Assembly: GCA_020725145.1 (NCBI GenBank)
Contig: DYFO01000010.1
Location: forward strand, 1 to 48,674
DNA from: Symbiobacterium thermophilum
GTDB lineage: Bacteria; Bacillota; Sulfobacillia; UBA995
DNA length: 48,674 bases
Direction of reading: 5' to 3'
Each line of letters opens with the position of its first letter. Positions within the stretch are counted from its first letter, which is position 1. The notes beneath the pieces were generated by a model. That model was not told the origin of the DNA and ran no database searches. It saw only the letters and a program-made list of their open reading frames with translations. Below, piece after piece: positions 1-48,674 of this stretch. Position numbers and translations under genes: made by a program.

Positions 1-124
1 CACACCGACACCGGGTGGCGGCGGGAACACGCCTGCAATTCTCGGAACTTTCAGTTGACTTCCGCGGATCACAAGGTGCCCACGCGCGCCCGGGCGAAAT
101 GATCCCCAGAGGGGGGGTCTTACC

Positions 125-1231
125 GTGAGGATTGCCGTGCTGGGCGGGGCCGGCGACATCGGCGGTCACTGCGTGCGCTGGCTCCGCGGGCTGCCGGGCG
201 TGGATCGTATCACGGTGGCGGACATCCGCCTGGACAGGGCCCGTGAGTTCGTCGGGAAGCTTCAAGACCCGAGGGTTCAGGCAGACGGCATAGACGTTGC
301 CGACCGGCCTGCCCTGGTCGGGCTCATGCGGGCGCACGACGTGACCGTGGGTGCGGCCGGCCCTTTTTACCGTTACGAGGCGGGCATCGTTCGGGCGGCG
401 GTGGAGGCGGCCGCGGCGTACGTGAGCGTATGCGACGACCACGATGCCACCGATGCCGCGCTTGCGTTCGACGTGGCCGCCCGTCGGGCAGGGGCGCGCG
501 TGCTGGTGGGTATGGGCTGGACCCCCGGGCTGTCCAACCTGCTGGCCCGCAGAGCGTCGGACTCCATGGACGCCGTGGACGAGATCCGCATCGCCTGGGC
601 GGGGGCGTCGGCTGACGCTCCCGGGTACGCCGTGATGCTGCACACCCTGCACATCTATGCCGGGGAGGTACCCACCTTCCGTGAAGGTCGGCGGGTGACG
701 GTAAGGGCGGGCGGCGACCCCGAGGTGGTGCGTTTTCCTCCGCCGATGGGCGAGGTGACGGTCTACACCGTGGGACATCCGGAACCGATCACCGTTCCCC
801 TGCACGTGGGCAAGGGCATCCGCCACTGCTCGCTCAAGGGAGGGCTCAAGGAGCCCTTGCTCGGCCGGCTGGCGGTGTGGCTGCCCCGGCTGGGGCTCAG
901 CTCCACGCGGAGCCGGCAGGAGCGGCTTGGCAGGTTGGTCAAGCCGCTCTTGCCGGTCCTGGAACGGTTCGGCCCCCGGGCGGTGCCGTGTTCGGCCATC
1001 CGGGTGGATGTGATAGGGACGCGGGAAGGGCACAAGGTGACCGAAAGCTGGGCGGTGTCCGACCGCATGACCACCTTGACCTCGCTGCCCGCGGCGCTGG
1101 CGGCCCACCGCATGGGAGAGGGCGGCATCCGCCGTACCGGCGTGTACCCCCCCGAGGCGGACGGAGCGGTGGACCCCGAGTGGCTGTGCCGGGCCGCCTC
1201 CGAGAAGGGTCTGGCCATCGCGCGTATCTAG
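125..1231 (+). CDS. Saccharopine dehydrogenase-family NAD(P)-binding oxidoreductase
   Basis: The product has 368 aa. The N-terminus carries a Rossmann fingerprint (VLGGAGDIGG, residues 5-14) followed by a DIRLDRA-type nucleotide-binding loop, as in the saccharopine dehydrogenase/homospermidine synthase-like superfamily. The middle (VLVGMGWTPGLSNLLARR) matches the hinge of the same fold. The GTG start sits 7 bases after a purine run (AGAGGGGGGG); a TTGACT at 55-60 could be a -35 box, but I see no good -10. It is the first gene of a string of closely spaced genes. Family members act on saccharopine, on carboxynorspermidine, or as trans-acting enoyl reductases in lipid synthesis. I cannot assign the substrate. 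Its position ahead of MoaD/AOR/SCP2/AGPS-like genes makes a role as an NAD(P)H reductase in lipid-like chemistry possible, which is inference only. Confidence 0.8.
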   Translation: MRIAVLGGAGDIGGHCVRWLRGLPGVDRITVADIRLDRAREFVGKLQDPRVQADGIDVADRPALVGLMRAHDVTVGAAGPFYRYEAGIVRAAVEAAAAYVSVCDDHDATDAALAFDVAARRAGARVLVGMGWTPGLSNLLARRASDSMDAVDEIRIAWAGASADAPGYAVMLHTLHIYAGEVPTFREGRRVTVRAGGDPEVVRFPPPMGEVTVYTVGHPEPITVPLHVGKGIRHCSLKGGLKEPLLGRLAVWLPRLGLSSTRSRQERLGRLVKPLLPVLERFGPRAVPCSAIRVDVIGTREGHKVTESWAVSDRMTTLTSLPAALAAHRMGEGGIRRTGVYPPEADGAVDPEWLCRAASEKGLAIARI

Positions 1232-1243
1232 GGAGCGGTTCCG

Positions 1244-1489
1244 ATGATCGAAGTAGAGCTCAAGTACGTGGGCTACCTGGCGATGCGGGCAGGTCGTAGC
1301 CGGGAGAAGTTGGTCCTGGAAGAGGGAACGCGTGCGGATCAGATCCTGGATCACGTGCTGGAGCGCTGCGATCTCGCCCCCGAACAAGGCCGTCACCTCT
1401 TCGTCAACGTGAACGGCTCGCTCCAGAGAACGCGGGTGCTCCGCGACGGCGACCGTGTGGCCGTCGGCATCATGGTGGGGGGAGGATAA
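1244..1489 (+). CDS. MoaD/ThiS-family ubiquitin-like sulfur carrier
   Basis: This 81-aa beta-grasp protein ends in Gly-Gly-Gly (MVGGG), the tail that is adenylated and thiocarboxylated in MoaD/ThiS proteins. The core (LFVNVNGSL, then LRDGDRVAVG) is typical of MoaD, which donates sulfur for the dithiolene of molybdopterin or tungstopterin. MoaD-like genes beside aldehyde:ferredoxin oxidoreductase genes are a recurrent arrangement. Here the AOR gene lies 1.5 kb downstream in the same string, so a role in making or loading its tungstopterin is likely. The start follows the preceding stop by 12 bases with only a weak GGGAGCGG site, and the last codons contain the ribosome binding site of the next gene. 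Confidence 0.82.
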   Translation: MIEVELKYVGYLAMRAGRSREKLVLEEGTRADQILDHVLERCDLAPEQGRHLFVNVNGSLQRTRVLRDGDRVAVGIMVGGG

Positions 1490-1490
1490 G

Positions 1491-2594
1491 GTGGAGTTCA
1501 CCGAGTTCCGTGTCACCACCCGGGTGATGGCGGGCATCGACCTCGTGGACAGCCTCGACTGGGAACTCGGGCGGGCGGGGCTGGACAGGGGATTGCTGGT
1601 CACCGACGCGGGGATCAGGCACCTGGCGGAACGGGCACGCAGGGCCGCTCCCCGGCGGGTGGTCGGGGTGTACGATGCGGTCACCCCCAACTCCGCGGTG
1701 GCCCAGGTGGAGGAGACAGCGCGGCTGGCGCAGGAACTCGAAGTTGGGTTCCTGCTGGCGGTGGGTGGGGGAAGCGTGCTGGACACCGCGAAGGCCGCCG
1801 CCATCGTGATCACCGAAGGCGGCGGCTTGCTCGACCACCAGGGGGTCAACGTGTTGACGCGACCGCTTGTGCCGGTGGTCGCGATCCCCACCACCGCCGG
1901 CACCGGCTCGGAAGTGACTGCCTACGCGGTTATCCGTGACGAGACGGCTCGCTCGAAGCTCACCTTCTCAAGCGAGCACCTGGTGCCGGTGATGGCCATC
2001 CTCGACCCCACGCTGACCGTGGGCATGAACCACGAGCTGACCGCCTCCACCGGCATCGACGCCCTCACCCATGCCGTGGAGGCGTTCGTATCGACCAAGG
2101 CCGGGCCCTTCAGCGATGCCCTGGCGCTGGCCGCAGTCGACGGCATCCTGAGCCATCTGCCGGTGGTGCTGAAGGACGGGTCGGACATCGGGGCCAGGTG
2201 GCAGATGCTCACCGCCAGCTGCCTGGCGGGGCTTGCGTTCTCCTGGGCGATGGTGGGCTGTGTCCACGCCATGTCCCATGCCTGTGGGGGGTTGTGCGAG
2301 GTTCCCCACGGGATCGCCAATGCCATCCTGCTGCCCCACGGCCTGGAGTATAACCGTGTCGCCTGCGAGGAGAAGTTCGAGGTGCTCAGGCGGCGCATGG
2401 GCGATGACCCGGTGGCGGTGGTACGTTCGCTGCTGGCGCAGCTCGGACTGCCCATGCGGTTGCGTGACGTCGGGGTGCGCGAGGAGGACCTGCCCGCCCT
2501 GGCCGAACTGGCCATGCTCGATGGCAGCATCTACTCCAACCCCCGGGAGGCTACGCTGGAGGAGATCGTTGCGGTCCTCAGGGCCGCCTACTAG
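1491..2594 (+). CDS. Iron-containing (group III) alcohol dehydrogenase
   Basis: The product has 367 aa. It shows the NAD-binding GGGSVLDTAKAAA motif, the PTTAGTGSEVT loop, and the metal-binding half with D and H ligands in GIDALTHAVEAFVS and histidines in CVHAMSHACGG and LCEVPHGIANAILLPHG. These are diagnostic of Fe-dependent alcohol dehydrogenases, which interconvert aldehydes and alcohols with NAD(P)H. The GTG start is preceded by GGGGGGAGG within the end of the MoaD gene; an in-frame upstream ATG would lose this site. It lies in the AOR gene string and could reduce the aldehyde formed by AOR to an alcohol, or the reverse. The substrate chain length cannot be read from sequence. Confidence 0.9.
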   Translation: MEFTEFRVTTRVMAGIDLVDSLDWELGRAGLDRGLLVTDAGIRHLAERARRAAPRRVVGVYDAVTPNSAVAQVEETARLAQELEVGFLLAVGGGSVLDTAKAAAIVITEGGGLLDHQGVNVLTRPLVPVVAIPTTAGTGSEVTAYAVIRDETARSKLTFSSEHLVPVMAILDPTLTVGMNHELTASTGIDALTHAVEAFVSTKAGPFSDALALAAVDGILSHLPVVLKDGSDIGARWQMLTASCLAGLAFSWAMVGCVHAMSHACGGLCEVPHGIANAILLPHGLEYNRVACEEKFEVLRRRMGDDPVAVVRSLLAQLGLPMRLRDVGVREEDLPALAELAMLDGSIYSNPREATLEEIVAVLRAAY

Positions 2595-2599
2595 GAGGG

Positions 2600-3031
2600 A
2601 TGAAGATGCCGGTGTTCGCGACCGACCGTGAGCTTTACGACACCATTGGGACACTGTTCAAGTGGGGAAGTGAGGATCCCGAACTCGGGCCCAAGATCCG
2701 GGAAGGCAACCTGGTCATCCGGTTCGTCTACCACCACCCCGAGAGCGAGATCACGGTGGACGCCAGGAACGAGCCTGCGCCGGGCAGTTACTTCACGGTG
2801 CACCTGGGTCCGGTGGACCTCAAGCCGGACGTCACCATGGAGATGGAGGCCGACGTGGCCCATACCTTCTGGTTCGGCAAGCTCAACCTGCTGACGGCCT
2901 TAGCCCGGGGACAGATGAGGGCGGCCGGTCCCATCCAGAGCATTCTGAAGCTCCTTCCGGCGATCAAGCCCGCCTACAAAAAGTACCCGGAGATCGCCCG
3001 TGAGCGGGGCCTCCCGGGGGTCGAGGCGTAG
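2600..3031 (+). CDS. SCP2 sterol-binding-domain (lipid carrier) protein
   Basis: This 143-aa stand-alone protein resembles the SCP2 fold: the stretch from about residue 27 to 110 (LVIRFVYHHPESEITVD, then VTMEMEADVAHTFWFGKLN) alternates beta strands with the conserved D-V-x-x-x-M-x-x-x-D strand, followed by a helix rich in L/A/M (LLTALARGQMRAAGPIQSIL) that lines the hydrophobic tunnel. SCP2 domains bind fatty acyl chains, acyl-CoAs or sterols. ATG start with AGGAGG directly upstream; the stop is 1 base before the AOR start. A hydrophobic-ligand carrier inside a string with AOR, alcohol dehydrogenase and an AGPS-like enzyme points to a long-chain substrate. The family call is good; the ligand is unknown. 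Confidence 0.75.
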   Translation: MKMPVFATDRELYDTIGTLFKWGSEDPELGPKIREGNLVIRFVYHHPESEITVDARNEPAPGSYFTVHLGPVDLKPDVTMEMEADVAHTFWFGKLNLLTALARGQMRAAGPIQSILKLLPAIKPAYKKYPEIARERGLPGVEA

Positions 3032-4843
3032 ATGGACCGGCGGTTACTGGTAGTGGACCTCGACCGGGGCAGCTGCTCACGGCAGACCATCCCTGCCGCC
3101 GCGGCCCGACCGTTCATCGGAGGAGGAGGACTGGCCGCCCACCTCTTCGCGCGTGAGCTGGAGGCCGGTGCGCGGCCGGAGATCCTTTACCTCCTGACGG
3201 GGCCGCTGACCGGCACGCGGGTACCCTTCACCCCCCGGGCGGTGCTGGCGGCGATCTCGCCCCTCACCGGCCTGTGGGGTGAGGCCAACTTCGGCGGCTG
3301 GCTGGGTCCCGAACTCCGCCGTTGCGGGTTCGACGGTATCGTGATCCGGGGTCGGGCCCGGGAGCCGGTCTACCTGGAGGTCAACGACGACGCGGCCCGG
3401 CTGGTGGCGGCCGGCGACCTGTGGGGTCAGGACACCTACCGCACGACGGCCCGGCTGGCCGACCGGGGAAGGGTGCTGGCCATCGGGCCGGCGGGAGAGA
3501 ACGGGGTACGGTACGCCGCTGCGGTGAGCGATTACGGACATGTGGCCGGCCGCACCGGCATGGGGGCGGTGATGGGGTCCAAACGCCTCAAGGCCATCGT
3601 GGTCAAGGGCAGCGGGAAACCCCCGGTGGCCGATCCCCAGACGGTGGAGGAGCTACGCCGAAGGTTGGTGGAGGAGGCGGCAGAGAACCTCGTGCTGCAG
3701 GCCTTGCGCTTTTATGGCACGCTGTCGGTGATGGAATCGGGCTACCTGATCGGCGACGTGCCGATGCGCAACTGGTCACTGGGCGAATGGGACGAGGGCT
3801 TCGACCGTCTCGGGGTCCTGAGCTACCGGGAAGTGCTGGGGGACGGCGACGCCACTTGCTTTGGCTGCCCGCTTGCCTGCAAGCGCCGGGTGATGGTGGG
3901 AGGCGAGGAGGTGCCCGGGCCCGAGTACGAGACGGTGGCCTCCTTCGGCACCATGTTGATGATCGACGACCTTGAGGCCATCGCCCGCTTCAACGACCTC
4001 TGCAACCGGCTGGGCATGGACACCATAACCTGCGGCTCCACCGTTGCCTTCGCCACCGAGTGCATGGAGGCGGGGATCCTGACCCCCGAGGATACGGGAG
4101 GGATCCGGCTGCGCTGGGGCGACCCCGAGCCGGTGCTCGAGGTGCTCCCGCTGATCGCGCGGTGCGAGGGCTTCGGCGCCCGGCTGGCGCGGGGCTCGGC
4201 GGCCCTGGCCGAGGAACTCGGCGAGGCCTCCCGTGCCTTTCTCACCACCGTGCGACGGCTGGAGGCCCCCATGCACGACCCCCGTGCCCTGCACGGCCTG
4301 GGCCTGGCCTACGCGACCGCCACCCGCGGCGCCTGTCACGTGGACAGCGTTGCCCTATGGCTGGAACAGAGCGCCTATCTGCTCCCGGAGTTCGGCGTGG
4401 AAGGGCCTTTCGAACCCCACACCGCCGAGGGGAAGGGCCGTATGGTCGCCCTGGCCCAGGACATCGGCCAGGCCAAGTGCGCCTGCGCCATCGTCTGCGC
4501 CAACGGCGGCCTGGGGATGAGCGTGACCGACCTCTGCGGGGCGCTGGGTGCCGTCACCGGGCAGCCGTACTCGCCCGCGGAGCTGCGGGAGTGTGGCGAG
4601 CGGGTCTTCTTGCTCAAGCGGTGTCTGAACCTCTTGCTGGGCGACGAGCCCCAAAACGACATGCTGCCCGAGCGCCTGCGGTTGCCGCTGGCCCGGGGGC
4701 CCGCCCGCGGAAGCTCCCCGGAGATCGAGACCATGCTGGTGGAGTGGCGTCGGGTCAGGGGCCTGGATGCCCGGGGCCGTCCCCCGAAGGAGCGGTTGGT
4801 GGCGCTGGGCCTGGAACACGTGGCAGAGGCCCTTTACCGATGA
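3032..4843 (+). CDS. aor: Aldehyde:ferredoxin oxidoreductase (tungsten enzyme)
   Basis: The product has 603 aa, the usual AOR length. The N-terminal domain has the pterin-binding segments GGGGLAAHLF, PLTGLWGEANFGG and GRTGMGAVMGSKRLKAIVV. The [4Fe-4S] cluster ligands are C276, C279 and C283 (CFGCPLAC); the fourth is one of the cysteines in KCACAIVC (C483/C485/C489). AORs oxidise aldehydes to carboxylates with ferredoxin, or run in reverse with low-potential ferredoxin to reduce acids. The gene starts 1 base after the SCP2 gene and its stop overlaps the next start (ATGA). With the MoaD-like gene upstream and Fe-alcohol dehydrogenase in the same string, an acid-aldehyde-alcohol interconversion is the natural reading. 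Substrate specificity is unknown. Confidence 0.92.
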   Translation: MDRRLLVVDLDRGSCSRQTIPAAAARPFIGGGGLAAHLFARELEAGARPEILYLLTGPLTGTRVPFTPRAVLAAISPLTGLWGEANFGGWLGPELRRCGFDGIVIRGRAREPVYLEVNDDAARLVAAGDLWGQDTYRTTARLADRGRVLAIGPAGENGVRYAAAVSDYGHVAGRTGMGAVMGSKRLKAIVVKGSGKPPVADPQTVEELRRRLVEEAAENLVLQALRFYGTLSVMESGYLIGDVPMRNWSLGEWDEGFDRLGVLSYREVLGDGDATCFGCPLACKRRVMVGGEEVPGPEYETVASFGTMLMIDDLEAIARFNDLCNRLGMDTITCGSTVAFATECMEAGILTPEDTGGIRLRWGDPEPVLEVLPLIARCEGFGARLARGSAALAEELGEASRAFLTTVRRLEAPMHDPRALHGLGLAYATATRGACHVDSVALWLEQSAYLLPEFGVEGPFEPHTAEGKGRMVALAQDIGQAKCACAIVCANGGLGMSVTDLCGALGAVTGQPYSPAELRECGERVFLLKRCLNLLLGDEPQNDMLPERLRLPLARGPARGSSPEIETMLVEWRRVRGLDARGRPPKERLVALGLEHVAEALYR

Positions 4844-6249
4844 GCGCCGTCTACCCCCCGACCCCGGTGGACCCTGAGGCACTGCGGCGGGCCCTGGCCG
4901 AGGCGGTGGGGGAGGACGGGTACTCCCTGGCGCTGGTGGATCGGGTGGCCGCCTCACGGGACTACTGGCCCCCGGCCACGCTGTGGATGCTGGAGGGACG
5001 CCTCGTTGCCTTGCCCGCGGCGGTGGTCTGGCCGCGGACGGTCGATGAGGTGGCGGCGGTGCTGCGTACCTGCGCGGCGCTCGGCGTCCCCGTTACCCCC
5101 TTCGGCGAGGGTTCCGGAGCGGTGGGTGGGGCGGTACCGGTGCGGGGCGGCGTGGTGCTGGACACCAAACGCATGAACGCCGTGCGCCGGGTGGACCGGT
5201 CAAACCTCCTGGTGGAGGTGGAGGCCGGCTGCAACGGCGAACGGCTGGAACGGCGGCTGGGCGCCGAGCGGTTGACACTGGGTCACGTCCCGCAGTCCCT
5301 GCGCTGCTCCACGGTGGGGGGATGGATCTCCTGCCGGGCGGCGGGGCAGGCCTCCACGCGCTACGGCAAGATCGAGGACATCGTGGTGGCCCTGGAGGGG
5401 GTGCTGCCCACGGGAGAGCCCTTCCGCTCGCCGCTGGCACCCAGGACCGCCACCGGCCCCCGCATCGATCACCTGCTGGTGGGAGCGGAGGGCACGCTGG
5501 GAGTGATCACCGCCGCCCATCTCCGGGTGTGGCCGCTACCGGAAACCCGCTACCTGCAGTCGTGGGTGTTCGATAACGAGGAGCGGGGACTGGAGGCGGT
5601 GCGGCGGACGCTGCAGGCCGGCGGTCGGCCCGCGGTGGTAAGGCTTTATGACCACTTTGAGTCCTCGCGACACTTCGGCCGCAAGGGATGGGTGCTGGTG
5701 ACGGTGGTGGAGGGTGACCCGCTGCTCGCCGAGGCCGAAGCCCGCCTGCTCAAGGGGAACTGCGAGTCCCAGAAGGGCTGGAGCCTGGGCGAGGGACCGG
5801 TGCGGACCTGGATGGTCCACCGCTTCGACGTCAGCCTGGCCTCTCCCCTCTTCCGGCAGGGCGCGGTGCTGGACACCATCGAGGTGGCCTGCCTGTGGGA
5901 CCGTGCCCAGGACATGTACCGGGAAATGGTCGGTGCCCTGGGCGAGGTGGCGGGCACCGCCCTGGCCTCCGGCCACTTCTCGCATTTCTATCCCGAGGGC
6001 GCCTGCCTGTACGTCACCGTGGTCGGCTTCCCCGGCGAGGACCGGTCATCTTACCATGCGCGGGCCTGGGAGGCGGCGATGGAGGCGTGTCTAGGGGTGG
6101 GCGGCAGCATCGGCCACCACCACGGCGCGGGGTTGCAGCGGGTTCCCTGGCTGGAGCGGGAACACGGCGCGCTGCACGGGGCCCTGGGCCGGGTAAGGCG
6201 GGCGCTCGACCCTGCGGGGATCATGAACCCGGGGAAACTGGGGGTGTAG
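4840..6249 (+). CDS. FAD-binding oxidase of the alkyl-DHAP synthase (AGPS)/GlcD type
   Basis: The product has 469 aa. The PCMH FAD-binding domain (about residues 40-225) includes PAAVVWPRTVDEVAAVLR, VPVTPFGEGSG and LLVGAEGTLGVIT. The C-terminal half resembles alkyldihydroxyacetonephosphate synthase: GHFSHFYPEGACLYVT with Y391, then SIGHHHGAG with H426-H428, which correspond to the catalytic Tyr and the His triplet known from mammalian AGPS, 35 residues apart here against 37 there. TRYGKIEDIVV is also AGPS-like. AGPS exchanges the acyl chain of acyl-DHAP for a fatty alcohol. Many bacterial relatives are instead 2-hydroxyacid dehydrogenases working with an Fe-S partner, and such a gene follows, so both readings stay open. 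The ATGA overlap with AOR fixes the start. Confidence 0.82.
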   Translation: MSAVYPPTPVDPEALRRALAEAVGEDGYSLALVDRVAASRDYWPPATLWMLEGRLVALPAAVVWPRTVDEVAAVLRTCAALGVPVTPFGEGSGAVGGAVPVRGGVVLDTKRMNAVRRVDRSNLLVEVEAGCNGERLERRLGAERLTLGHVPQSLRCSTVGGWISCRAAGQASTRYGKIEDIVVALEGVLPTGEPFRSPLAPRTATGPRIDHLLVGAEGTLGVITAAHLRVWPLPETRYLQSWVFDNEERGLEAVRRTLQAGGRPAVVRLYDHFESSRHFGRKGWVLVTVVEGDPLLAEAEARLLKGNCESQKGWSLGEGPVRTWMVHRFDVSLASPLFRQGAVLDTIEVACLWDRAQDMYREMVGALGEVAGTALASGHFSHFYPEGACLYVTVVGFPGEDRSSYHARAWEAAMEACLGVGGSIGHHHGAGLQRVPWLEREHGALHGALGRVRRALDPAGIMNPGKLGV

Positions 6250-6253
6250 CCGC

Positions 6254-7297
6254 TTGCGCCGGCCGCCCGCAAGCCTGCTGGACTGCGCTATCTGCCCCAA
6301 CCTGTGCCGCTGCGATTGCCCGGTGACGGCGGCCACCGCGCGCGAGGTTCACTCCCCCTCGCAGAAGGCGCGGCTGGCCCACCTGCTGGCCTCGGGAGCT
6401 TTGCCGGTGGACGCGGACACCGTCGAGCCCCTGTACGCCTGCGCCGGCTGCGGGGCATGCACGGAGCTCTGCCCCTTCACGGGTTTCGAGCTGGCCCCGG
6501 CCCTGCGAGAGGCGCGCGCGGGAGGTCCCCATCCTGCCGGGGTGGCCGCCGCGCTGGACACCTTGGAGGCGACGGGGTCGCCTTTTGGCCTGGCGCCGTT
6601 GCCCGAGGACGAGATCTTCGAAAGCCCCGACGCCCTGTACTTCGCGGGTTGTGCCGAGCGCGCCTTCGCGCCGGAGACGGCCGCGGCGGCGGTTTCGCTC
6701 ATGCGGCAGGCGGGCTGGACGGTGGCCCGGGTACCCTCGCGGGAGGTCTGCTGCGGTCATGCGCTGCGCTGCCTGGGCTCACCCGGCCCTGTGGCCCCCG
6801 GGCTCTGGGATCTCGTGGCCGTGCTCTCTCCCTCGCGGGTGGTGGTCGGCTGCCCGGAGTGCTACCGCGAGCTGGCGGGAGCAGGACTCGAGGTGGAGGT
6901 GGAGCCCGCCTTGCGGGTGGTGCGCCGGCTGCACCGCGAGGGCAGGCTGAGGCTGACGCCGCTGGGCCCGGGAGAAGTCACCTATCACGATCCCTGCGGC
7001 TGGACGCGCCTCACCGACCTCGGTCGCGACCCGCTCGAGTTGCTCGAGGCCGTCGGGTTACAGGTCCGGCTTCCCCGGCGGCATGGAAGGCAGACCGACT
7101 GCTGCGGGGCAGGCGATCTGCTGGCGGTGCATTCTCCCACCGTTGCCCGGCAGGTGGCCAGGCGGCGCCTGGCCGCGCTGGGCGGGCCGACGGTGGTCAC
7201 TTCCTGCGCCCGGTGCCGTCAGGCACTGCGCGAGGCGGGGGCGGCCGACGTCCACGACCTTCTGGAGCTCGTGGCAGGAGGCGGTGAAGATGGATGA
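6254..7297 (+). CDS. (Fe-S)-binding CCG-domain protein (GlpC/GlcF/HdrD-like)
   Basis: The product has 347 aa with a TTG start 4 bases after the previous stop. The N-terminus has two cysteine clusters: CAICPNLCRCDC (C11, C14, C18, C20, C22) and CAGCGACTELC (C63, C66, C69, C73). The second matches a ferredoxin CxxCxxCxxxC; the first is an unusual variant. Two CCG-type modules follow (EVCCGHALRC with CPECY, then DPCGW with DCCGAG and SCARC), as in GlpC, GlcF and heterodisulfide reductase D. Such proteins pass electrons from a flavoprotein to quinone or another carrier. No membrane segment is evident. It may serve the AGPS/GlcD-type flavoprotein upstream or the GlpA/GlpB-type pair downstream. Confidence 0.85.
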   Translation: MRRPPASLLDCAICPNLCRCDCPVTAATAREVHSPSQKARLAHLLASGALPVDADTVEPLYACAGCGACTELCPFTGFELAPALREARAGGPHPAGVAAALDTLEATGSPFGLAPLPEDEIFESPDALYFAGCAERAFAPETAAAAVSLMRQAGWTVARVPSREVCCGHALRCLGSPGPVAPGLWDLVAVLSPSRVVVGCPECYRELAGAGLEVEVEPALRVVRRLHREGRLRLTPLGPGEVTYHDPCGWTRLTDLGRDPLELLEAVGLQVRLPRRHGRQTDCCGAGDLLAVHSPTVARQVARRRLAALGGPTVVTSCARCRQALREAGAADVHDLLELVAGGGEDG

Positions 7298-7550
7298 CGT
7301 CGCACTGGCGCGGCTGGTGCGGGAGGTGATCGCCGAGCGGTGCGGTCCTGAGGTCCAGGTGCGGGTCGACCGCGGTACCGTCGTGCTGCGCGGCCAGGTC
7401 CCGGAATGGTCGCTGGTGGTGGCGGCCGGGCACGCCGCGGCGGGCGTGCGCGGGGTGGGCGAGGTGGTCAACCTCGTGCTTTCCCCCGATGCCGTCCCCG
7501 TCCAGGCCCCGTCCCCCGTGCCCGGGATCGCAGGCCGTTACGACGTGTGA
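7290..7550 (+). CDS. Small BON-domain protein
   Basis: This 86-aa protein shows a BON-like pattern: a short helix (LARLVREVIAERCG), then VQVRVDRGTVVLRGQVPEW, a second helix and VRGVGEVVNLV, the alternating V/G pattern of BON (OsmY/nodulation) domains. BON domains are thought to bind phospholipid surfaces or to mediate assembly. No signal peptide is visible, so a cytoplasmic or membrane-face role is implied. The ATG overlaps the end of the Fe-S gene by 8 bases and has a GGCAGGAGGCGG site; the stop overlaps the GTG of the next gene, so it is translated as part of the string. A BON protein between Fe-S and GlpA-type genes is unusual; it could dock the flavoprotein complex on the membrane (inference). 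Confidence 0.7.
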   Translation: MDDVALARLVREVIAERCGPEVQVRVDRGTVVLRGQVPEWSLVVAAGHAAAGVRGVGEVVNLVLSPDAVPVQAPSPVPGIAGRYDV

Positions 7551-8971
7551 TCATCGGCGCGGGCGTGGTGGGTTGTGCGATCGCCCGCGAGCTCTCCCGC
7601 TACCAGGCAAAGGTATGTGTGCTGGAACGGGAAAGCGACCTTGGCTGCGGGCAGACGGGTGCCAACAACGGCGTGGTTCACCCCGGCATCGACCCGCCTC
7701 CCGGCACGCTGAAGGCGCGGTTGAACGTGGCCGGCAACGCCGCCTTTCCCCGCCTTTGCCGCGAGCTCGGAGTACCGTTTCGGCGCACCGGCCTGCTGGC
7801 GGTCGTGACCGACCCCGAGGAAGCGATGCTGTTGCCGCTGTCAAAGCTGCGGGCGGAGGCCAACGGCGTGAAGGCGGAGGTGGTGGAAGGGGAAGATCTG
7901 CGGCGGCTGGAACCGGCGCTGGGCCCCGGCGCCTACGGGGCGCTTTGGGCACCTGACGCCGGCATCACCTGTCCCTTCCGGCTCACGCAGGCACTGGCGC
8001 GGACGGCGGCCCGCAACGGGGTGGTTTTCGAGCTCGAGACGGAAGTGGCCGGCATGCTGGTCGGGCGGGGAAGGGTACGAGGGGTACGGACCACGCGTGG
8101 CGACTACCTTGCCCGCTGGGTGGTGAACTGCGCCGGGGTGGATGCCGACCTGGTGGCCGGCATGGCGGGCCCGCCCGAGTTCACCATCCATCCCCGCAAG
8201 GGCGAGATCGTCGTCTTCGACCGCGGCGGCCCCGCCGTGGGTCGGGTGCTCGGGGTGCTGTCGCTCAAGGGCGACCCCCACAGCAAGGGCGGGGGGATCA
8301 ACCCCGCGGTGGACGGCAACCTGCTGGTGGGTCCGGGAGCCCGCGAGGTCGCCGACCGCCGCGACACCGCGGTATCCGCCGACGGCATCCGCAAGGTGCT
8401 GGACAAGTTTACCCGGCTGGTGCCCGCGCTGGCCCGGGCCACCCCCATCGCCGCCTTCGCCGGCCTGCGCGCGGCCACTTACCGCGAGGATTTCATCGTA
8501 AGACCGTCCGCCCATATGGACAACCTCCTCCACGTGGCCGGCATCCAATCGCCGGGACTGGCCGCCTCGCCCGCCATCGCCGCGATGGCCCTCGGGCAAC
8601 TGGCGGACATGGGCTTTTCGGCACCGTCCCGTCCGGACGCGGTGGTGGCACCCCCACCCCGCCTCTTCCGCGAACTCGACCCGGCCGAGCAGACGCAGGC
8701 GGCCGCCGCCGACCCCGGGCATCGGCGGGTGGTCTGCCGATGCGAGACGGTGACCGAGAGCGATGTGGTGGCGGCGCTCAGGGATCCGGTGCCCGCCACG
8801 ACGCTGGAGGCGGTGAAGCGGCGGACACGGGCGGGCATGGGACGTTGCCAGGGAGCCTTCTGCGGTCCGCGGGTGGCCACCCTCATCGCCCGCGAGAGGG
8901 GGATCCCGCTGTGGGAGGTCACCCGGGCGGGCCCGGGATCGTGGCTGTACGCGGGGCCCACGCGACGATGA
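7547..8971 (+). CDS. glpA: GlpA-like FAD-dependent glycerol-3-phosphate dehydrogenase with Bfd [2Fe-2S] domain
   Basis: The product has 474 aa. The FAD-binding GxGxxG (IIGAGVVGCAIARELSRY) is at the very N-terminus; the DAO fold runs to about residue 370 with GANNGVVHPGIDPPPGTLKARLN, the substrate-side pattern of GlpA/LhgO-like enzymes. The C-terminus is a BFD-like [2Fe-2S] domain with C397, C399, C434 and C439. With the next two genes this reproduces the GlpA/FAD-protein/DUF1667 trio seen in Thermotoga and anaerobic Firmicutes, where it oxidises glycerol-3-phosphate to DHAP. The GTG start overlaps the BON stop (GTGA). It begins directly at the FAD motif, slightly shorter than usual, but no better in-frame start exists upstream. 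There is no glycerol kinase or facilitator nearby. Confidence 0.88.
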   Translation: MIIGAGVVGCAIARELSRYQAKVCVLERESDLGCGQTGANNGVVHPGIDPPPGTLKARLNVAGNAAFPRLCRELGVPFRRTGLLAVVTDPEEAMLLPLSKLRAEANGVKAEVVEGEDLRRLEPALGPGAYGALWAPDAGITCPFRLTQALARTAARNGVVFELETEVAGMLVGRGRVRGVRTTRGDYLARWVVNCAGVDADLVAGMAGPPEFTIHPRKGEIVVFDRGGPAVGRVLGVLSLKGDPHSKGGGINPAVDGNLLVGPGAREVADRRDTAVSADGIRKVLDKFTRLVPALARATPIAAFAGLRAATYREDFIVRPSAHMDNLLHVAGIQSPGLAASPAIAAMALGQLADMGFSAPSRPDAVVAPPPRLFRELDPAEQTQAAAADPGHRRVVCRCETVTESDVVAALRDPVPATTLEAVKRRTRAGMGRCQGAFCGPRVATLIARERGIPLWEVTRAGPGSWLYAGPTRR

Positions 8972-10230
8972 GCGGTGAAGTGGACGTCTGCGTGGTGGGA
9001 TCGGGACCGGCGGGGCTGGCGGCGGCCGCCGCCGCGCGCCGGGCGGGCGCCGGTCGCGTGGTGGTGGTGGATCGCGAGACCTCACCCGGTGGTATCCTGC
9101 CCCAGTGCATCCACGACGGCTTCGGCCTGGAGGAGTTCGGCGAAGCGTTCACGGGGCCGGAGTACGCGGAGCGGGCGGCCGGGGACGCCGCTTGCGTGGG
9201 GGTCGAGTTCTGGCAGGGGACCACGGCCCTGGCGCTGGGACCCGGACCCGAGCTTGTGCTGGTGGGAGGCTCGGGAAGGCAGGTGTTGCGCCCGCGCACG
9301 GTGGTGGTGGCCACCGGCTGTCGCGAGCGAACCCGGGGCAACATCTTGCTGCCGGGCACCCGGCCGGCGGGCGTCTTCACCGCGGGCACCGCCCAGCGGC
9401 TGATCAACGTGATGGGGGTGCTGCCGGGCCGCCGCGCGGTGGTGATGGGCAGCGGCGACGTCGGCCTCATCGTCGCCCGGCGTCTGCACCTGGAAGGCTG
9501 CGAGGTGGAAGGGGTCTACGAGATCCTGACGCGGCCGGGGGGCCTTGTCCGCAACGTCGTGCAGTGCCTGCACGATCACGGCATACCCTTGCACCTCGGC
9601 CACACGGTGGTGGAGGTGCACGGTGACCGCCGGCTGGAGGGGGTCACGGTTGCGGCGGTGGACGCCGACGGACGGGTGCGGCAGGGCACCCGGCGCCGCG
9701 TGCCCTGCGACACCCTGATCACCTCGCTGGGGCTCATCCCCGAGCTTGAAATCCTGCGGGGATTGACCGACGGCACGGTGGACGAGTCGATGCGCACGGG
9801 ACTGGAGAGGGTGTTCCTCTGCGGCAACGCCGCCTTCGTTCACGACACGGTGGACTGCGTCACCGCCTGCGGGCGGCTGGCGGGCCGGGCCGCCGCACGG
9901 CACGCCGCCGGCCTGCGCTGGCCCCGGCGGGTGGCGCGGGTGGAGGCCGGGGAAGGTGTACGTCAGGTGGTGCCCGGCGCGCTCAGCGAGCTCGCCGAGG
10001 CGGCCCGCTTCCACCTGCGCCTTGATGTCGAGGGCTTCGACGTGGAGGTGCAGGCCCGTGCCCGGGACCGGCCGCTTGCACGGTGGCGGCTGCGCGCCGT
10101 CTCGCCGACGCAGGCGGTGGCGCTCACGGCCGGACCCGCCCGGCTCGAGCGCCTGCGGCAGGACCGGACGCTGGCGTTCGTGGCGCGGCCGGGGAAGGAG
10201 GAGGCGGGTGGCCGAATCCATCGCCGTTGA
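8968..10230 (+). CDS. GlpB-like NAD(P)/FAD-dependent oxidoreductase of the G3P dehydrogenase trio
   Basis: The product has 420 aa. FAD-binding CVVGSGPAGLAAAAAARRAG is at the N-terminus, the internal ATGCRERTRGN typical of the pyridine-nucleotide-disulfide family follows, and a second Rossmann motif VVMGSGDVGLIVARRL binds NAD(P). The C-terminal part has CGNAAFVHDTVDCVTACG, the FAD-closing region with cysteines, as in sarcosine oxidase alpha-like proteins. In anaerobes this gene follows glpA and precedes DUF1667, and the protein is thought to relay electrons from G3P oxidation to NAD or ferredoxin. ATGA overlap with the glpA-like gene; the next gene's GTG starts inside its 3' end. Family and context are clear; the electron acceptor is not. 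Confidence 0.85.
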   Translation: MSGEVDVCVVGSGPAGLAAAAAARRAGAGRVVVVDRETSPGGILPQCIHDGFGLEEFGEAFTGPEYAERAAGDAACVGVEFWQGTTALALGPGPELVLVGGSGRQVLRPRTVVVATGCRERTRGNILLPGTRPAGVFTAGTAQRLINVMGVLPGRRAVVMGSGDVGLIVARRLHLEGCEVEGVYEILTRPGGLVRNVVQCLHDHGIPLHLGHTVVEVHGDRRLEGVTVAAVDADGRVRQGTRRRVPCDTLITSLGLIPELEILRGLTDGTVDESMRTGLERVFLCGNAAFVHDTVDCVTACGRLAGRAAARHAAGLRWPRRVARVEAGEGVRQVVPGALSELAEAARFHLRLDVEGFDVEVQARARDRPLARWRLRAVSPTQAVALTAGPARLERLRQDRTLAFVARPGKEEAGGRIHRR

Positions 10231-10600
10231 GTGCGTGCTTTGTCCGGGAGGATGTCGCGTGCGCGTGCTTGCCGACCGCACCGAGGGGGCGCGTTGCCGC
10301 CGCGGCGAGGCGCACGCGCGGCAGGAAGCGACCGACCCCCGCCGCACGGTGACCACCACCGTGGCCGTGGAGGGATCGGCGCTGCCGGTGGTGCCCGTGC
10401 GCACGTCGGCCCCGGTGCCCCGGGATCTGCAGGCCGCCTGCGTGCGCGAGATCTCCCGGCTGCGGCTGCGCGCCCCCCTGTACCGGGGTCAGGTGGTCCT
10501 GGTCGACCTGCTGGGGCTGGGAGTGGACGTCGTGGTTACCCGCTCGCTGCCGGCCGGCAGGGAAACCCTCCTCCCTATGTCGAATCCTGCCAGCCGGTGA
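10208..10600 (+). CDS. DUF1667 cysteine-containing protein
   Basis: The product has 130 aa. It has the DUF1667 signature: ECVLCPGGC at the N-terminus (C9, C12, C16) and a fourth cysteine in ARCRRGEAHARQE (C30), likely binding an Fe-S cluster, followed by a stretch RTVTTTVAV and a motif VPVRTSAPVPRDLQAACVREI. DUF1667 proteins almost always follow a GlpA-like and an FAD/NAD protein and probably form a third subunit of the same G3P dehydrogenase. The GTG start has a strong GGAAGGAGGAGGCGG site and lies 23 bases inside the preceding gene. Confidence 0.82.
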   Translation: MAESIAVECVLCPGGCRVRVLADRTEGARCRRGEAHARQEATDPRRTVTTTVAVEGSALPVVPVRTSAPVPRDLQAACVREISRLRLRAPLYRGQVVLVDLLGLGVDVVVTRSLPAGRETLLPMSNPASR

Positions 10601-10604
10601 TGGT

Positions 10605-11621
10605 ATGGGAGCCAGGCGATCGTACCTGAGGATGGCCCGTATCCATGCCCTGATCGCCGGAGGGTCGCGGCCGAGCGCGGCCCGCCTGGCGGCGGACCTC
10701 GAGGTCAGCCGGCGCACCGTGGAGCGGGACCTTGAGGCGATGCGCGACGAGCTGGGGGCACCGCTCGTCTACGACCGTAGGTCCGGCGGTTACTACTACT
10801 CCGCTCCCTCCTTTCAGTTGCCGCTGGTCAACCTCACCGAGTCCGAGGCGGCAATGCTGGTGACGGCGGCCAAGCTGATCGAGGCCTACTCCGGCACTCC
10901 CTACCGGCCGGTGATCGAAAGGGCCTTGCGCAAGCTGGAAAGCCTTGCCGCTCCCGCCCCGGCCGCCGGGCTCGAGCCGCCGATCTCCTTCCATCTCGAA
11001 CCCCTGCGGGGCGATGAGACGCGGGTCCAGGAGCACTTCGCCGTCCTGGGCCGGGCGCGGGCCCTGGGCCGCACGGTGGAGATGGAGTACTACAGCGCCA
11101 GCTCCGACCGCGCCACCACGCGGCGGATCGACCCTTACGAGCTTCACCGCTTTTCGGGCGCCTGGTACGTGGTGGGCTGGTGCCACACCCGCAAGCAGAT
11201 CCGCACTTTCGCCCTCGACCGCATCTTCTCGCTGCGCGAGACCACCGACTGCTTCGTGCCGCCGGCGGATTTCTCGGTCGCACGCCACTACGGCGACGCC
11301 ATGGGGCTGGAGCACGGCGAACCGGTGGCCGTCGAACTCTGGTTCGATGCCTACCAGGCAAGGTGGATCAGGGAACGCGTCTGGCATTCCAGCCAGCAGC
11401 TGCGGGAAGGGCCGGACGGGTGCCTGTGGATGTCGCTGCGGGTGGGAAGCCTGCAGCAGGTTAAGCGATGGGTGCTGAGCATGGGGTCCCATGCGCGCGT
11501 GCTGGCACCGCCGGAGCTGCGCCTGGCCGTCGCCCGCGAGCTGCGTGAGGCGACGCAAGCCTACGAGGGCGAGACGACCGAGGTGGACTTGCGCCTTCCC
11601 GCCCCGGCCCGCGAGGTCTGA
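10605..11621 (+). CDS. HTH-WYL domain transcriptional regulator (YafY/DeoR-like)
   Basis: The product has 338 aa. The N-terminal winged HTH (about residues 12-65) includes RPSAARLAADLEVSRRTVERDLEAMRDELGAPL, the usual HTH_11 sequence, then GGYYYS. The WYL domain (about 140-215) contains PYELHRFSGAWYVVGWCHTR followed by RTFALDRIFSLRET, and the C-terminal WCX extension follows. WYL domains sense small ligands or nucleic acids. It starts 4 bases after the DUF1667 stop and is probably co-transcribed with the AOR/GlpA string, so it may regulate that string. A second start at residue 10 (MARIHALIAG) is possible. Confidence 0.87.
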   Translation: MGARRSYLRMARIHALIAGGSRPSAARLAADLEVSRRTVERDLEAMRDELGAPLVYDRRSGGYYYSAPSFQLPLVNLTESEAAMLVTAAKLIEAYSGTPYRPVIERALRKLESLAAPAPAAGLEPPISFHLEPLRGDETRVQEHFAVLGRARALGRTVEMEYYSASSDRATTRRIDPYELHRFSGAWYVVGWCHTRKQIRTFALDRIFSLRETTDCFVPPADFSVARHYGDAMGLEHGEPVAVELWFDAYQARWIRERVWHSSQQLREGPDGCLWMSLRVGSLQQVKRWVLSMGSHARVLAPPELRLAVARELREATQAYEGETTEVDLRLPAPAREV

Positions 11622-11623
11622 GT

Positions 11624-12970
11624 TCACACCTCGACCTCCTGCCAGCGGCCGGCCCGGAAGCGAACGCTGAGGTACGCCGATCGCACCACCCAGTCCAGCG
11701 TCATCGCCAGCCAGGCACCGAGGATGCCCAGCTTCAGCACGACCACGAACAGCCAGGCGGAAAGCAGCCGTACCACCCATACTCCCAGCAGCGAGATGTA
11801 CAGCACGCTGCGGGTGTCGCCGGCTCCGCGCAAGGCCCCGCTCAGGACGAAGCCGGTTGCTTCGGGAAGCTGTGCGAAGGCGACCACGCGCAGGGCCACC
11901 ACCCCCAGGGCGACGATGGCGGGATCGTCGGTGTAAAGGCGCATGAGCGGTCGCGGGAACAGCAAGAACAGCACCCCCATGCTGCCCATCACCGTCAGGC
12001 CCAGCCGCAGGCATTCCCACCCGCTCGCCGCCGCCCGGTCGGGCCGGCCGGAACCCAGATGCTGTCCCACCAGCGTGGCGGCGGCGGTGGCGAAGGCCAG
12101 CCCGGGCATGTAGGAGAGGGATTCCACGTTGAGGGCGATGGCGTGGGCGGCGTAGGCCACCGTGCCCAGGCCCGCCACCACGCGGGCGTACAGCACCATC
12201 CCCAGGCTGCTGGTGATGCGCTCCGCCGCCGCCGGCAGGCCCACGCGGAGCACGCGGGCCATCACCGGAGGGTCGGGCCGGAATCCTGCAGCCGAGAACC
12301 GAATGGCCGACCGGGGGCGAAAGCAGGTTGCCCCCAGCGCGACCACCCCCGCGATGCGCGACAGGCTGGTGGCGATGGCCGCTCCGGCAATGCCGAGGGC
12401 GCAAAAGCCCAGGTTGCCGAAGATGAGTACCCAGTTGCCGAAGACGTTCACCAGGTTGACCGCGACCGCGATCCGCATCGGCGTGCGGGTGTCGCCGGCC
12501 CCCCGCAACGCTCCCCCGAGAACCTGGCTCACCATGAGGGCGACCAGGCCCGGCGCCAGCAGCCGGATATAGGGGGCGCCCACCTCACCGACCGCGGCCT
12601 CCGCTCCCATCGCCCGGACCAGCCAGGAAGCACCGGCGAGCACCAGCAGGCCCACGCAGGCCGCCAGGGCCAGGGCCATCACCAGCGACTGCTGTGCCGT
12701 CACCCCCGCCCGCTCGCGCTCTCCCGCGCCCACCTGGCGGGCGACCACGGCGGTGGTACCCGCCGCCAGCCCCATGAAGAACCCGTTTGCGAGCCACAGC
12801 GGCTGGAAACTCAGGCCGACGGCGGCCACCGCCACCGCGCCCAGACGGCCCACCATCACCATGTCCACCACCTGGGTGACGGTCTGCAGGGCCATCTCGG
12901 TGAACACCGGCAGCGCCAGACGCAGGACGCTCGGGCGTAGTTCGGGCAGCGACAGGGCGTCGGAGCGCAT
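11624..12970 (-). CDS. MATE family efflux transporter
   Basis: The product has 448 aa with twelve predicted membrane segments in two homologous halves. Typical MATE sequences are visible: LALPVFTEMALQTVTQVVDMVMVGRLG near the N-terminus and two copies of GGALRGAGDTRT/SGALRGAGDTRS at equivalent positions of the two halves. MATE proteins export cationic compounds or drugs with Na+ or H+. I chose the ATG at 12970, which has GGGAGG 9 bases upstream; the open frame extends to a TTG at 12997. The gene is convergent with the WYL regulator, 2 bases between stops, and lies downstream of a metallo-beta-lactamase-fold gene on the same strand. Confidence 0.9.
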   Translation of the reverse strand: MRSDALSLPELRPSVLRLALPVFTEMALQTVTQVVDMVMVGRLGAVAVAAVGLSFQPLWLANGFFMGLAAGTTAVVARQVGAGERERAGVTAQQSLVMALALAACVGLLVLAGASWLVRAMGAEAAVGEVGAPYIRLLAPGLVALMVSQVLGGALRGAGDTRTPMRIAVAVNLVNVFGNWVLIFGNLGFCALGIAGAAIATSLSRIAGVVALGATCFRPRSAIRFSAAGFRPDPPVMARVLRVGLPAAAERITSSLGMVLYARVVAGLGTVAYAAHAIALNVESLSYMPGLAFATAAATLVGQHLGSGRPDRAAASGWECLRLGLTVMGSMGVLFLLFPRPLMRLYTDDPAIVALGVVALRVVAFAQLPEATGFVLSGALRGAGDTRSVLYISLLGVWVVRLLSAWLFVVVLKLGILGAWLAMTLDWVVRSAYLSVRFRAGRWQEVEV

Positions 12971-13042
12971 GGGGATCAGCCTCCCGGGAACGTCCAAGTC
13001 CCGGGCGGGGGGATTGGCCGTCAGGGTGGCCTTCCCCTGCGC

Positions 13043-13927
13043 CTAGCGGCCGGAAGCCGGACGGACGGGCGTTCCCGGCGTGGCCACGCGGGCCCGGCTA
13101 CCAGGAGACGGTTCGGGGGCGTCCTTGACCAAAGTGCCCGGCAAGATCAGCGAGAAGCGGCGGAAGCGGTGGCGCACCAGTCCCTCGCCGGCGGGTTCCA
13201 CGCGGCCAAGACCCTCACGAATGCGGGCCACCGCCTCCGCCGCCTCCACCAGGAAATCCGGAGATAGCGGGGTCTGGTGGTGTCCGGGGCATACGCGGGT
13301 GACTTCCGGCGCCATGCCACCCAGGCGCTCGAGCGTCCTGAGCAGCTGCTCGGAATCGGCCCCCTCGCCGACGCCAAGGATGCTGGACGGGCACAGGGTG
13401 TCGCCGGTGAAGAAGATGCCGGTGTGCTCGTCCAACAGGCATATGCTGCCGGGCGTGTGGCCCGGGGTATGGAGCACCCGCAGGCGGCGGGTACCCAGAT
13501 CCAGGACCTCGCCGTCAGCCAGCGGGCGGGTTACCGGCGACGCGGGCACGTGGTACGCATCGGGATCGAAGCCGGGCGGCAGCGGCCTCCAGATCTTGTG
13601 GCGAAGCAGGGCTTGGGCCACTTCCTCGCGGGTCCACCCCTGACGCAGGCGAGGCAGCTCGGCCGGGTGCGCGGCCACCTCCGCGAAACGGTGGTTGTCG
13701 CCGCAGTGATGGTAGTCGGCATGCGTGTTCACCACGAGCACGGGCAGCCGTGTGAGCCGGGCGATGGCGGCCGAAAGGTCGCCGATGCCCATGCCCGTGT
13801 CCAGCAGTACGGCCCGGTCACGACCGAGCACCAGGTAGGAGATGACCTCTTCCAGATGACCCGGTTCGGACAGGCTCCACACCCCCGGGTGGATCTCCCG
13901 CAACTCGAACCAGGACCTGGTGGGCAC
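13043..13927 (-). CDS. Metallo-beta-lactamase-fold hydrolase with altered metal motif
   Basis: The product has 294 aa. The fold is marked by LVLGRDRAVLLDTGMGIGDL, the metal loop near residues 68-76, HTPGHTPGSICLLDE, FFTGDTL and a late VCPGHH. The canonical THxHxDHxG loop reads T-H69-A-D71-Y-H73-H74-C-G, so the second His is Asp and the usual Asp is His. All later ligand positions are kept, so the protein is probably still a metal enzyme (glyoxalase-II, lactonase or phosphoesterase type). The GTG start has AGGAGG 9 bases upstream. The last 25 or so residues are a basic, disordered tail. Substrate unknown. Confidence 0.85.
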   Translation of the reverse strand: MPTRSWFELREIHPGVWSLSEPGHLEEVISYLVLGRDRAVLLDTGMGIGDLSAAIARLTRLPVLVVNTHADYHHCGDNHRFAEVAAHPAELPRLRQGWTREEVAQALLRHKIWRPLPPGFDPDAYHVPASPVTRPLADGEVLDLGTRRLRVLHTPGHTPGSICLLDEHTGIFFTGDTLCPSSILGVGEGADSEQLLRTLERLGGMAPEVTRVCPGHHQTPLSPDFLVEAAEAVARIREGLGRVEPAGEGLVRHRFRRFSLILPGTLVKDAPEPSPGSRARVATPGTPVRPASGR

Positions 13928-14064
13928 CGCGGGCAGCCTCCTTTCGGGGTCCGGGTAGCGCCCTTAGTGTGTCCATTCGCCGTCGCCGACCCCGTCACCT
14001 TTCCTGGAAATAGGCTGGCAGGAAGCAAAGTACCTGTTCAGCGGGCGACCAGAAAATCCCTGGA

Positions 14065-14829
14065 TCAGGCGAGGGAGCCGTGGGCTTCCGCGAAGTCGCT
14101 CACGGCCGCACGGAAGCGGTCGAAGGGGATGCCTAGCAGGATCTCGTAGGCGAGGCGGCCGCGGTGAGGGCGTTCAAGGTATTGATGGCGGGGTAAGGGA
14201 CGGTACGGTTCGCCCGCCACCCAGCGGCTGCGGTCCAGGCACAGAGCGAACGGAACCTTGAGGAACCGGTACTGCGTGCGGTAACACTGCCAGAGCTCGC
14301 GCCAGATTCGGCGGTCCTCCGGCCGCGGCGCCGTCCGCAGCACCGGGACGGTGTCGGGGACAAAGCCCCCGATCAACGGCACCCTGCCCCGGCTGGCGTT
14401 GTTGATGGGGAACTCGTACACCCGGGCCGGCAGCTCAAGGCGCCGAACTGCCTGGCCGACCGCGAAGTTGGCCACGTCGTGGTCCGGGTGTCCACCTTCG
14501 TAGGAAGGGACGTAGACCTCCGACGGCCGCCTGCCGGCGAAGTACTCGACAAGGCGGTCGACGATGTCTTCGAGGTGGGCCATCGTCCGAAGGTCGGGGT
14601 AGTCCCAGAAGGTGAGCCGCTCCGCAGGGACACCCAGGCAGGCCATGGCCGCCCTTGACTCGTCCCGCCGCACTTCGGGGGACGGCGCCAGCAGCCCCGC
14701 GGTGAGCCAGACCGCGTGGACCGCCCGTCCTTCTCGCAGCAGCGCACGGACACGGGCGTTGATGAATACCTCGTCATCGTTGTGGGCCAGCACCAGCACC
14801 GCCGGCCCACCGCGGTCGATCGCGACCAA
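14065..14829 (-). CDS. PIG-L (LmbE-like) deacetylase
   Basis: The product has 254 aa. The zinc motif is AHNDDE (residues 15-20; the family consensus is H-P-D-D-E, so the Pro is Asn here), followed by RRDES and the second metal His in GGHPDHDVANFAVG. PIG-L proteins hydrolyse N-acetyl groups from GlcNAc conjugates, for instance in bacillithiol or glycolipid synthesis. I chose the TTG at 14829, which has AGGAGG 7 bases upstream, over a TTG 30 bases earlier without such a site. It lies alone, divergent from the Fe-S gene at 14978. No glycosyltransferase is near, so the substrate is open. Confidence 0.87.
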   Translation of the reverse strand: MVAIDRGGPAVLVLAHNDDEVFINARVRALLREGRAVHAVWLTAGLLAPSPEVRRDESRAAMACLGVPAERLTFWDYPDLRTMAHLEDIVDRLVEYFAGRRPSEVYVPSYEGGHPDHDVANFAVGQAVRRLELPARVYEFPINNASRGRVPLIGGFVPDTVPVLRTAPRPEDRRIWRELWQCYRTQYRFLKVPFALCLDRSRWVAGEPYRPLPRHQYLERPHRGRLAYEILLGIPFDRFRAAVSDFAEAHGSLA

Positions 14830-14909
14830 GCTGCGTCCTCCTGCCTTATCGGCTACCAACCATTTTACTGCACCCGCGGCCGGGGTACAACCGCCGGGAT
14901 GCCCCGGGA

Positions 14910-14925
14910 TGTGATCGTCGTCACC
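14910..14925. promoter_or_regulatory. CRP/FNR-family-like operator
   Basis: TGTGATCGTCGTCACC matches the CRP/FNR/DNR consensus TGTGA-N6-TCACA at nine of ten arm positions. It lies about 50 bases before the Fe-S protein start at 14978 and about 80 bases from the divergent PIG-L start. No CRP/FNR-type regulator is encoded in the window. The arms are short, so chance is not excluded. Confidence 0.4.
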
Positions 14926-14977
14926 GACGGCCGGGCCACTTCAGTGGTACGGTGGTGTACGAAAGGAGGCGTTCCGG

Positions 14978-15646
14978 ATGGCGAGGCGCACCATCGTGAG
15001 GATCGACGAGGCGCTGTGCGACGGCTGCGGGCTGTGCGTACCGGCCTGCGCGGAGGGAGCCCTCGAGATCGTGGACGGCAAGGCCCGGTTGGTGGAGGAT
15101 CGCTACTGCGACGGGTTGGGGGCCTGCCTGGGTAACTGCCCCCGGGGAGCGATAACCCTGGAGGAGCGGGAGGCGGAAGATTTCGACGAGGAGGCCGTGG
15201 AGCGGCGGCTGGCCGGGCTCGAAGAGGGGTGCTTCACCTGTCCGGGGACCGCCGCACCGCCCGGGAAGAGGGATGGGCGCCGGCAGTGGCCGGTGCAGCT
15301 CCGTCTGGTTTCGCCGCAGGCTCCCTTCCTGGCCGGCGCCGACCTGCTGCTGGCCGCCGACTGCGTGCCTTTTGCCCTGCCGGATTTCCATTCGCGGCTC
15401 TTGCGCGACCGCGCGGTGGTGGTGGGTTGCCCCAAGCTGGACGACCCCGGCGAGATGGTGGGGCGCCTGGCGGCGATCGTGCGCCAGGCATCACCCACCC
15501 GTCTCACCGTGGCCCATATGGAGGTGCCCTGCTGCTTCGCGCTGGCCAAACTGGCACAAGAGGCCTTGCGCCGAGCGGGAAGGCACTTGCCGGTCGAGAC
15601 GGTCACCGTAAGCACGCAAGGCGATTTGCTGGACGGCGAGCCTTGA
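14978..15646 (+). CDS. Dicluster [4Fe-4S] ferredoxin-domain protein
   Basis: The product has 222 aa. Two clusters are encoded at the N-terminus: CDGCGLCVPAC and CDGLGACLGNCP, the second with the irregular spacing CxxxxCxxxCP typical of this family. After a linker with CFTCPG comes a domain of about 130 aa containing LAADCVPFALPDFHSRLL, VVVGCPKLDD and EVPCCFALAKLAQEAL. It resembles a conserved anaerobe ferredoxin family often linked to redox or nitrosative stress regulons; the exact function is not known. An AGGAGG site 9 bases before the ATG is strong, and a CRP/FNR-like palindrome lies upstream. It ends 4 bases before the stop of the convergent MFS gene. Confidence 0.8.
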   Translation: MARRTIVRIDEALCDGCGLCVPACAEGALEIVDGKARLVEDRYCDGLGACLGNCPRGAITLEEREAEDFDEEAVERRLAGLEEGCFTCPGTAAPPGKRDGRRQWPVQLRLVSPQAPFLAGADLLLAADCVPFALPDFHSRLLRDRAVVVGCPKLDDPGEMVGRLAAIVRQASPTRLTVAHMEVPCCFALAKLAQEALRRAGRHLPVETVTVSTQGDLLDGEP

Positions 15647-15650
15647 AAGA

Positions 15651-16856
15651 CTAGCCCTCGGGGCAGTCGTCCGGCAGTCCCGACCGTAGGGCAAGCAGCA
15701 CGATGAGGGCGGAGACGAGCTCGAGCCCCGCGCAGGTGGCGAACGGCAGCCACCTGGCCTTACCGTATAGCCAGCCCAGCGGGGCCGAGCCTGCCGCCAT
15801 TCCCAGCATCATCAAAGTGCCCGTTAACCCTACAAAGCGTCCACGGTAGGCCTCGGGGACCGCCTCCAAGGTTAGGGCTCCCAACGCCGGGCCATTCAGG
15901 TTAAGCACCAGTGCCAGCAGGAAGAACGCAGCATATGCCAGCTCGAGGCGGGGAGCCCAGGGCACTGCCGCCATGGCCACCGCGCCCAACGCGAAGCTGC
16001 CCACGGTGATCGGTATCCGGCCATGGCGGTCGGCCACCACGCCCCCCACGAGCGCGGCCGCTATGCCCGCCAGCGAGGTGAAGGTGCCCGCCAGGCCCAC
16101 TCCGGACCATGAGGCGCCGAAGGCATCAACCAGCCAAAGTCCCCTGGCCGGGCGTAAGAGCCCCATCTCTACGCCGATGACCAACCAAAGCAGCATCGCT
16201 CCCAGCACCGCGCGTCGGTGCCTGCCGCGGTAGAGTCGGGTAAGTCCCGTTCCTCCAGTCGCCATGCTCTTTGGCGAAGAGGCGGCCGAAGATCTGGACA
16301 GTCGACTCAGTACCAGTGCGGAGGTAGCTATGAAAGGCACGGCGGCGCCAAAAGTGGCCCGAGGACCCCTTCGGTCAGCCAAAAGTCCACCGGCTACCGG
16401 AGAGACCGCGTTGGCGGCCATGCCAAAGGTTTCCCACAACGCCAGGGCGGTGGCACGATTATGTACGGTGGTATGGCGGGCCAGCAGCGCCGACTCCGCG
16501 GGGCCGGCCACCGCCGCGAGCCCCCAGGCAAGGGCGGAGACGACCACGAAAGGCAGTGAGCGTCCGCCGAGCAGCACCCCAAGCCCGATGAGCACGCAGA
16601 GCCTGCCCGTTACTATCAGGGGCAGCGGGCCCAGGCGGTCGGCGGCAAACCCTCCGGCCAGCGCGGCAACGGCTCCCGCGAAGGTCATGGCGGAGAAGAT
16701 GAACCCGATGGTCTCTACCGGCACACCTTCGGCCCTGAAGAAGGGCGAGAGAAGTCCGTAGAAGGCGTTGTAGCCCAGGCCCAGCAGGATGGTGGAAAGG
16801 TACAGAACGCGCAGCTCGGGCTGCACCGAACGCCAATGCGCGGTGAGCTTTTTCAT
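15651..16856 (-). CDS. Major facilitator superfamily transporter
   Basis: The product has 401 aa and about twelve membrane segments. MFS loop motifs are visible: GGFAADRLGPLPLIV between segments 2 and 3 and its repeat GGVVADRHGRIPITVGS in the second half. Family members export drugs or sugars; nothing in the sequence specifies the substrate. The ATG is preceded by GGGAGGGA. The string RLSRSSAASSPKS in the central loop is cytoplasmic. Confidence 0.85.
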   Translation of the reverse strand: MKKLTAHWRSVQPELRVLYLSTILLGLGYNAFYGLLSPFFRAEGVPVETIGFIFSAMTFAGAVAALAGGFAADRLGPLPLIVTGRLCVLIGLGVLLGGRSLPFVVVSALAWGLAAVAGPAESALLARHTTVHNRATALALWETFGMAANAVSPVAGGLLADRRGPRATFGAAVPFIATSALVLSRLSRSSAASSPKSMATGGTGLTRLYRGRHRRAVLGAMLLWLVIGVEMGLLRPARGLWLVDAFGASWSGVGLAGTFTSLAGIAAALVGGVVADRHGRIPITVGSFALGAVAMAAVPWAPRLELAYAAFFLLALVLNLNGPALGALTLEAVPEAYRGRFVGLTGTLMMLGMAAGSAPLGWLYGKARWLPFATCAGLELVSALIVLLALRSGLPDDCPEG

Positions 16857-17187
16857 GCAGGTTCCCTCCCAGGGGGTAGCTCGCCGCCGAGTTCCATCGG
16901 GCGGGGCAAGCGACGTACCAGTTCCCGGCGGGCTGCCGGGGGCCTGTGCCTGTGAGGCAAAACCGGTAGGCTTGCGCGTCCGAAAGCGATCCCGGACGGT
17001 GGGCGATGATGATCAGCGCAGGCGGAGACCGCCGATGATGATCATCTTCCCCCTCTTCCCTGGAAGGTCACAACCAATGATAGTCCGCAAACCCGAGCTT
17101 CGTCAACGGGCAGTTTTGTGCGCTATACACGGAGCTGGCAGGAAAGCGGTAGGCCCGCAGCGTAGCGAAGTTCACGGGAGGTGTACC
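16857..17187. other. Divergent intergenic region
   Basis: These 331 bases separate the MFS start (minus strand) from the Fe-S protein start (plus strand). I see no credible gene in them. Bases 17004-17046 carry a repeat/hairpin described separately. TATACA at 17124-17129 could be a -10 box for the plus-strand gene, without a convincing -35. Confidence 0.5.
17004..17046. repeat. Direct repeat flanking a hairpin (possible operator)
   Basis: CGATGATGATCA occurs twice (17004-17015 and 17033-17044), 29 bases apart. Between the copies GGCGG-AGA-CCGCC (17021-17033) forms a perfect 5-bp stem, and the second copy extends to the palindrome GATGATCATC (17037-17046). The arrangement lies midway between two divergent genes, as an operator would. 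Confidence 0.45.
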
Positions 17188-18117
17188 ATGGACACTTGGG
17201 CCCGACTATCGCGGCTGCTTGACGAAAGACCCGATCCAAGACTGCTTGAGCGCATGTTTACTCCCGAGGAGGCAAGCATTCTCGCCAGGGCGGCTGCTGG
17301 CGAGGCAATTGAGCCAAGCCAGTATGAGAGCGCCCAAGAACTTTACCTTTCGGGGTATCTCGACGTAGGGGACGGCACCTACAGCTTGTGCCCATGGCGG
17401 GATGTCCTGTATCAGTTCTTGCTCTCGCCGCGTTATGCTCGGCTGCCACGGGCAGAACGCACGGCTTTCCAGCGGCACTTCCTGGAGCGTAACTACCGCC
17501 GCTTCCGCGCGGCGGAGAAGGAGATCTTCCGAGTTCTCCCCGCTGGCGGAACCCTCGACCACATCGACACGCACTTCATCGTACCATACTCCGTCGCCTC
17601 GGAGGTGCTGGCACAGGCCAAGCAGGTGGCGGTCATCGACTGCGTGTGCCGGGTTACCGCCGACAACTGCCAAAAACCCCGCGACGTCTGCCTGGTGCTG
17701 GGTGATGCGACCGACTACTACCTCAAGCGCGGCCTGGGACGGGCCCTGGACCAGGCCGAGGCGCAGCGCGTGCTGGCGCGGGCGGCCGAGGCGGGACTGG
17801 TGCACTGCACCGACAACCCGGCCATGCGCACCCCGTCACGTGTCATCTGCAACTGCTGCGCGTGTTGCTGCTGCTTCGTACGTGGGCTGAAGGAGGAGGG
17901 CTTGTCGCGGACCATCGCCGCCTCCGGCTATGTGGCCGTGACCGACGCGTCCGGCTGCGACGCCTGTGGGGCCTGCGTCGAGCGGTGCATCTTCGACGCC
18001 CGGGAAGTGGTCGGCGATGCGGTCCGGCTCATCCCCGGCCGTTGCCTGGGCTGCGGTCAGTGCGTGCTGGCCTGTCCCACCGGGGCGGTGCGGCTGGAGC
18101 CGGGAAGACCCGGGTGA
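17188..18117 (+). CDS. Cysteine-rich [4Fe-4S] dicluster protein
   Basis: The product has 309 aa. The first 100 residues are helical (RLLDERPDPRLLERMFTPEEA). Then come DCVCR, NCQKPRDVCLVLGD and an unusual run I-C-N-C-C-A-C-C-C-C (seven cysteines, C221-C229), then two ferredoxin motifs at the C-terminus, CDACGACVERC and CLGCGQCVLACP. This layout is known from conserved uncharacterised anaerobe proteins with an extra Cys-rich metal site ahead of a bacterial ferredoxin domain; I do not know a function. Start ATG with GGGAGG 6 bases upstream; the open frame runs far upstream but only this start has a site. It stands alone. Confidence 0.82.
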   Translation: MDTWARLSRLLDERPDPRLLERMFTPEEASILARAAAGEAIEPSQYESAQELYLSGYLDVGDGTYSLCPWRDVLYQFLLSPRYARLPRAERTAFQRHFLERNYRRFRAAEKEIFRVLPAGGTLDHIDTHFIVPYSVASEVLAQAKQVAVIDCVCRVTADNCQKPRDVCLVLGDATDYYLKRGLGRALDQAEAQRVLARAAEAGLVHCTDNPAMRTPSRVICNCCACCCCFVRGLKEEGLSRTIAASGYVAVTDASGCDACGACVERCIFDAREVVGDAVRLIPGRCLGCGQCVLACPTGAVRLEPGRPG

Positions 18118-18257
18118 CCCCCGCGCGCGGGGCAGCGTCCATCCCCTACTCCCCTGCCGCCGACCGGCAATTGCGAATACGACCGCTCGGCAGACTTTTT
18201 CCGGGGTCCACGCGTATTACCGGTTGAAAGACGGCACGTCCGGCGGGAGGCGGCCCG

Positions 18258-18779
18258 ATGACCGATCCCCTTCGCAGCCGCTTCGAGGCTGCGGTCCACG
18301 AGCACCAGCAGGCGGTATTCAACCTGGCCCGGCGGATGACCGGCAGCGACCACGCGGCGGAGGAGATCGCCCAGGAGGCGTTCCTGCGGTTGTGGCGGGC
18401 GATGGGGCGCGGGGTCGAGCCGGGGCCGGCCACCCGGGCCTACCTTTACCGGACGGCGATGAACCTTGGCCGCGACCGCGGGCGCAGGGCGCGCTGCGAG
18501 CTGGCCGGCGGTTGCGCGGCCGCCCCGCACCCGCCCGAGGAGCCGGAGGCCAAGATGCTCCGCCGGGAGCTCGAGTGGAAGGTGCGCGAGGCGGTGCTGG
18601 CACTGCCGACAGCCTACCGCAGGGTGGTGGTGTTGCGCCACTACCACGGCCTGACCTACGAGGAGATCGGCGCGATATTGCGCTGGCCGGTCAGCCTGGT
18701 CCGCAACCGGCTCTTCCGCGCGCGGCGCCGGTTGCGCCAGCTCTTGCACGGCGTGTGGAAGGAGGCGGGGGAGAGTTGA
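18258..18779 (+). CDS. ECF-type RNA polymerase sigma factor
   Basis: The product has 173 aa. Region 2 (about residues 15-75) includes HEHQQAVFNLARRMTGSDHAAEEIAQEAFLRLW, and region 4 (about 105-165) includes LPTAYRRVVVLRHYHGLTYEEIGAILRWPVSLVRNRLFRARRRLR, both diagnostic of group IV sigma factors. GGGAGG precedes the ATG. Its stop overlaps the TTG start of the anti-sigma gene, followed by two lipoprotein genes, all in ATGA/TTGA register, so it is a self-contained cell-envelope stress module. Upstream bases 18118-18257 hold a GC palindrome (CCCCGCGCGCGGGG) but no T run and no clear ECF promoter that I can read. Confidence 0.92.
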   Translation: MTDPLRSRFEAAVHEHQQAVFNLARRMTGSDHAAEEIAQEAFLRLWRAMGRGVEPGPATRAYLYRTAMNLGRDRGRRARCELAGGCAAAPHPPEEPEAKMLRRELEWKVREAVLALPTAYRRVVVLRHYHGLTYEEIGAILRWPVSLVRNRLFRARRRLRQLLHGVWKEAGES

Positions 18780-19306
18780 AGGGACGCTGTCCCGCTGAAG
18801 GAAAGTGGCATGCGCTGGTGGACGGGGAGGTGCCGGCGGCCCGCGCCGCCGTTCTCCACCGGCATGCAGCCCGGTGCACCGCATGCGGGCGTTACCTCGC
18901 CGAGCTCCGGTCGCTCGGCCGCATGCTTGAGGTCTGCCCGGACGTCCCCGTGCCTCCCCGACTGACCGCCTCGCTGCTCGCACTGGCCGACCGGGCACCC
19001 GGCGGGCGGCCAGGGCCGGCGGTGGGGCAATGGCTGGTAGTGGCGTCGCTGGCCACCACTCTGTTTGCCGTGCGTGCGCTTGTGCCCTTGCCGGTGGGGA
19101 CCACCGGGGGATGGGACCGGGCACTGCCCGCCGCCTTCGAGGCGCTGCTGACGCTGGGACGCACGGGGAGGCTGGTGACGGAGGCGCTGTCCGCGGGCCG
19201 CCAGCCCCTGGAGTGGGCGGCGCTGACGGCGTCCGTCGGGCTGGTGATGCTGGCCAGGCGGCTTGCTGAGATGTGGGGGAGATTCCCCCGTGGGGAGGAG
19301 AGATGA
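18776..19306 (+). CDS. Zinc-finger (ZAS) transmembrane anti-sigma factor
   Basis: The product has 176 aa. The N-terminus has a HALVDGE helix, then H-x3-C-x2-C in RHAARCTACG, the zinc-binding anti-sigma signature. Two hydrophobic stretches follow, near residues 80-100 (GQWLVVASLATTLFAVRALV) and 145-165 (WAALTASVGLVMLARRLAEM). It would hold the sigma factor encoded immediately upstream at the membrane. The TTG start overlaps the sigma stop by 4 bases; the GGAGGCGGGGGAG before it is a good site. Assignment of partner is from context. Confidence 0.8.
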   Translation: MKGRCPAEGKWHALVDGEVPAARAAVLHRHAARCTACGRYLAELRSLGRMLEVCPDVPVPPRLTASLLALADRAPGGRPGPAVGQWLVVASLATTLFAVRALVPLPVGTTGGWDRALPAAFEALLTLGRTGRLVTEALSAGRQPLEWAALTASVGLVMLARRLAEMWGRFPRGEER

Positions 19307-20187
19307 AGGTGCCAAAGAAGGCGGCAGTGGCGATCCTGGCGCTGAGCTTGAGCCTCATCGCGGCCGGGTGCGTCACCGTGAACCCGGGTTCGGGCTTCGG
19401 CGACCTGGTGGTGATCGGCCGCAGTACGGAAGTGCCTGCCGGTACGGTGATCGACGGCAACGCCGTCGTCGTGGGAGGCAGTCTTGAGGTGCTGGGTCAG
19501 GTCAGGTACGACGCCATCGCGATCGGCGGAAGCGTGCGGGTGCGACCCGGGGGAGTGGTCGGCGGCGAGGCGGTGGCCCTGGGCGGCCGCGCCCTTGTCG
19601 ACCCGGGTGGACGCGTCGCCGGCAACGCCGTCAGCATCGGGCTGAGTTCGCTGGTGTGGCCGCGAATGCCGTCCGTGCCGTGGATGCCGCGGGTTTCCGC
19701 GTTGGGCATGGCCCTGCTGGCGCTGATCATCGCGGCCTTGTGGGGGCCCAACGTGCGACTGGCAGGCGAGGTGATCGCCCGCGAGCCGGCCCGCTCCAGC
19801 CTGCTCGGGTTGCTGACCCTGGCGCTGACGCCCGTGGCCCTGCTGCTTCTGATCGTGACCGTCCTGGGAATCCCGCTCATCGCCGTGCTGGCGCTCCTCG
19901 TGGCCGCGGCCTACCTGTTCGGGTGGGCGGCGGTGGCCGATCTCCTCGGCCGGCGTGTGCTCGGACTGCTTTCGTCCACCGCCCCCGGGAACCTGTGGCC
20001 GGTGCTGTCCGGTGCCCTGCTCCTGGTACTCGGGGGCCAGATCCCGTTCGTCTCGGGGTTGCTGGGGGTGGCCATATGGTTGATCGGCGTGGGCGCCGCG
20101 GTGGCCACCCGGTTCGGAACCCGGGAGGCCTGGCCTCCGGGTCCCCCCGCCGCGACACCCGGGACCGGCGGTGGTGATGCCGCATGA
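19303..20187 (+). CDS. Lipoprotein with beta-helix (bactofilin-like) head and polytopic membrane tail
   Basis: The product has 294 aa. A lipobox (LSLIAAGC) ends the signal peptide at about residue 23. Residues 30-110 are short V/G/D repeats (VIDGNAVVVGGSLEVLG, YDAIAIGGSVRVRPGG, EAVALGGRALVDPGG) as in polymer-forming beta-helices. Residues 125-275 hold about four membrane segments (ALGMALLALIIAALW, LTPVALLLLIVTVLG and others). Similar proteins sit next to ECF sigma and DUF4097 genes in Firmicutes. Function unknown; surface scaffold is an inference. ATGA overlap with the anti-sigma gene, GGGGAGGAG site. Confidence 0.75.
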   Translation: MKVPKKAAVAILALSLSLIAAGCVTVNPGSGFGDLVVIGRSTEVPAGTVIDGNAVVVGGSLEVLGQVRYDAIAIGGSVRVRPGGVVGGEAVALGGRALVDPGGRVAGNAVSIGLSSLVWPRMPSVPWMPRVSALGMALLALIIAALWGPNVRLAGEVIAREPARSSLLGLLTLALTPVALLLLIVTVLGIPLIAVLALLVAAAYLFGWAAVADLLGRRVLGLLSSTAPGNLWPVLSGALLLVLGGQIPFVSGLLGVAIWLIGVGAAVATRFGTREAWPPGPPAATPGTGGGDAA

Positions 20188-20996
20188 AGCGCGGACAGGC
20201 CTGGCTCCTTGCTGCGGTGATCGTGTTTGGCGTGTGGCTGGGGATAAGCGGTTGCTCGGCGTTGGCGCGACGCATCGGGCGATTGCCGGTCACCTGGCCG
20301 GAGATGACCGGCACCGTCCGCTCGGACGTGAGCACCGACGTTGCCGTCGAGGATGCCACCTTGCTGCAGGTGGACATCCGTAGCGGCAACGTGAAGGTGG
20401 TGCCCGCACCGCCGGATGAGCGCGTGGTCACCGTACTGGCGCTGGTGCAGGCCTTCAGCAAGAGCGCGCACGATGCCCTGCTGCCCCAGGTGACCCGGGG
20501 GGCCGGGAGGATCAGGGTCAGCACGCCGACGAGTCTGCTGGCGCTGCTGCCGGGTCCGGTAAGTGCCAGCTACGAGATATCGGCGCCGCCCTACCTCGAG
20601 CTGCGGGTGAGCGTGACCAACGGCCAGGTGACGGTCACCGGTTGGCAGGCCCCGGTCGGCGTCAGCAGCGTGAACGGGGCGCTCAGGCTCCAAGTGCCGG
20701 AGGCCCCCCGCGTCGCCGGACGGACCACCAACGGGTCGATCGCCGCGCACCTGGGCGGGCTCGTGCCGGGCGAGCACAGCCTTTCCACCACCAACGGATC
20801 GATCTCGCTGACGCTGGAAGCCGGTGTGGCGCTTGCCGTGGATGCCAGGACGGTCAGCGGCAAGGTGGCCCTTGCCGGCACCGGCTGGACGGTGGAGGAA
20901 TCGGGCGCGGCGGCGTTGCGGGCCAGCCGGGGTGAGGCAGAGGCCCGACTCACGCTACGGGCCGTCAACGGGTCGATCACGGTGAAGGCGGACTGA
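20184..20996 (+). CDS. DUF4097-family lipoprotein
   Basis: The product has 270 aa. A lipobox (GISGC) ends the signal sequence at about residue 24. The rest is a right-handed beta-helix-like DUF4097 domain with a repeated turn: VTNGQVTVTG, SVNGALRLQV, TTNGSIAAHL, TTNGSISLTL, VSGKVALAG and AVNGSITVKAD. DUF4097 proteins are cell-surface, often regulated by ECF sigma or two-component systems; some are called putative adhesins. ATGA overlap with the previous gene makes this the last of the sigma-factor operon. Confidence 0.82.
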   Translation: MKRGQAWLLAAVIVFGVWLGISGCSALARRIGRLPVTWPEMTGTVRSDVSTDVAVEDATLLQVDIRSGNVKVVPAPPDERVVTVLALVQAFSKSAHDALLPQVTRGAGRIRVSTPTSLLALLPGPVSASYEISAPPYLELRVSVTNGQVTVTGWQAPVGVSSVNGALRLQVPEAPRVAGRTTNGSIAAHLGGLVPGEHSLSTTNGSISLTLEAGVALAVDARTVSGKVALAGTGWTVEESGAAALRASRGEAEARLTLRAVNGSITVKAD

Positions 20997-21005
20997 GCCC
21001 GGGTT

Positions 21006-21776
21006 TCACGGGTCGAGCAGCTCTCGCAGCACGGTCCGGAGATCGTCGAGGGAAAGGCCGACCCAGAAGGGAGCCCCATCGAGGTGTATCTCGAAGTGCA
21101 GGTGGGCTCCCTCGCGGCTTCCGCGGGCGGCCGCGGCCGTGCCCGAGTTGCCAACCCAGCCCAGGAGCTGTCCGCGTTCCACCGTCTGGCCTTCGCGCAA
21201 GCCTTCGGCCAGGCCCGCGAGGTGGCTGTAACGGGTGAGCACCCCGCCGGGGTGCATGATCCACACCTGCCGGCCGTGCAGCCGGTCAAGCGCGGAGGCC
21301 GGCGTCGTCTGCAGCCGGACGCATTCCGCCAGCAGCGCCTCGCGCTCGGCAACCGTCAGCTCGACGAAGTCGAGGTCCGCGCGCACCACCTCCCCCGGAC
21401 CGGCGGCGAGCACCGGGGTCTGGCCCCAGACGATGGGTATGCCCGAGTGGCCCGCGTAGTAGTCGATCCCCTGGTGCCAGCCCTGACGGTACTCCCTGGG
21501 CGCTCCCGGAAGGTGGGAGTCGGGCATCGATATCCTGGCACCTTCCAGGGGAGAGGCCAGGAAGTCGAGGCGGCGCAGGACGGCCTCGGGGTCCACCACG
21601 CTTTGCGGGGGAAGCGGTCCGGCACCCAGCACCAGGTCCTCCTGGTGGCGGGGAGGCGGGGGAGGCGGAAGCTCCGGCGCCGCATCGTCGGCGTCCGGCG
21701 GCGGAAGATCCGGGGAGACGAAGGACGGCAGCGGGGTCAGCGCCAGCACGGCCGCCGCCAGCAACACGAGGAGCAC
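21006..21776 (-). CDS. M23-family peptidase (LytM-like)
   Basis: The product has 256 aa from the GTG at 21776. An N-terminal hydrophobic segment and a proline-rich linker (residues 22-45) precede the domain. Zinc-site motifs are HQGIDYYAG (H-x3-D), YSHLAG and HLHFEIH, as in M23 glycyl-glycine or D,L-endopeptidases acting on peptidoglycan cross-bridges. The domain is interrupted by a 60-residue insertion (ELTVAEREALLAECVRLQT), unusual for M23. A CTG at 21818 in the same frame has AGGAGG 9 bases upstream and would add a basic N-terminus (TRAPRPVRPSAW), giving a better signal anchor; I report the conservative start. Confidence 0.85.
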   Translation of the reverse strand: MLLVLLAAAVLALTPLPSFVSPDLPPPDADDAAPELPPPPPPRHQEDLVLGAGPLPPQSVVDPEAVLRRLDFLASPLEGARISMPDSHLPGAPREYRQGWHQGIDYYAGHSGIPIVWGQTPVLAAGPGEVVRADLDFVELTVAEREALLAECVRLQTTPASALDRLHGRQVWIMHPGGVLTRYSHLAGLAEGLREGQTVERGQLLGWVGNSGTAAAARGSREGAHLHFEIHLDGAPFWVGLSLDDLRTVLRELLDP

Positions 21777-21961
21777 GGGCCACGCCGACGGCCGGACCGG
21801 TCGGGGAGCTCGGGTCAGAACGCATCTCCTCCTGTGCTTTCCTCCGCGGCAGGTTCGGCGGCGGAGCCCGAACCTCCTGCGCTGCCAGGGGCAGCCAGGC
21901 AGGGACGCGGGGGTCCGGGGAAGAAACGAACCTCAAACTCCAGGAGGCGAGGTGGGTTGGG

Positions 21962-22564
21962 GTGCCCGGCAAGGAAGAGGACATCCTGCGCGTGGCCGGA
22001 GCGGCCATCGCCGAAGAGGCGCGGGCCGTCAGGGGCCTGGCCGGTCAGCTGGGTGAGGAGTTCATGCAGGCGGTGAAGGCGGTGCACGCATGTCGCGGCC
22101 GCGTGCTGGTCGCCGGGGTGGGGGCGGCCGGCCACATCGCGCGCAAGATAGCGGGCACGCTGGCAGGGTGCGGCGTCCCCGCCTGTTTCCTCGACCCCTC
22201 CGATGCCGCTCACGGCGAACTCGGCGCCGTGACCTCGCAGGACGTCGTGCTGGTGCTGTCGGTCGCCGGGCAGGCCCCGGAACTCCTGCGGCTTGGGCCC
22301 GCGCTGGCGGCGACCGGGGCGACGGTGGTAGCCATGATGGGAAGCCCGCTTGCGCCGCTGGGGCGTCAGGCAACCATCACCGTGCCGGTGAGGGTGGACA
22401 AGGAGGCCGACCCCCTGGGGCTTTTGCCCACCGCCAGCTCCACGGCGCTGCTGGTGATGGGGGATGCCCTGGCACTGGCGGTGGCGCACCTGCGGCAGGT
22501 TACGCGGGAGGACGTGTTGCGCCTTCACCCCGCCGGGGACCTGCGCCCGGCAGAGGAAGCATGA
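21962..22564 (+). CDS. SIS-domain sugar isomerase-like protein (KpsF/GutQ type)
   Basis: The product has 200 aa. The SIS fold is seen in RVLVAGVGAAGHIARKIAGTLAGCG, then FLDPSDAAHGELGAVTSQDVVLVLSVAGQAPELL and ATVVAMMGSPLAPLG, the arabinose-5-phosphate isomerase-like arrangement with its HGELG and S-x-x-G loops. No CBS domains follow, unlike full KdsD/KpsF. The start GTG is 16 bases from an AGGAGG, longer than ideal. Its stop overlaps the next gene (ATGA), which encodes a HAD phosphatase, so a sugar-phosphate isomerisation plus dephosphorylation pair is plausible. Confidence 0.8.
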   Translation: MPGKEEDILRVAGAAIAEEARAVRGLAGQLGEEFMQAVKAVHACRGRVLVAGVGAAGHIARKIAGTLAGCGVPACFLDPSDAAHGELGAVTSQDVVLVLSVAGQAPELLRLGPALAATGATVVAMMGSPLAPLGRQATITVPVRVDKEADPLGLLPTASSTALLVMGDALALAVAHLRQVTREDVLRLHPAGDLRPAEEA

Positions 22565-23253
22565 GTAGGGGGCTGCCACCCGGCAGAAGAGGAGGGGAGC
22601 AGTTGGTTCGGGCCGTGCTGTTTGATTTCGACTACACGCTGGCCGACTCGTCACGCGGAACGGTGGAATGCCTGAGCTACGCTCTGGAACGGGCCGGGCT
22701 GCCGCTGCCGGGCCGCCAGGCCATGCTGGCGACGGTGGGACTGGCACTTCCCGAGGCTTTCGCCCGTCTGGCGCCCGGTGCTCCGCCCGGCCCGCTGGTC
22801 GAGCTCTTCGCGGAGCGGGCTGACCGCGTGATGGCCGACCTCATCGACCTTTACCCCGACACCGCCCCCACCCTCCAGGCCCTGTGGAAGCGGGGCTGGC
22901 CGGCGGGCGTGGTGTCCACCAAGTTCCGCCGCCGCATCGAGCAGGTCATGCGTCGTGAGGGACTGCTGGATCTCCTGGCGGTGGTCGTCGGCGGCGAGGA
23001 CGTCTTGCGGCCCAAACCCGATCCCGAAGGGTTGCTCTGGGCCTGCCGGCGCCTCGATGTCGAGCCCGGCGAGGTGGTCTACGTGGGTGACAGCGTGATC
23101 GACGGCCAGACCGCCCGCGCGGCCGGCGCACCTTTCATCGCGGTGACCAGCGGCCCAACTACCCGCGAGGAGCTGCAGGCCTGTGGGGCGGTTGCCGTCC
23201 TTGACCGTCTGGCCCAGCTGGTGGCGACGATCGAGCGGCTACCGCGCCGTTAG
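22561..23253 (+). CDS. HAD-superfamily phosphatase (PpaX/Gph-like)
   Basis: The product has up to 230 aa. HAD motif I is FDFDYTLADS, motif II VVSTKFR, motif III RPKPDPEGLLWA and motif IV VYVGDSVIDGQTARAAGAP, all intact, with a helical cap between I and II, as in phosphoglycolate phosphatase or pyrophosphatase PpaX. The ATG overlaps the SIS stop. A TTG at 22603 has a better site (AGAGGAGGGG) and would begin at MVRAVLFDFD, the usual start of the family, so the true start may be 22603. Confidence 0.87.
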   Translation: MSRGLPPGRRGGEQLVRAVLFDFDYTLADSSRGTVECLSYALERAGLPLPGRQAMLATVGLALPEAFARLAPGAPPGPLVELFAERADRVMADLIDLYPDTAPTLQALWKRGWPAGVVSTKFRRRIEQVMRREGLLDLLAVVVGGEDVLRPKPDPEGLLWACRRLDVEPGEVVYVGDSVIDGQTARAAGAPFIAVTSGPTTREELQACGAVAVLDRLAQLVATIERLPRR

Positions 23254-23319
23254 CTGCACGGCGCCGGCGTTCACGCGATCGCCGCGCTGCAACCAGACCC
23301 CTCGCCTATCCCTTTCAAC

Positions 23320-23943
23320 TCACCGGGGACGCGAGCTTTGCCGCAGCAAGACCCAGCCCAACCAGCCCACGGCCAGGACCATGGCGGCCGCGCCGAAGAG
23401 GGTGGTGGCCACCTCGAGCTCGTGTTCCAGGCCGGTCCAGCGCAAGGTGCCCCGGGCGAGCGCGAAGGCTCCATACTGCCAGGCGAGCACCCAGGCCACC
23501 GCCGACGGCAGGGCATAGAGCAGGAACAGATGAAGTGGCAAGCCTGTCTGCCCCGCCATCACCAGGGAAGGGGCGCGGAGGGGCAAAAACCAGCGGGCGG
23601 CGGCGACCGTAAGTCCCCCGTAGCGCCGGAAGAACTCCGCCGCCCGCTCCGCTCCGTTCTCCCGGTAACCCATGCGGTCGGAGAGCCAGATCAGCACGGG
23701 GCTGCCGATCCGGCGGCCGACGAGGTAACCGGCCAGGTTCCCGGTTAGCACCCCGGCGGCGCCGGCCGTCACGGCCACGGTGAGCGATAGCTTGCCGCGG
23801 GCGGCCAGCACCCCGGTCGCCAGGAACAGGGCGGCCGCCGGCATGCCCGGGACCCCCGCGCCCTCCAGCGTCATTATGCCGTACATCACCAGGTAGGCGA
23901 GGGCCGGCGTTCGAGCCAGCCAGGCGGTAAGGTTCAGCTCCAC
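23320..23943 (-). CDS. DedA/SNARE-associated (VTT) membrane protein
   Basis: The product has 207 aa. It has the DedA features: an early helix hairpin with MTLEGAGVPGMPAAALFLATG, GNLAGYLVGRRIGSPVLIWLSDRMGY, then FFRRYGGLTVAAARWFLPLRAPSLVMAGQTGL with the conserved R-x-x-P-x-x-R arrangement, and C-terminal membrane helices. DedA proteins flip undecaprenyl phosphate or phospholipids. I chose the GTG at 23943, preceded by AAGGGGGA, over an upstream start at 24012 that adds a charged, non-homologous N-terminus. Convergent with the HAD gene. Confidence 0.85.
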   Translation of the reverse strand: MELNLTAWLARTPALAYLVMYGIMTLEGAGVPGMPAAALFLATGVLAARGKLSLTVAVTAGAAGVLTGNLAGYLVGRRIGSPVLIWLSDRMGYRENGAERAAEFFRRYGGLTVAAARWFLPLRAPSLVMAGQTGLPLHLFLLYALPSAVAWVLAWQYGAFALARGTLRWTGLEHELEVATTLFGAAAMVLAVGWLGWVLLRQSSRPR

Positions 23944-24137
23944 CGCGGTCCCCCTTTTGGCTACCTGTCCCGCATTCGTCGCCGGGTCCCGCTTTGCCTT
24001 CCGATCCCGCACGACTTGGCGTTACGCCTTCAATTCTGCCCCATGAAGGGACCGGGGCCACCCGGTCGAAACTTATCGGGAAGGCACGCGGCTCGCATGC
24101 TAACCGCGACGCCCGCACGATCGGGGAGGGAAGGGCA

Positions 24138-24698
24138 ATGGACGATCTTGCGATCATCACCGGGCAGGTGGAGCAAGCCGCCAGGCATCTTGGGGAGGTG
24201 GCAGGGCTTTCCCCCGGGCAGATCCTGGTGGTGGGCTGCAGCACCAGCGAGGTACGGGGACACAAGATCGGCACCGCTTCCAACCTCGAGGTGGCGGAGG
24301 CCGTCTACCGGGGCCTTGAGCCCGTGGTCCGCGAAAGGCAGCTTTTCCTGGCGGTGCAGTGCTGCGAGCACCTGAACCGGGCGCTGGTGGTCGAGCGGGC
24401 CGCGGCCGAACGGTACAACCTGGAAGTGGTGTGGGTGGTTCCCCACCTCCGCGCGGGCGGAGCCCTGGCCACGGTGGCGCTGGGAAAGCTCGACGACCCC
24501 GTGGTGGTGGAGGCGGTGGCCGCCCACGCGGGCATGGACATCGGTGACACCCTGATCGGAATGCACCTGCGCCGGGTGGCGGTGCCGGTGCGCTACGAAC
24601 CTCGGCGGGTGGGCCAGGCGCATCTTACCATGGCCCGCACGCGGCCTCGCCTCATCGGCGGCGAGCGGGCGCGCTACGCCCCGGACCCTGGCAAGTAA
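24138..24698 (+). CDS. UPF0340/TIGR01440 family protein (YwlG-like)
   Basis: The product has 186 aa. It shows the YwlG pattern: GQILVVGCSTSEVRGHKIGTASNLEVAEAVYRGL, AVQCCEHLNRALVVERAAAERYNLEVVWVVP and GMDIGDTLIGMHLRRVAVPVR. The family is near-universal in Firmicutes; its function is unknown and no cofactor motif is apparent beyond the conserved QCCEHLNR. ATG with GGGGAGGG upstream; the frame extends 48 codons upstream without a site. It is followed by a 206-base gap with the sigma-54 promoter of the lysine operon, so it is not part of that operon. Confidence 0.85.
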   Translation: MDDLAIITGQVEQAARHLGEVAGLSPGQILVVGCSTSEVRGHKIGTASNLEVAEAVYRGLEPVVRERQLFLAVQCCEHLNRALVVERAAAERYNLEVVWVVPHLRAGGALATVALGKLDDPVVVEAVAAHAGMDIGDTLIGMHLRRVAVPVRYEPRRVGQAHLTMARTRPRLIGGERARYAPDPGK

Positions 24699-24781
24699 GG
24701 GCCGATCCGGGCGCAGTCCAACCCCTGCGTTTCCGGGCGCTCCCCGCACTTTTCCTCACGCAAAAGACTTGCGGCCGCTGG

Positions 24782-24797
24782 TGCCGAATATTCGGCA
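24782..24797. promoter_or_regulatory. 16-bp palindrome, probable enhancer-binding-protein site
   Basis: TGCCGAATATTCGGCA is perfectly self-complementary over 16 bases. Its centre is about 50 bases upstream of the -24 GG of the sigma-54 promoter, on the expected side for an activator. It is more AT-rich in the middle than the surroundings. The regulator that would bind it is not encoded in the window. Confidence 0.65.
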
Positions 24798-24840
24798 GTG
24801 GCATGGCGAGCGGGCACCCCGCCGCCCTGCGCCGAGAGCA

Positions 24841-24856
24841 TGGCACGGGCCTTGCA
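24841..24856 (+). promoter_or_regulatory. Sigma-54 (RpoN) -24/-12 promoter
   Basis: TGGCACGGGCCTTGCA fits the sigma-54 consensus TGGCACG-N4-TTGCA at every conserved base: GG at 24842-24843, ten bases, GC at 24854-24855. Transcription would begin near 24867, giving a leader of about 38 bases to the GTG of kdd at 24905, with its AGGAGGT at 24893-24899. I found no other match of this quality in the window. Confidence 0.85.
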
Positions 24857-24904
24857 TACAGATACGCGGCGAAGACTCCCTTTTGGGAACACAGGAGGTA
24901 TCGG

Positions 24905-25972
24905 GTGGACGGAAGAACTGGATGTCCCTACGGAAGTCACCGCAGCCTGGAGCCCCGGGGTTCGCTGCCCCAGCCCGCCTGGAAGCTCGACAACCGTCCG
25001 GAGATCTTCGACAACGAGCTGCTGATCCGGGTGGACACGCTGAACGTCGACGCCGCCAGCTTCACCCAGCTGGAGCAGGCGGCCGAGGCGAAGGCGGCCG
25101 AGGTCGGAGGAGAGGTCACCCATCACCTGGCCGACGCCATCCTGGACATCGTCAGGCAGCGCGGCAAGCTGCACAATCCGGTCACGGGTTCCGGTGGCAT
25201 GCTGCTGGGAACGGTGCGGGAGGTCGGGCCCCGGCATCCGGCGGCGGCCACGCTGGCTCCGGGTACCCGCCTGGCCACCCTGGTCTCGCTGTCGCTGACT
25301 CCCCTGCTACTTGAGCGCATCCGCCGGGTGGACCGCGAGCGCGACCAGGTGGAGGTCGACGGCTGGGCGGTGCTCTTCGCCTCCGGCATCTACGCCCCCA
25401 TCCCGCCCCATCTTCCCCAGACGCTTGCCCTGGCGGTGCTCGACGTGGCCGGCGCTCCCGCCCAGACGGCCCGGCTGGTGAGGCCGGGAGACGACGTGCT
25501 GGTGATCGGGGCCGGGGGCAAGTCGGGGCTTTTGTGTCTACACGAGGGGCGCAAGCGGGCCGGCGTCACCGGGCGGGTCTTTGCCATGGCCCACAGCCGG
25601 GCCTCGGCCCAGCGGGCGGAGGCGCTGGGACTGGCCGATGCGGTGTTCACCGCCGATGCCCGGGATCCGCTGGCGGCCCTGGAGGCCTTTCACCGGGCTT
25701 CGGGCGGACGCGATGCCGACGTCACCATCAACTGCGTCAACGTCCCCGGCACCGAGATGACCTCCGTGCTCTGCACCCGCGAAGGCGGCACCGTCTACTT
25801 CTTCAGCATGGCCACCAGCTTCACCGCCGCGGCGCTGGGGGCGGAGGGCATCGGCCGCGACGTCACCATGGTGATCGGCAACGGGTACGCCCGCGGGCAC
25901 GACCGCGTGGCCCTGGCCTGCCTTGAGGAAAACCCCCGCCTGCGCCAGATGTTCGAGGCCTGGTTCGCGTGA
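24905..25972 (+). CDS. kdd: L-erythro-3,5-diaminohexanoate dehydrogenase
   Basis: The product has 355 aa, close to the usual 345-350. The N-terminus CPYGSHRSLEPRGSLPQPAWKLD matches the start of known Kdd proteins, then ELLIRVDTLNVDAASFTQLEQA; the Rossmann motif is VLVIGAGGKSGLL, followed by a medium-chain-dehydrogenase-like C-terminus (VTINCVNVPGTEMTSVLCTREGGTVYFFSMATSF). Kdd oxidises 3,5-diaminohexanoate to 3-keto-5-aminohexanoate with NAD(P)+ and release of ammonia. GTG start chosen for its AGGAGGT 5-6 bases away and for homology. First gene of the lysine operon, 38 bases below the presumed transcription start. Confidence 0.93.
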   Translation: MDGRTGCPYGSHRSLEPRGSLPQPAWKLDNRPEIFDNELLIRVDTLNVDAASFTQLEQAAEAKAAEVGGEVTHHLADAILDIVRQRGKLHNPVTGSGGMLLGTVREVGPRHPAAATLAPGTRLATLVSLSLTPLLLERIRRVDRERDQVEVDGWAVLFASGIYAPIPPHLPQTLALAVLDVAGAPAQTARLVRPGDDVLVIGAGGKSGLLCLHEGRKRAGVTGRVFAMAHSRASAQRAEALGLADAVFTADARDPLAALEAFHRASGGRDADVTINCVNVPGTEMTSVLCTREGGTVYFFSMATSFTAAALGAEGIGRDVTMVIGNGYARGHDRVALACLEENPRLRQMFEAWFA

Positions 25973-25984
25973 AAGAGGTGTGAC

Positions 25985-27049
25985 GTGGAAAAGTCCGATC
26001 TCTTTGGGCTGGTGCGAACGGCGGGGCTGGGCAGCCTGGCCGTCGTGGGCACCGCCAGGGGAGTGGGCAAGACCTCGGTGCTCGGCCACCTGGCGCGCCG
26101 GGCCGAGGCCGAGGGGATCACGCTGGGGCTGGTGTCCGGCGGGCGTGAAGGCGACCGGCCCGACGGCGAGCACGAGCAGGGCCCGGCGGTGTACGTCCCG
26201 CGGTGGTGCCTGGTGGCCACCGCGGAGGGGGCGCTCGGCCAGGCCGATGCTTTCGTGGAGGTGCTGGAGGTGTTGCCCGCCGCGGGCCCCCTCGGGCACC
26301 TGGTGGTGGGCAGGATTCGCGAGCCCGGCAGGCTCCCGCTGGTGGGACCGCCGACCGCCAAGGGGCTGCAGGATGCGGTGCAGGCCCTCCGGCATCACGG
26401 CGCGGCGCTGGTGGTGGTGGAAGGCTCCGTGGATCGAGTGGCTTGTGCCGCACCGGCGGTGACCGAAGGCACGGTGGTGGCCACCGGGGCCGCGGTGGGA
26501 GGAGGGGTGGGCGAGGTGGCGGAGCGTACGCGCTTGCTACTGGGCTTCCTCGGGCTGCCGGCGGTGGAGGACCCCGGGCTGCGCGAGGCCGCCGCCCGGG
26601 CGCTAGGCCAGTGGCGGGTGGCGGTCATCGACGCCGACGGCCGTCCGCGCCCCCTCGCCCTGCGCACCGCGCTGGGAAGCGGCGGTACCGTCGCCGAGGC
26701 GGTGGACAAAGGCGCAAGGGCCTTGGTGATCGCGGGCGCCCTGGCGGACGGGGTGGCCGAAGCCCTGGCCGGGCTGCGGCCGCCCGCCTCGCGGGTGCTG
26801 GTGGTGGTGCCCGACGGGACTCACGTCTTCCTGGGAAGCCGGGCGCTGGCCCGCTTCACCCGGGCGGGCGGCAGGCTGGCGGTGCTTCACCCCATCAGGG
26901 TGGTTGCGGTCACCCTGAACCCTTTTGGACCCGACGGCGTGGCCCTCGACCCCGAGGCGCTGCTCGGGGAGGTGGCGCGGGCCGTGCACCCCGTTCCCGT
27001 CTTCGACCTGGTGCTGGGCCGGGCGCTGAACCTGGAGCCGGCGGCATGA
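25985..27049 (+). CDS. kamB: KamB, P-loop protein of the lysine aminomutase cluster
   Basis: The product has 354 aa. A Walker A motif G-T-A-R-G-V-G-K-T (residues 22-30) is followed by a typical strand-loop; LVVVEGSVDRVACAAP (about residue 140) and later VIAGALADG and VLVVVPDGTHVFLG are the recognisable cores. Position between kdd and the MutS-like gene in a kam operon identifies it as KamB. No enzymatic role has been proven for KamB; it is thought to help the B12-dependent lysine 5,6-aminomutase, by analogy with P-loop partners of B12 mutases. Start GTG, site AAGAGGTG. ATGA overlap with kamC. Confidence 0.82.
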   Translation: MEKSDLFGLVRTAGLGSLAVVGTARGVGKTSVLGHLARRAEAEGITLGLVSGGREGDRPDGEHEQGPAVYVPRWCLVATAEGALGQADAFVEVLEVLPAAGPLGHLVVGRIREPGRLPLVGPPTAKGLQDAVQALRHHGAALVVVEGSVDRVACAAPAVTEGTVVATGAAVGGGVGEVAERTRLLLGFLGLPAVEDPGLREAAARALGQWRVAVIDADGRPRPLALRTALGSGGTVAEAVDKGARALVIAGALADGVAEALAGLRPPASRVLVVVPDGTHVFLGSRALARFTRAGGRLAVLHPIRVVAVTLNPFGPDGVALDPEALLGEVARAVHPVPVFDLVLGRALNLEPAA

Positions 27050-28692
27050 ACCGGCTGCTTGTGCCCGGCACCGACAAGGGGATCGGGTTCGACCGCGTCT
27101 GGGCGATGGTGGAGCCGGCCAGCCCTTTCGGGCGTGAGGAGAAGGCGAAGGCCCGCCCCTTCCTGCCCGGTGACGAGCAGGTGCTGGAGGCCGAGCTCGA
27201 TCGGGTGGAGGCCGCGCGACGGGCTTGCGAGGCTGCCCCGGGGGTGCTGCGCGCGTTGCAGGGGAGGCTATCGCGTTGCCGTGACCTGCGGGGGTCGGTC
27301 CTGGCCGCCGGCCGGGGCGCCGTGCTGGATGTGGTGGAGCTTTACGAGCTGAAACGCTTCGCCTCGCTCTGCCGGGAGCTTGACGCACTGCTCGAGCGCT
27401 TTCCCTGGGAGCGGCCGGCAGACCTCAAGCTGGGCTCACTGGAGGCCTTGAGCCGCGCCCTCGATCCCCAGGGCCGCGGCGCGCCCGGTTTCTACGTGGA
27501 CGATGCGTTTTCACCGGTGCTGGCGCGGGTCAGGCGGCACAAGCGCGCGGTGGAGGCCACGCTCGAGCGGGAGCGGCGCCGACAGGCGAGCGCGGTCGCC
27601 GAGCGGCTCGGGCTGCCGGTTGATGCCGACGGCGAGATCGCGGTGTCGACCGCCGAGTCCGATCGGGTTCGGATGGCCCGCCGCGACGAGGATCTTCTCC
27701 TCGTCCGCGAGGCCGGAGGCCACCTGTACTTCCGGCTGCGTCCAGGGCCGCGTGCCCGCGAGGCCGAACGCGTACTGGCGGACCTGCGCGAGCGCGAGCG
27801 TCAGGAGGAGGGGAAGGTACGCGCGAAGTTGTCGTGCGCCGTGGCCGATGCCGCCCCAGTCCTGCTTGAGAACATGGGCGTGCTCGGCCGCCTCGATTTC
27901 CTGCTGGCGAGGGCCAGGCTCGCGCGCCAGGTCGGGGGTACGCGGCCGCGCGTCCTTCCGCCGGGCCAAGGAATCACCCTGCAGGACGCCCGACACGTGG
28001 CGGTGGAGCAGGACCTCGGTCGCCAGGGGCGCCGCTTCACTCCCCTGACCCTGGAGCTTGCCCCGGGGGCGGCGGTGTTGACCGGGCCCAACATGGGCGG
28101 CAAGACGGTCGCCCTGCAGACGCTGGGACTGGGCGTGGCGATGGCGCAGATGGGCCTGCTGGTGCCCGCAGCCCGCATGGAATGGTCGCTTGTGGCCTTC
28201 GTGTACTACGGTGGCCAGGAGGGACAAAGGCCCGGGCTGAGTGCCTTTGCGGCCGAGGTGAGCAGTCTTGCCGAGCCCCTGGGCCGGCGGGGAGAGGGCG
28301 GGCTACTGCTGCTGGACGAGTTCGCCAAGGGGACCAATCCCCGCGAGGGCAGGGCGCTGTCCGCGGCGGTCTTGCGGTGCCTGGCCACGGGGCCCAGCGT
28401 CTGCCTGCTGGCCACCCACCATTCGGGGTTGGCCGAGCTGGTGGGGACGCCGCACTGGCAGGTGCGCGGGCTTGGGCACGAGGTACTGACGCAGATCGGG
28501 CCCGGTGACGGGGTGCGCTGGCTGTACGAGCACATGGACTACCGGCTGGAGAAGGTATCTCCCCACAAGGAGACACCGCATGAGGCCTTGCTGGTGGCGC
28601 GGCTGCTCGGGCTGGACGAGCAGGTGTTGGCCTTCGCCGAGCGCTACCTCGGGCAGGGGTCGGAGAAGGGGGAGGGAAACCGACTTGACTGA
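27046..28692 (+). CDS. kamC: KamC, MutS-like ATPase of the lysine aminomutase cluster
   Basis: The product has 548 aa. The C-terminal half is a MutS domain V ATPase: Walker A T-G-P-N-M-G-G-K-T (346-354), Walker B LLLLDEF with D424/E425, then TNPREG and LATHHSGLAEL. The N-terminal half is helical, with coiled-coil-like segments of MutS clamp/lever type, but lacks the mismatch-binding domain. Such truncated MutS-like proteins in lysine-fermentation operons are called KamC; their role is unknown and probably not DNA repair. A dimeric clamp ATPase that remodels or reloads KamDE is a reasonable hypothesis. Overlaps kamB (ATGA) and kamD (8 bases). Confidence 0.88.
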   Translation: MNRLLVPGTDKGIGFDRVWAMVEPASPFGREEKAKARPFLPGDEQVLEAELDRVEAARRACEAAPGVLRALQGRLSRCRDLRGSVLAAGRGAVLDVVELYELKRFASLCRELDALLERFPWERPADLKLGSLEALSRALDPQGRGAPGFYVDDAFSPVLARVRRHKRAVEATLERERRRQASAVAERLGLPVDADGEIAVSTAESDRVRMARRDEDLLLVREAGGHLYFRLRPGPRAREAERVLADLRERERQEEGKVRAKLSCAVADAAPVLLENMGVLGRLDFLLARARLARQVGGTRPRVLPPGQGITLQDARHVAVEQDLGRQGRRFTPLTLELAPGAAVLTGPNMGGKTVALQTLGLGVAMAQMGLLVPAARMEWSLVAFVYYGGQEGQRPGLSAFAAEVSSLAEPLGRRGEGGLLLLDEFAKGTNPREGRALSAAVLRCLATGPSVCLLATHHSGLAELVGTPHWQVRGLGHEVLTQIGPGDGVRWLYEHMDYRLEKVSPHKETPHEALLVARLLGLDEQVLAFAERYLGQGSEKGEGNRLD

Positions 28693-30262
28693 GACATGCC
28701 GGGGACTGGCCTCGGGCCTGCGGCTTGACCCCGGACTGGTGAGGGAGGCCCGGGAGGACGCGCGGGCCATCGTGGACGAGGTCCTGGCGTACGTGCGCGA
28801 GCACACCACCACCAGCATGGAGCGGGCGGCGCTGCGCCTGGCGGGCGTGGAGGAGGTCGATGCCGAGGGCACGCCGCTGGTCAACCTGGTGGTCGACCGG
28901 CTGGGTGACAGGCTGGGCCACGGCGCCAGCTACTGGCTGTTCAACGCGGTGGCGGTGACCGGCCGCGAGCCCGAGGAGGTGGCGCGCGCGGTGGCCGAGG
29001 GCGAGCTCGACCTCGGCCGGCTGCCCGCCGCCGACCCCGCGCGGGTGCGGCAGCTGGGCACCGGGGCCGCCCGCCTTGCCATGGAGGCCATCGACGCCCG
29101 GCGCCGCGAGCGTGACGTCATGGTGGAGCGTCTGGGACAGTCGCCCAGCCCCTGGCTATACGTGATCGTGGCCACCGGGAACATCTACGAGGACGTCGTT
29201 CAGGCACGGTCGGCCGCGCGCATGGGCGCGGACGTGATCGCCGTCATCCGCTCCACGGGTCAGAGCCTCCTCGACTACGTGCCACACGGGGCGACCACCG
29301 AGGGCTATGCCGGCACCTATGCCACGCAGGAGAACTTCCGCATCATGCGGCGGGCGCTCGACGAGGTGTCCGAAGAACTCGGCCGCTACGTCAGGCAGGT
29401 GAACTACGCCTCGGGACTGTGTATGCCCGAGATAGCGGCCATGGGCGCCCTGGAACGCCTGGACATGATGCTGAACGACGCCATGTACGGCATCCTGTTC
29501 CGGGACATAAACCCCCGGCGCACCTTGATCGACCAGTACCTGTCCCGTCGCATCAGCGCGCGGGCCGGCCATATCATCAACACCGGCGAGGACAACTACC
29601 TGACCACCGACGATGCCTTCACGGCGGCACACACCGTGATCGCCTCGCAGTTCATCAACGAGGAGTTCGCGCTGCGGGCGGGGCTGGCCCGCGAGCAGCT
29701 GGGTCTTGGCCATGCCTTCCAGATGGACCCCGACCTGCCCGACGGCCTGCTCCACGAGATCGCCCAGGCTGCCCTGGTCCGTGCGCTTTTCCCCGGTTGT
29801 CCCATCAAGTTCATGCCGCCCACCAAGTACAAGACGGGCAACATCTTCCGGGCCCACCTGCAGGACGGTCTTTTCAACCTGGTAGGAGTGCTTACCGGGC
29901 AGGGCATACAGCTTTTGGGCATGCCCACCGAGGCCATCCACACTCCGTTCGTCTCCGACCGTTACCTGGCGCTGGAGAACGCCCGCTACGTGATGAACAA
30001 CGCGCGGCACCTGGGGGAGGAGTTCCTGCTGCGGCCGGACGGCCGCATCGCCCGCCGCGCCCGCGAGGTGCTGGAGCGGGCGGTGGCCATGCTGCGGCAG
30101 ATCCGCGACATCGGGCTTTGGCAGGCCCTGGAGGAAGGCATGTTCGCCGCCGTCAGGCGCGACCGCGACGGCGGCAAGGGCCTGGAGGGAGTGGTGGCGC
30201 GCGAGCCCGACTACTACAACCCGTTCCTCGACGAACTGGAAGGAGGCCGGTGCGGTGCATGA
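28685..30262 (+). CDS. kamD: Lysine 5,6-aminomutase alpha subunit
   Basis: The product has 525 aa, near the typical 516-520. It forms the PLP-barrel subunit of the B12- and PLP-dependent mutase that moves the terminal amino group of D-lysine or L-beta-lysine to carbon 5. Characteristic stretches are NLVVDRLGDRLGHGASYWLFNAV, IRSTGQSLLDYVPHGATTEGYAGTYATQENFRIMR, GLCMPEIAAMGALERLDMMLNDAMYGILFRD and IKFMPPTKYKTGNIF. The TTG start has GGAGGG 8 bases upstream and lies within the end of kamC. kamE follows with an 8-base overlap, consistent with equal subunit production. Confidence 0.95.
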   Translation: MTETCRGLASGLRLDPGLVREAREDARAIVDEVLAYVREHTTTSMERAALRLAGVEEVDAEGTPLVNLVVDRLGDRLGHGASYWLFNAVAVTGREPEEVARAVAEGELDLGRLPAADPARVRQLGTGAARLAMEAIDARRRERDVMVERLGQSPSPWLYVIVATGNIYEDVVQARSAARMGADVIAVIRSTGQSLLDYVPHGATTEGYAGTYATQENFRIMRRALDEVSEELGRYVRQVNYASGLCMPEIAAMGALERLDMMLNDAMYGILFRDINPRRTLIDQYLSRRISARAGHIINTGEDNYLTTDDAFTAAHTVIASQFINEEFALRAGLAREQLGLGHAFQMDPDLPDGLLHEIAQAALVRALFPGCPIKFMPPTKYKTGNIFRAHLQDGLFNLVGVLTGQGIQLLGMPTEAIHTPFVSDRYLALENARYVMNNARHLGEEFLLRPDGRIARRAREVLERAVAMLRQIRDIGLWQALEEGMFAAVRRDRDGGKGLEGVVAREPDYYNPFLDELEGGRCGA

Positions 30263-31019
30263 GGCAGACCCGGTGGTACGCCCTTACGGTGACCGGCGCG
30301 ACGACGGCGCCGTCCAGGTCAGCTTCACCCTGCCGGTGCGGGCCGGGGAACTGGCCAGCGAGGCCGCCCGCGCGTTGATGCGAAAGATGGGGTTGGCTTC
30401 CCCTCAGGTGGTCTTTTCCCGCGACCTCGGGGAGGGTCTGACCTTCTTCGTGGGTTACGGCAGGTGCACGCATCAGGTGGACCTGGCGACGCTCGAGGTT
30501 CCACGGCTGCAGGGCGAGGTGATGGACTTCGGGGCGGTGAACAGGTTCGTGCGCGAGCGCCTCGGCCGCAAGGTGGTGGTGGTGGGGGCGTGCACGGGAA
30601 CCGACGCCCACACCCTGGGGCTCGACGCCATCCTGAGCATGAAGGGTTTCGCCGGCGATTACGGGCTGGAACGCTACCCCGAGTTCCGGGTGGTCAACCT
30701 GGGCAGCCAGGTGCCCAACGAGACGCTGGTGGCACGGGCGGTGGAAGAGGGGGCGGACGCGATCCTGGTCTCGCAGGTGGTGACGATGCGGGATGTGCAC
30801 CTTGCCAACCTGACCCGGCTGGCCGAACTCCTGGAGGCCGAGGGCGTCCGCGAGCGCGTGGTGCTCATCGCGGGCGGACCGCGCATCTCGCACGAGCTGG
30901 CGGTGGAGTTGGGTTTCGATGCCGGGTTCGGCCCGGGGACGACCCCTTCCCAGGTGGCGTCCTTCATCGTGAAGGAACTGGACCGACGCCGGGTAACCGG
31001 CTTCCGTGACGGGAGGTGA
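30255..31019 (+). CDS. kamE: Lysine 5,6-aminomutase beta subunit (B12-binding)
   Basis: The product has 254 aa. The cobalamin-binding D-x-H-x-x-G is D117-A-H119-T-L-G122 and the Lys that forms the internal aldimine with PLP is K130 (SMKGFAGDYGLERYPE), 11 residues after the His; the same spacing is known in the characterised enzyme (H133/K144). The C-terminal Rossmann half contains VSQVVTMRDVHLANLTRLAELLEAEG. GTG start with AGGAGG inside kamD. Catalytically complete as far as visible. Confidence 0.95.
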   Translation: MHEADPVVRPYGDRRDDGAVQVSFTLPVRAGELASEAARALMRKMGLASPQVVFSRDLGEGLTFFVGYGRCTHQVDLATLEVPRLQGEVMDFGAVNRFVRERLGRKVVVVGACTGTDAHTLGLDAILSMKGFAGDYGLERYPEFRVVNLGSQVPNETLVARAVEEGADAILVSQVVTMRDVHLANLTRLAELLEAEGVRERVVLIAGGPRISHELAVELGFDAGFGPGTTPSQVASFIVKELDRRRVTGFRDGR

Positions 31020-31024
31020 GGGGC

Positions 31025-31429
31025 TTGGCAGAACACGAGGCGGTGTTGAGGTTCCGCGTAGGCCAGGCGGACGCGCACTACGCCGGCAACCTCGTGGCCG
31101 GCGGGCGCATCCTCTCCTGGTTCGGAGACGCTGCCACCGAGCTTTGTATTCGTAGCGACGGTGACGAGGGCCTGTTCGTGGCCTACGATCTGGTGGAATT
31201 CCGGGCACCGGTGTACGCGGGGGACTTCCTGGAGATCCGTGCCCGCATCACCCGCATGGGTAACACCTCGCGGGCCATGAGCTTCGAGGCCTGGAAGTAC
31301 GTCCGCTCGCTGGCCCATGATGGGGGCACGTCGGCCGCCGATCTGCTCGAGCCGCCGGTGCTGGTGGCCCGGGCTTCGGGGACCTGTGTGGTGCCTGCGG
31401 CAAGGCAGCGGAAGGGTGGGGGAAGTTGA
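31025..31429 (+). CDS. kal: 3-aminobutyryl-CoA ammonia-lyase
   Basis: The product has 134 aa and a single hotdog fold: AHYAGNLVAGGRILSWFGDAATEL helix, then YDLVEFRAPVYAGDFLEIRARITRMG and FEAWKYVR. Kal removes ammonia from L-3-aminobutyryl-CoA to give crotonyl-CoA. Length and operon position fit; hotdog proteins of other function are similar, so context carries weight. The TTG at 31025 has GGGAGGTGA 5 bases upstream; a GTG 9 bases earlier overlaps the kamE stop and is less likely. Confidence 0.87.
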   Translation: MAEHEAVLRFRVGQADAHYAGNLVAGGRILSWFGDAATELCIRSDGDEGLFVAYDLVEFRAPVYAGDFLEIRARITRMGNTSRAMSFEAWKYVRSLAHDGGTSAADLLEPPVLVARASGTCVVPAARQRKGGGS

Positions 31430-32244
31430 ACAAGCTTTGGATCACCGCCGCGCTGGTGGGGGCGGAAATCACCCGTGCCCAGCAGCCTTTTTTGCCCCTG
31501 ACGCCGGAGGAGATCGCCGAGGAGGCCGCCCGCGCGCGTGAGGCGGGAGCGGCCATCGTGCACCTGCACGTGCGCGACCCCGAGGGCAATCCCACCCAGG
31601 ACCGCGACACCTACGCCCGGGTGATCGAGCGCATCCGCGAGCGCACCGACGTGATCGTTCAGGTGTCCACGGGCGGCGCCATCGGTATGAGCGCCGAGGA
31701 ACGCGCGCAGCCGCTCGCGCTGCGTCCGGAGATGGCCACCCTGACCTGCGGGTCGGTGAACTTCGGCGACGGGGTCTTCCTCAACCCCCCGGACCTCATC
31801 GAGCACCTGGCGCGGACCATGCTTGAGCTGGGCATCAAGCCCGAGATCGAGGTGTTCGAGGCGGGGATGATCGCCACCGCGATCTCGCTGGTCAAGCGGG
31901 GCCTCGTGCGCCCGCCGCTGCACTTCGATCTGGTGATGGGCGTGCCCGGCGGCATCCCCGCCACCGCCGCCAACCTTGTGCACCTGGTAGCGTCGCTGCC
32001 GGCGGACAGCACCTGGAGCGTTGCGGCCGTGGGCCGACACGAGCTGCCGCTGGGGGCCATGGCCATCGCCATGGGCGGTCACGTGCGGGTGGGTTTCGAG
32101 GACAACATCTACTACCGCAAGGGCGAACTGGCCACGAGCAACGCTCAGCTCGTCGCCAGAATGGCCCGCATCGCCCGCGAGCTCGAACGACCCTGCGCCA
32201 CGCCCGATGAGGTGAGGGAGGCCCTGGGCATCAGGCCGTGCTAG
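31426..32244 (+). CDS. kce: 3-keto-5-aminohexanoate cleavage enzyme
   Basis: The product has 272 aa, the normal length. It is a zinc TIM barrel of the BKACE family: metal ligands H46 and H48 in IVHLHVRDPEG and E225 in RVGFEDNIYY, plus VSTGGAIGMSAEER, VNFGDGVF and GRHELPLGAMAIAMGGHVRVG. It condenses 3-keto-5-aminohexanoate with acetyl-CoA to acetoacetate and 3-aminobutyryl-CoA. TTG start overlaps the kal stop (TTGA). Last gene of the operon; its 3' end overlaps the convergent minus-strand gene by 14 bases, leaving no room for a separate terminator. Confidence 0.94.
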   Translation: MNKLWITAALVGAEITRAQQPFLPLTPEEIAEEAARAREAGAAIVHLHVRDPEGNPTQDRDTYARVIERIRERTDVIVQVSTGGAIGMSAEERAQPLALRPEMATLTCGSVNFGDGVFLNPPDLIEHLARTMLELGIKPEIEVFEAGMIATAISLVKRGLVRPPLHFDLVMGVPGGIPATAANLVHLVASLPADSTWSVAAVGRHELPLGAMAIAMGGHVRVGFEDNIYYRKGELATSNAQLVARMARIARELERPCATPDEVREALGIRPC

Positions 32245-32977
32245 GTGCCTGCCACCCCGGGGCATCGCGCCGGAAAGCGCCGTAACGGCAGACCTCCTGG
32301 CATGCCCGGCACATGATGTGGCCGTGCAGGCCGCTCGGCTGCTGTCGCCCGAGCGCGGCCTCTTGCCGTGCGGGGTCGGCCGCGGGGTCAAGCGTTACCC
32401 CCACCAGGCAGCGGTCGGGGTCCACGCGGTGCGGCTGTAGCGCCCCCACGGGGCAGGCGTCCAGGCACGCCCGGCAGTCGCCGCACAGCTCCTCCTCGCG
32501 CCGGGTATCCGTCTCCAGCTTGGCGTCGGTGAGGATCACGCCCAGGCGCAGGTGGGGTCCGTAGATGGCGTTGACGAGCAAGGAGTTGCGGCCGAACCTG
32601 CCAAGACCGGCCTCGACCGCGAGGCTCTTGAAGGAAAGCTTGTCGTAAGCGAACGCCGTCCGGTGCCCCGCGGCGGCCAGCACCGCCGCCGCCTCGCGAC
32701 AGGCCAGGGTCACCGGCAGGTAACCGGGATACATCCATCCCCCTCGCGGTGTCCGAAGTGCCAGGTCCATCGAGTCGTCCCAGATGGGGAAACCGATCAC
32801 CACCACCGACCGGGTCTCGGGCAGGATTTGGGCCACCCTGACCGTGGGGCGGTTGATGGTCCAGCCCACGTGGATACCGGCGTGTCGGTCGGCGGTCGCG
32901 GGCGAGATCACCCCCAGCAGCGGGACCCCCATGGCGCCGAGGCGTTCGCGCAGCCGGAGCTTGAGTTGGTCGTCCAT
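32231..32977 (-). CDS. QueG-like [4Fe-4S] protein (epoxyqueuosine reductase family, short form)
   Basis: The product has 248 aa. It has the QueG-type N-terminal domain (VVVIGFPIWDDSMDLALRTPRG, KSLAVEAGLGRFGRNSLLVNAIYGPHLRLGVILTD) and a dicluster ferredoxin part: CGDCRACLDACPVGAL, RCLVG, then CRACQEVCRYGAF. It is shorter than true QueG (about 310-380 aa) and lacks the HEAT-like C-terminus, so it belongs to the broad short family seen in anaerobes whose function is unknown. ATG start chosen at 32977; site GGGGGGTAA. Its stop lies within kce on the other strand. Confidence 0.82.
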   Translation of the reverse strand: MDDQLKLRLRERLGAMGVPLLGVISPATADRHAGIHVGWTINRPTVRVAQILPETRSVVVIGFPIWDDSMDLALRTPRGGWMYPGYLPVTLACREAAAVLAAAGHRTAFAYDKLSFKSLAVEAGLGRFGRNSLLVNAIYGPHLRLGVILTDAKLETDTRREEELCGDCRACLDACPVGALQPHRVDPDRCLVGVTLDPAADPARQEAALGRQQPSGLHGHIMCRACQEVCRYGAFRRDAPGWQAPSTA

Positions 32978-32981
32978 GGCT

Positions 32982-34178
32982 TTACCCCCCGCTCCCCGCT
33001 TCGCCGCCCGAGGGGTCGCCTCCTCCGGCCACCGCCCACATGCGGGCCCGCAGGTCCTCCAGCGAAGGATGGTAGTTTCCCCCGGTCTGCCTGCGGATGC
33101 CGAAAAGCTCCACGGCCAGCGGCAACACCGTCGCCTCGGCGACCAGCCCATACTCCACGGCTGCCTCGAGCGCGTAAACGAGATCGCGGAAGGCCGCGTC
33201 GCGTTCCCGGGGCAGCGGGCTTGCCAGGATCTGACGCACGGCGCGGACCGCCTCATCTCGCAGGTAAACGTCCTGGGCGGCCAGGAACTCCTCAAGGTCG
33301 GCCAGAATCTGGGGGGGAAGCGTCCAGCCTACTCCGCCCAGGTTTTCCTCGAGGTGGTCGGCCCGCGACGGCCCGGTGAGCACGGCCGCCGTGCCGGGCT
33401 GCGCAAGCGTCCAGGCGATGGCCACCTGGGCCGCCGTCCGGCCCAGGCAGCAGCCGATCACGGCCAGCCGGTCGCGTACCCGCAGGCCCGAGGCGAGCTT
33501 CTCCCGCTGAAAGAGGGGGTCGAGGGCGCGGATGTCGCCCGGGGCCGTCCGGCGCGTCTGGCCGGCGGCGCCCGTCAGCAGCCCGCGGCCGGTGGGGCTG
33601 AAGGCGACACCGGCCAGGCCGTGGCGTTGGCACAGGGGGACGAGGTCGCGCCGGGCCAGGCGGGCCACCGGGCTCAGCTCGTAAAGGCAACTGACCGGAC
33701 GTCCCAGCCGCGCGTACTCCTCGACCCGCGCCGGCGGCAGATGGCCCACGCCGTAGGTCCGGATCTTTCCCTGTGCCAGCAGTTCCTCGAGCGCGGCCAC
33801 GGTGTCGGCCACCGGCGTGACCGGATCGTCAAAATGGATCTGGTAAAGGTCTATCCAGTCCGTGCCCAACCGTCGCAGACTCGTTGCACAAGCCTGGCGT
33901 ATGCGGGCAGGCGAGGCGTCGCGTCCCCCGTCGGCGGTGAGGCCGACCTTGGTGGCGATCACCACCGCCGCGCGGAACGGCTCGACCGCCCGGCCCAGCA
34001 CTTCCTCCGCCGGGCCGTAGCGGTCGGCGGTGTCGAAGAAGGTCACGCCGCGGTCGTGTGCCCGGCGGATCAGCCGTATCCAGTCCTCGGGGGAGTTGTC
34101 GCTTGTGCCCAGACCCACGCCATAGCAGCCATAGCCCACGCGCGAGACGGTCAGCGGGCCGATCGCCCGGTATTCCAT
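32982..34178 (-). CDS. Aldo/keto reductase with extra C-terminal domain
   Basis: The product has 398 aa. The AKR tetrad is present: D49 and Y54 (FFDTADRYG), K77 (IATKVGL) and H115 (YQIHFDD), followed by AALEELLAQGKIRTYGVG, AFSPTGRGLLTG and an NADPH-binding end (LTGPSRADHLEENLGG). The last 100 residues (from about 295) extend beyond the usual 310-330 aa AKR and are helical with no cysteines, so not the Fe-S type C-terminus. Substrate unknown. Start ATG overlaps the stop of the small membrane gene upstream (TAATG). It is 4 bases upstream of the QueG-like gene on the same strand. Confidence 0.87.
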   Translation of the reverse strand: MEYRAIGPLTVSRVGYGCYGVGLGTSDNSPEDWIRLIRRAHDRGVTFFDTADRYGPAEEVLGRAVEPFRAAVVIATKVGLTADGGRDASPARIRQACATSLRRLGTDWIDLYQIHFDDPVTPVADTVAALEELLAQGKIRTYGVGHLPPARVEEYARLGRPVSCLYELSPVARLARRDLVPLCQRHGLAGVAFSPTGRGLLTGAAGQTRRTAPGDIRALDPLFQREKLASGLRVRDRLAVIGCCLGRTAAQVAIAWTLAQPGTAAVLTGPSRADHLEENLGGVGWTLPPQILADLEEFLAAQDVYLRDEAVRAVRQILASPLPRERDAAFRDLVYALEAAVEYGLVAEATVLPLAVELFGIRRQTGGNYHPSLEDLRARMWAVAGGGDPSGGEAGSGG

Positions 34179-34438
34179 TATCGGCCACCGGTCCCGAGCA
34201 CGTACTCGCGGCGGTGCGGAGCCGTCTCGCGCACTACCGCCCCGGTTCCTCCGGTGAAGCTCGACACCAGAAGAAACAGCCGGAACATTTGCCAGTACCC
34301 CAGCGGGGGCAGTCCGAACACCCCCGGCATGGTGGTGTTCCAGAGGTAACAGAGGAAAAGGGGCAGCAGGAACAGGACCACGGCCACAGTGGGGAGCACC
34401 ACGGAAAGGTACCGGCGCTGTCGGGGGTCGGCGAGCAT
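34178..34438 (-). CDS. Small membrane protein, unknown
   Basis: The product has 86 aa with two hydrophobic segments, VVLPTVAVVLFLLPLFLCYL (about 13-32) and the amphipathic PPLGYWQMFRLFLLVSSFTGG (about 45-65), and basic ends. It sits between an ArsR-type regulator and an aldo/keto reductase in one string, 5 bases after the regulator gene. I do not recognise a family; the conserved-looking L-x-Y-W-Q-x-F-R-L core suggests a membrane accessory protein. Confidence 0.6.
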   Translation of the reverse strand: MLADPRQRRYLSVVLPTVAVVLFLLPLFLCYLWNTTMPGVFGLPPLGYWQMFRLFLLVSSFTGGTGAVVRETAPHRREYVLGTGGR

Positions 34439-34443
34439 CCGAC

Positions 34444-34974
34444 TCAGCCTCCTTCTTCTCGGACGGGGTAGAGGACGAACAACGCAAGCCAGCGGTCGCC
34501 GTTGCCCGGCGTGCCACCGCTCGGTGCGAGGGCCTCACCTAGCCGGCCGGCAAGCTCCCTGGCCTGCTGACGCGTCAGCGCAAGCTCCTCCACCGCGATG
34601 TAGGCCAGGTCGGCACGGTCGGCGTCGAGGCGGTTCAGGCCGGCGCGCAGGGCGCCCCCCGCGGCATCGAGGGCGATGGCGGCCGGCTCGGTCAGTTCGC
34701 CCACCTCGTGGTCGGCCACGATGCGCTCGGCGACCGCCCGGTAGTACTTCTCGAGGATCCCCGACTTCTCGCGGGTGTGGGCCAGCTCCACCAGCCCGGC
34801 GCGCTCGAGCATTTTCACGTGGTGGTGCACCGTCGCCGGGAGCTCGCCGAGCTTGTCGGCCAGCTGCGTGACGGTGAGCGCCTCGCGGGCCAGCCAGCCG
34901 AGCATGCGGATGCGACGGGCGTCCGCCAGGGCCTTGAAGTCTTCCGGGTGCCGGACGGTGTGGATGCGCTTCAA
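34444..34974 (-). CDS. ArsR-type winged-helix regulator
   Basis: The product has 176 aa. The HTH covers about residues 10-65 (FKALADARRIRMLGWLAREALTVTQLADKLGELPATVHHHVKMLERAGLVELA), with the HHHVKMLE recognition helix typical of ArsR/HTH_20 proteins. It lacks the metal-binding CxC of ArsR/SmtB, so it senses something else or nothing. The C-terminal 100 residues form an alpha-helical dimer domain. TTG start with AGGAGG 5 bases upstream. Likely controls its own string (membrane protein, AKR, perhaps QueG-like). Confidence 0.83.
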   Translation of the reverse strand: MKRIHTVRHPEDFKALADARRIRMLGWLAREALTVTQLADKLGELPATVHHHVKMLERAGLVELAHTREKSGILEKYYRAVAERIVADHEVGELTEPAAIALDAAGGALRAGLNRLDADRADLAYIAVEELALTRQQARELAGRLGEALAPSGGTPGNGDRWLALFVLYPVREEGG

Positions 34975-34999
34975 GGCCGCCTCCTAGGCTTGAGTCTAT

Positions 35000-35264
35000 C
35001 GTTCGGGAAAACTCTATCATGAGGCAACATTCGACGTCAAGCCGCTGTCGGGGCGACAGTGCGTGTAAAGTAACCGGTAGGCAACCCCGGCGGTGTCATG
35101 CTGGAACCTGAACATGAGCGATTTCCTTGAGCACCCACTTGACCCAAGGAGCCGAAGCGTTGGGACCGCAAAACGGGGAGGGATGCCTGGAGCCGGGCCT
35201 CGGGGTCTTGCATGACCTGACGGAGGTTCTCCCGCAGGTCGCTCCAGGCGACCCACCGGGGAGA
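35000..35264. other. Region without a confident gene
   Basis: About 265 bases between the ArsR-type start and the DUF429 stop, on the minus side. The frame of DUF429 stays open after its TAG stop for 75 further codons (35037-35264), reading a helical-looking stretch (DLRENLRQVMQDPEARLQ); this could be chance, a decayed extension or a remnant. I see no other coding or RNA signal. Confidence 0.4.
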
Positions 35265-36044
35265 CTACCCACGGGTGGCGGCAGCCGCCCCGACCGCGAT
35301 GGCGCTATCCAGACAGGCGGTGACCATCTCCATGCGCAGCCCGTACCGGTCCAGTTCCTCTCCTTCGTCGGGCAACACCTGGAAGCCGTGCCCGCTGCCG
35401 AGCCAGGCGTTGACGGCAAGGGCCAGGGCGTCCAGCACGTCGTCGCTAGCGGGACTCCCCCGCCTCTTGCTCCGGGGCACCCCAGCGATGAACGCGTCCA
35501 CGTCCGGGACGTAACGGTGCAGCACCGCGAGCCTCTCGCGGCGTCCTTCCTGACTCAGCTTGCCGTGCTGCACAGGTTTCCCGCCATTGAGGGCTGCGAA
35601 GCACAGTTCAGGGTGGCTTTCCCTCACGGTCTCCTGCAGCCGGGGGTTCTGTCGCATGAGGCTGTCCACTTCGCGGATCTTCGGAAGCAGGCAGTACGCC
35701 TGCATGGTGAGCCCGCGCCCAGTGAGCTGGCGCTGGTGCGCTGAGGCTTTCGCCTGAGTGCACTGTTCGGACAGATCCAGTACCTCGCGGACGGGAGCCG
35801 GGAAGACGCAGCCCGACCTGCCCCCCAGCGCCTTCCTGGCGAGCACGTCACACCGGCGTTCCGCGCGGGCTGCATCCGCTAACCCGATGGGGATGTCGAC
35901 GAGGACGAGGCGAACATCTTGGGTCCGCTCGAGGACGCCTGCAAATTCCGCGACGAAGAGGTGCGTGACCGGCCTGCCACCGACCAACTCCACCAGCGCC
36001 CAACCACCGGCACACCCGTCCACACCGAAATGGCGACCGAGCAT
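35265..36044 (-). CDS. DUF429 domain protein
   Basis: The product has 259 aa. Recognisable DUF429 sequences are HFGVDGCAGGWALVEL at the N-terminus, VRLVLVDIPIGLADAARAERRCDVLARKALGGRSGCVFPAP (RNase-H-like acidic loop), HPELCFAALNGGKP and DDVLDALALAVNAWLGS near the end. The fold is RNase H-like but catalytic function is unproven. I chose the ATG at 36044 with GAGGGG 6 bases upstream; the frame is open to 36065. Lower GC than neighbours in places and isolated by gaps on both sides, so possibly acquired. Confidence 0.85.
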   Translation of the reverse strand: MLGRHFGVDGCAGGWALVELVGGRPVTHLFVAEFAGVLERTQDVRLVLVDIPIGLADAARAERRCDVLARKALGGRSGCVFPAPVREVLDLSEQCTQAKASAHQRQLTGRGLTMQAYCLLPKIREVDSLMRQNPRLQETVRESHPELCFAALNGGKPVQHGKLSQEGRRERLAVLHRYVPDVDAFIAGVPRSKRRGSPASDDVLDALALAVNAWLGSGHGFQVLPDEGEELDRYGLRMEMVTACLDSAIAVGAAAATRG

Positions 36045-36266
36045 GCAAATCCCCTCGCCGTTCATCCTCCACCCGAAGCCAGCTGGCGCCTGTCAGCCGG
36101 ATTACGGGGTGTCGGCCAGTCACCGCCCACGAGATCCACCAGGGCGCATCTTAGCCGATCTGCTGCTTCATCCGCCCCTTTTCGCGCTCCACTTTCTGCC
36201 TGCCCTTCACAACCTCGGAGAGGTCTCTTTCACTATCCCCCCCTCCATTCCGGGGCGACATGTGGG

Positions 36267-37778
36267 TTACACGCCGTACAGCTGCCCGAATTTCTCCCGC
36301 AGGTAGCGCAAATAAGCGGCGGCGTCAAGCGGCCGGCCGGTGGCGCGCCGGATCAGCTCCAGCGGCTCGAACCTGGCGCCTTGGGCGTGCACGCGCTGCC
36401 GCATCCATTCCCCGAGGTCCTGGAAGTGACCGCGGGTGAAGGCCGCCCCGAGGTCGGGGCACTCGGCGCCGGCGGCCTCATAGAGCTGGGCGGCCATCAC
36501 GTTGCCCAGCGTGTAGCCCTGAAAGTCGCCGCCGAAGCTTCCCGACCAGTGGATATCCTGCAAGATCCCCCGGAGGTCGTCGGGGGGGACCACGCCGAGA
36601 TACTCCTGCATCTTATGGTTCCAGGCCTCTTTGAGGTCGGCGACCGCCAGCCGGTCTTCCAGCACCTCCTGCTCCAGGTCGAAGCGGAGCATCACGTGCA
36701 GGTTGTAGGTGACCTCGTCGGCCTCGGTACGGATGAAGGACGGGGTCACGCGGTTGACCGCCCGGTACAGGTCCTCCGGGGTCCAAGCCCCTAGCTGCTC
36801 GGGGAAATACCGGGCGGCACGCGGCAGGAAGAACCGCCAGAAGGCCAGCGAGCGGCCGACGAAGTTCTCCCACAGCCTTGACTGCGACTCGTGCACGCCC
36901 GCGGAAGCGCTGGCGCACAGTACCGTGCGGTCGAACTGCCGCGGCAGACCCTGCTCGTACAGGCCGTGGCCCGCCTCGTGCAGGAGCGAGTAAAAGCAGT
37001 TGGTGAAGTCGTGGGGGTCGATGCGGGTGGTGATACGGGTGTCGTCAGGCGAGAAGCTGGTGGTGAAGGGGTGCACGCTCAGATCCACGCGGCCCCGGCG
37101 TTGGAAGTCAAAGCCTATGGCGGCCACCGCCTCCTTGCCCATGGCCAGCTGAAGGTCGGGGTCGAAGGGCTGCCGCAGGATGGCGTCCTCGTCACCCGGG
37201 GACTTGGCGGCGATGGCCCGGGCCAGCGGCACCAGCGCCTTGCGCAGTTCGTCGAAGAGCGAGCGGCAGAAGGCGGTGTCCACGCCCGGTTCCGCGAGGT
37301 CGATCAGGGGGTCGAGCGGGCTCAGGGTATACCCCAGTGCCGAAGCGATCTCGCGCGACAGCCTGACCGTCCGTTCCAGCGCGGGCCGGAAGACCTCGAA
37401 GCGGTTGGCCTCCCGCGCCTTCAGCCAGGCCTCGTGGCCGGCGGCGGCGGCACGGGCGCGCTCGGCGACCAGCTCGGCCGGTATGCGGGTTGCCTTGTCG
37501 TGGTGGCGGCGGGCCACGCGCACCATGCTGGCCTCGTCGCCGTCGGGCGGAAGCGAGCTTTCGTACTCGCGCAGGGCTTCAAGGAGCTCGCCGAATTCGG
37601 GGCTGGTGAGCCGCGAATGTGCCAGGCGGCGCACGGTGGCCAGCTGCTCGCCCCGGGCGGCGGCACCTCCCGGGGGCATGCAGGTGAGGCGATCCCAAAG
37701 CAAGAGCGCGGCCGTGCGGTGCAGGTCGGCGATCTCGGACAGGCGTTCCAGCAGCTTGCGGTAGGCCTCGGGCTGCAC
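36267..37778 (-). CDS. M32 (Taq) carboxypeptidase
   Basis: The product has 503 aa, full family length. Zinc ligands H267 and H271 in HEAGH, third ligand E297 in HESQSRLWEN; also DRLTCMPPGGAAARG near the N-terminus and PSFIRTEADEVTYNLHVMLRF. It removes C-terminal residues from peptides in the cytoplasm. GTG start with GGAGGGAGG upstream. It follows the mttB-like genes by 17 bases in the same direction and may be co-transcribed. Confidence 0.93.
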   Translation of the reverse strand: MQPEAYRKLLERLSEIADLHRTAALLLWDRLTCMPPGGAAARGEQLATVRRLAHSRLTSPEFGELLEALREYESSLPPDGDEASMVRVARRHHDKATRIPAELVAERARAAAAGHEAWLKAREANRFEVFRPALERTVRLSREIASALGYTLSPLDPLIDLAEPGVDTAFCRSLFDELRKALVPLARAIAAKSPGDEDAILRQPFDPDLQLAMGKEAVAAIGFDFQRRGRVDLSVHPFTTSFSPDDTRITTRIDPHDFTNCFYSLLHEAGHGLYEQGLPRQFDRTVLCASASAGVHESQSRLWENFVGRSLAFWRFFLPRAARYFPEQLGAWTPEDLYRAVNRVTPSFIRTEADEVTYNLHVMLRFDLEQEVLEDRLAVADLKEAWNHKMQEYLGVVPPDDLRGILQDIHWSGSFGGDFQGYTLGNVMAAQLYEAAGAECPDLGAAFTRGHFQDLGEWMRQRVHAQGARFEPLELIRRATGRPLDAAAYLRYLREKFGQLYGV

Positions 37779-37795
37779 GGGTGATACCTCCCTCC

Positions 37796-39259
37796 TTACC
37801 GATCCGGTCTCAGGTGGGCGAGGAAGTGCGGCGGGGGACTGACCTGGCGGCGGCGGAACACCTCCCGCATCGCCGCGTCCAGTGCCTCGCGGCGCGGGCC
37901 TTGCAGACGCCGGGGCGGACGCGCCAGCCGCGAGGCCGCCTCCTCGCGTGCCTGCTGCCAGCTGTCACGGGCCCCCTCCGCGTGCCAGGTCCGGCGGTCA
38001 CGGCGGTCCAGCACCGGGCCGGGCAGCCGGAACTCCGAGCGGAAGTGCCGCCGGGTGTGGGAGCAGGCGAGGTAGTTGCCTCCGGGACCGAGCTCGGCGA
38101 TCAACTCTGAGGCCAGCGCCTCGGGATCCAGGCGCAAACCGCGTGTCAGGCCGAGCGCCTGACCGCAGATCTCATGGTCGATCACCAGTTTCTCCAGGCT
38201 GTGGGTGAGCGCGAACTCCAGCATCCCGGGTCCGGAGACCAGGTTGATGCCTCCCAGCACGGTCAGCACCGCCCCGGCCGCCGTCTCCGCCCCCGCCTGG
38301 GCGTCGACCACCTTGCCGTCGCTGAGCGCGGCGTAGGTATGCGTGGGCAGACGGTACCATCTGCCCATCTCCGCGGCGGCCAGGCCCATAAGCGTTGCCT
38401 CCATCGCCGCCATGGCGGAGGTCCCGTAGCGCATGTCGAACACCACCGGGGCGCCTCCCCAGATCACCCGGGCTCCGGGCTGGGCCACTTGCGCCAGCAC
38501 CAGCCCGCTCAGGTTCTCGACCGTGTGCAAAAGGAGCGAGCCGGCCAGGGTCACCGGCGAGGCCGCCCCCGGCATGGGCATGGAGATGAAGTTCAGGGGC
38601 ACACCCGCCCGGGCTCCCTCGAGGATGTTCATCGCCGCCGGATGCGCCCATTTCAGCGGCGGCGAGGGACAGGCGTCGAAGACGGCGAGGGGCCGGGCCG
38701 CGAGCGCGTCCCGCGAGCCGGCCACCGCCGCCAGCAGGTCCAGGAGGTCATGGAGCCCCTCGGCGCTGAAGGCTCCCGTCACCACCGGCTTGGGGGAGGT
38801 GGCGAGGGCAACCCAGAGGCGGTAGCTGTCGCCCACCTGCCGCGGGACGTCGTGGCACACCAGCGCCGTCGACTGCAGGGCGATGTGCTCCAGGGTGTCG
38901 TTCAAGGCCAGCAGGGTTTCGAGGTCGGAAGCGGTGGACTCGCGGACGGTGCGGCCGTCAGACTCCAGCCAGCGGGTGGCGCAGGAACCGGGGTTGAACC
39001 AGGTTCCCGGCTCGCCGAGCACCGCCACCCGGCCGCCCTCACGGTCGTGGAGCGGGACGTGGGGTGGCGCGGCCGCGAGCGCTTGCTCGACCAGGTTCCG
39101 CGGCATGCGGACGCGGTCGCCGTCCACGCGGGCTCCTGCCGCCGCCAGCACCTTTACCGCGGGCGGGGCAGCGATGCGCACGCCGACTTCCTCGAGCAAG
39201 GCCAGGGCGGCGGCGTGCAGCCGTTCCGGTCCGTCGGGCGGCAGAAGTCCCAGCGTCAT
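37796..39259 (-). CDS. MttB-family (non-pyrrolysine) methyltransferase 1
   Basis: The product has 487 aa. MttB superfamily features: LHAAALALLEEVGVRIAAPPAVKVLAAAGARVD at the N-terminus, GTWFNPGSCATRWLES, MPMPGAASPVTLAGSLLLHTVENLSG, and GIN-type LTVLGGINLVSGPGMLEF. The gene stops with TAA and contains no in-frame TAG, so it is not a pyrrolysine trimethylamine enzyme but one of the glycine betaine/carnitine/proline betaine type group. It would transfer a methyl group from a quaternary amine to the cobalt of the corrinoid protein encoded upstream. ATGA overlap with MttB 2. Confidence 0.88.
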   Translation of the reverse strand: MTLGLLPPDGPERLHAAALALLEEVGVRIAAPPAVKVLAAAGARVDGDRVRMPRNLVEQALAAAPPHVPLHDREGGRVAVLGEPGTWFNPGSCATRWLESDGRTVRESTASDLETLLALNDTLEHIALQSTALVCHDVPRQVGDSYRLWVALATSPKPVVTGAFSAEGLHDLLDLLAAVAGSRDALAARPLAVFDACPSPPLKWAHPAAMNILEGARAGVPLNFISMPMPGAASPVTLAGSLLLHTVENLSGLVLAQVAQPGARVIWGGAPVVFDMRYGTSAMAAMEATLMGLAAAEMGRWYRLPTHTYAALSDGKVVDAQAGAETAAGAVLTVLGGINLVSGPGMLEFALTHSLEKLVIDHEICGQALGLTRGLRLDPEALASELIAELGPGGNYLACSHTRRHFRSEFRLPGPVLDRRDRRTWHAEGARDSWQQAREEAASRLARPPRRLQGPRREALDAAMREVFRRRQVSPPPHFLAHLRPDR

Positions 39260-40743
39260 GGGGTGCCCTCCAGTTCGCGCGCGGCGGCGGCCAGGATGCG
39301 TTTCCATTCGCGGCGCACCCCCGGATCCACTTCGCGCGGGCGATGCTCGGCGAGGATCTTCGCCGCAAGGTCGGTGGCCGCCTCGTACGCTCCCCTGCGT
39401 CCCGCCTTCTCCCACGCGTCGTACGGTGAGCGGTCTACCACGGTAGGCCTCCAGATCTCGCGCAGCCATCGCAGCGTATGGGGGTGGGACAGGTAGTTGC
39501 CGCCCACGCCCACCTCGTGGATCACCTCGGTGGCCAGCGTCTCGGCGTCGACCCGGATACCCTCGGCCACCTTGGCCACCACCGAGTAGATCTCCGCATC
39601 CATGATGAGCTGCTGGTAGGAAAAGATCTTGGAGCCGTTCAGCATGCCGGCGCCCGTCAGCATGGCGGTGCCGGTGAGCACCGGCATCAGCGTGGAAAGC
39701 GTGTTGTCCAGCGCCGCCTGCCAGTCGGGGAGCTTGGCTCCGGTGGCCATCGCTCCCATGGAAAGCGGAAGTCCATAGAACCGGCATATCTGATTGAAGG
39801 CTCCGCCCAGGAGGTAGTCCTCGGGCGAGCCGCCGGTATAGCCACCGGTGCGCAGGTCCATCACCGTGGGGGCGGCGGCGAAGAACACCGGCGCTCCGGG
39901 GTAGGCGAGCTGAACGAGCACCAGCGGGGCAAGCGCGTCCACGGTGGTGACCACCAGGTTGCCGGCCAGCGTGGCCGGGGCGGTGGCACAGGACATGGGC
40001 ATGGGCATGAAACCCGTGGGGATGCCGTGCTCGGCGGCCACCAGCGCCGCCTCCAGGCTCCCGCCGTCCTGGCCCAGAGGGTCCAGGGCGCACTGCATCA
40101 CCGAGAAAATGGGGCGACGGCGTAGTTCCTCAAGGCTGCCGACCTCCGCCAGGGCCATCTCCACGCAGTAACGGGCTATCGGCGCGGAGATGATGGTTTC
40201 CGGTTGCACGTGCTTGGAGGTCCCCAGGAAGGCCGCCTCAAGCTCGTGAAGCGGCCGCGTGGCCGCCGGGGTGTCCTGGGCACTGACGGTAGGACCCCAG
40301 TAAAAGGCGATAGCGTCGAGGTAATCGGCGACCAGCGCCGAGCGGTAGACGTCGTCGCGGGTGGAACGCCGCCGCTCGCCGCCTGCAAGTTCGTAGACCT
40401 CGATGCCGCAGCCGTCGGTGGACAGGTAGCAGTGCTCGCCGTCGAGTTCGAGGTTGTCGGCGGGGTCGCGTGCTCCCAGCACAAAGCGGCGGGGGGCACA
40501 GGAGATGGCCTTCATGGCCACGTCCGGCGGGATGCAGGCTATTTGCCGTTCGAAATCCACCCGGCACCCGGCGTCGGCCAGGATCGCAAGCGCCCGGGCG
40601 GAGGGGAACCGCACGCCCGTCCTGGCCATCACCTCCAGGGCGGCCTGGTGGACGGCCCGCACCGCGTCGGGCGACAGTATCTCCAGCGAAAGCCCGGGCC
40701 GCAGCCGGCGGACGGGGCGGCGCGGAGGCAGGCGGTCAGCCAC
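39256..40743 (-). CDS. MttB-family (non-pyrrolysine) methyltransferase 2
   Basis: The product has 495 aa. Family features: LSPDAVRAVHQAALEVMARTGVRFPSARALAILADAG, CYLSTDGCGIEVYEL, PMPMSCATAPATLAGNLVVTTVDALAPL, and LTGAGMLNGSKIFSYQQLIMDAEIY. It is clearly divergent from the neighbouring copy, so the two probably act on different substrates or form a heteromer. Stop TGA, no in-frame TAG. GTG start overlaps the corrinoid gene stop by 8 bases. A longer open frame to 40803 has no supporting site and is rejected. Confidence 0.88.
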   Translation of the reverse strand: MADRLPPRRPVRRLRPGLSLEILSPDAVRAVHQAALEVMARTGVRFPSARALAILADAGCRVDFERQIACIPPDVAMKAISCAPRRFVLGARDPADNLELDGEHCYLSTDGCGIEVYELAGGERRRSTRDDVYRSALVADYLDAIAFYWGPTVSAQDTPAATRPLHELEAAFLGTSKHVQPETIISAPIARYCVEMALAEVGSLEELRRRPIFSVMQCALDPLGQDGGSLEAALVAAEHGIPTGFMPMPMSCATAPATLAGNLVVTTVDALAPLVLVQLAYPGAPVFFAAAPTVMDLRTGGYTGGSPEDYLLGGAFNQICRFYGLPLSMGAMATGAKLPDWQAALDNTLSTLMPVLTGTAMLTGAGMLNGSKIFSYQQLIMDAEIYSVVAKVAEGIRVDAETLATEVIHEVGVGGNYLSHPHTLRWLREIWRPTVVDRSPYDAWEKAGRRGAYEAATDLAAKILAEHRPREVDPGVRREWKRILAAAARELEGTP

Positions 40744-41410
40744 ACCGCTCCACCCCCACCAGGCGCCGGGCCAGTTCCACCGCGGCGGTGGCGTCCTCGG
40801 CATAACCGTCCGCCCCGATCTCCTCCGCCCACGACGCGGTGACGGGGGCTCCGCCCACCATCACCCGCACCGGCAGCCCGGCTTGCCGCACCCGCGCGAT
40901 CACCTCGCGCTGCCGCTCCATGGTGGTGGTCAGCAAGGCCGACAGGCCCAGGATATCGGCCTGGAGCTCGCGGGCCCGCTCGAGGAAGGTGCCCGCCGGC
41001 ACGTCGACCCCCAGGTCGACGACCTCGAAACCGGCCGCTCCCAGCAGCGACCCCACGATGCGCTTGCCGATCTCGTGGATGTCGCCCTCGACGGTGCCGA
41101 GCACCACCCGGCCCAGCGCCTGGCGCCGCGAGCGCAGGGCCGCCAGCCGGGGCTCGAGCACCTGCAGTGCCCGTTGCACCGCTTCGGCGGCGGCCACCAG
41201 TTCGGGCAGGAACTTCTCGCCCGTTCCGAACTCCACGCCCACCTGTTGCAGGGCTTTCATGAAGCCCAAATCAAGACATTCCAGGGGATCCAGGCCTGCT
41301 TCCAGGGCGCGCTCGGCCACAGCCGCCGCCCGGTGCACCTCTCCCTCGTAGACCACCCGGTACATCTCCTCAAGCAAACTGCCGCGATCCACGGTTCCCA
41401 TTCCTCCCAT
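40736..41410 (-). CDS. Corrinoid protein (MtbC/MttC type)
   Basis: The product has 224 aa. The helical cap domain (LLEEMYRVVYEGEVHRAAAVAERALEAGLDPLECLDLGFMKALQQVG) precedes the cobalamin-binding domain with D110-I-H112-E-I-G115 and LSALLTTTM, VMVGGAPVT. It carries the methyl group between an MttB-type methyltransferase and a tetrahydrofolate methyltransferase. The start shown is ATG 41410; the GTG at 41392 has GGAGGA at better distance and is a good alternative. The THF methyltransferase and the RACo-type reactivator are not in the window. Confidence 0.92.
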   Translation of the reverse strand: MGGMGTVDRGSLLEEMYRVVYEGEVHRAAAVAERALEAGLDPLECLDLGFMKALQQVGVEFGTGEKFLPELVAAAEAVQRALQVLEPRLAALRSRRQALGRVVLGTVEGDIHEIGKRIVGSLLGAAGFEVVDLGVDVPAGTFLERARELQADILGLSALLTTTMERQREVIARVRQAGLPVRVMVGGAPVTASWAEEIGADGYAEDATAAVELARRLVGVERCG

Positions 41411-41414
41411 CCTG

Positions 41415-42386
41415 TCAGTCTACCGTCCCGCGCTCCTCGACCACCAGCCGGCATTGCCCGGCGTCCACGAAGGCCGTTACCCCCAGGGGGAGGGTGGCCA
41501 TGTCCTTGCCGTGACCCAGCGGCAGCCCGTAGAACGAGGGTATGCCCAGCGGGACGATCAGCTCGTGCAGCACATCCTCAAGGCTGAGGGTGCCCTCGGG
41601 GAAGGCCGGCCTCAGCTCCTGATACTCGCAATCCACGCATTCGCCCACCACGATGGCGGCCGCCTCCTGGAGTTTGCCCGCATTGAGCAGACAGGTAAGG
41701 TGCCAGTCCACCAGGTAAGGTTCGGCATGCACCTCCTCGAAGAACAGGATGCGGCCCCGCGTCTCGATCTCCCAGGGCGTACCCAGCGACGAGGTCAAAA
41801 GCGACAGGCAGCCTCCCACCAGCTCACCACGGGCCTGGCCGTCAACCAGGGTATAGACGTACGGCCCGCGCGGCGAGGGACGGACCTCGCCCAGTGGCTG
41901 CTCGCCCATGAGCGCCCGGAAAAGGTATTCCTGGCGGTAAGCCCCGAGTTCCTCCGGGTTGTAGCGCATCACCCCCGGCCCGTGGAAGGTGACCAGGTTG
42001 GCCAGTCGTCCGATGGCCAGGTGCAGGGCGGTGATGTCGGAGAAGCCCACGAACACCTTGGGGTTGGCGGCGATGACCCCGAAGTCCAGGTGACGGACAA
42101 GCCTGCCCGAGCCGTATCCACCCTGGGTGCACAGCACCGCCCGCACCGAAGGGTCGGCGAACATGCGCACAAGATCCTCCGCGCGTTCGGCATCGGTACC
42201 GGCGAGGTAGCCATGCCGGCGCTCGAGGTGCTTTCCCCGCACGACCTCGAAGCCCCATTCCTCAAGCGTCCGGATACCGCGCTCGAGGGCGGTGCGCTGG
42301 TAGTGGGGACTGGCGGGCGCGACCACTCCCACCCGATCCCCGGGGCGCAGTCGCGGGGGACGTAGCTTGCCCGAGGCAGCTCGCAT
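41415..42386 (-). CDS. S66 peptidase (LD-carboxypeptidase/MccF-like)
   Basis: The product has 323 aa. Catalytic Ser S116 in FVGFSDITALH, Glu in FFEEVHAEPYLVDWHL (E217/E218) and His H292 in LGHGKDMATLPLG form the Ser-Glu-His triad of S66, with CTQGGYGSGRL upstream. Members cleave L,D-peptide bonds in muropeptides or amides such as in microcin C. Here it stands 4 bases ahead of the corrinoid protein gene, so a role in releasing the methylated substrate from a peptide or amide precursor is possible (inference). ATG start with GGAGG 8 bases away. Confidence 0.9.
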   Translation of the reverse strand: MRAASGKLRPPRLRPGDRVGVVAPASPHYQRTALERGIRTLEEWGFEVVRGKHLERRHGYLAGTDAERAEDLVRMFADPSVRAVLCTQGGYGSGRLVRHLDFGVIAANPKVFVGFSDITALHLAIGRLANLVTFHGPGVMRYNPEELGAYRQEYLFRALMGEQPLGEVRPSPRGPYVYTLVDGQARGELVGGCLSLLTSSLGTPWEIETRGRILFFEEVHAEPYLVDWHLTCLLNAGKLQEAAAIVVGECVDCEYQELRPAFPEGTLSLEDVLHELIVPLGIPSFYGLPLGHGKDMATLPLGVTAFVDAGQCRLVVEERGTVD

Positions 42387-42501
42387 GCACGTTTCCTCCT
42401 TCGGGCCGGAATGGCGAGCAAGAAGCGTGCCGGCGCGGCGGTGATGCCCCATACCCGTTTGCTGCCGGGTTTTCGGCAGGCGGGGCCATCCTCCTGCACG
42501 C

Positions 42502-43791
42502 TCACCGCGTCCGGGCACCGAGGGGGTAGGCCAGCAGCCCCAGCGCGGCAACCGCCATCGCCAGCGCCGGCAGGCCCGTCAGCAGGAAGCGAAGCGCGCC
42601 GAGCGCGGCCGCCGGCTGGCCTCCCGCCCCGAGCGCGGGGTCGTAACCGCTCCAGGTGAGGCAAAAACCCATGACTCCAGCCTGCAGCGAGGTCCCCAGG
42701 CGGATGAGCACCCCGTTGACGCCGTAGTACATGCCCTCACGGCGCAGTCCCGTGCGGACGGCGTCGGCGTCGACCACTTCCGCGAGCAGAAGGTCCAGCG
42801 TCATCATCAGCCCCGCCAGCGACAGGCCGACGGGTATGGCGATGGCCAAAGCGTCGACGAAACCCCGGGCTACGGCGAAGGGGGCGAGCGCAAGCGCGAA
42901 GGCGCCCACGGCGGCCAAGGCGGCGGCACGCGTTCCCCAGCGCGTGGCCATCCGGCCCCAGAGGCCAAGCGCGGGTAAGGCGACGAGGAAGATCACGGCG
43001 AAGAGGATGGAAGTTTGCGGGTCGCTCGCCCCCAGCACGTACTTCGTGTAGAAGGGAAAGGCCGCCGACAGGGCGGCGTAGGTGAAATTCACGGCGATGC
43101 TGGCCACCATCAGCGCGGCGAAGGCGCGGTTGCCCAGCGTCTGCCCAAGAGCGGGCCAAAGGTCCAGCGGCCGGCCGGCGCTTGCCTCGGGTCTTTCGCG
43201 CGCTCCCCAGGCGGCAACGGCGAGGAAGGCCGCCGCCACCGCCCCGAAGACCATCCCCATGGGCCCCCAGCCGATGGTCGAGTAAGCGAGCGGCGGACCG
43301 GCCACGGCGGCGATGGTGCCGGCGATGCGGAAGACATGCCGCACCGCCGCCAGCGTGGCGCGGCGCTCAAGGTCGGGGGCGACCTCCGGGAACAGGGCGG
43401 CCCAGTTGAGGATGACCGCCGTGTAGCCGAGGTCGAAGAGGAAGACCGCCACCATGAACCAGACGAAAAGACCGGTGGTTCCCAGTCCGTCGGGCGGCGC
43501 CCACACGAGCCCGAAAAGCACCACCAGGGGAAGGGTGCCCAGGAACATGTAGGGCCGCCGTCTTCCCCAGCGGGTGCGGGTACGGTCGGACAGATACCCC
43601 ACCAGCAGGTCGTTGGCGGCGTTCCAGATGCCGAAGGCCACCATGCCCCCGCCTACCGCCGCGGCGGGCAGGCGGAGCACGTCGATGTAGAAGTAGCCGA
43701 TATACGTACCGAAGGTCTGATAAAGCAGCGCCGAGGACAGCGCTCCCCCGGCGTAGGCGGTCAGGCGGAGCCGCTCGGTTGCCCTTGGCAC
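42502..43791 (-). CDS. GPH/MelB-type MFS symporter
   Basis: The product has 429 aa with about twelve membrane segments. GPH features: LLYQTFGTYIGYFYIDVLRLPAAAVGGGMVAFGIWNAANDLLVGYLSDRTRTRWGRRRPYMFLG, with the N-A-A-N-D cation-site motif in helix 2 and RTRWGRRRPY in the following loop, as in MelB. These carriers import glycosides, nucleosides or other solutes with Na+ or H+. The GTG start (AGGAGGT 5 bases upstream) lies 31 bases inside the end of the helicase gene. Gap to the S66 gene is 115 bases. It may import the substrate of the demethylation genes. Confidence 0.88.
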   Translation of the reverse strand: MPRATERLRLTAYAGGALSSALLYQTFGTYIGYFYIDVLRLPAAAVGGGMVAFGIWNAANDLLVGYLSDRTRTRWGRRRPYMFLGTLPLVVLFGLVWAPPDGLGTTGLFVWFMVAVFLFDLGYTAVILNWAALFPEVAPDLERRATLAAVRHVFRIAGTIAAVAGPPLAYSTIGWGPMGMVFGAVAAAFLAVAAWGARERPEASAGRPLDLWPALGQTLGNRAFAALMVASIAVNFTYAALSAAFPFYTKYVLGASDPQTSILFAVIFLVALPALGLWGRMATRWGTRAAALAAVGAFALALAPFAVARGFVDALAIAIPVGLSLAGLMMTLDLLLAEVVDADAVRTGLRREGMYYGVNGVLIRLGTSLQAGVMGFCLTWSGYDPALGAGGQPAAALGALRFLLTGLPALAMAVAALGLLAYPLGARTR

Positions 43792-45926
43792 TCCCGACCT
43801 CCTCTCGTCTTGTCCGGCTCCCGCGGGTAGGGCTCGAGCAGCGTGAGGCCTTCCAGCTCCCCAAGAAAGGGTGATTCCCTTCCCTCCTCGGTGACCAGGA
43901 AAAGGCACTCCGCCGCCCGCGTCATCGCCACGTATAGCAGCGTCCGCTGGTGCTCGAGCTCCAGTTGGCGGTCCTCGCCGTCGTCCCACAGGCGTAAGGC
44001 GGCGGTGGACGGCAGGGTCCCCAGGGTCACTCCGGTCACGAAGACCACCGGAAACTCGATCCCCTTGGCGGCGTGGATGGTCAGCACCTTGATCTTGTCT
44101 TCCAGCAGCTCGAAGTTACGTTCGCGCTCGGGATCGTAGCACTGATAGGGCAGCGAGGCCCGCTCGCATTCCGCGGCGTAAGACGACCGCTCCCGCACCG
44201 AAGGGCACAGGATGGCGATGTCCGAAGGGCGGAAAGCCTGGTCGCCCACCAGGTCGAGGATGCGCTCGCGGACCGCCTGGCAGGGACGGTGGCCGCGGGC
44301 GGCGCGCAGCACGATCGGCCGCGGGCCCTCGCGGGTGGTCTGCTCGGGACGAACGTACTCCCCCGACTGCCGGAAGGCCTGCTGGTGTTCGAGCAGCCGG
44401 TCGGCGGCCTGGGCGATCTGGCGGCTGTTGCGATGGTTGCGCGTCAGCGTGAAGACGTGGCCCCTCACGTCCAGACCCGCCTGCTTCCACGAATAGCCCC
44501 GGGAGTATATGGTCTGGGCGGCGTCCCCCAGCAGCATCAGCGAGGGGGCTCGCTCGCCGCCGGCCAAGGCCTGGATCACGCGGATCTGCGCGACCGTGAG
44601 GTCCTGGGACTCGTCGACCACCACCTGGTCGTAGCGCACGGGCGGTCCGCCGGTCTTTATCTCCCGCAGCAGCAGCCGGGGAAGGTCGGCCCAGTCGGCG
44701 AGACCCGCGCCTTCCAGTTCCTCCTGGTACACCTCGTAAACCCGCCAGACGGCGCGGCGTCCCCCGGGCCCCAGCGCCGTCCGGCGTCCGTAGCGCTCCA
44801 CCGCGAGGTAGTCCTCGAGCGTGGCCAGGTCGCAGCCTTTGATCACCCGCTCGATCTCGTCGCGGAAGAAGGTCACGGGCTGCTCCAGCACGGCATGCCG
44901 GTGGGTCTTTCGGGCTTCGGCCCGCGCCTGGGCGATAAGAAGGCGGCGCTGGCCGTCCTCGACGAGTTGCGTCGTGATCCCCCGCCGGGCCAGCAGCCGG
45001 CCTACCAGCTGGTAGACGGTTTCCACGGTGATCTCGGGCGGCAGCGGCCCGCAGTAGTCCTCGATGAGCGAACGGATGGCCGCCGCCAGCGTGCGGTTGA
45101 ACGTGAGCACGAGCACGGTATGGCCCGCGGTGGCCAGCTCGATGGCGCGGTAGATGGCCACCGTGGTCTTGCCCGACCCCGCGCAGCCCTTGACGAGGAA
45201 GGTACCTTCCGGCAGCCGTACACAGCGCTCCTGGTCGGGCGTGAGGTTGAGCATGAGACGGCGGATCTTGCCCTCGCAGAAACCGGTCAGACGATCGAGC
45301 GTGGTCCGGTAGACCAGGCGCGAGGGGTCGCACAGCACCTCGGCGTGGGCGGGCGAGGTGGCGATGTCCACGAGCCACTGCCGGGTGTGGGACGGAAGGC
45401 CGTCCAGCCCGGCGAGTTGCTCCGGGCCCGCGCGCCTGACCGCCTTGACCAGATGGCGGGGAACCCCGAGGATGCGAAGGTAGGCATCGGGGAAAGCGGC
45501 GAAAGGTCCGGCGGCCTCCTCGCGCGGCGGGGGAGGCTCGTACTTCCGGGCCGCTTCGGCCGGAGGCGACCGGTGCTGAAGCAGCGGCTGGAAGCGGGCC
45601 CGCGGTAGGCGACCGACCCGGCAGATGCGATCGATGATCTCGTGCCGGCCGACTTCCCACAACCTGACCTCGGAGCCGCGGAAGCTGACCACCATGCGCA
45701 GGCGGTCGCTGACGTAGCAGTCCCAGGCCTCCGGCACGCCGTGAAGGGGGTGAAGTTGCAAGCTGGGGTAGTGACGGTTGCGAACCAGGTGTCCGACCTG
45801 CTTGAGCACCCGCGCGCGGTCGGCGGCGGAAAGCTCCTCCAGCGAACGCGAAAAGCTATCGGTGACCAGGATTTCCTCTCCCTCCGGGAAGAGCGGACCC
45901 AGGTAGCCGGGCTCGGGCCGGGTCAC
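43761..45926 (-). CDS. UvrD/Rep-type SF1 helicase with RelE/ParE-like N-terminus
   Basis: The product has 721 aa. Residues 30-100 (LSAADRARVLKQVGHLVRN ... LQLHPLHGVPEAWDCYVSD, RLRMVVSFRGSEVRLWEVGRHEIIDRI) have the length and pattern of RelE/ParE toxins. From about residue 225: TPDQERCV, Walker A G-C-A-G-S-G-K253-T254, VLVLTFNRTLAAAIR, VVVDESQDLTVAQ, RGYSWKQAGLD, LTRNHRNSRQIAQAA, KVLTIHAAKGIEFPVVFVTGV and RTLLYVAMTRAAECLFLV (motifs I to VI). The GTG start has AGGAGGAGGG. Role in DNA or RNA repair unknown; the N-terminal toxin-like fold may contact RNA or ribosomes. Translationally coupled to the following symporter gene by overlap. Confidence 0.9.
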   Translation of the reverse strand: MTRPEPGYLGPLFPEGEEILVTDSFSRSLEELSAADRARVLKQVGHLVRNRHYPSLQLHPLHGVPEAWDCYVSDRLRMVVSFRGSEVRLWEVGRHEIIDRICRVGRLPRARFQPLLQHRSPPAEAARKYEPPPPREEAAGPFAAFPDAYLRILGVPRHLVKAVRRAGPEQLAGLDGLPSHTRQWLVDIATSPAHAEVLCDPSRLVYRTTLDRLTGFCEGKIRRLMLNLTPDQERCVRLPEGTFLVKGCAGSGKTTVAIYRAIELATAGHTVLVLTFNRTLAAAIRSLIEDYCGPLPPEITVETVYQLVGRLLARRGITTQLVEDGQRRLLIAQARAEARKTHRHAVLEQPVTFFRDEIERVIKGCDLATLEDYLAVERYGRRTALGPGGRRAVWRVYEVYQEELEGAGLADWADLPRLLLREIKTGGPPVRYDQVVVDESQDLTVAQIRVIQALAGGERAPSLMLLGDAAQTIYSRGYSWKQAGLDVRGHVFTLTRNHRNSRQIAQAADRLLEHQQAFRQSGEYVRPEQTTREGPRPIVLRAARGHRPCQAVRERILDLVGDQAFRPSDIAILCPSVRERSSYAAECERASLPYQCYDPERERNFELLEDKIKVLTIHAAKGIEFPVVFVTGVTLGTLPSTAALRLWDDGEDRQLELEHQRTLLYVAMTRAAECLFLVTEEGRESPFLGELEGLTLLEPYPREPDKTRGGRECQGQPSGSA

Positions 45927-46186
45927 CGCCGCTCCCTCCTCCTGGCAACGATGTCATTTCCCGATATTCCTTCCTGACGTTGTCGTTTCCTGCCGCTGTA
46001 AGACGCTACCATTCGGCCCTGAGACGGCGGGGATCGTTCGATCCGTGCTGGAAACCGTGCGGCCGACCCCATCATCTCGATCGGCGGCTAAAATGCCCGC
46101 GAAGCTGCCGTTTCCTCTCCTGGCCGGACGCTCCCTGCCCTGGTAGAATGGAGGACAAGCGGTCATATGGAAAAAGAGGTGGTACG
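45927..46186. other. Divergent intergenic region
   Basis: About 260 bases between the helicase start (minus strand) and the LysM-SleB start (plus strand). Both need promoters here. TAGAAT at 46144-46149 is a -10-like element without a -35 that I can accept. I see no gene. Confidence 0.4.
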
Positions 46187-46909
46187 GTGCGGCGGGGTCT
46201 CGGCCTGCTTTTCGCGATTTGGCTGCTGATCTTGTTGACAAGGGCGGCCCTGGCCGCTCCACTGCGCTACACGGTGGTACCCGGGGACTCGCTCTTCAGC
46301 ATCGGACAACGCTTCGGAGTGAGCGCCACCGCGCTGGCCCGGTACAACGGCCTCACTTCGAACACCATCTACCCCGGCCAGGTGCTTGCCATCCCCGGCC
46401 TGACCGCCTACACCGTGCGCCCCGGCGACAGCCTCTACCTGCTCGGGCAACGCTTCGGCACCACCGTCGCCGAGCTCTGGCGGCTTAACGCGCTTGGCTC
46501 CGACCGCATCGTGGTAGGCCAGACGCTGGCGGTGCCGCTCGGGAGGATCATGCTGACGAGCGATGAGGTGTACCTCTTGGGGCAGATGATCCACGCCGAG
46601 GCCGAGGCTGAGCCCTACCTGGGGAAGGTTGCGGTAGGTGCGGTGATCCTCAACCGCATCCGGCACCCGCTGTTTCCGTCCACCCTGCGAGGGGTGCTCT
46701 TTCAGCCCGGCCAGTTTGAGCCGATCATGAACGGCTGGTTCTGGCGCCCCCCGGGGACGGAATCGCTGCGAGCTGCTCATGACGCGGTTGCGGGCTGGGA
46801 CCCCACCGGGGGGGCGCTTTACTTTTACAACCCCGATAAAGCGACCAACCGCTGGATCTTCACGCGTCCCATCGCCCTGCGCATTGGCAACCACGTCTTT
46901 ACCTACTGA
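46187..46909 (+). CDS. LysM domain spore-cortex-lytic hydrolase (SleB-like)
   Basis: The product has 240 aa. Signal peptide RRGLGLLFAIWLLILLTRAALA, two LysM repeats (YTVVPGDSLFSIGQRFGV ... YPGQVLAIP and YTVRPGDSLYLLGQRFGT ... VVGQTLAVP), then a hydrolase_2/SleB domain beginning TSDEVYLLGQMIHAEAEAEPYLGKVAVGAVILNRI with the catalytic Glu in HAEAE and ending ALYFYNPDKATNRWIFTRP-IGNHVF. SleB is a lytic transglycosylase of spore cortex used in germination, which supports a spore-former. GTG start with AGAGGTGG; an in-frame ATG at 46148 would add 13 residues. Confidence 0.88.
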   Translation: MRRGLGLLFAIWLLILLTRAALAAPLRYTVVPGDSLFSIGQRFGVSATALARYNGLTSNTIYPGQVLAIPGLTAYTVRPGDSLYLLGQRFGTTVAELWRLNALGSDRIVVGQTLAVPLGRIMLTSDEVYLLGQMIHAEAEAEPYLGKVAVGAVILNRIRHPLFPSTLRGVLFQPGQFEPIMNGWFWRPPGTESLRAAHDAVAGWDPTGGALYFYNPDKATNRWIFTRPIALRIGNHVFTY

Positions 46910-47829
46910 GGCGTCGGCCGCTCTCGGCCAAGCAGCGTCAGTCCCGCCACTATCGCGCTTCCCCCTGCCAGGTGGGGGGCACCCGGCCGTTCGCTCAGGA
47001 TCATAAAGGAAAGGCCGATGGTGACCACCGGTCCCAGCCACAGGAAGGGGGCGGCGGTGCTGGCCGGCACCGCTTCCAGGGCGAAGTACCACAGGCTGTA
47101 GCCGATCACCGTCCCCGCCACACCCAGATACACAAGGCCCGCCCAGGTGGCGGGGGACAGGGAAGCCGGATCGGGCCAGGCGCCGGTCACCACCGCCGGC
47201 GGCACGAGAAGAGCCGTGCCCAGCAGCACCACCCAGGCGGTGACGGCGAGCGGCGGGTAACGTGAGACCACGGTGCGGCCGGCCGCGGTGTAGACCGCCC
47301 AGGCCAGGGTGTTGAGCAGGGTCAAGCCGGCCCCCACGAGGTCTTGGGGCCGGGCAAGGTCGGGGAGCCTGCCTCCGGTGGCCACCAGAACGGCGCCGGC
47401 CAGCGCGACCAGCATACCTCCCAGTTGCCGCCGCGTCAGGCGTTCGCCGAGCCACACGCGCCCGAGCAGCGCGGTCCACACCGGGGTGAGGGTGATCAGC
47501 AGCGAGACGTTGGTGGCGGTGGTGTGGCGCAAGGCCTCGAACTGAATCAGGTAGTAGGTGGTCACGCCCAGCAAGCCCAGCAAGGTCAGCAGCGGCAGGT
47601 CGGCCCGGGCAGGAAGGATGCCCCTGCGCGCGGCCGTCAGCGCGACCGGCAGGTAAAAGAGGGAGGCTACCAGGAAGCGGGCCACGGCAAGGGATAGCGG
47701 CCCCAGCTCGCGCAGGGCGACGCGGGCGGCCACGAAGGTGCCTCCCCAGAGCACGGCGCAGGCTACCAGGGCCAGCACCGGCCGCGCCGGAAGAAGACGT
47801 CGCCGACTCACGCCCGGCTCAGGCCGCAA
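46903..47829 (-). CDS. EamA/DMT-family transporter
   Basis: The product has 308 aa with ten predicted membrane segments in two EamA repeats: LVACAVLWGGTFVAARVALRELGPLSLAVARFLVAS and VYLGVAGTVIGYSLWYFALEAVPASTAAPFLWLGPV. Substrate unknown; many export amino acids or metabolites. The TTG start is inside the end of the ABC-2 permease gene. Its end overlaps that of the LysM-SleB gene by 7 bases (convergent). Confidence 0.85.
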   Translation of the reverse strand: MRPEPGVSRRRLLPARPVLALVACAVLWGGTFVAARVALRELGPLSLAVARFLVASLFYLPVALTAARRGILPARADLPLLTLLGLLGVTTYYLIQFEALRHTTATNVSLLITLTPVWTALLGRVWLGERLTRRQLGGMLVALAGAVLVATGGRLPDLARPQDLVGAGLTLLNTLAWAVYTAAGRTVVSRYPPLAVTAWVVLLGTALLVPPAVVTGAWPDPASLSPATWAGLVYLGVAGTVIGYSLWYFALEAVPASTAAPFLWLGPVVTIGLSFMILSERPGAPHLAGGSAIVAGLTLLGRERPTPQ

Positions 47830-48610
47830 AGTCCTTGCGGTTCAGGAACGCAAATCCCAGGCCGGTCGCAACGCCGAACACGGCCAGCAGGACCAGCATT
47901 CCCTCCCAGGACGGCTTGCCCGCCGCCGCGCCCGCGAGGTCGGCGTAGTGGAAGACGGTGAGGTACTTCAGGCAAGACAGCCGGGCGGTCATGCGGCTGA
48001 GGCCGTTGAGCAGAAAGAAGGCCATGCCGAGGCCGACTCCCAGCGAGGTGGTGGCCTGCGTGCGGTTGAGGAAGGGCGAGACGGCAAAGCCGATGCCGCC
48101 GGCGGCCAGGCTGGCGGCCAATCCGGCAAGGTGCACCAACGCCTGGCGGCCCACGTCGAAAGTCGCCCGGGCCACCGCCATCCCCACCGCCAGGCTCACC
48201 AGGAAGCCGGCCGCCCACAGCCCGATCACGATGGCCGTGAACGCCAGCACCTTGCCCAGCATGATGCGGGTGCGGGTTACCGGCCTGGTGTACAGGAACT
48301 CCGCCGTCCCCAGGTCGGCCTCGCGTGCCAGGAGGCCTCCGGCGAGCATGGTGGCGTAGATGGTGGCCAGCAGGACCACGTAGGTCATGACCAGGCCGCC
48401 GTGGTAGAGGTTCACGTCCTGAAGCATCGCACCGCTGAGGCTCAGCATCTCCCGGATCGCCTCAGGGTAAGCCTCCACGGCCGCCACCATGTTAGGGTCG
48501 AGCATGTAGGGAAAGAACCCGAGGTAGACAAGGATGACGCTTGCGACCACCACCATCCAGATGAGCATGCCGCGCCGGTTAAGCCGCAGCTCCCTGCGCC
48601 AGACGTTCAC
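47819..48610 (-). CDS. ABC-2-type transporter permease
   Basis: The product has 263 aa with six membrane segments. The N-terminus (VNVWRRELRLNRRGMLIWMVVVASVILVYLGFF), the long extracytoplasmic loop, and LGTAEFLYTRPVTRTRIMLGKVLAFTAI are typical of ABC-2 permeases (YhcP/NatB-like) that pair with an ATPase. GTG start at 48610 chosen because GGGGAAGCAGGG precedes it and it overlaps the stop of the gene upstream (GTGA); the frame extends to 48655. Confidence 0.85.
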   Translation of the reverse strand: MNVWRRELRLNRRGMLIWMVVVASVILVYLGFFPYMLDPNMVAAVEAYPEAIREMLSLSGAMLQDVNLYHGGLVMTYVVLLATIYATMLAGGLLAREADLGTAEFLYTRPVTRTRIMLGKVLAFTAIVIGLWAAGFLVSLAVGMAVARATFDVGRQALVHLAGLAASLAAGGIGFAVSPFLNRTQATTSLGVGLGMAFFLLNGLSRMTARLSCLKYLTVFHYADLAGAAAGKPSWEGMLVLLAVFGVATGLGFAFLNRKDFAA

Positions 48611-48674
48611 CCCTGCTTCCCCGTTGCCCGGAACATAGAAATCTGTTCCGGACACCCGTCCGTTGCCGGGCGGG
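48607..48674 (-). CDS. 3' end of an upstream gene, probably the ABC ATPase
   Basis: The last 22 codons before a TGA at 48607-48609 read RPATDGCPEQISMFRATGKQG and stop inside the permease start (GTGA). The position fits the ATPase partner of the ABC-2 permease. Too short to confirm; the remainder lies outside the window. Confidence 0.45.
   Translation of the reverse strand, partial: RPATDGCPEQISMFRATGKQG

Follow-up and report, generated by a model that had tools for sequence, protein, structure and literature searches.

The element TGGCACGGGCCTTGCA, at positions 24841-24856 on the + strand of the window (the whole 48,674-nucleotide stretch of Symbiobacterium thermophilum DNA analysed here; assembly GCA_020725145.1, contig DYFO01000010.1), is very probably a genuine sigma-54 promoter that switches on the genes for lysine-to-butyrate fermentation. 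We have high confidence in a scheme in which this operon, headed by kdd, and the separately located kamA are both activated via sigma-54 by a KamR-like bEBP, which is encoded next to kamA and would be bound to a palindrome.

The element has the form TGGCAC-N5-TTGCA and, in a pattern search of the window, matches TGGCACN5TTGCW with no mismatch. Scored with a PWM derived from the sigma-54 promoters published for B. thuringiensis (PMC4428206), it reaches 20.1 of a possible 20.4. The GG (24842-24843) and the GC (24854-24855) are 10 nt apart, and their positions place the predicted transcription start at about 24866-24867. The first-pass annotation had given the sequence, coordinates and strand of the element correctly, including the GG-N10-GC arrangement, and its expected start near 24867 agrees with that predicted from the GG and GC positions. 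It also placed the element about 48 bases before the kdd ribosome binding site (AGGAGG, 24894-24899, + strand); 48 bases in fact separate the motif end from the GTG start codon of kdd at 24905, whereas the ribosome binding site is only 37 nt away. The promoter sits on the sense strand of a 206-bp intergenic gap between kdd and its upstream neighbour, a DUF436 gene on the same strand (23994-24698). Neither a sigma-70-type match nor a terminator was found in this gap. No Rfam family matched anywhere in the window at gathering scores, which rules out a known riboswitch or other known RNA.

The genes downstream had been described as a lysine fermentation operon, and the protein family assignments bear this out: KDD, KamB, KamC, KamD, KamE, KAL and KCE are NCBIfam equivalogs above cut-off, with Pfam confirming them in part. 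The order is kdd-kamB-kamC-kamD-kamE-kal-kce, running from 24905 to 32244 on the + strand. It comprises kdd (L-erythro-3,5-diaminohexanoate dehydrogenase, 24905-25972; NF052381, 238 bits against a cut-off of 200); kamB (lysine 5,6-aminomutase reactivase subunit, 25985-27049; NF052386); kamC (MutS-like reactivase ATPase, 27046-28692; NF052383) and kamD (lysine 5,6-aminomutase alpha subunit, 28685-30262; NF052384 and PF09043), the start codons of both being approximate; kamE (lysine 5,6-aminomutase beta subunit, 30255-31019; NF052385); kal (3-aminobutyryl-CoA ammonia lyase, 31016-31429; NF052388); and kce (3-keto-5-aminohexanoate cleavage enzyme, 31426-32244; NF052387).

Upstream of the promoter lies a perfect 16-bp palindrome, TGCCGAATATTCGGCA (24782-24797), which is a candidate upstream activator site (UAS). 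Measured between starts, it precedes the promoter by 59 bp, and its centre is about 77 bp before the predicted transcription start, a distance from the -24/-12 element that is plausible for such a site. The same motif is found at homologous positions in relatives, for example upstream of kdd in Anaerovirgula multivorans (TGCCGAAAATTCGGCA) and Alkaliphilus serpentinus (TGCCTAAAATTCGGCA), and a variant, TGCCTAGTTTTCGGCA, lies upstream of the bEBP gene itself. In two genomes of the window's family, at L214 (G003:C111:1123-1138) and L210 (G002:C32:2129-2144), the nearest palindrome found on the kdd contig is some 1.1-1.4 kb upstream of kdd and not within 150 bp; these could be remote enhancers or sites serving another gene.

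To define conservation, we scored the 73 named kdd loci that had enough upstream sequence, and called a -24/-12 element where the best score was at least 13. Such an element was present at 15/15 loci where a related bEBP closely precedes kdd and at 7/58 loci where none does (P 1e-10, indicative only). Among controls, 31 of 2000 shuffled upstreams and 2 of 80 antisense strands reached the same score. Of the seven loci with the element and no such bEBP, one belongs to a genome of the window's family, two carry a similar bEBP at another place in the locus, and three have a different type of bEBP upstream. The palindrome was examined in 104 distinct kdd upstreams, allowing up to 3 mismatches to TGCCSAAWWTTSGGCA. 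It occurred in 26/43 of those with a -24/-12 element and in 0/61 of those without (P about 2e-13; as related sequences are not independent, this and the value above are only indicative), and in every one of the 26 it was located upstream of the promoter. With the four loci that had suggested the motif left out, the palindrome was present in 22/39, against 2.5% of shuffles. Within the class, kdd is present in 40 of 154 genomes, with relatives of the bEBP adjoining it in many, and by the B. thuringiensis matrix the -24/-12 element before kdd is strong or near-maximal at most loci. Two genomes of the window's family have a weaker site before kdd (14.0 and 14.3), one of them with no palindrome within 420 bp.

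The bEBPs beside palindrome-bearing kdd genes mostly have a common recognition helix, PRQTLQ; PRQT helices occur in further bEBPs too, so the helix is not proven to be specific to lysine genes. At three loci (L125, L127 and L171), kdd has a strong -24/-12 element and no palindrome, together with a different bEBP of about 700 aa that has an unrelated recognition helix; these lineages may have swapped the regulator. The widespread gene order is bEBP-kdd-kamA-kamB-kamC-kamD-kamE. In the genome of the window the bEBP gene and kamA are together elsewhere and kdd keeps its palindrome and promoter, so control would be exerted in trans. The kal-kce-kdd-kamA orders of Bacteroidales and Acetoanaerobium contain kdd without the promoter; no -24/-12 element was found upstream of kdd in Acetoanaerobium noterae, which is related to the classical lysine fermenter A. 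sticklandii. The comparison originally drawn with Clostridia-like bacteria holds loosely, the named kdd relatives including Candidatus Fermentithermobacillaceae and other Bacillota. One genome (G030) has two similar bEBP genes about 20 kb apart (C1:823419-824825 and 842805-844178), one of them immediately before kdd; this may be a duplication that controls a second operon.

The genome has a single rpoN gene encoding all three sigma-54 domains (AID, core-binding and DNA-binding), which removes the lack of such a gene as an objection to the promoter. Exactly one true bEBP was found in the genome, which is about 94.5% complete, so that another could be missing. Three weaker Sigma54_activat matches were rejected as bEBPs, being two Lon proteases and a Clp ATPase. 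The bEBP is a protein of 480 aa with PAS_4, Sigma54_activat, AAA lid and HTH_8 domains and the GAFTGA motif, and its best NCBIfam match is PrdR; at 355 bits against a cut-off of 795 it is not a PrdR equivalog (NF041552). Its gene is on another contig than kdd (C66:70172-71614, - strand), where it immediately precedes kamA in the same orientation. KamA, lysine 2,3-aminomutase, is the first enzyme of the pathway (L043:6841-8133 on the same contig, - strand; TIGR03820 above cut-off). Between the two genes, overlapping the 3' end of the bEBP gene, is CGGCACGGAATTTGCA, with one mismatch to the -24/-12 pattern and a weaker score with the B. thuringiensis matrix (14.0 of 20.4). The kamA promoter has no full palindrome adjoining it, the nearest being about 1.5 kb off, upstream of the bEBP gene. 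The layout of bEBP gene, -24/-12 element and kamA recurs in two genomes of the same family, where the sites are CTGGCAAGGGAATTGCA and CTGGCAAGACAATTGCA. At the level of sequence, the proposal that the operon is under enhancer-dependent control is thus supported by the rpoN gene, by the one bEBP beside kamA and by a promoter that is conserved before kdd, mostly beside a related bEBP.

Could the -24/-12 element nevertheless be a chance match, with kdd expressed from a sigma-70 promoter that has escaped recognition or by transcription reading through from the DUF436 gene? Pattern searches over the 2.07 Mb genome returned TGGCACGGGCCTTGCA as the only match to TGGCACN5TTGCW with 0 mismatches, where about 1.9 perfect matches are expected by chance from Markov shuffles of this 70% G+C sequence. 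Allowing up to 1 mismatch gave 56 matches, compared with 68 for a reversed control pattern. The motif alone is therefore at no more than chance level and we rejected it as significant by itself; the earlier description of a textbook sigma-54 motif is right in that the consensus is fully matched, but the match alone is insufficient evidence. Read-through would also be compatible with the orientation of the DUF436 gene and with the gap having no recognised terminator. However, an intergenic position on the sense strand, combined with a palindrome 59 bp before the element and with conservation among relatives, is not chance. Of 104 distinct loci, 43 keep the element before kdd, it is tied to an adjoining bEBP, and the palindrome is common to relatives, whilst a sigma-70 reading finds no resembling sequence in the gap. 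We consider a chance match very improbable.

We give equally little credence to the idea that the promoter is a sigma-54 promoter served by some other bEBP, missing from the assembly, with the palindrome belonging to another regulator. The incompleteness of the genome would leave room for such a protein, and the bEBP of about 700 aa with another HTH at L125, L127 and L171 illustrates that kdd can be accompanied by a different activator. Against this, the sole bEBP found adjoins kamA and its relatives adjoin kdd; moreover, the palindrome co-occurs with bEBPs of the kamA-adjoining type and is also upstream of that bEBP's own gene.

Our preferred reading is accordingly that of a sigma-54 promoter controlled by the kamA-adjoining bEBP. 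The sequence itself shows the elements, the genes, their conservation and the joint occurrence of bEBP, palindrome and -24/-12 element; from these we infer binding, activation, a transcription start and a signal. An oligomer of the bEBP would bind the palindrome, and DNA looping would bring it to the closed E-sigma54 complex at the promoter. Once the PAS domain senses its signal, probably lysine or a lysine-derived metabolite, ATP hydrolysis would open the promoter, from which kdd-kamB-kamC-kamD-kamE-kal-kce would be transcribed. The same bEBP would also activate kamA via the -24/-12 element between the two genes.

A further, weak -24/-12 site, CGGCACGCTTCTTGCT, is tentatively placed in the window at 42417-42432 (- strand; PWM 13.2), with a UAS-like palindrome, TGCCGAAAACCCGGCA, equally tentative, 46 bp upstream of it (42463-42478, - strand). 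Behind both elements is an operon (36267-42478, - strand) encoding an S66 peptidase, a corrinoid protein, two MttB-family methyltransferases and an M32 carboxypeptidase, an arrangement that suggests possible co-control with lysine fermentation. A search of the closest S66 homologues did not find the paired -24/-12 element and palindrome, and the other three genomes of the family yielded no S66 homologue. It is a speculative, rather doubtful extension that sigma-54 here serves one activator only, with a regulon of the kdd operon, kamA and the corrinoid/MttB operon that would co-induce demethylation of methylated amines, perhaps methylated lysine, with lysine fermentation.

Lysine-to-butyrate fermentation thereby gains a specific predicted regulator and a candidate binding site, TGCCSAA-WW-TTSGGCA, which recurs in several Bacillota lineages including the cultured A. 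multivorans and A. serpentinus. With apparently just one bEBP, the genome also offers a simple example of near single-purpose sigma-54. We found no description of sigma-54 control of the kdd operon in the open-access literature. A 2019 reconstruction of sigma-54 regulation in Clostridiales has 39 bEBP groups in its Table 1, none for lysine (PMC6615313), and a 2025 survey has lysine 2,3-aminomutase among the sigma-54-linked genes of Bacilli (PMC12316311). The PAS-containing bEBP KamR of B. thuringiensis HD73 is described as activating kamA through a sigma-54 promoter (PMC4428206, citing Zhang et al. 2014). As far as that description goes, the likeness is in a PAS-bEBP gene beside kamA, in the same direction, and a -24/-12 element before kamA. 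The difference, on the same description, is that the B. thuringiensis promoter serves the kamA of an L-lysine metabolic operon, with sigma-K acting later, whereas the targets here would include the anaerobic fermentation operon kdd-kamBCDE-kal-kce. Another parallel is with PrdR (proline) and OrdR (ornithine), where an amino-acid fermentation operon similarly has a dedicated bEBP, a UAS and a -24/-12 promoter (PMC6615313), although the bEBP described here falls far under the PrdR cut-off. The kdd operon is thus a modestly new case, under a known mode of control, of an amino-acid catabolic operon with a dedicated bEBP.
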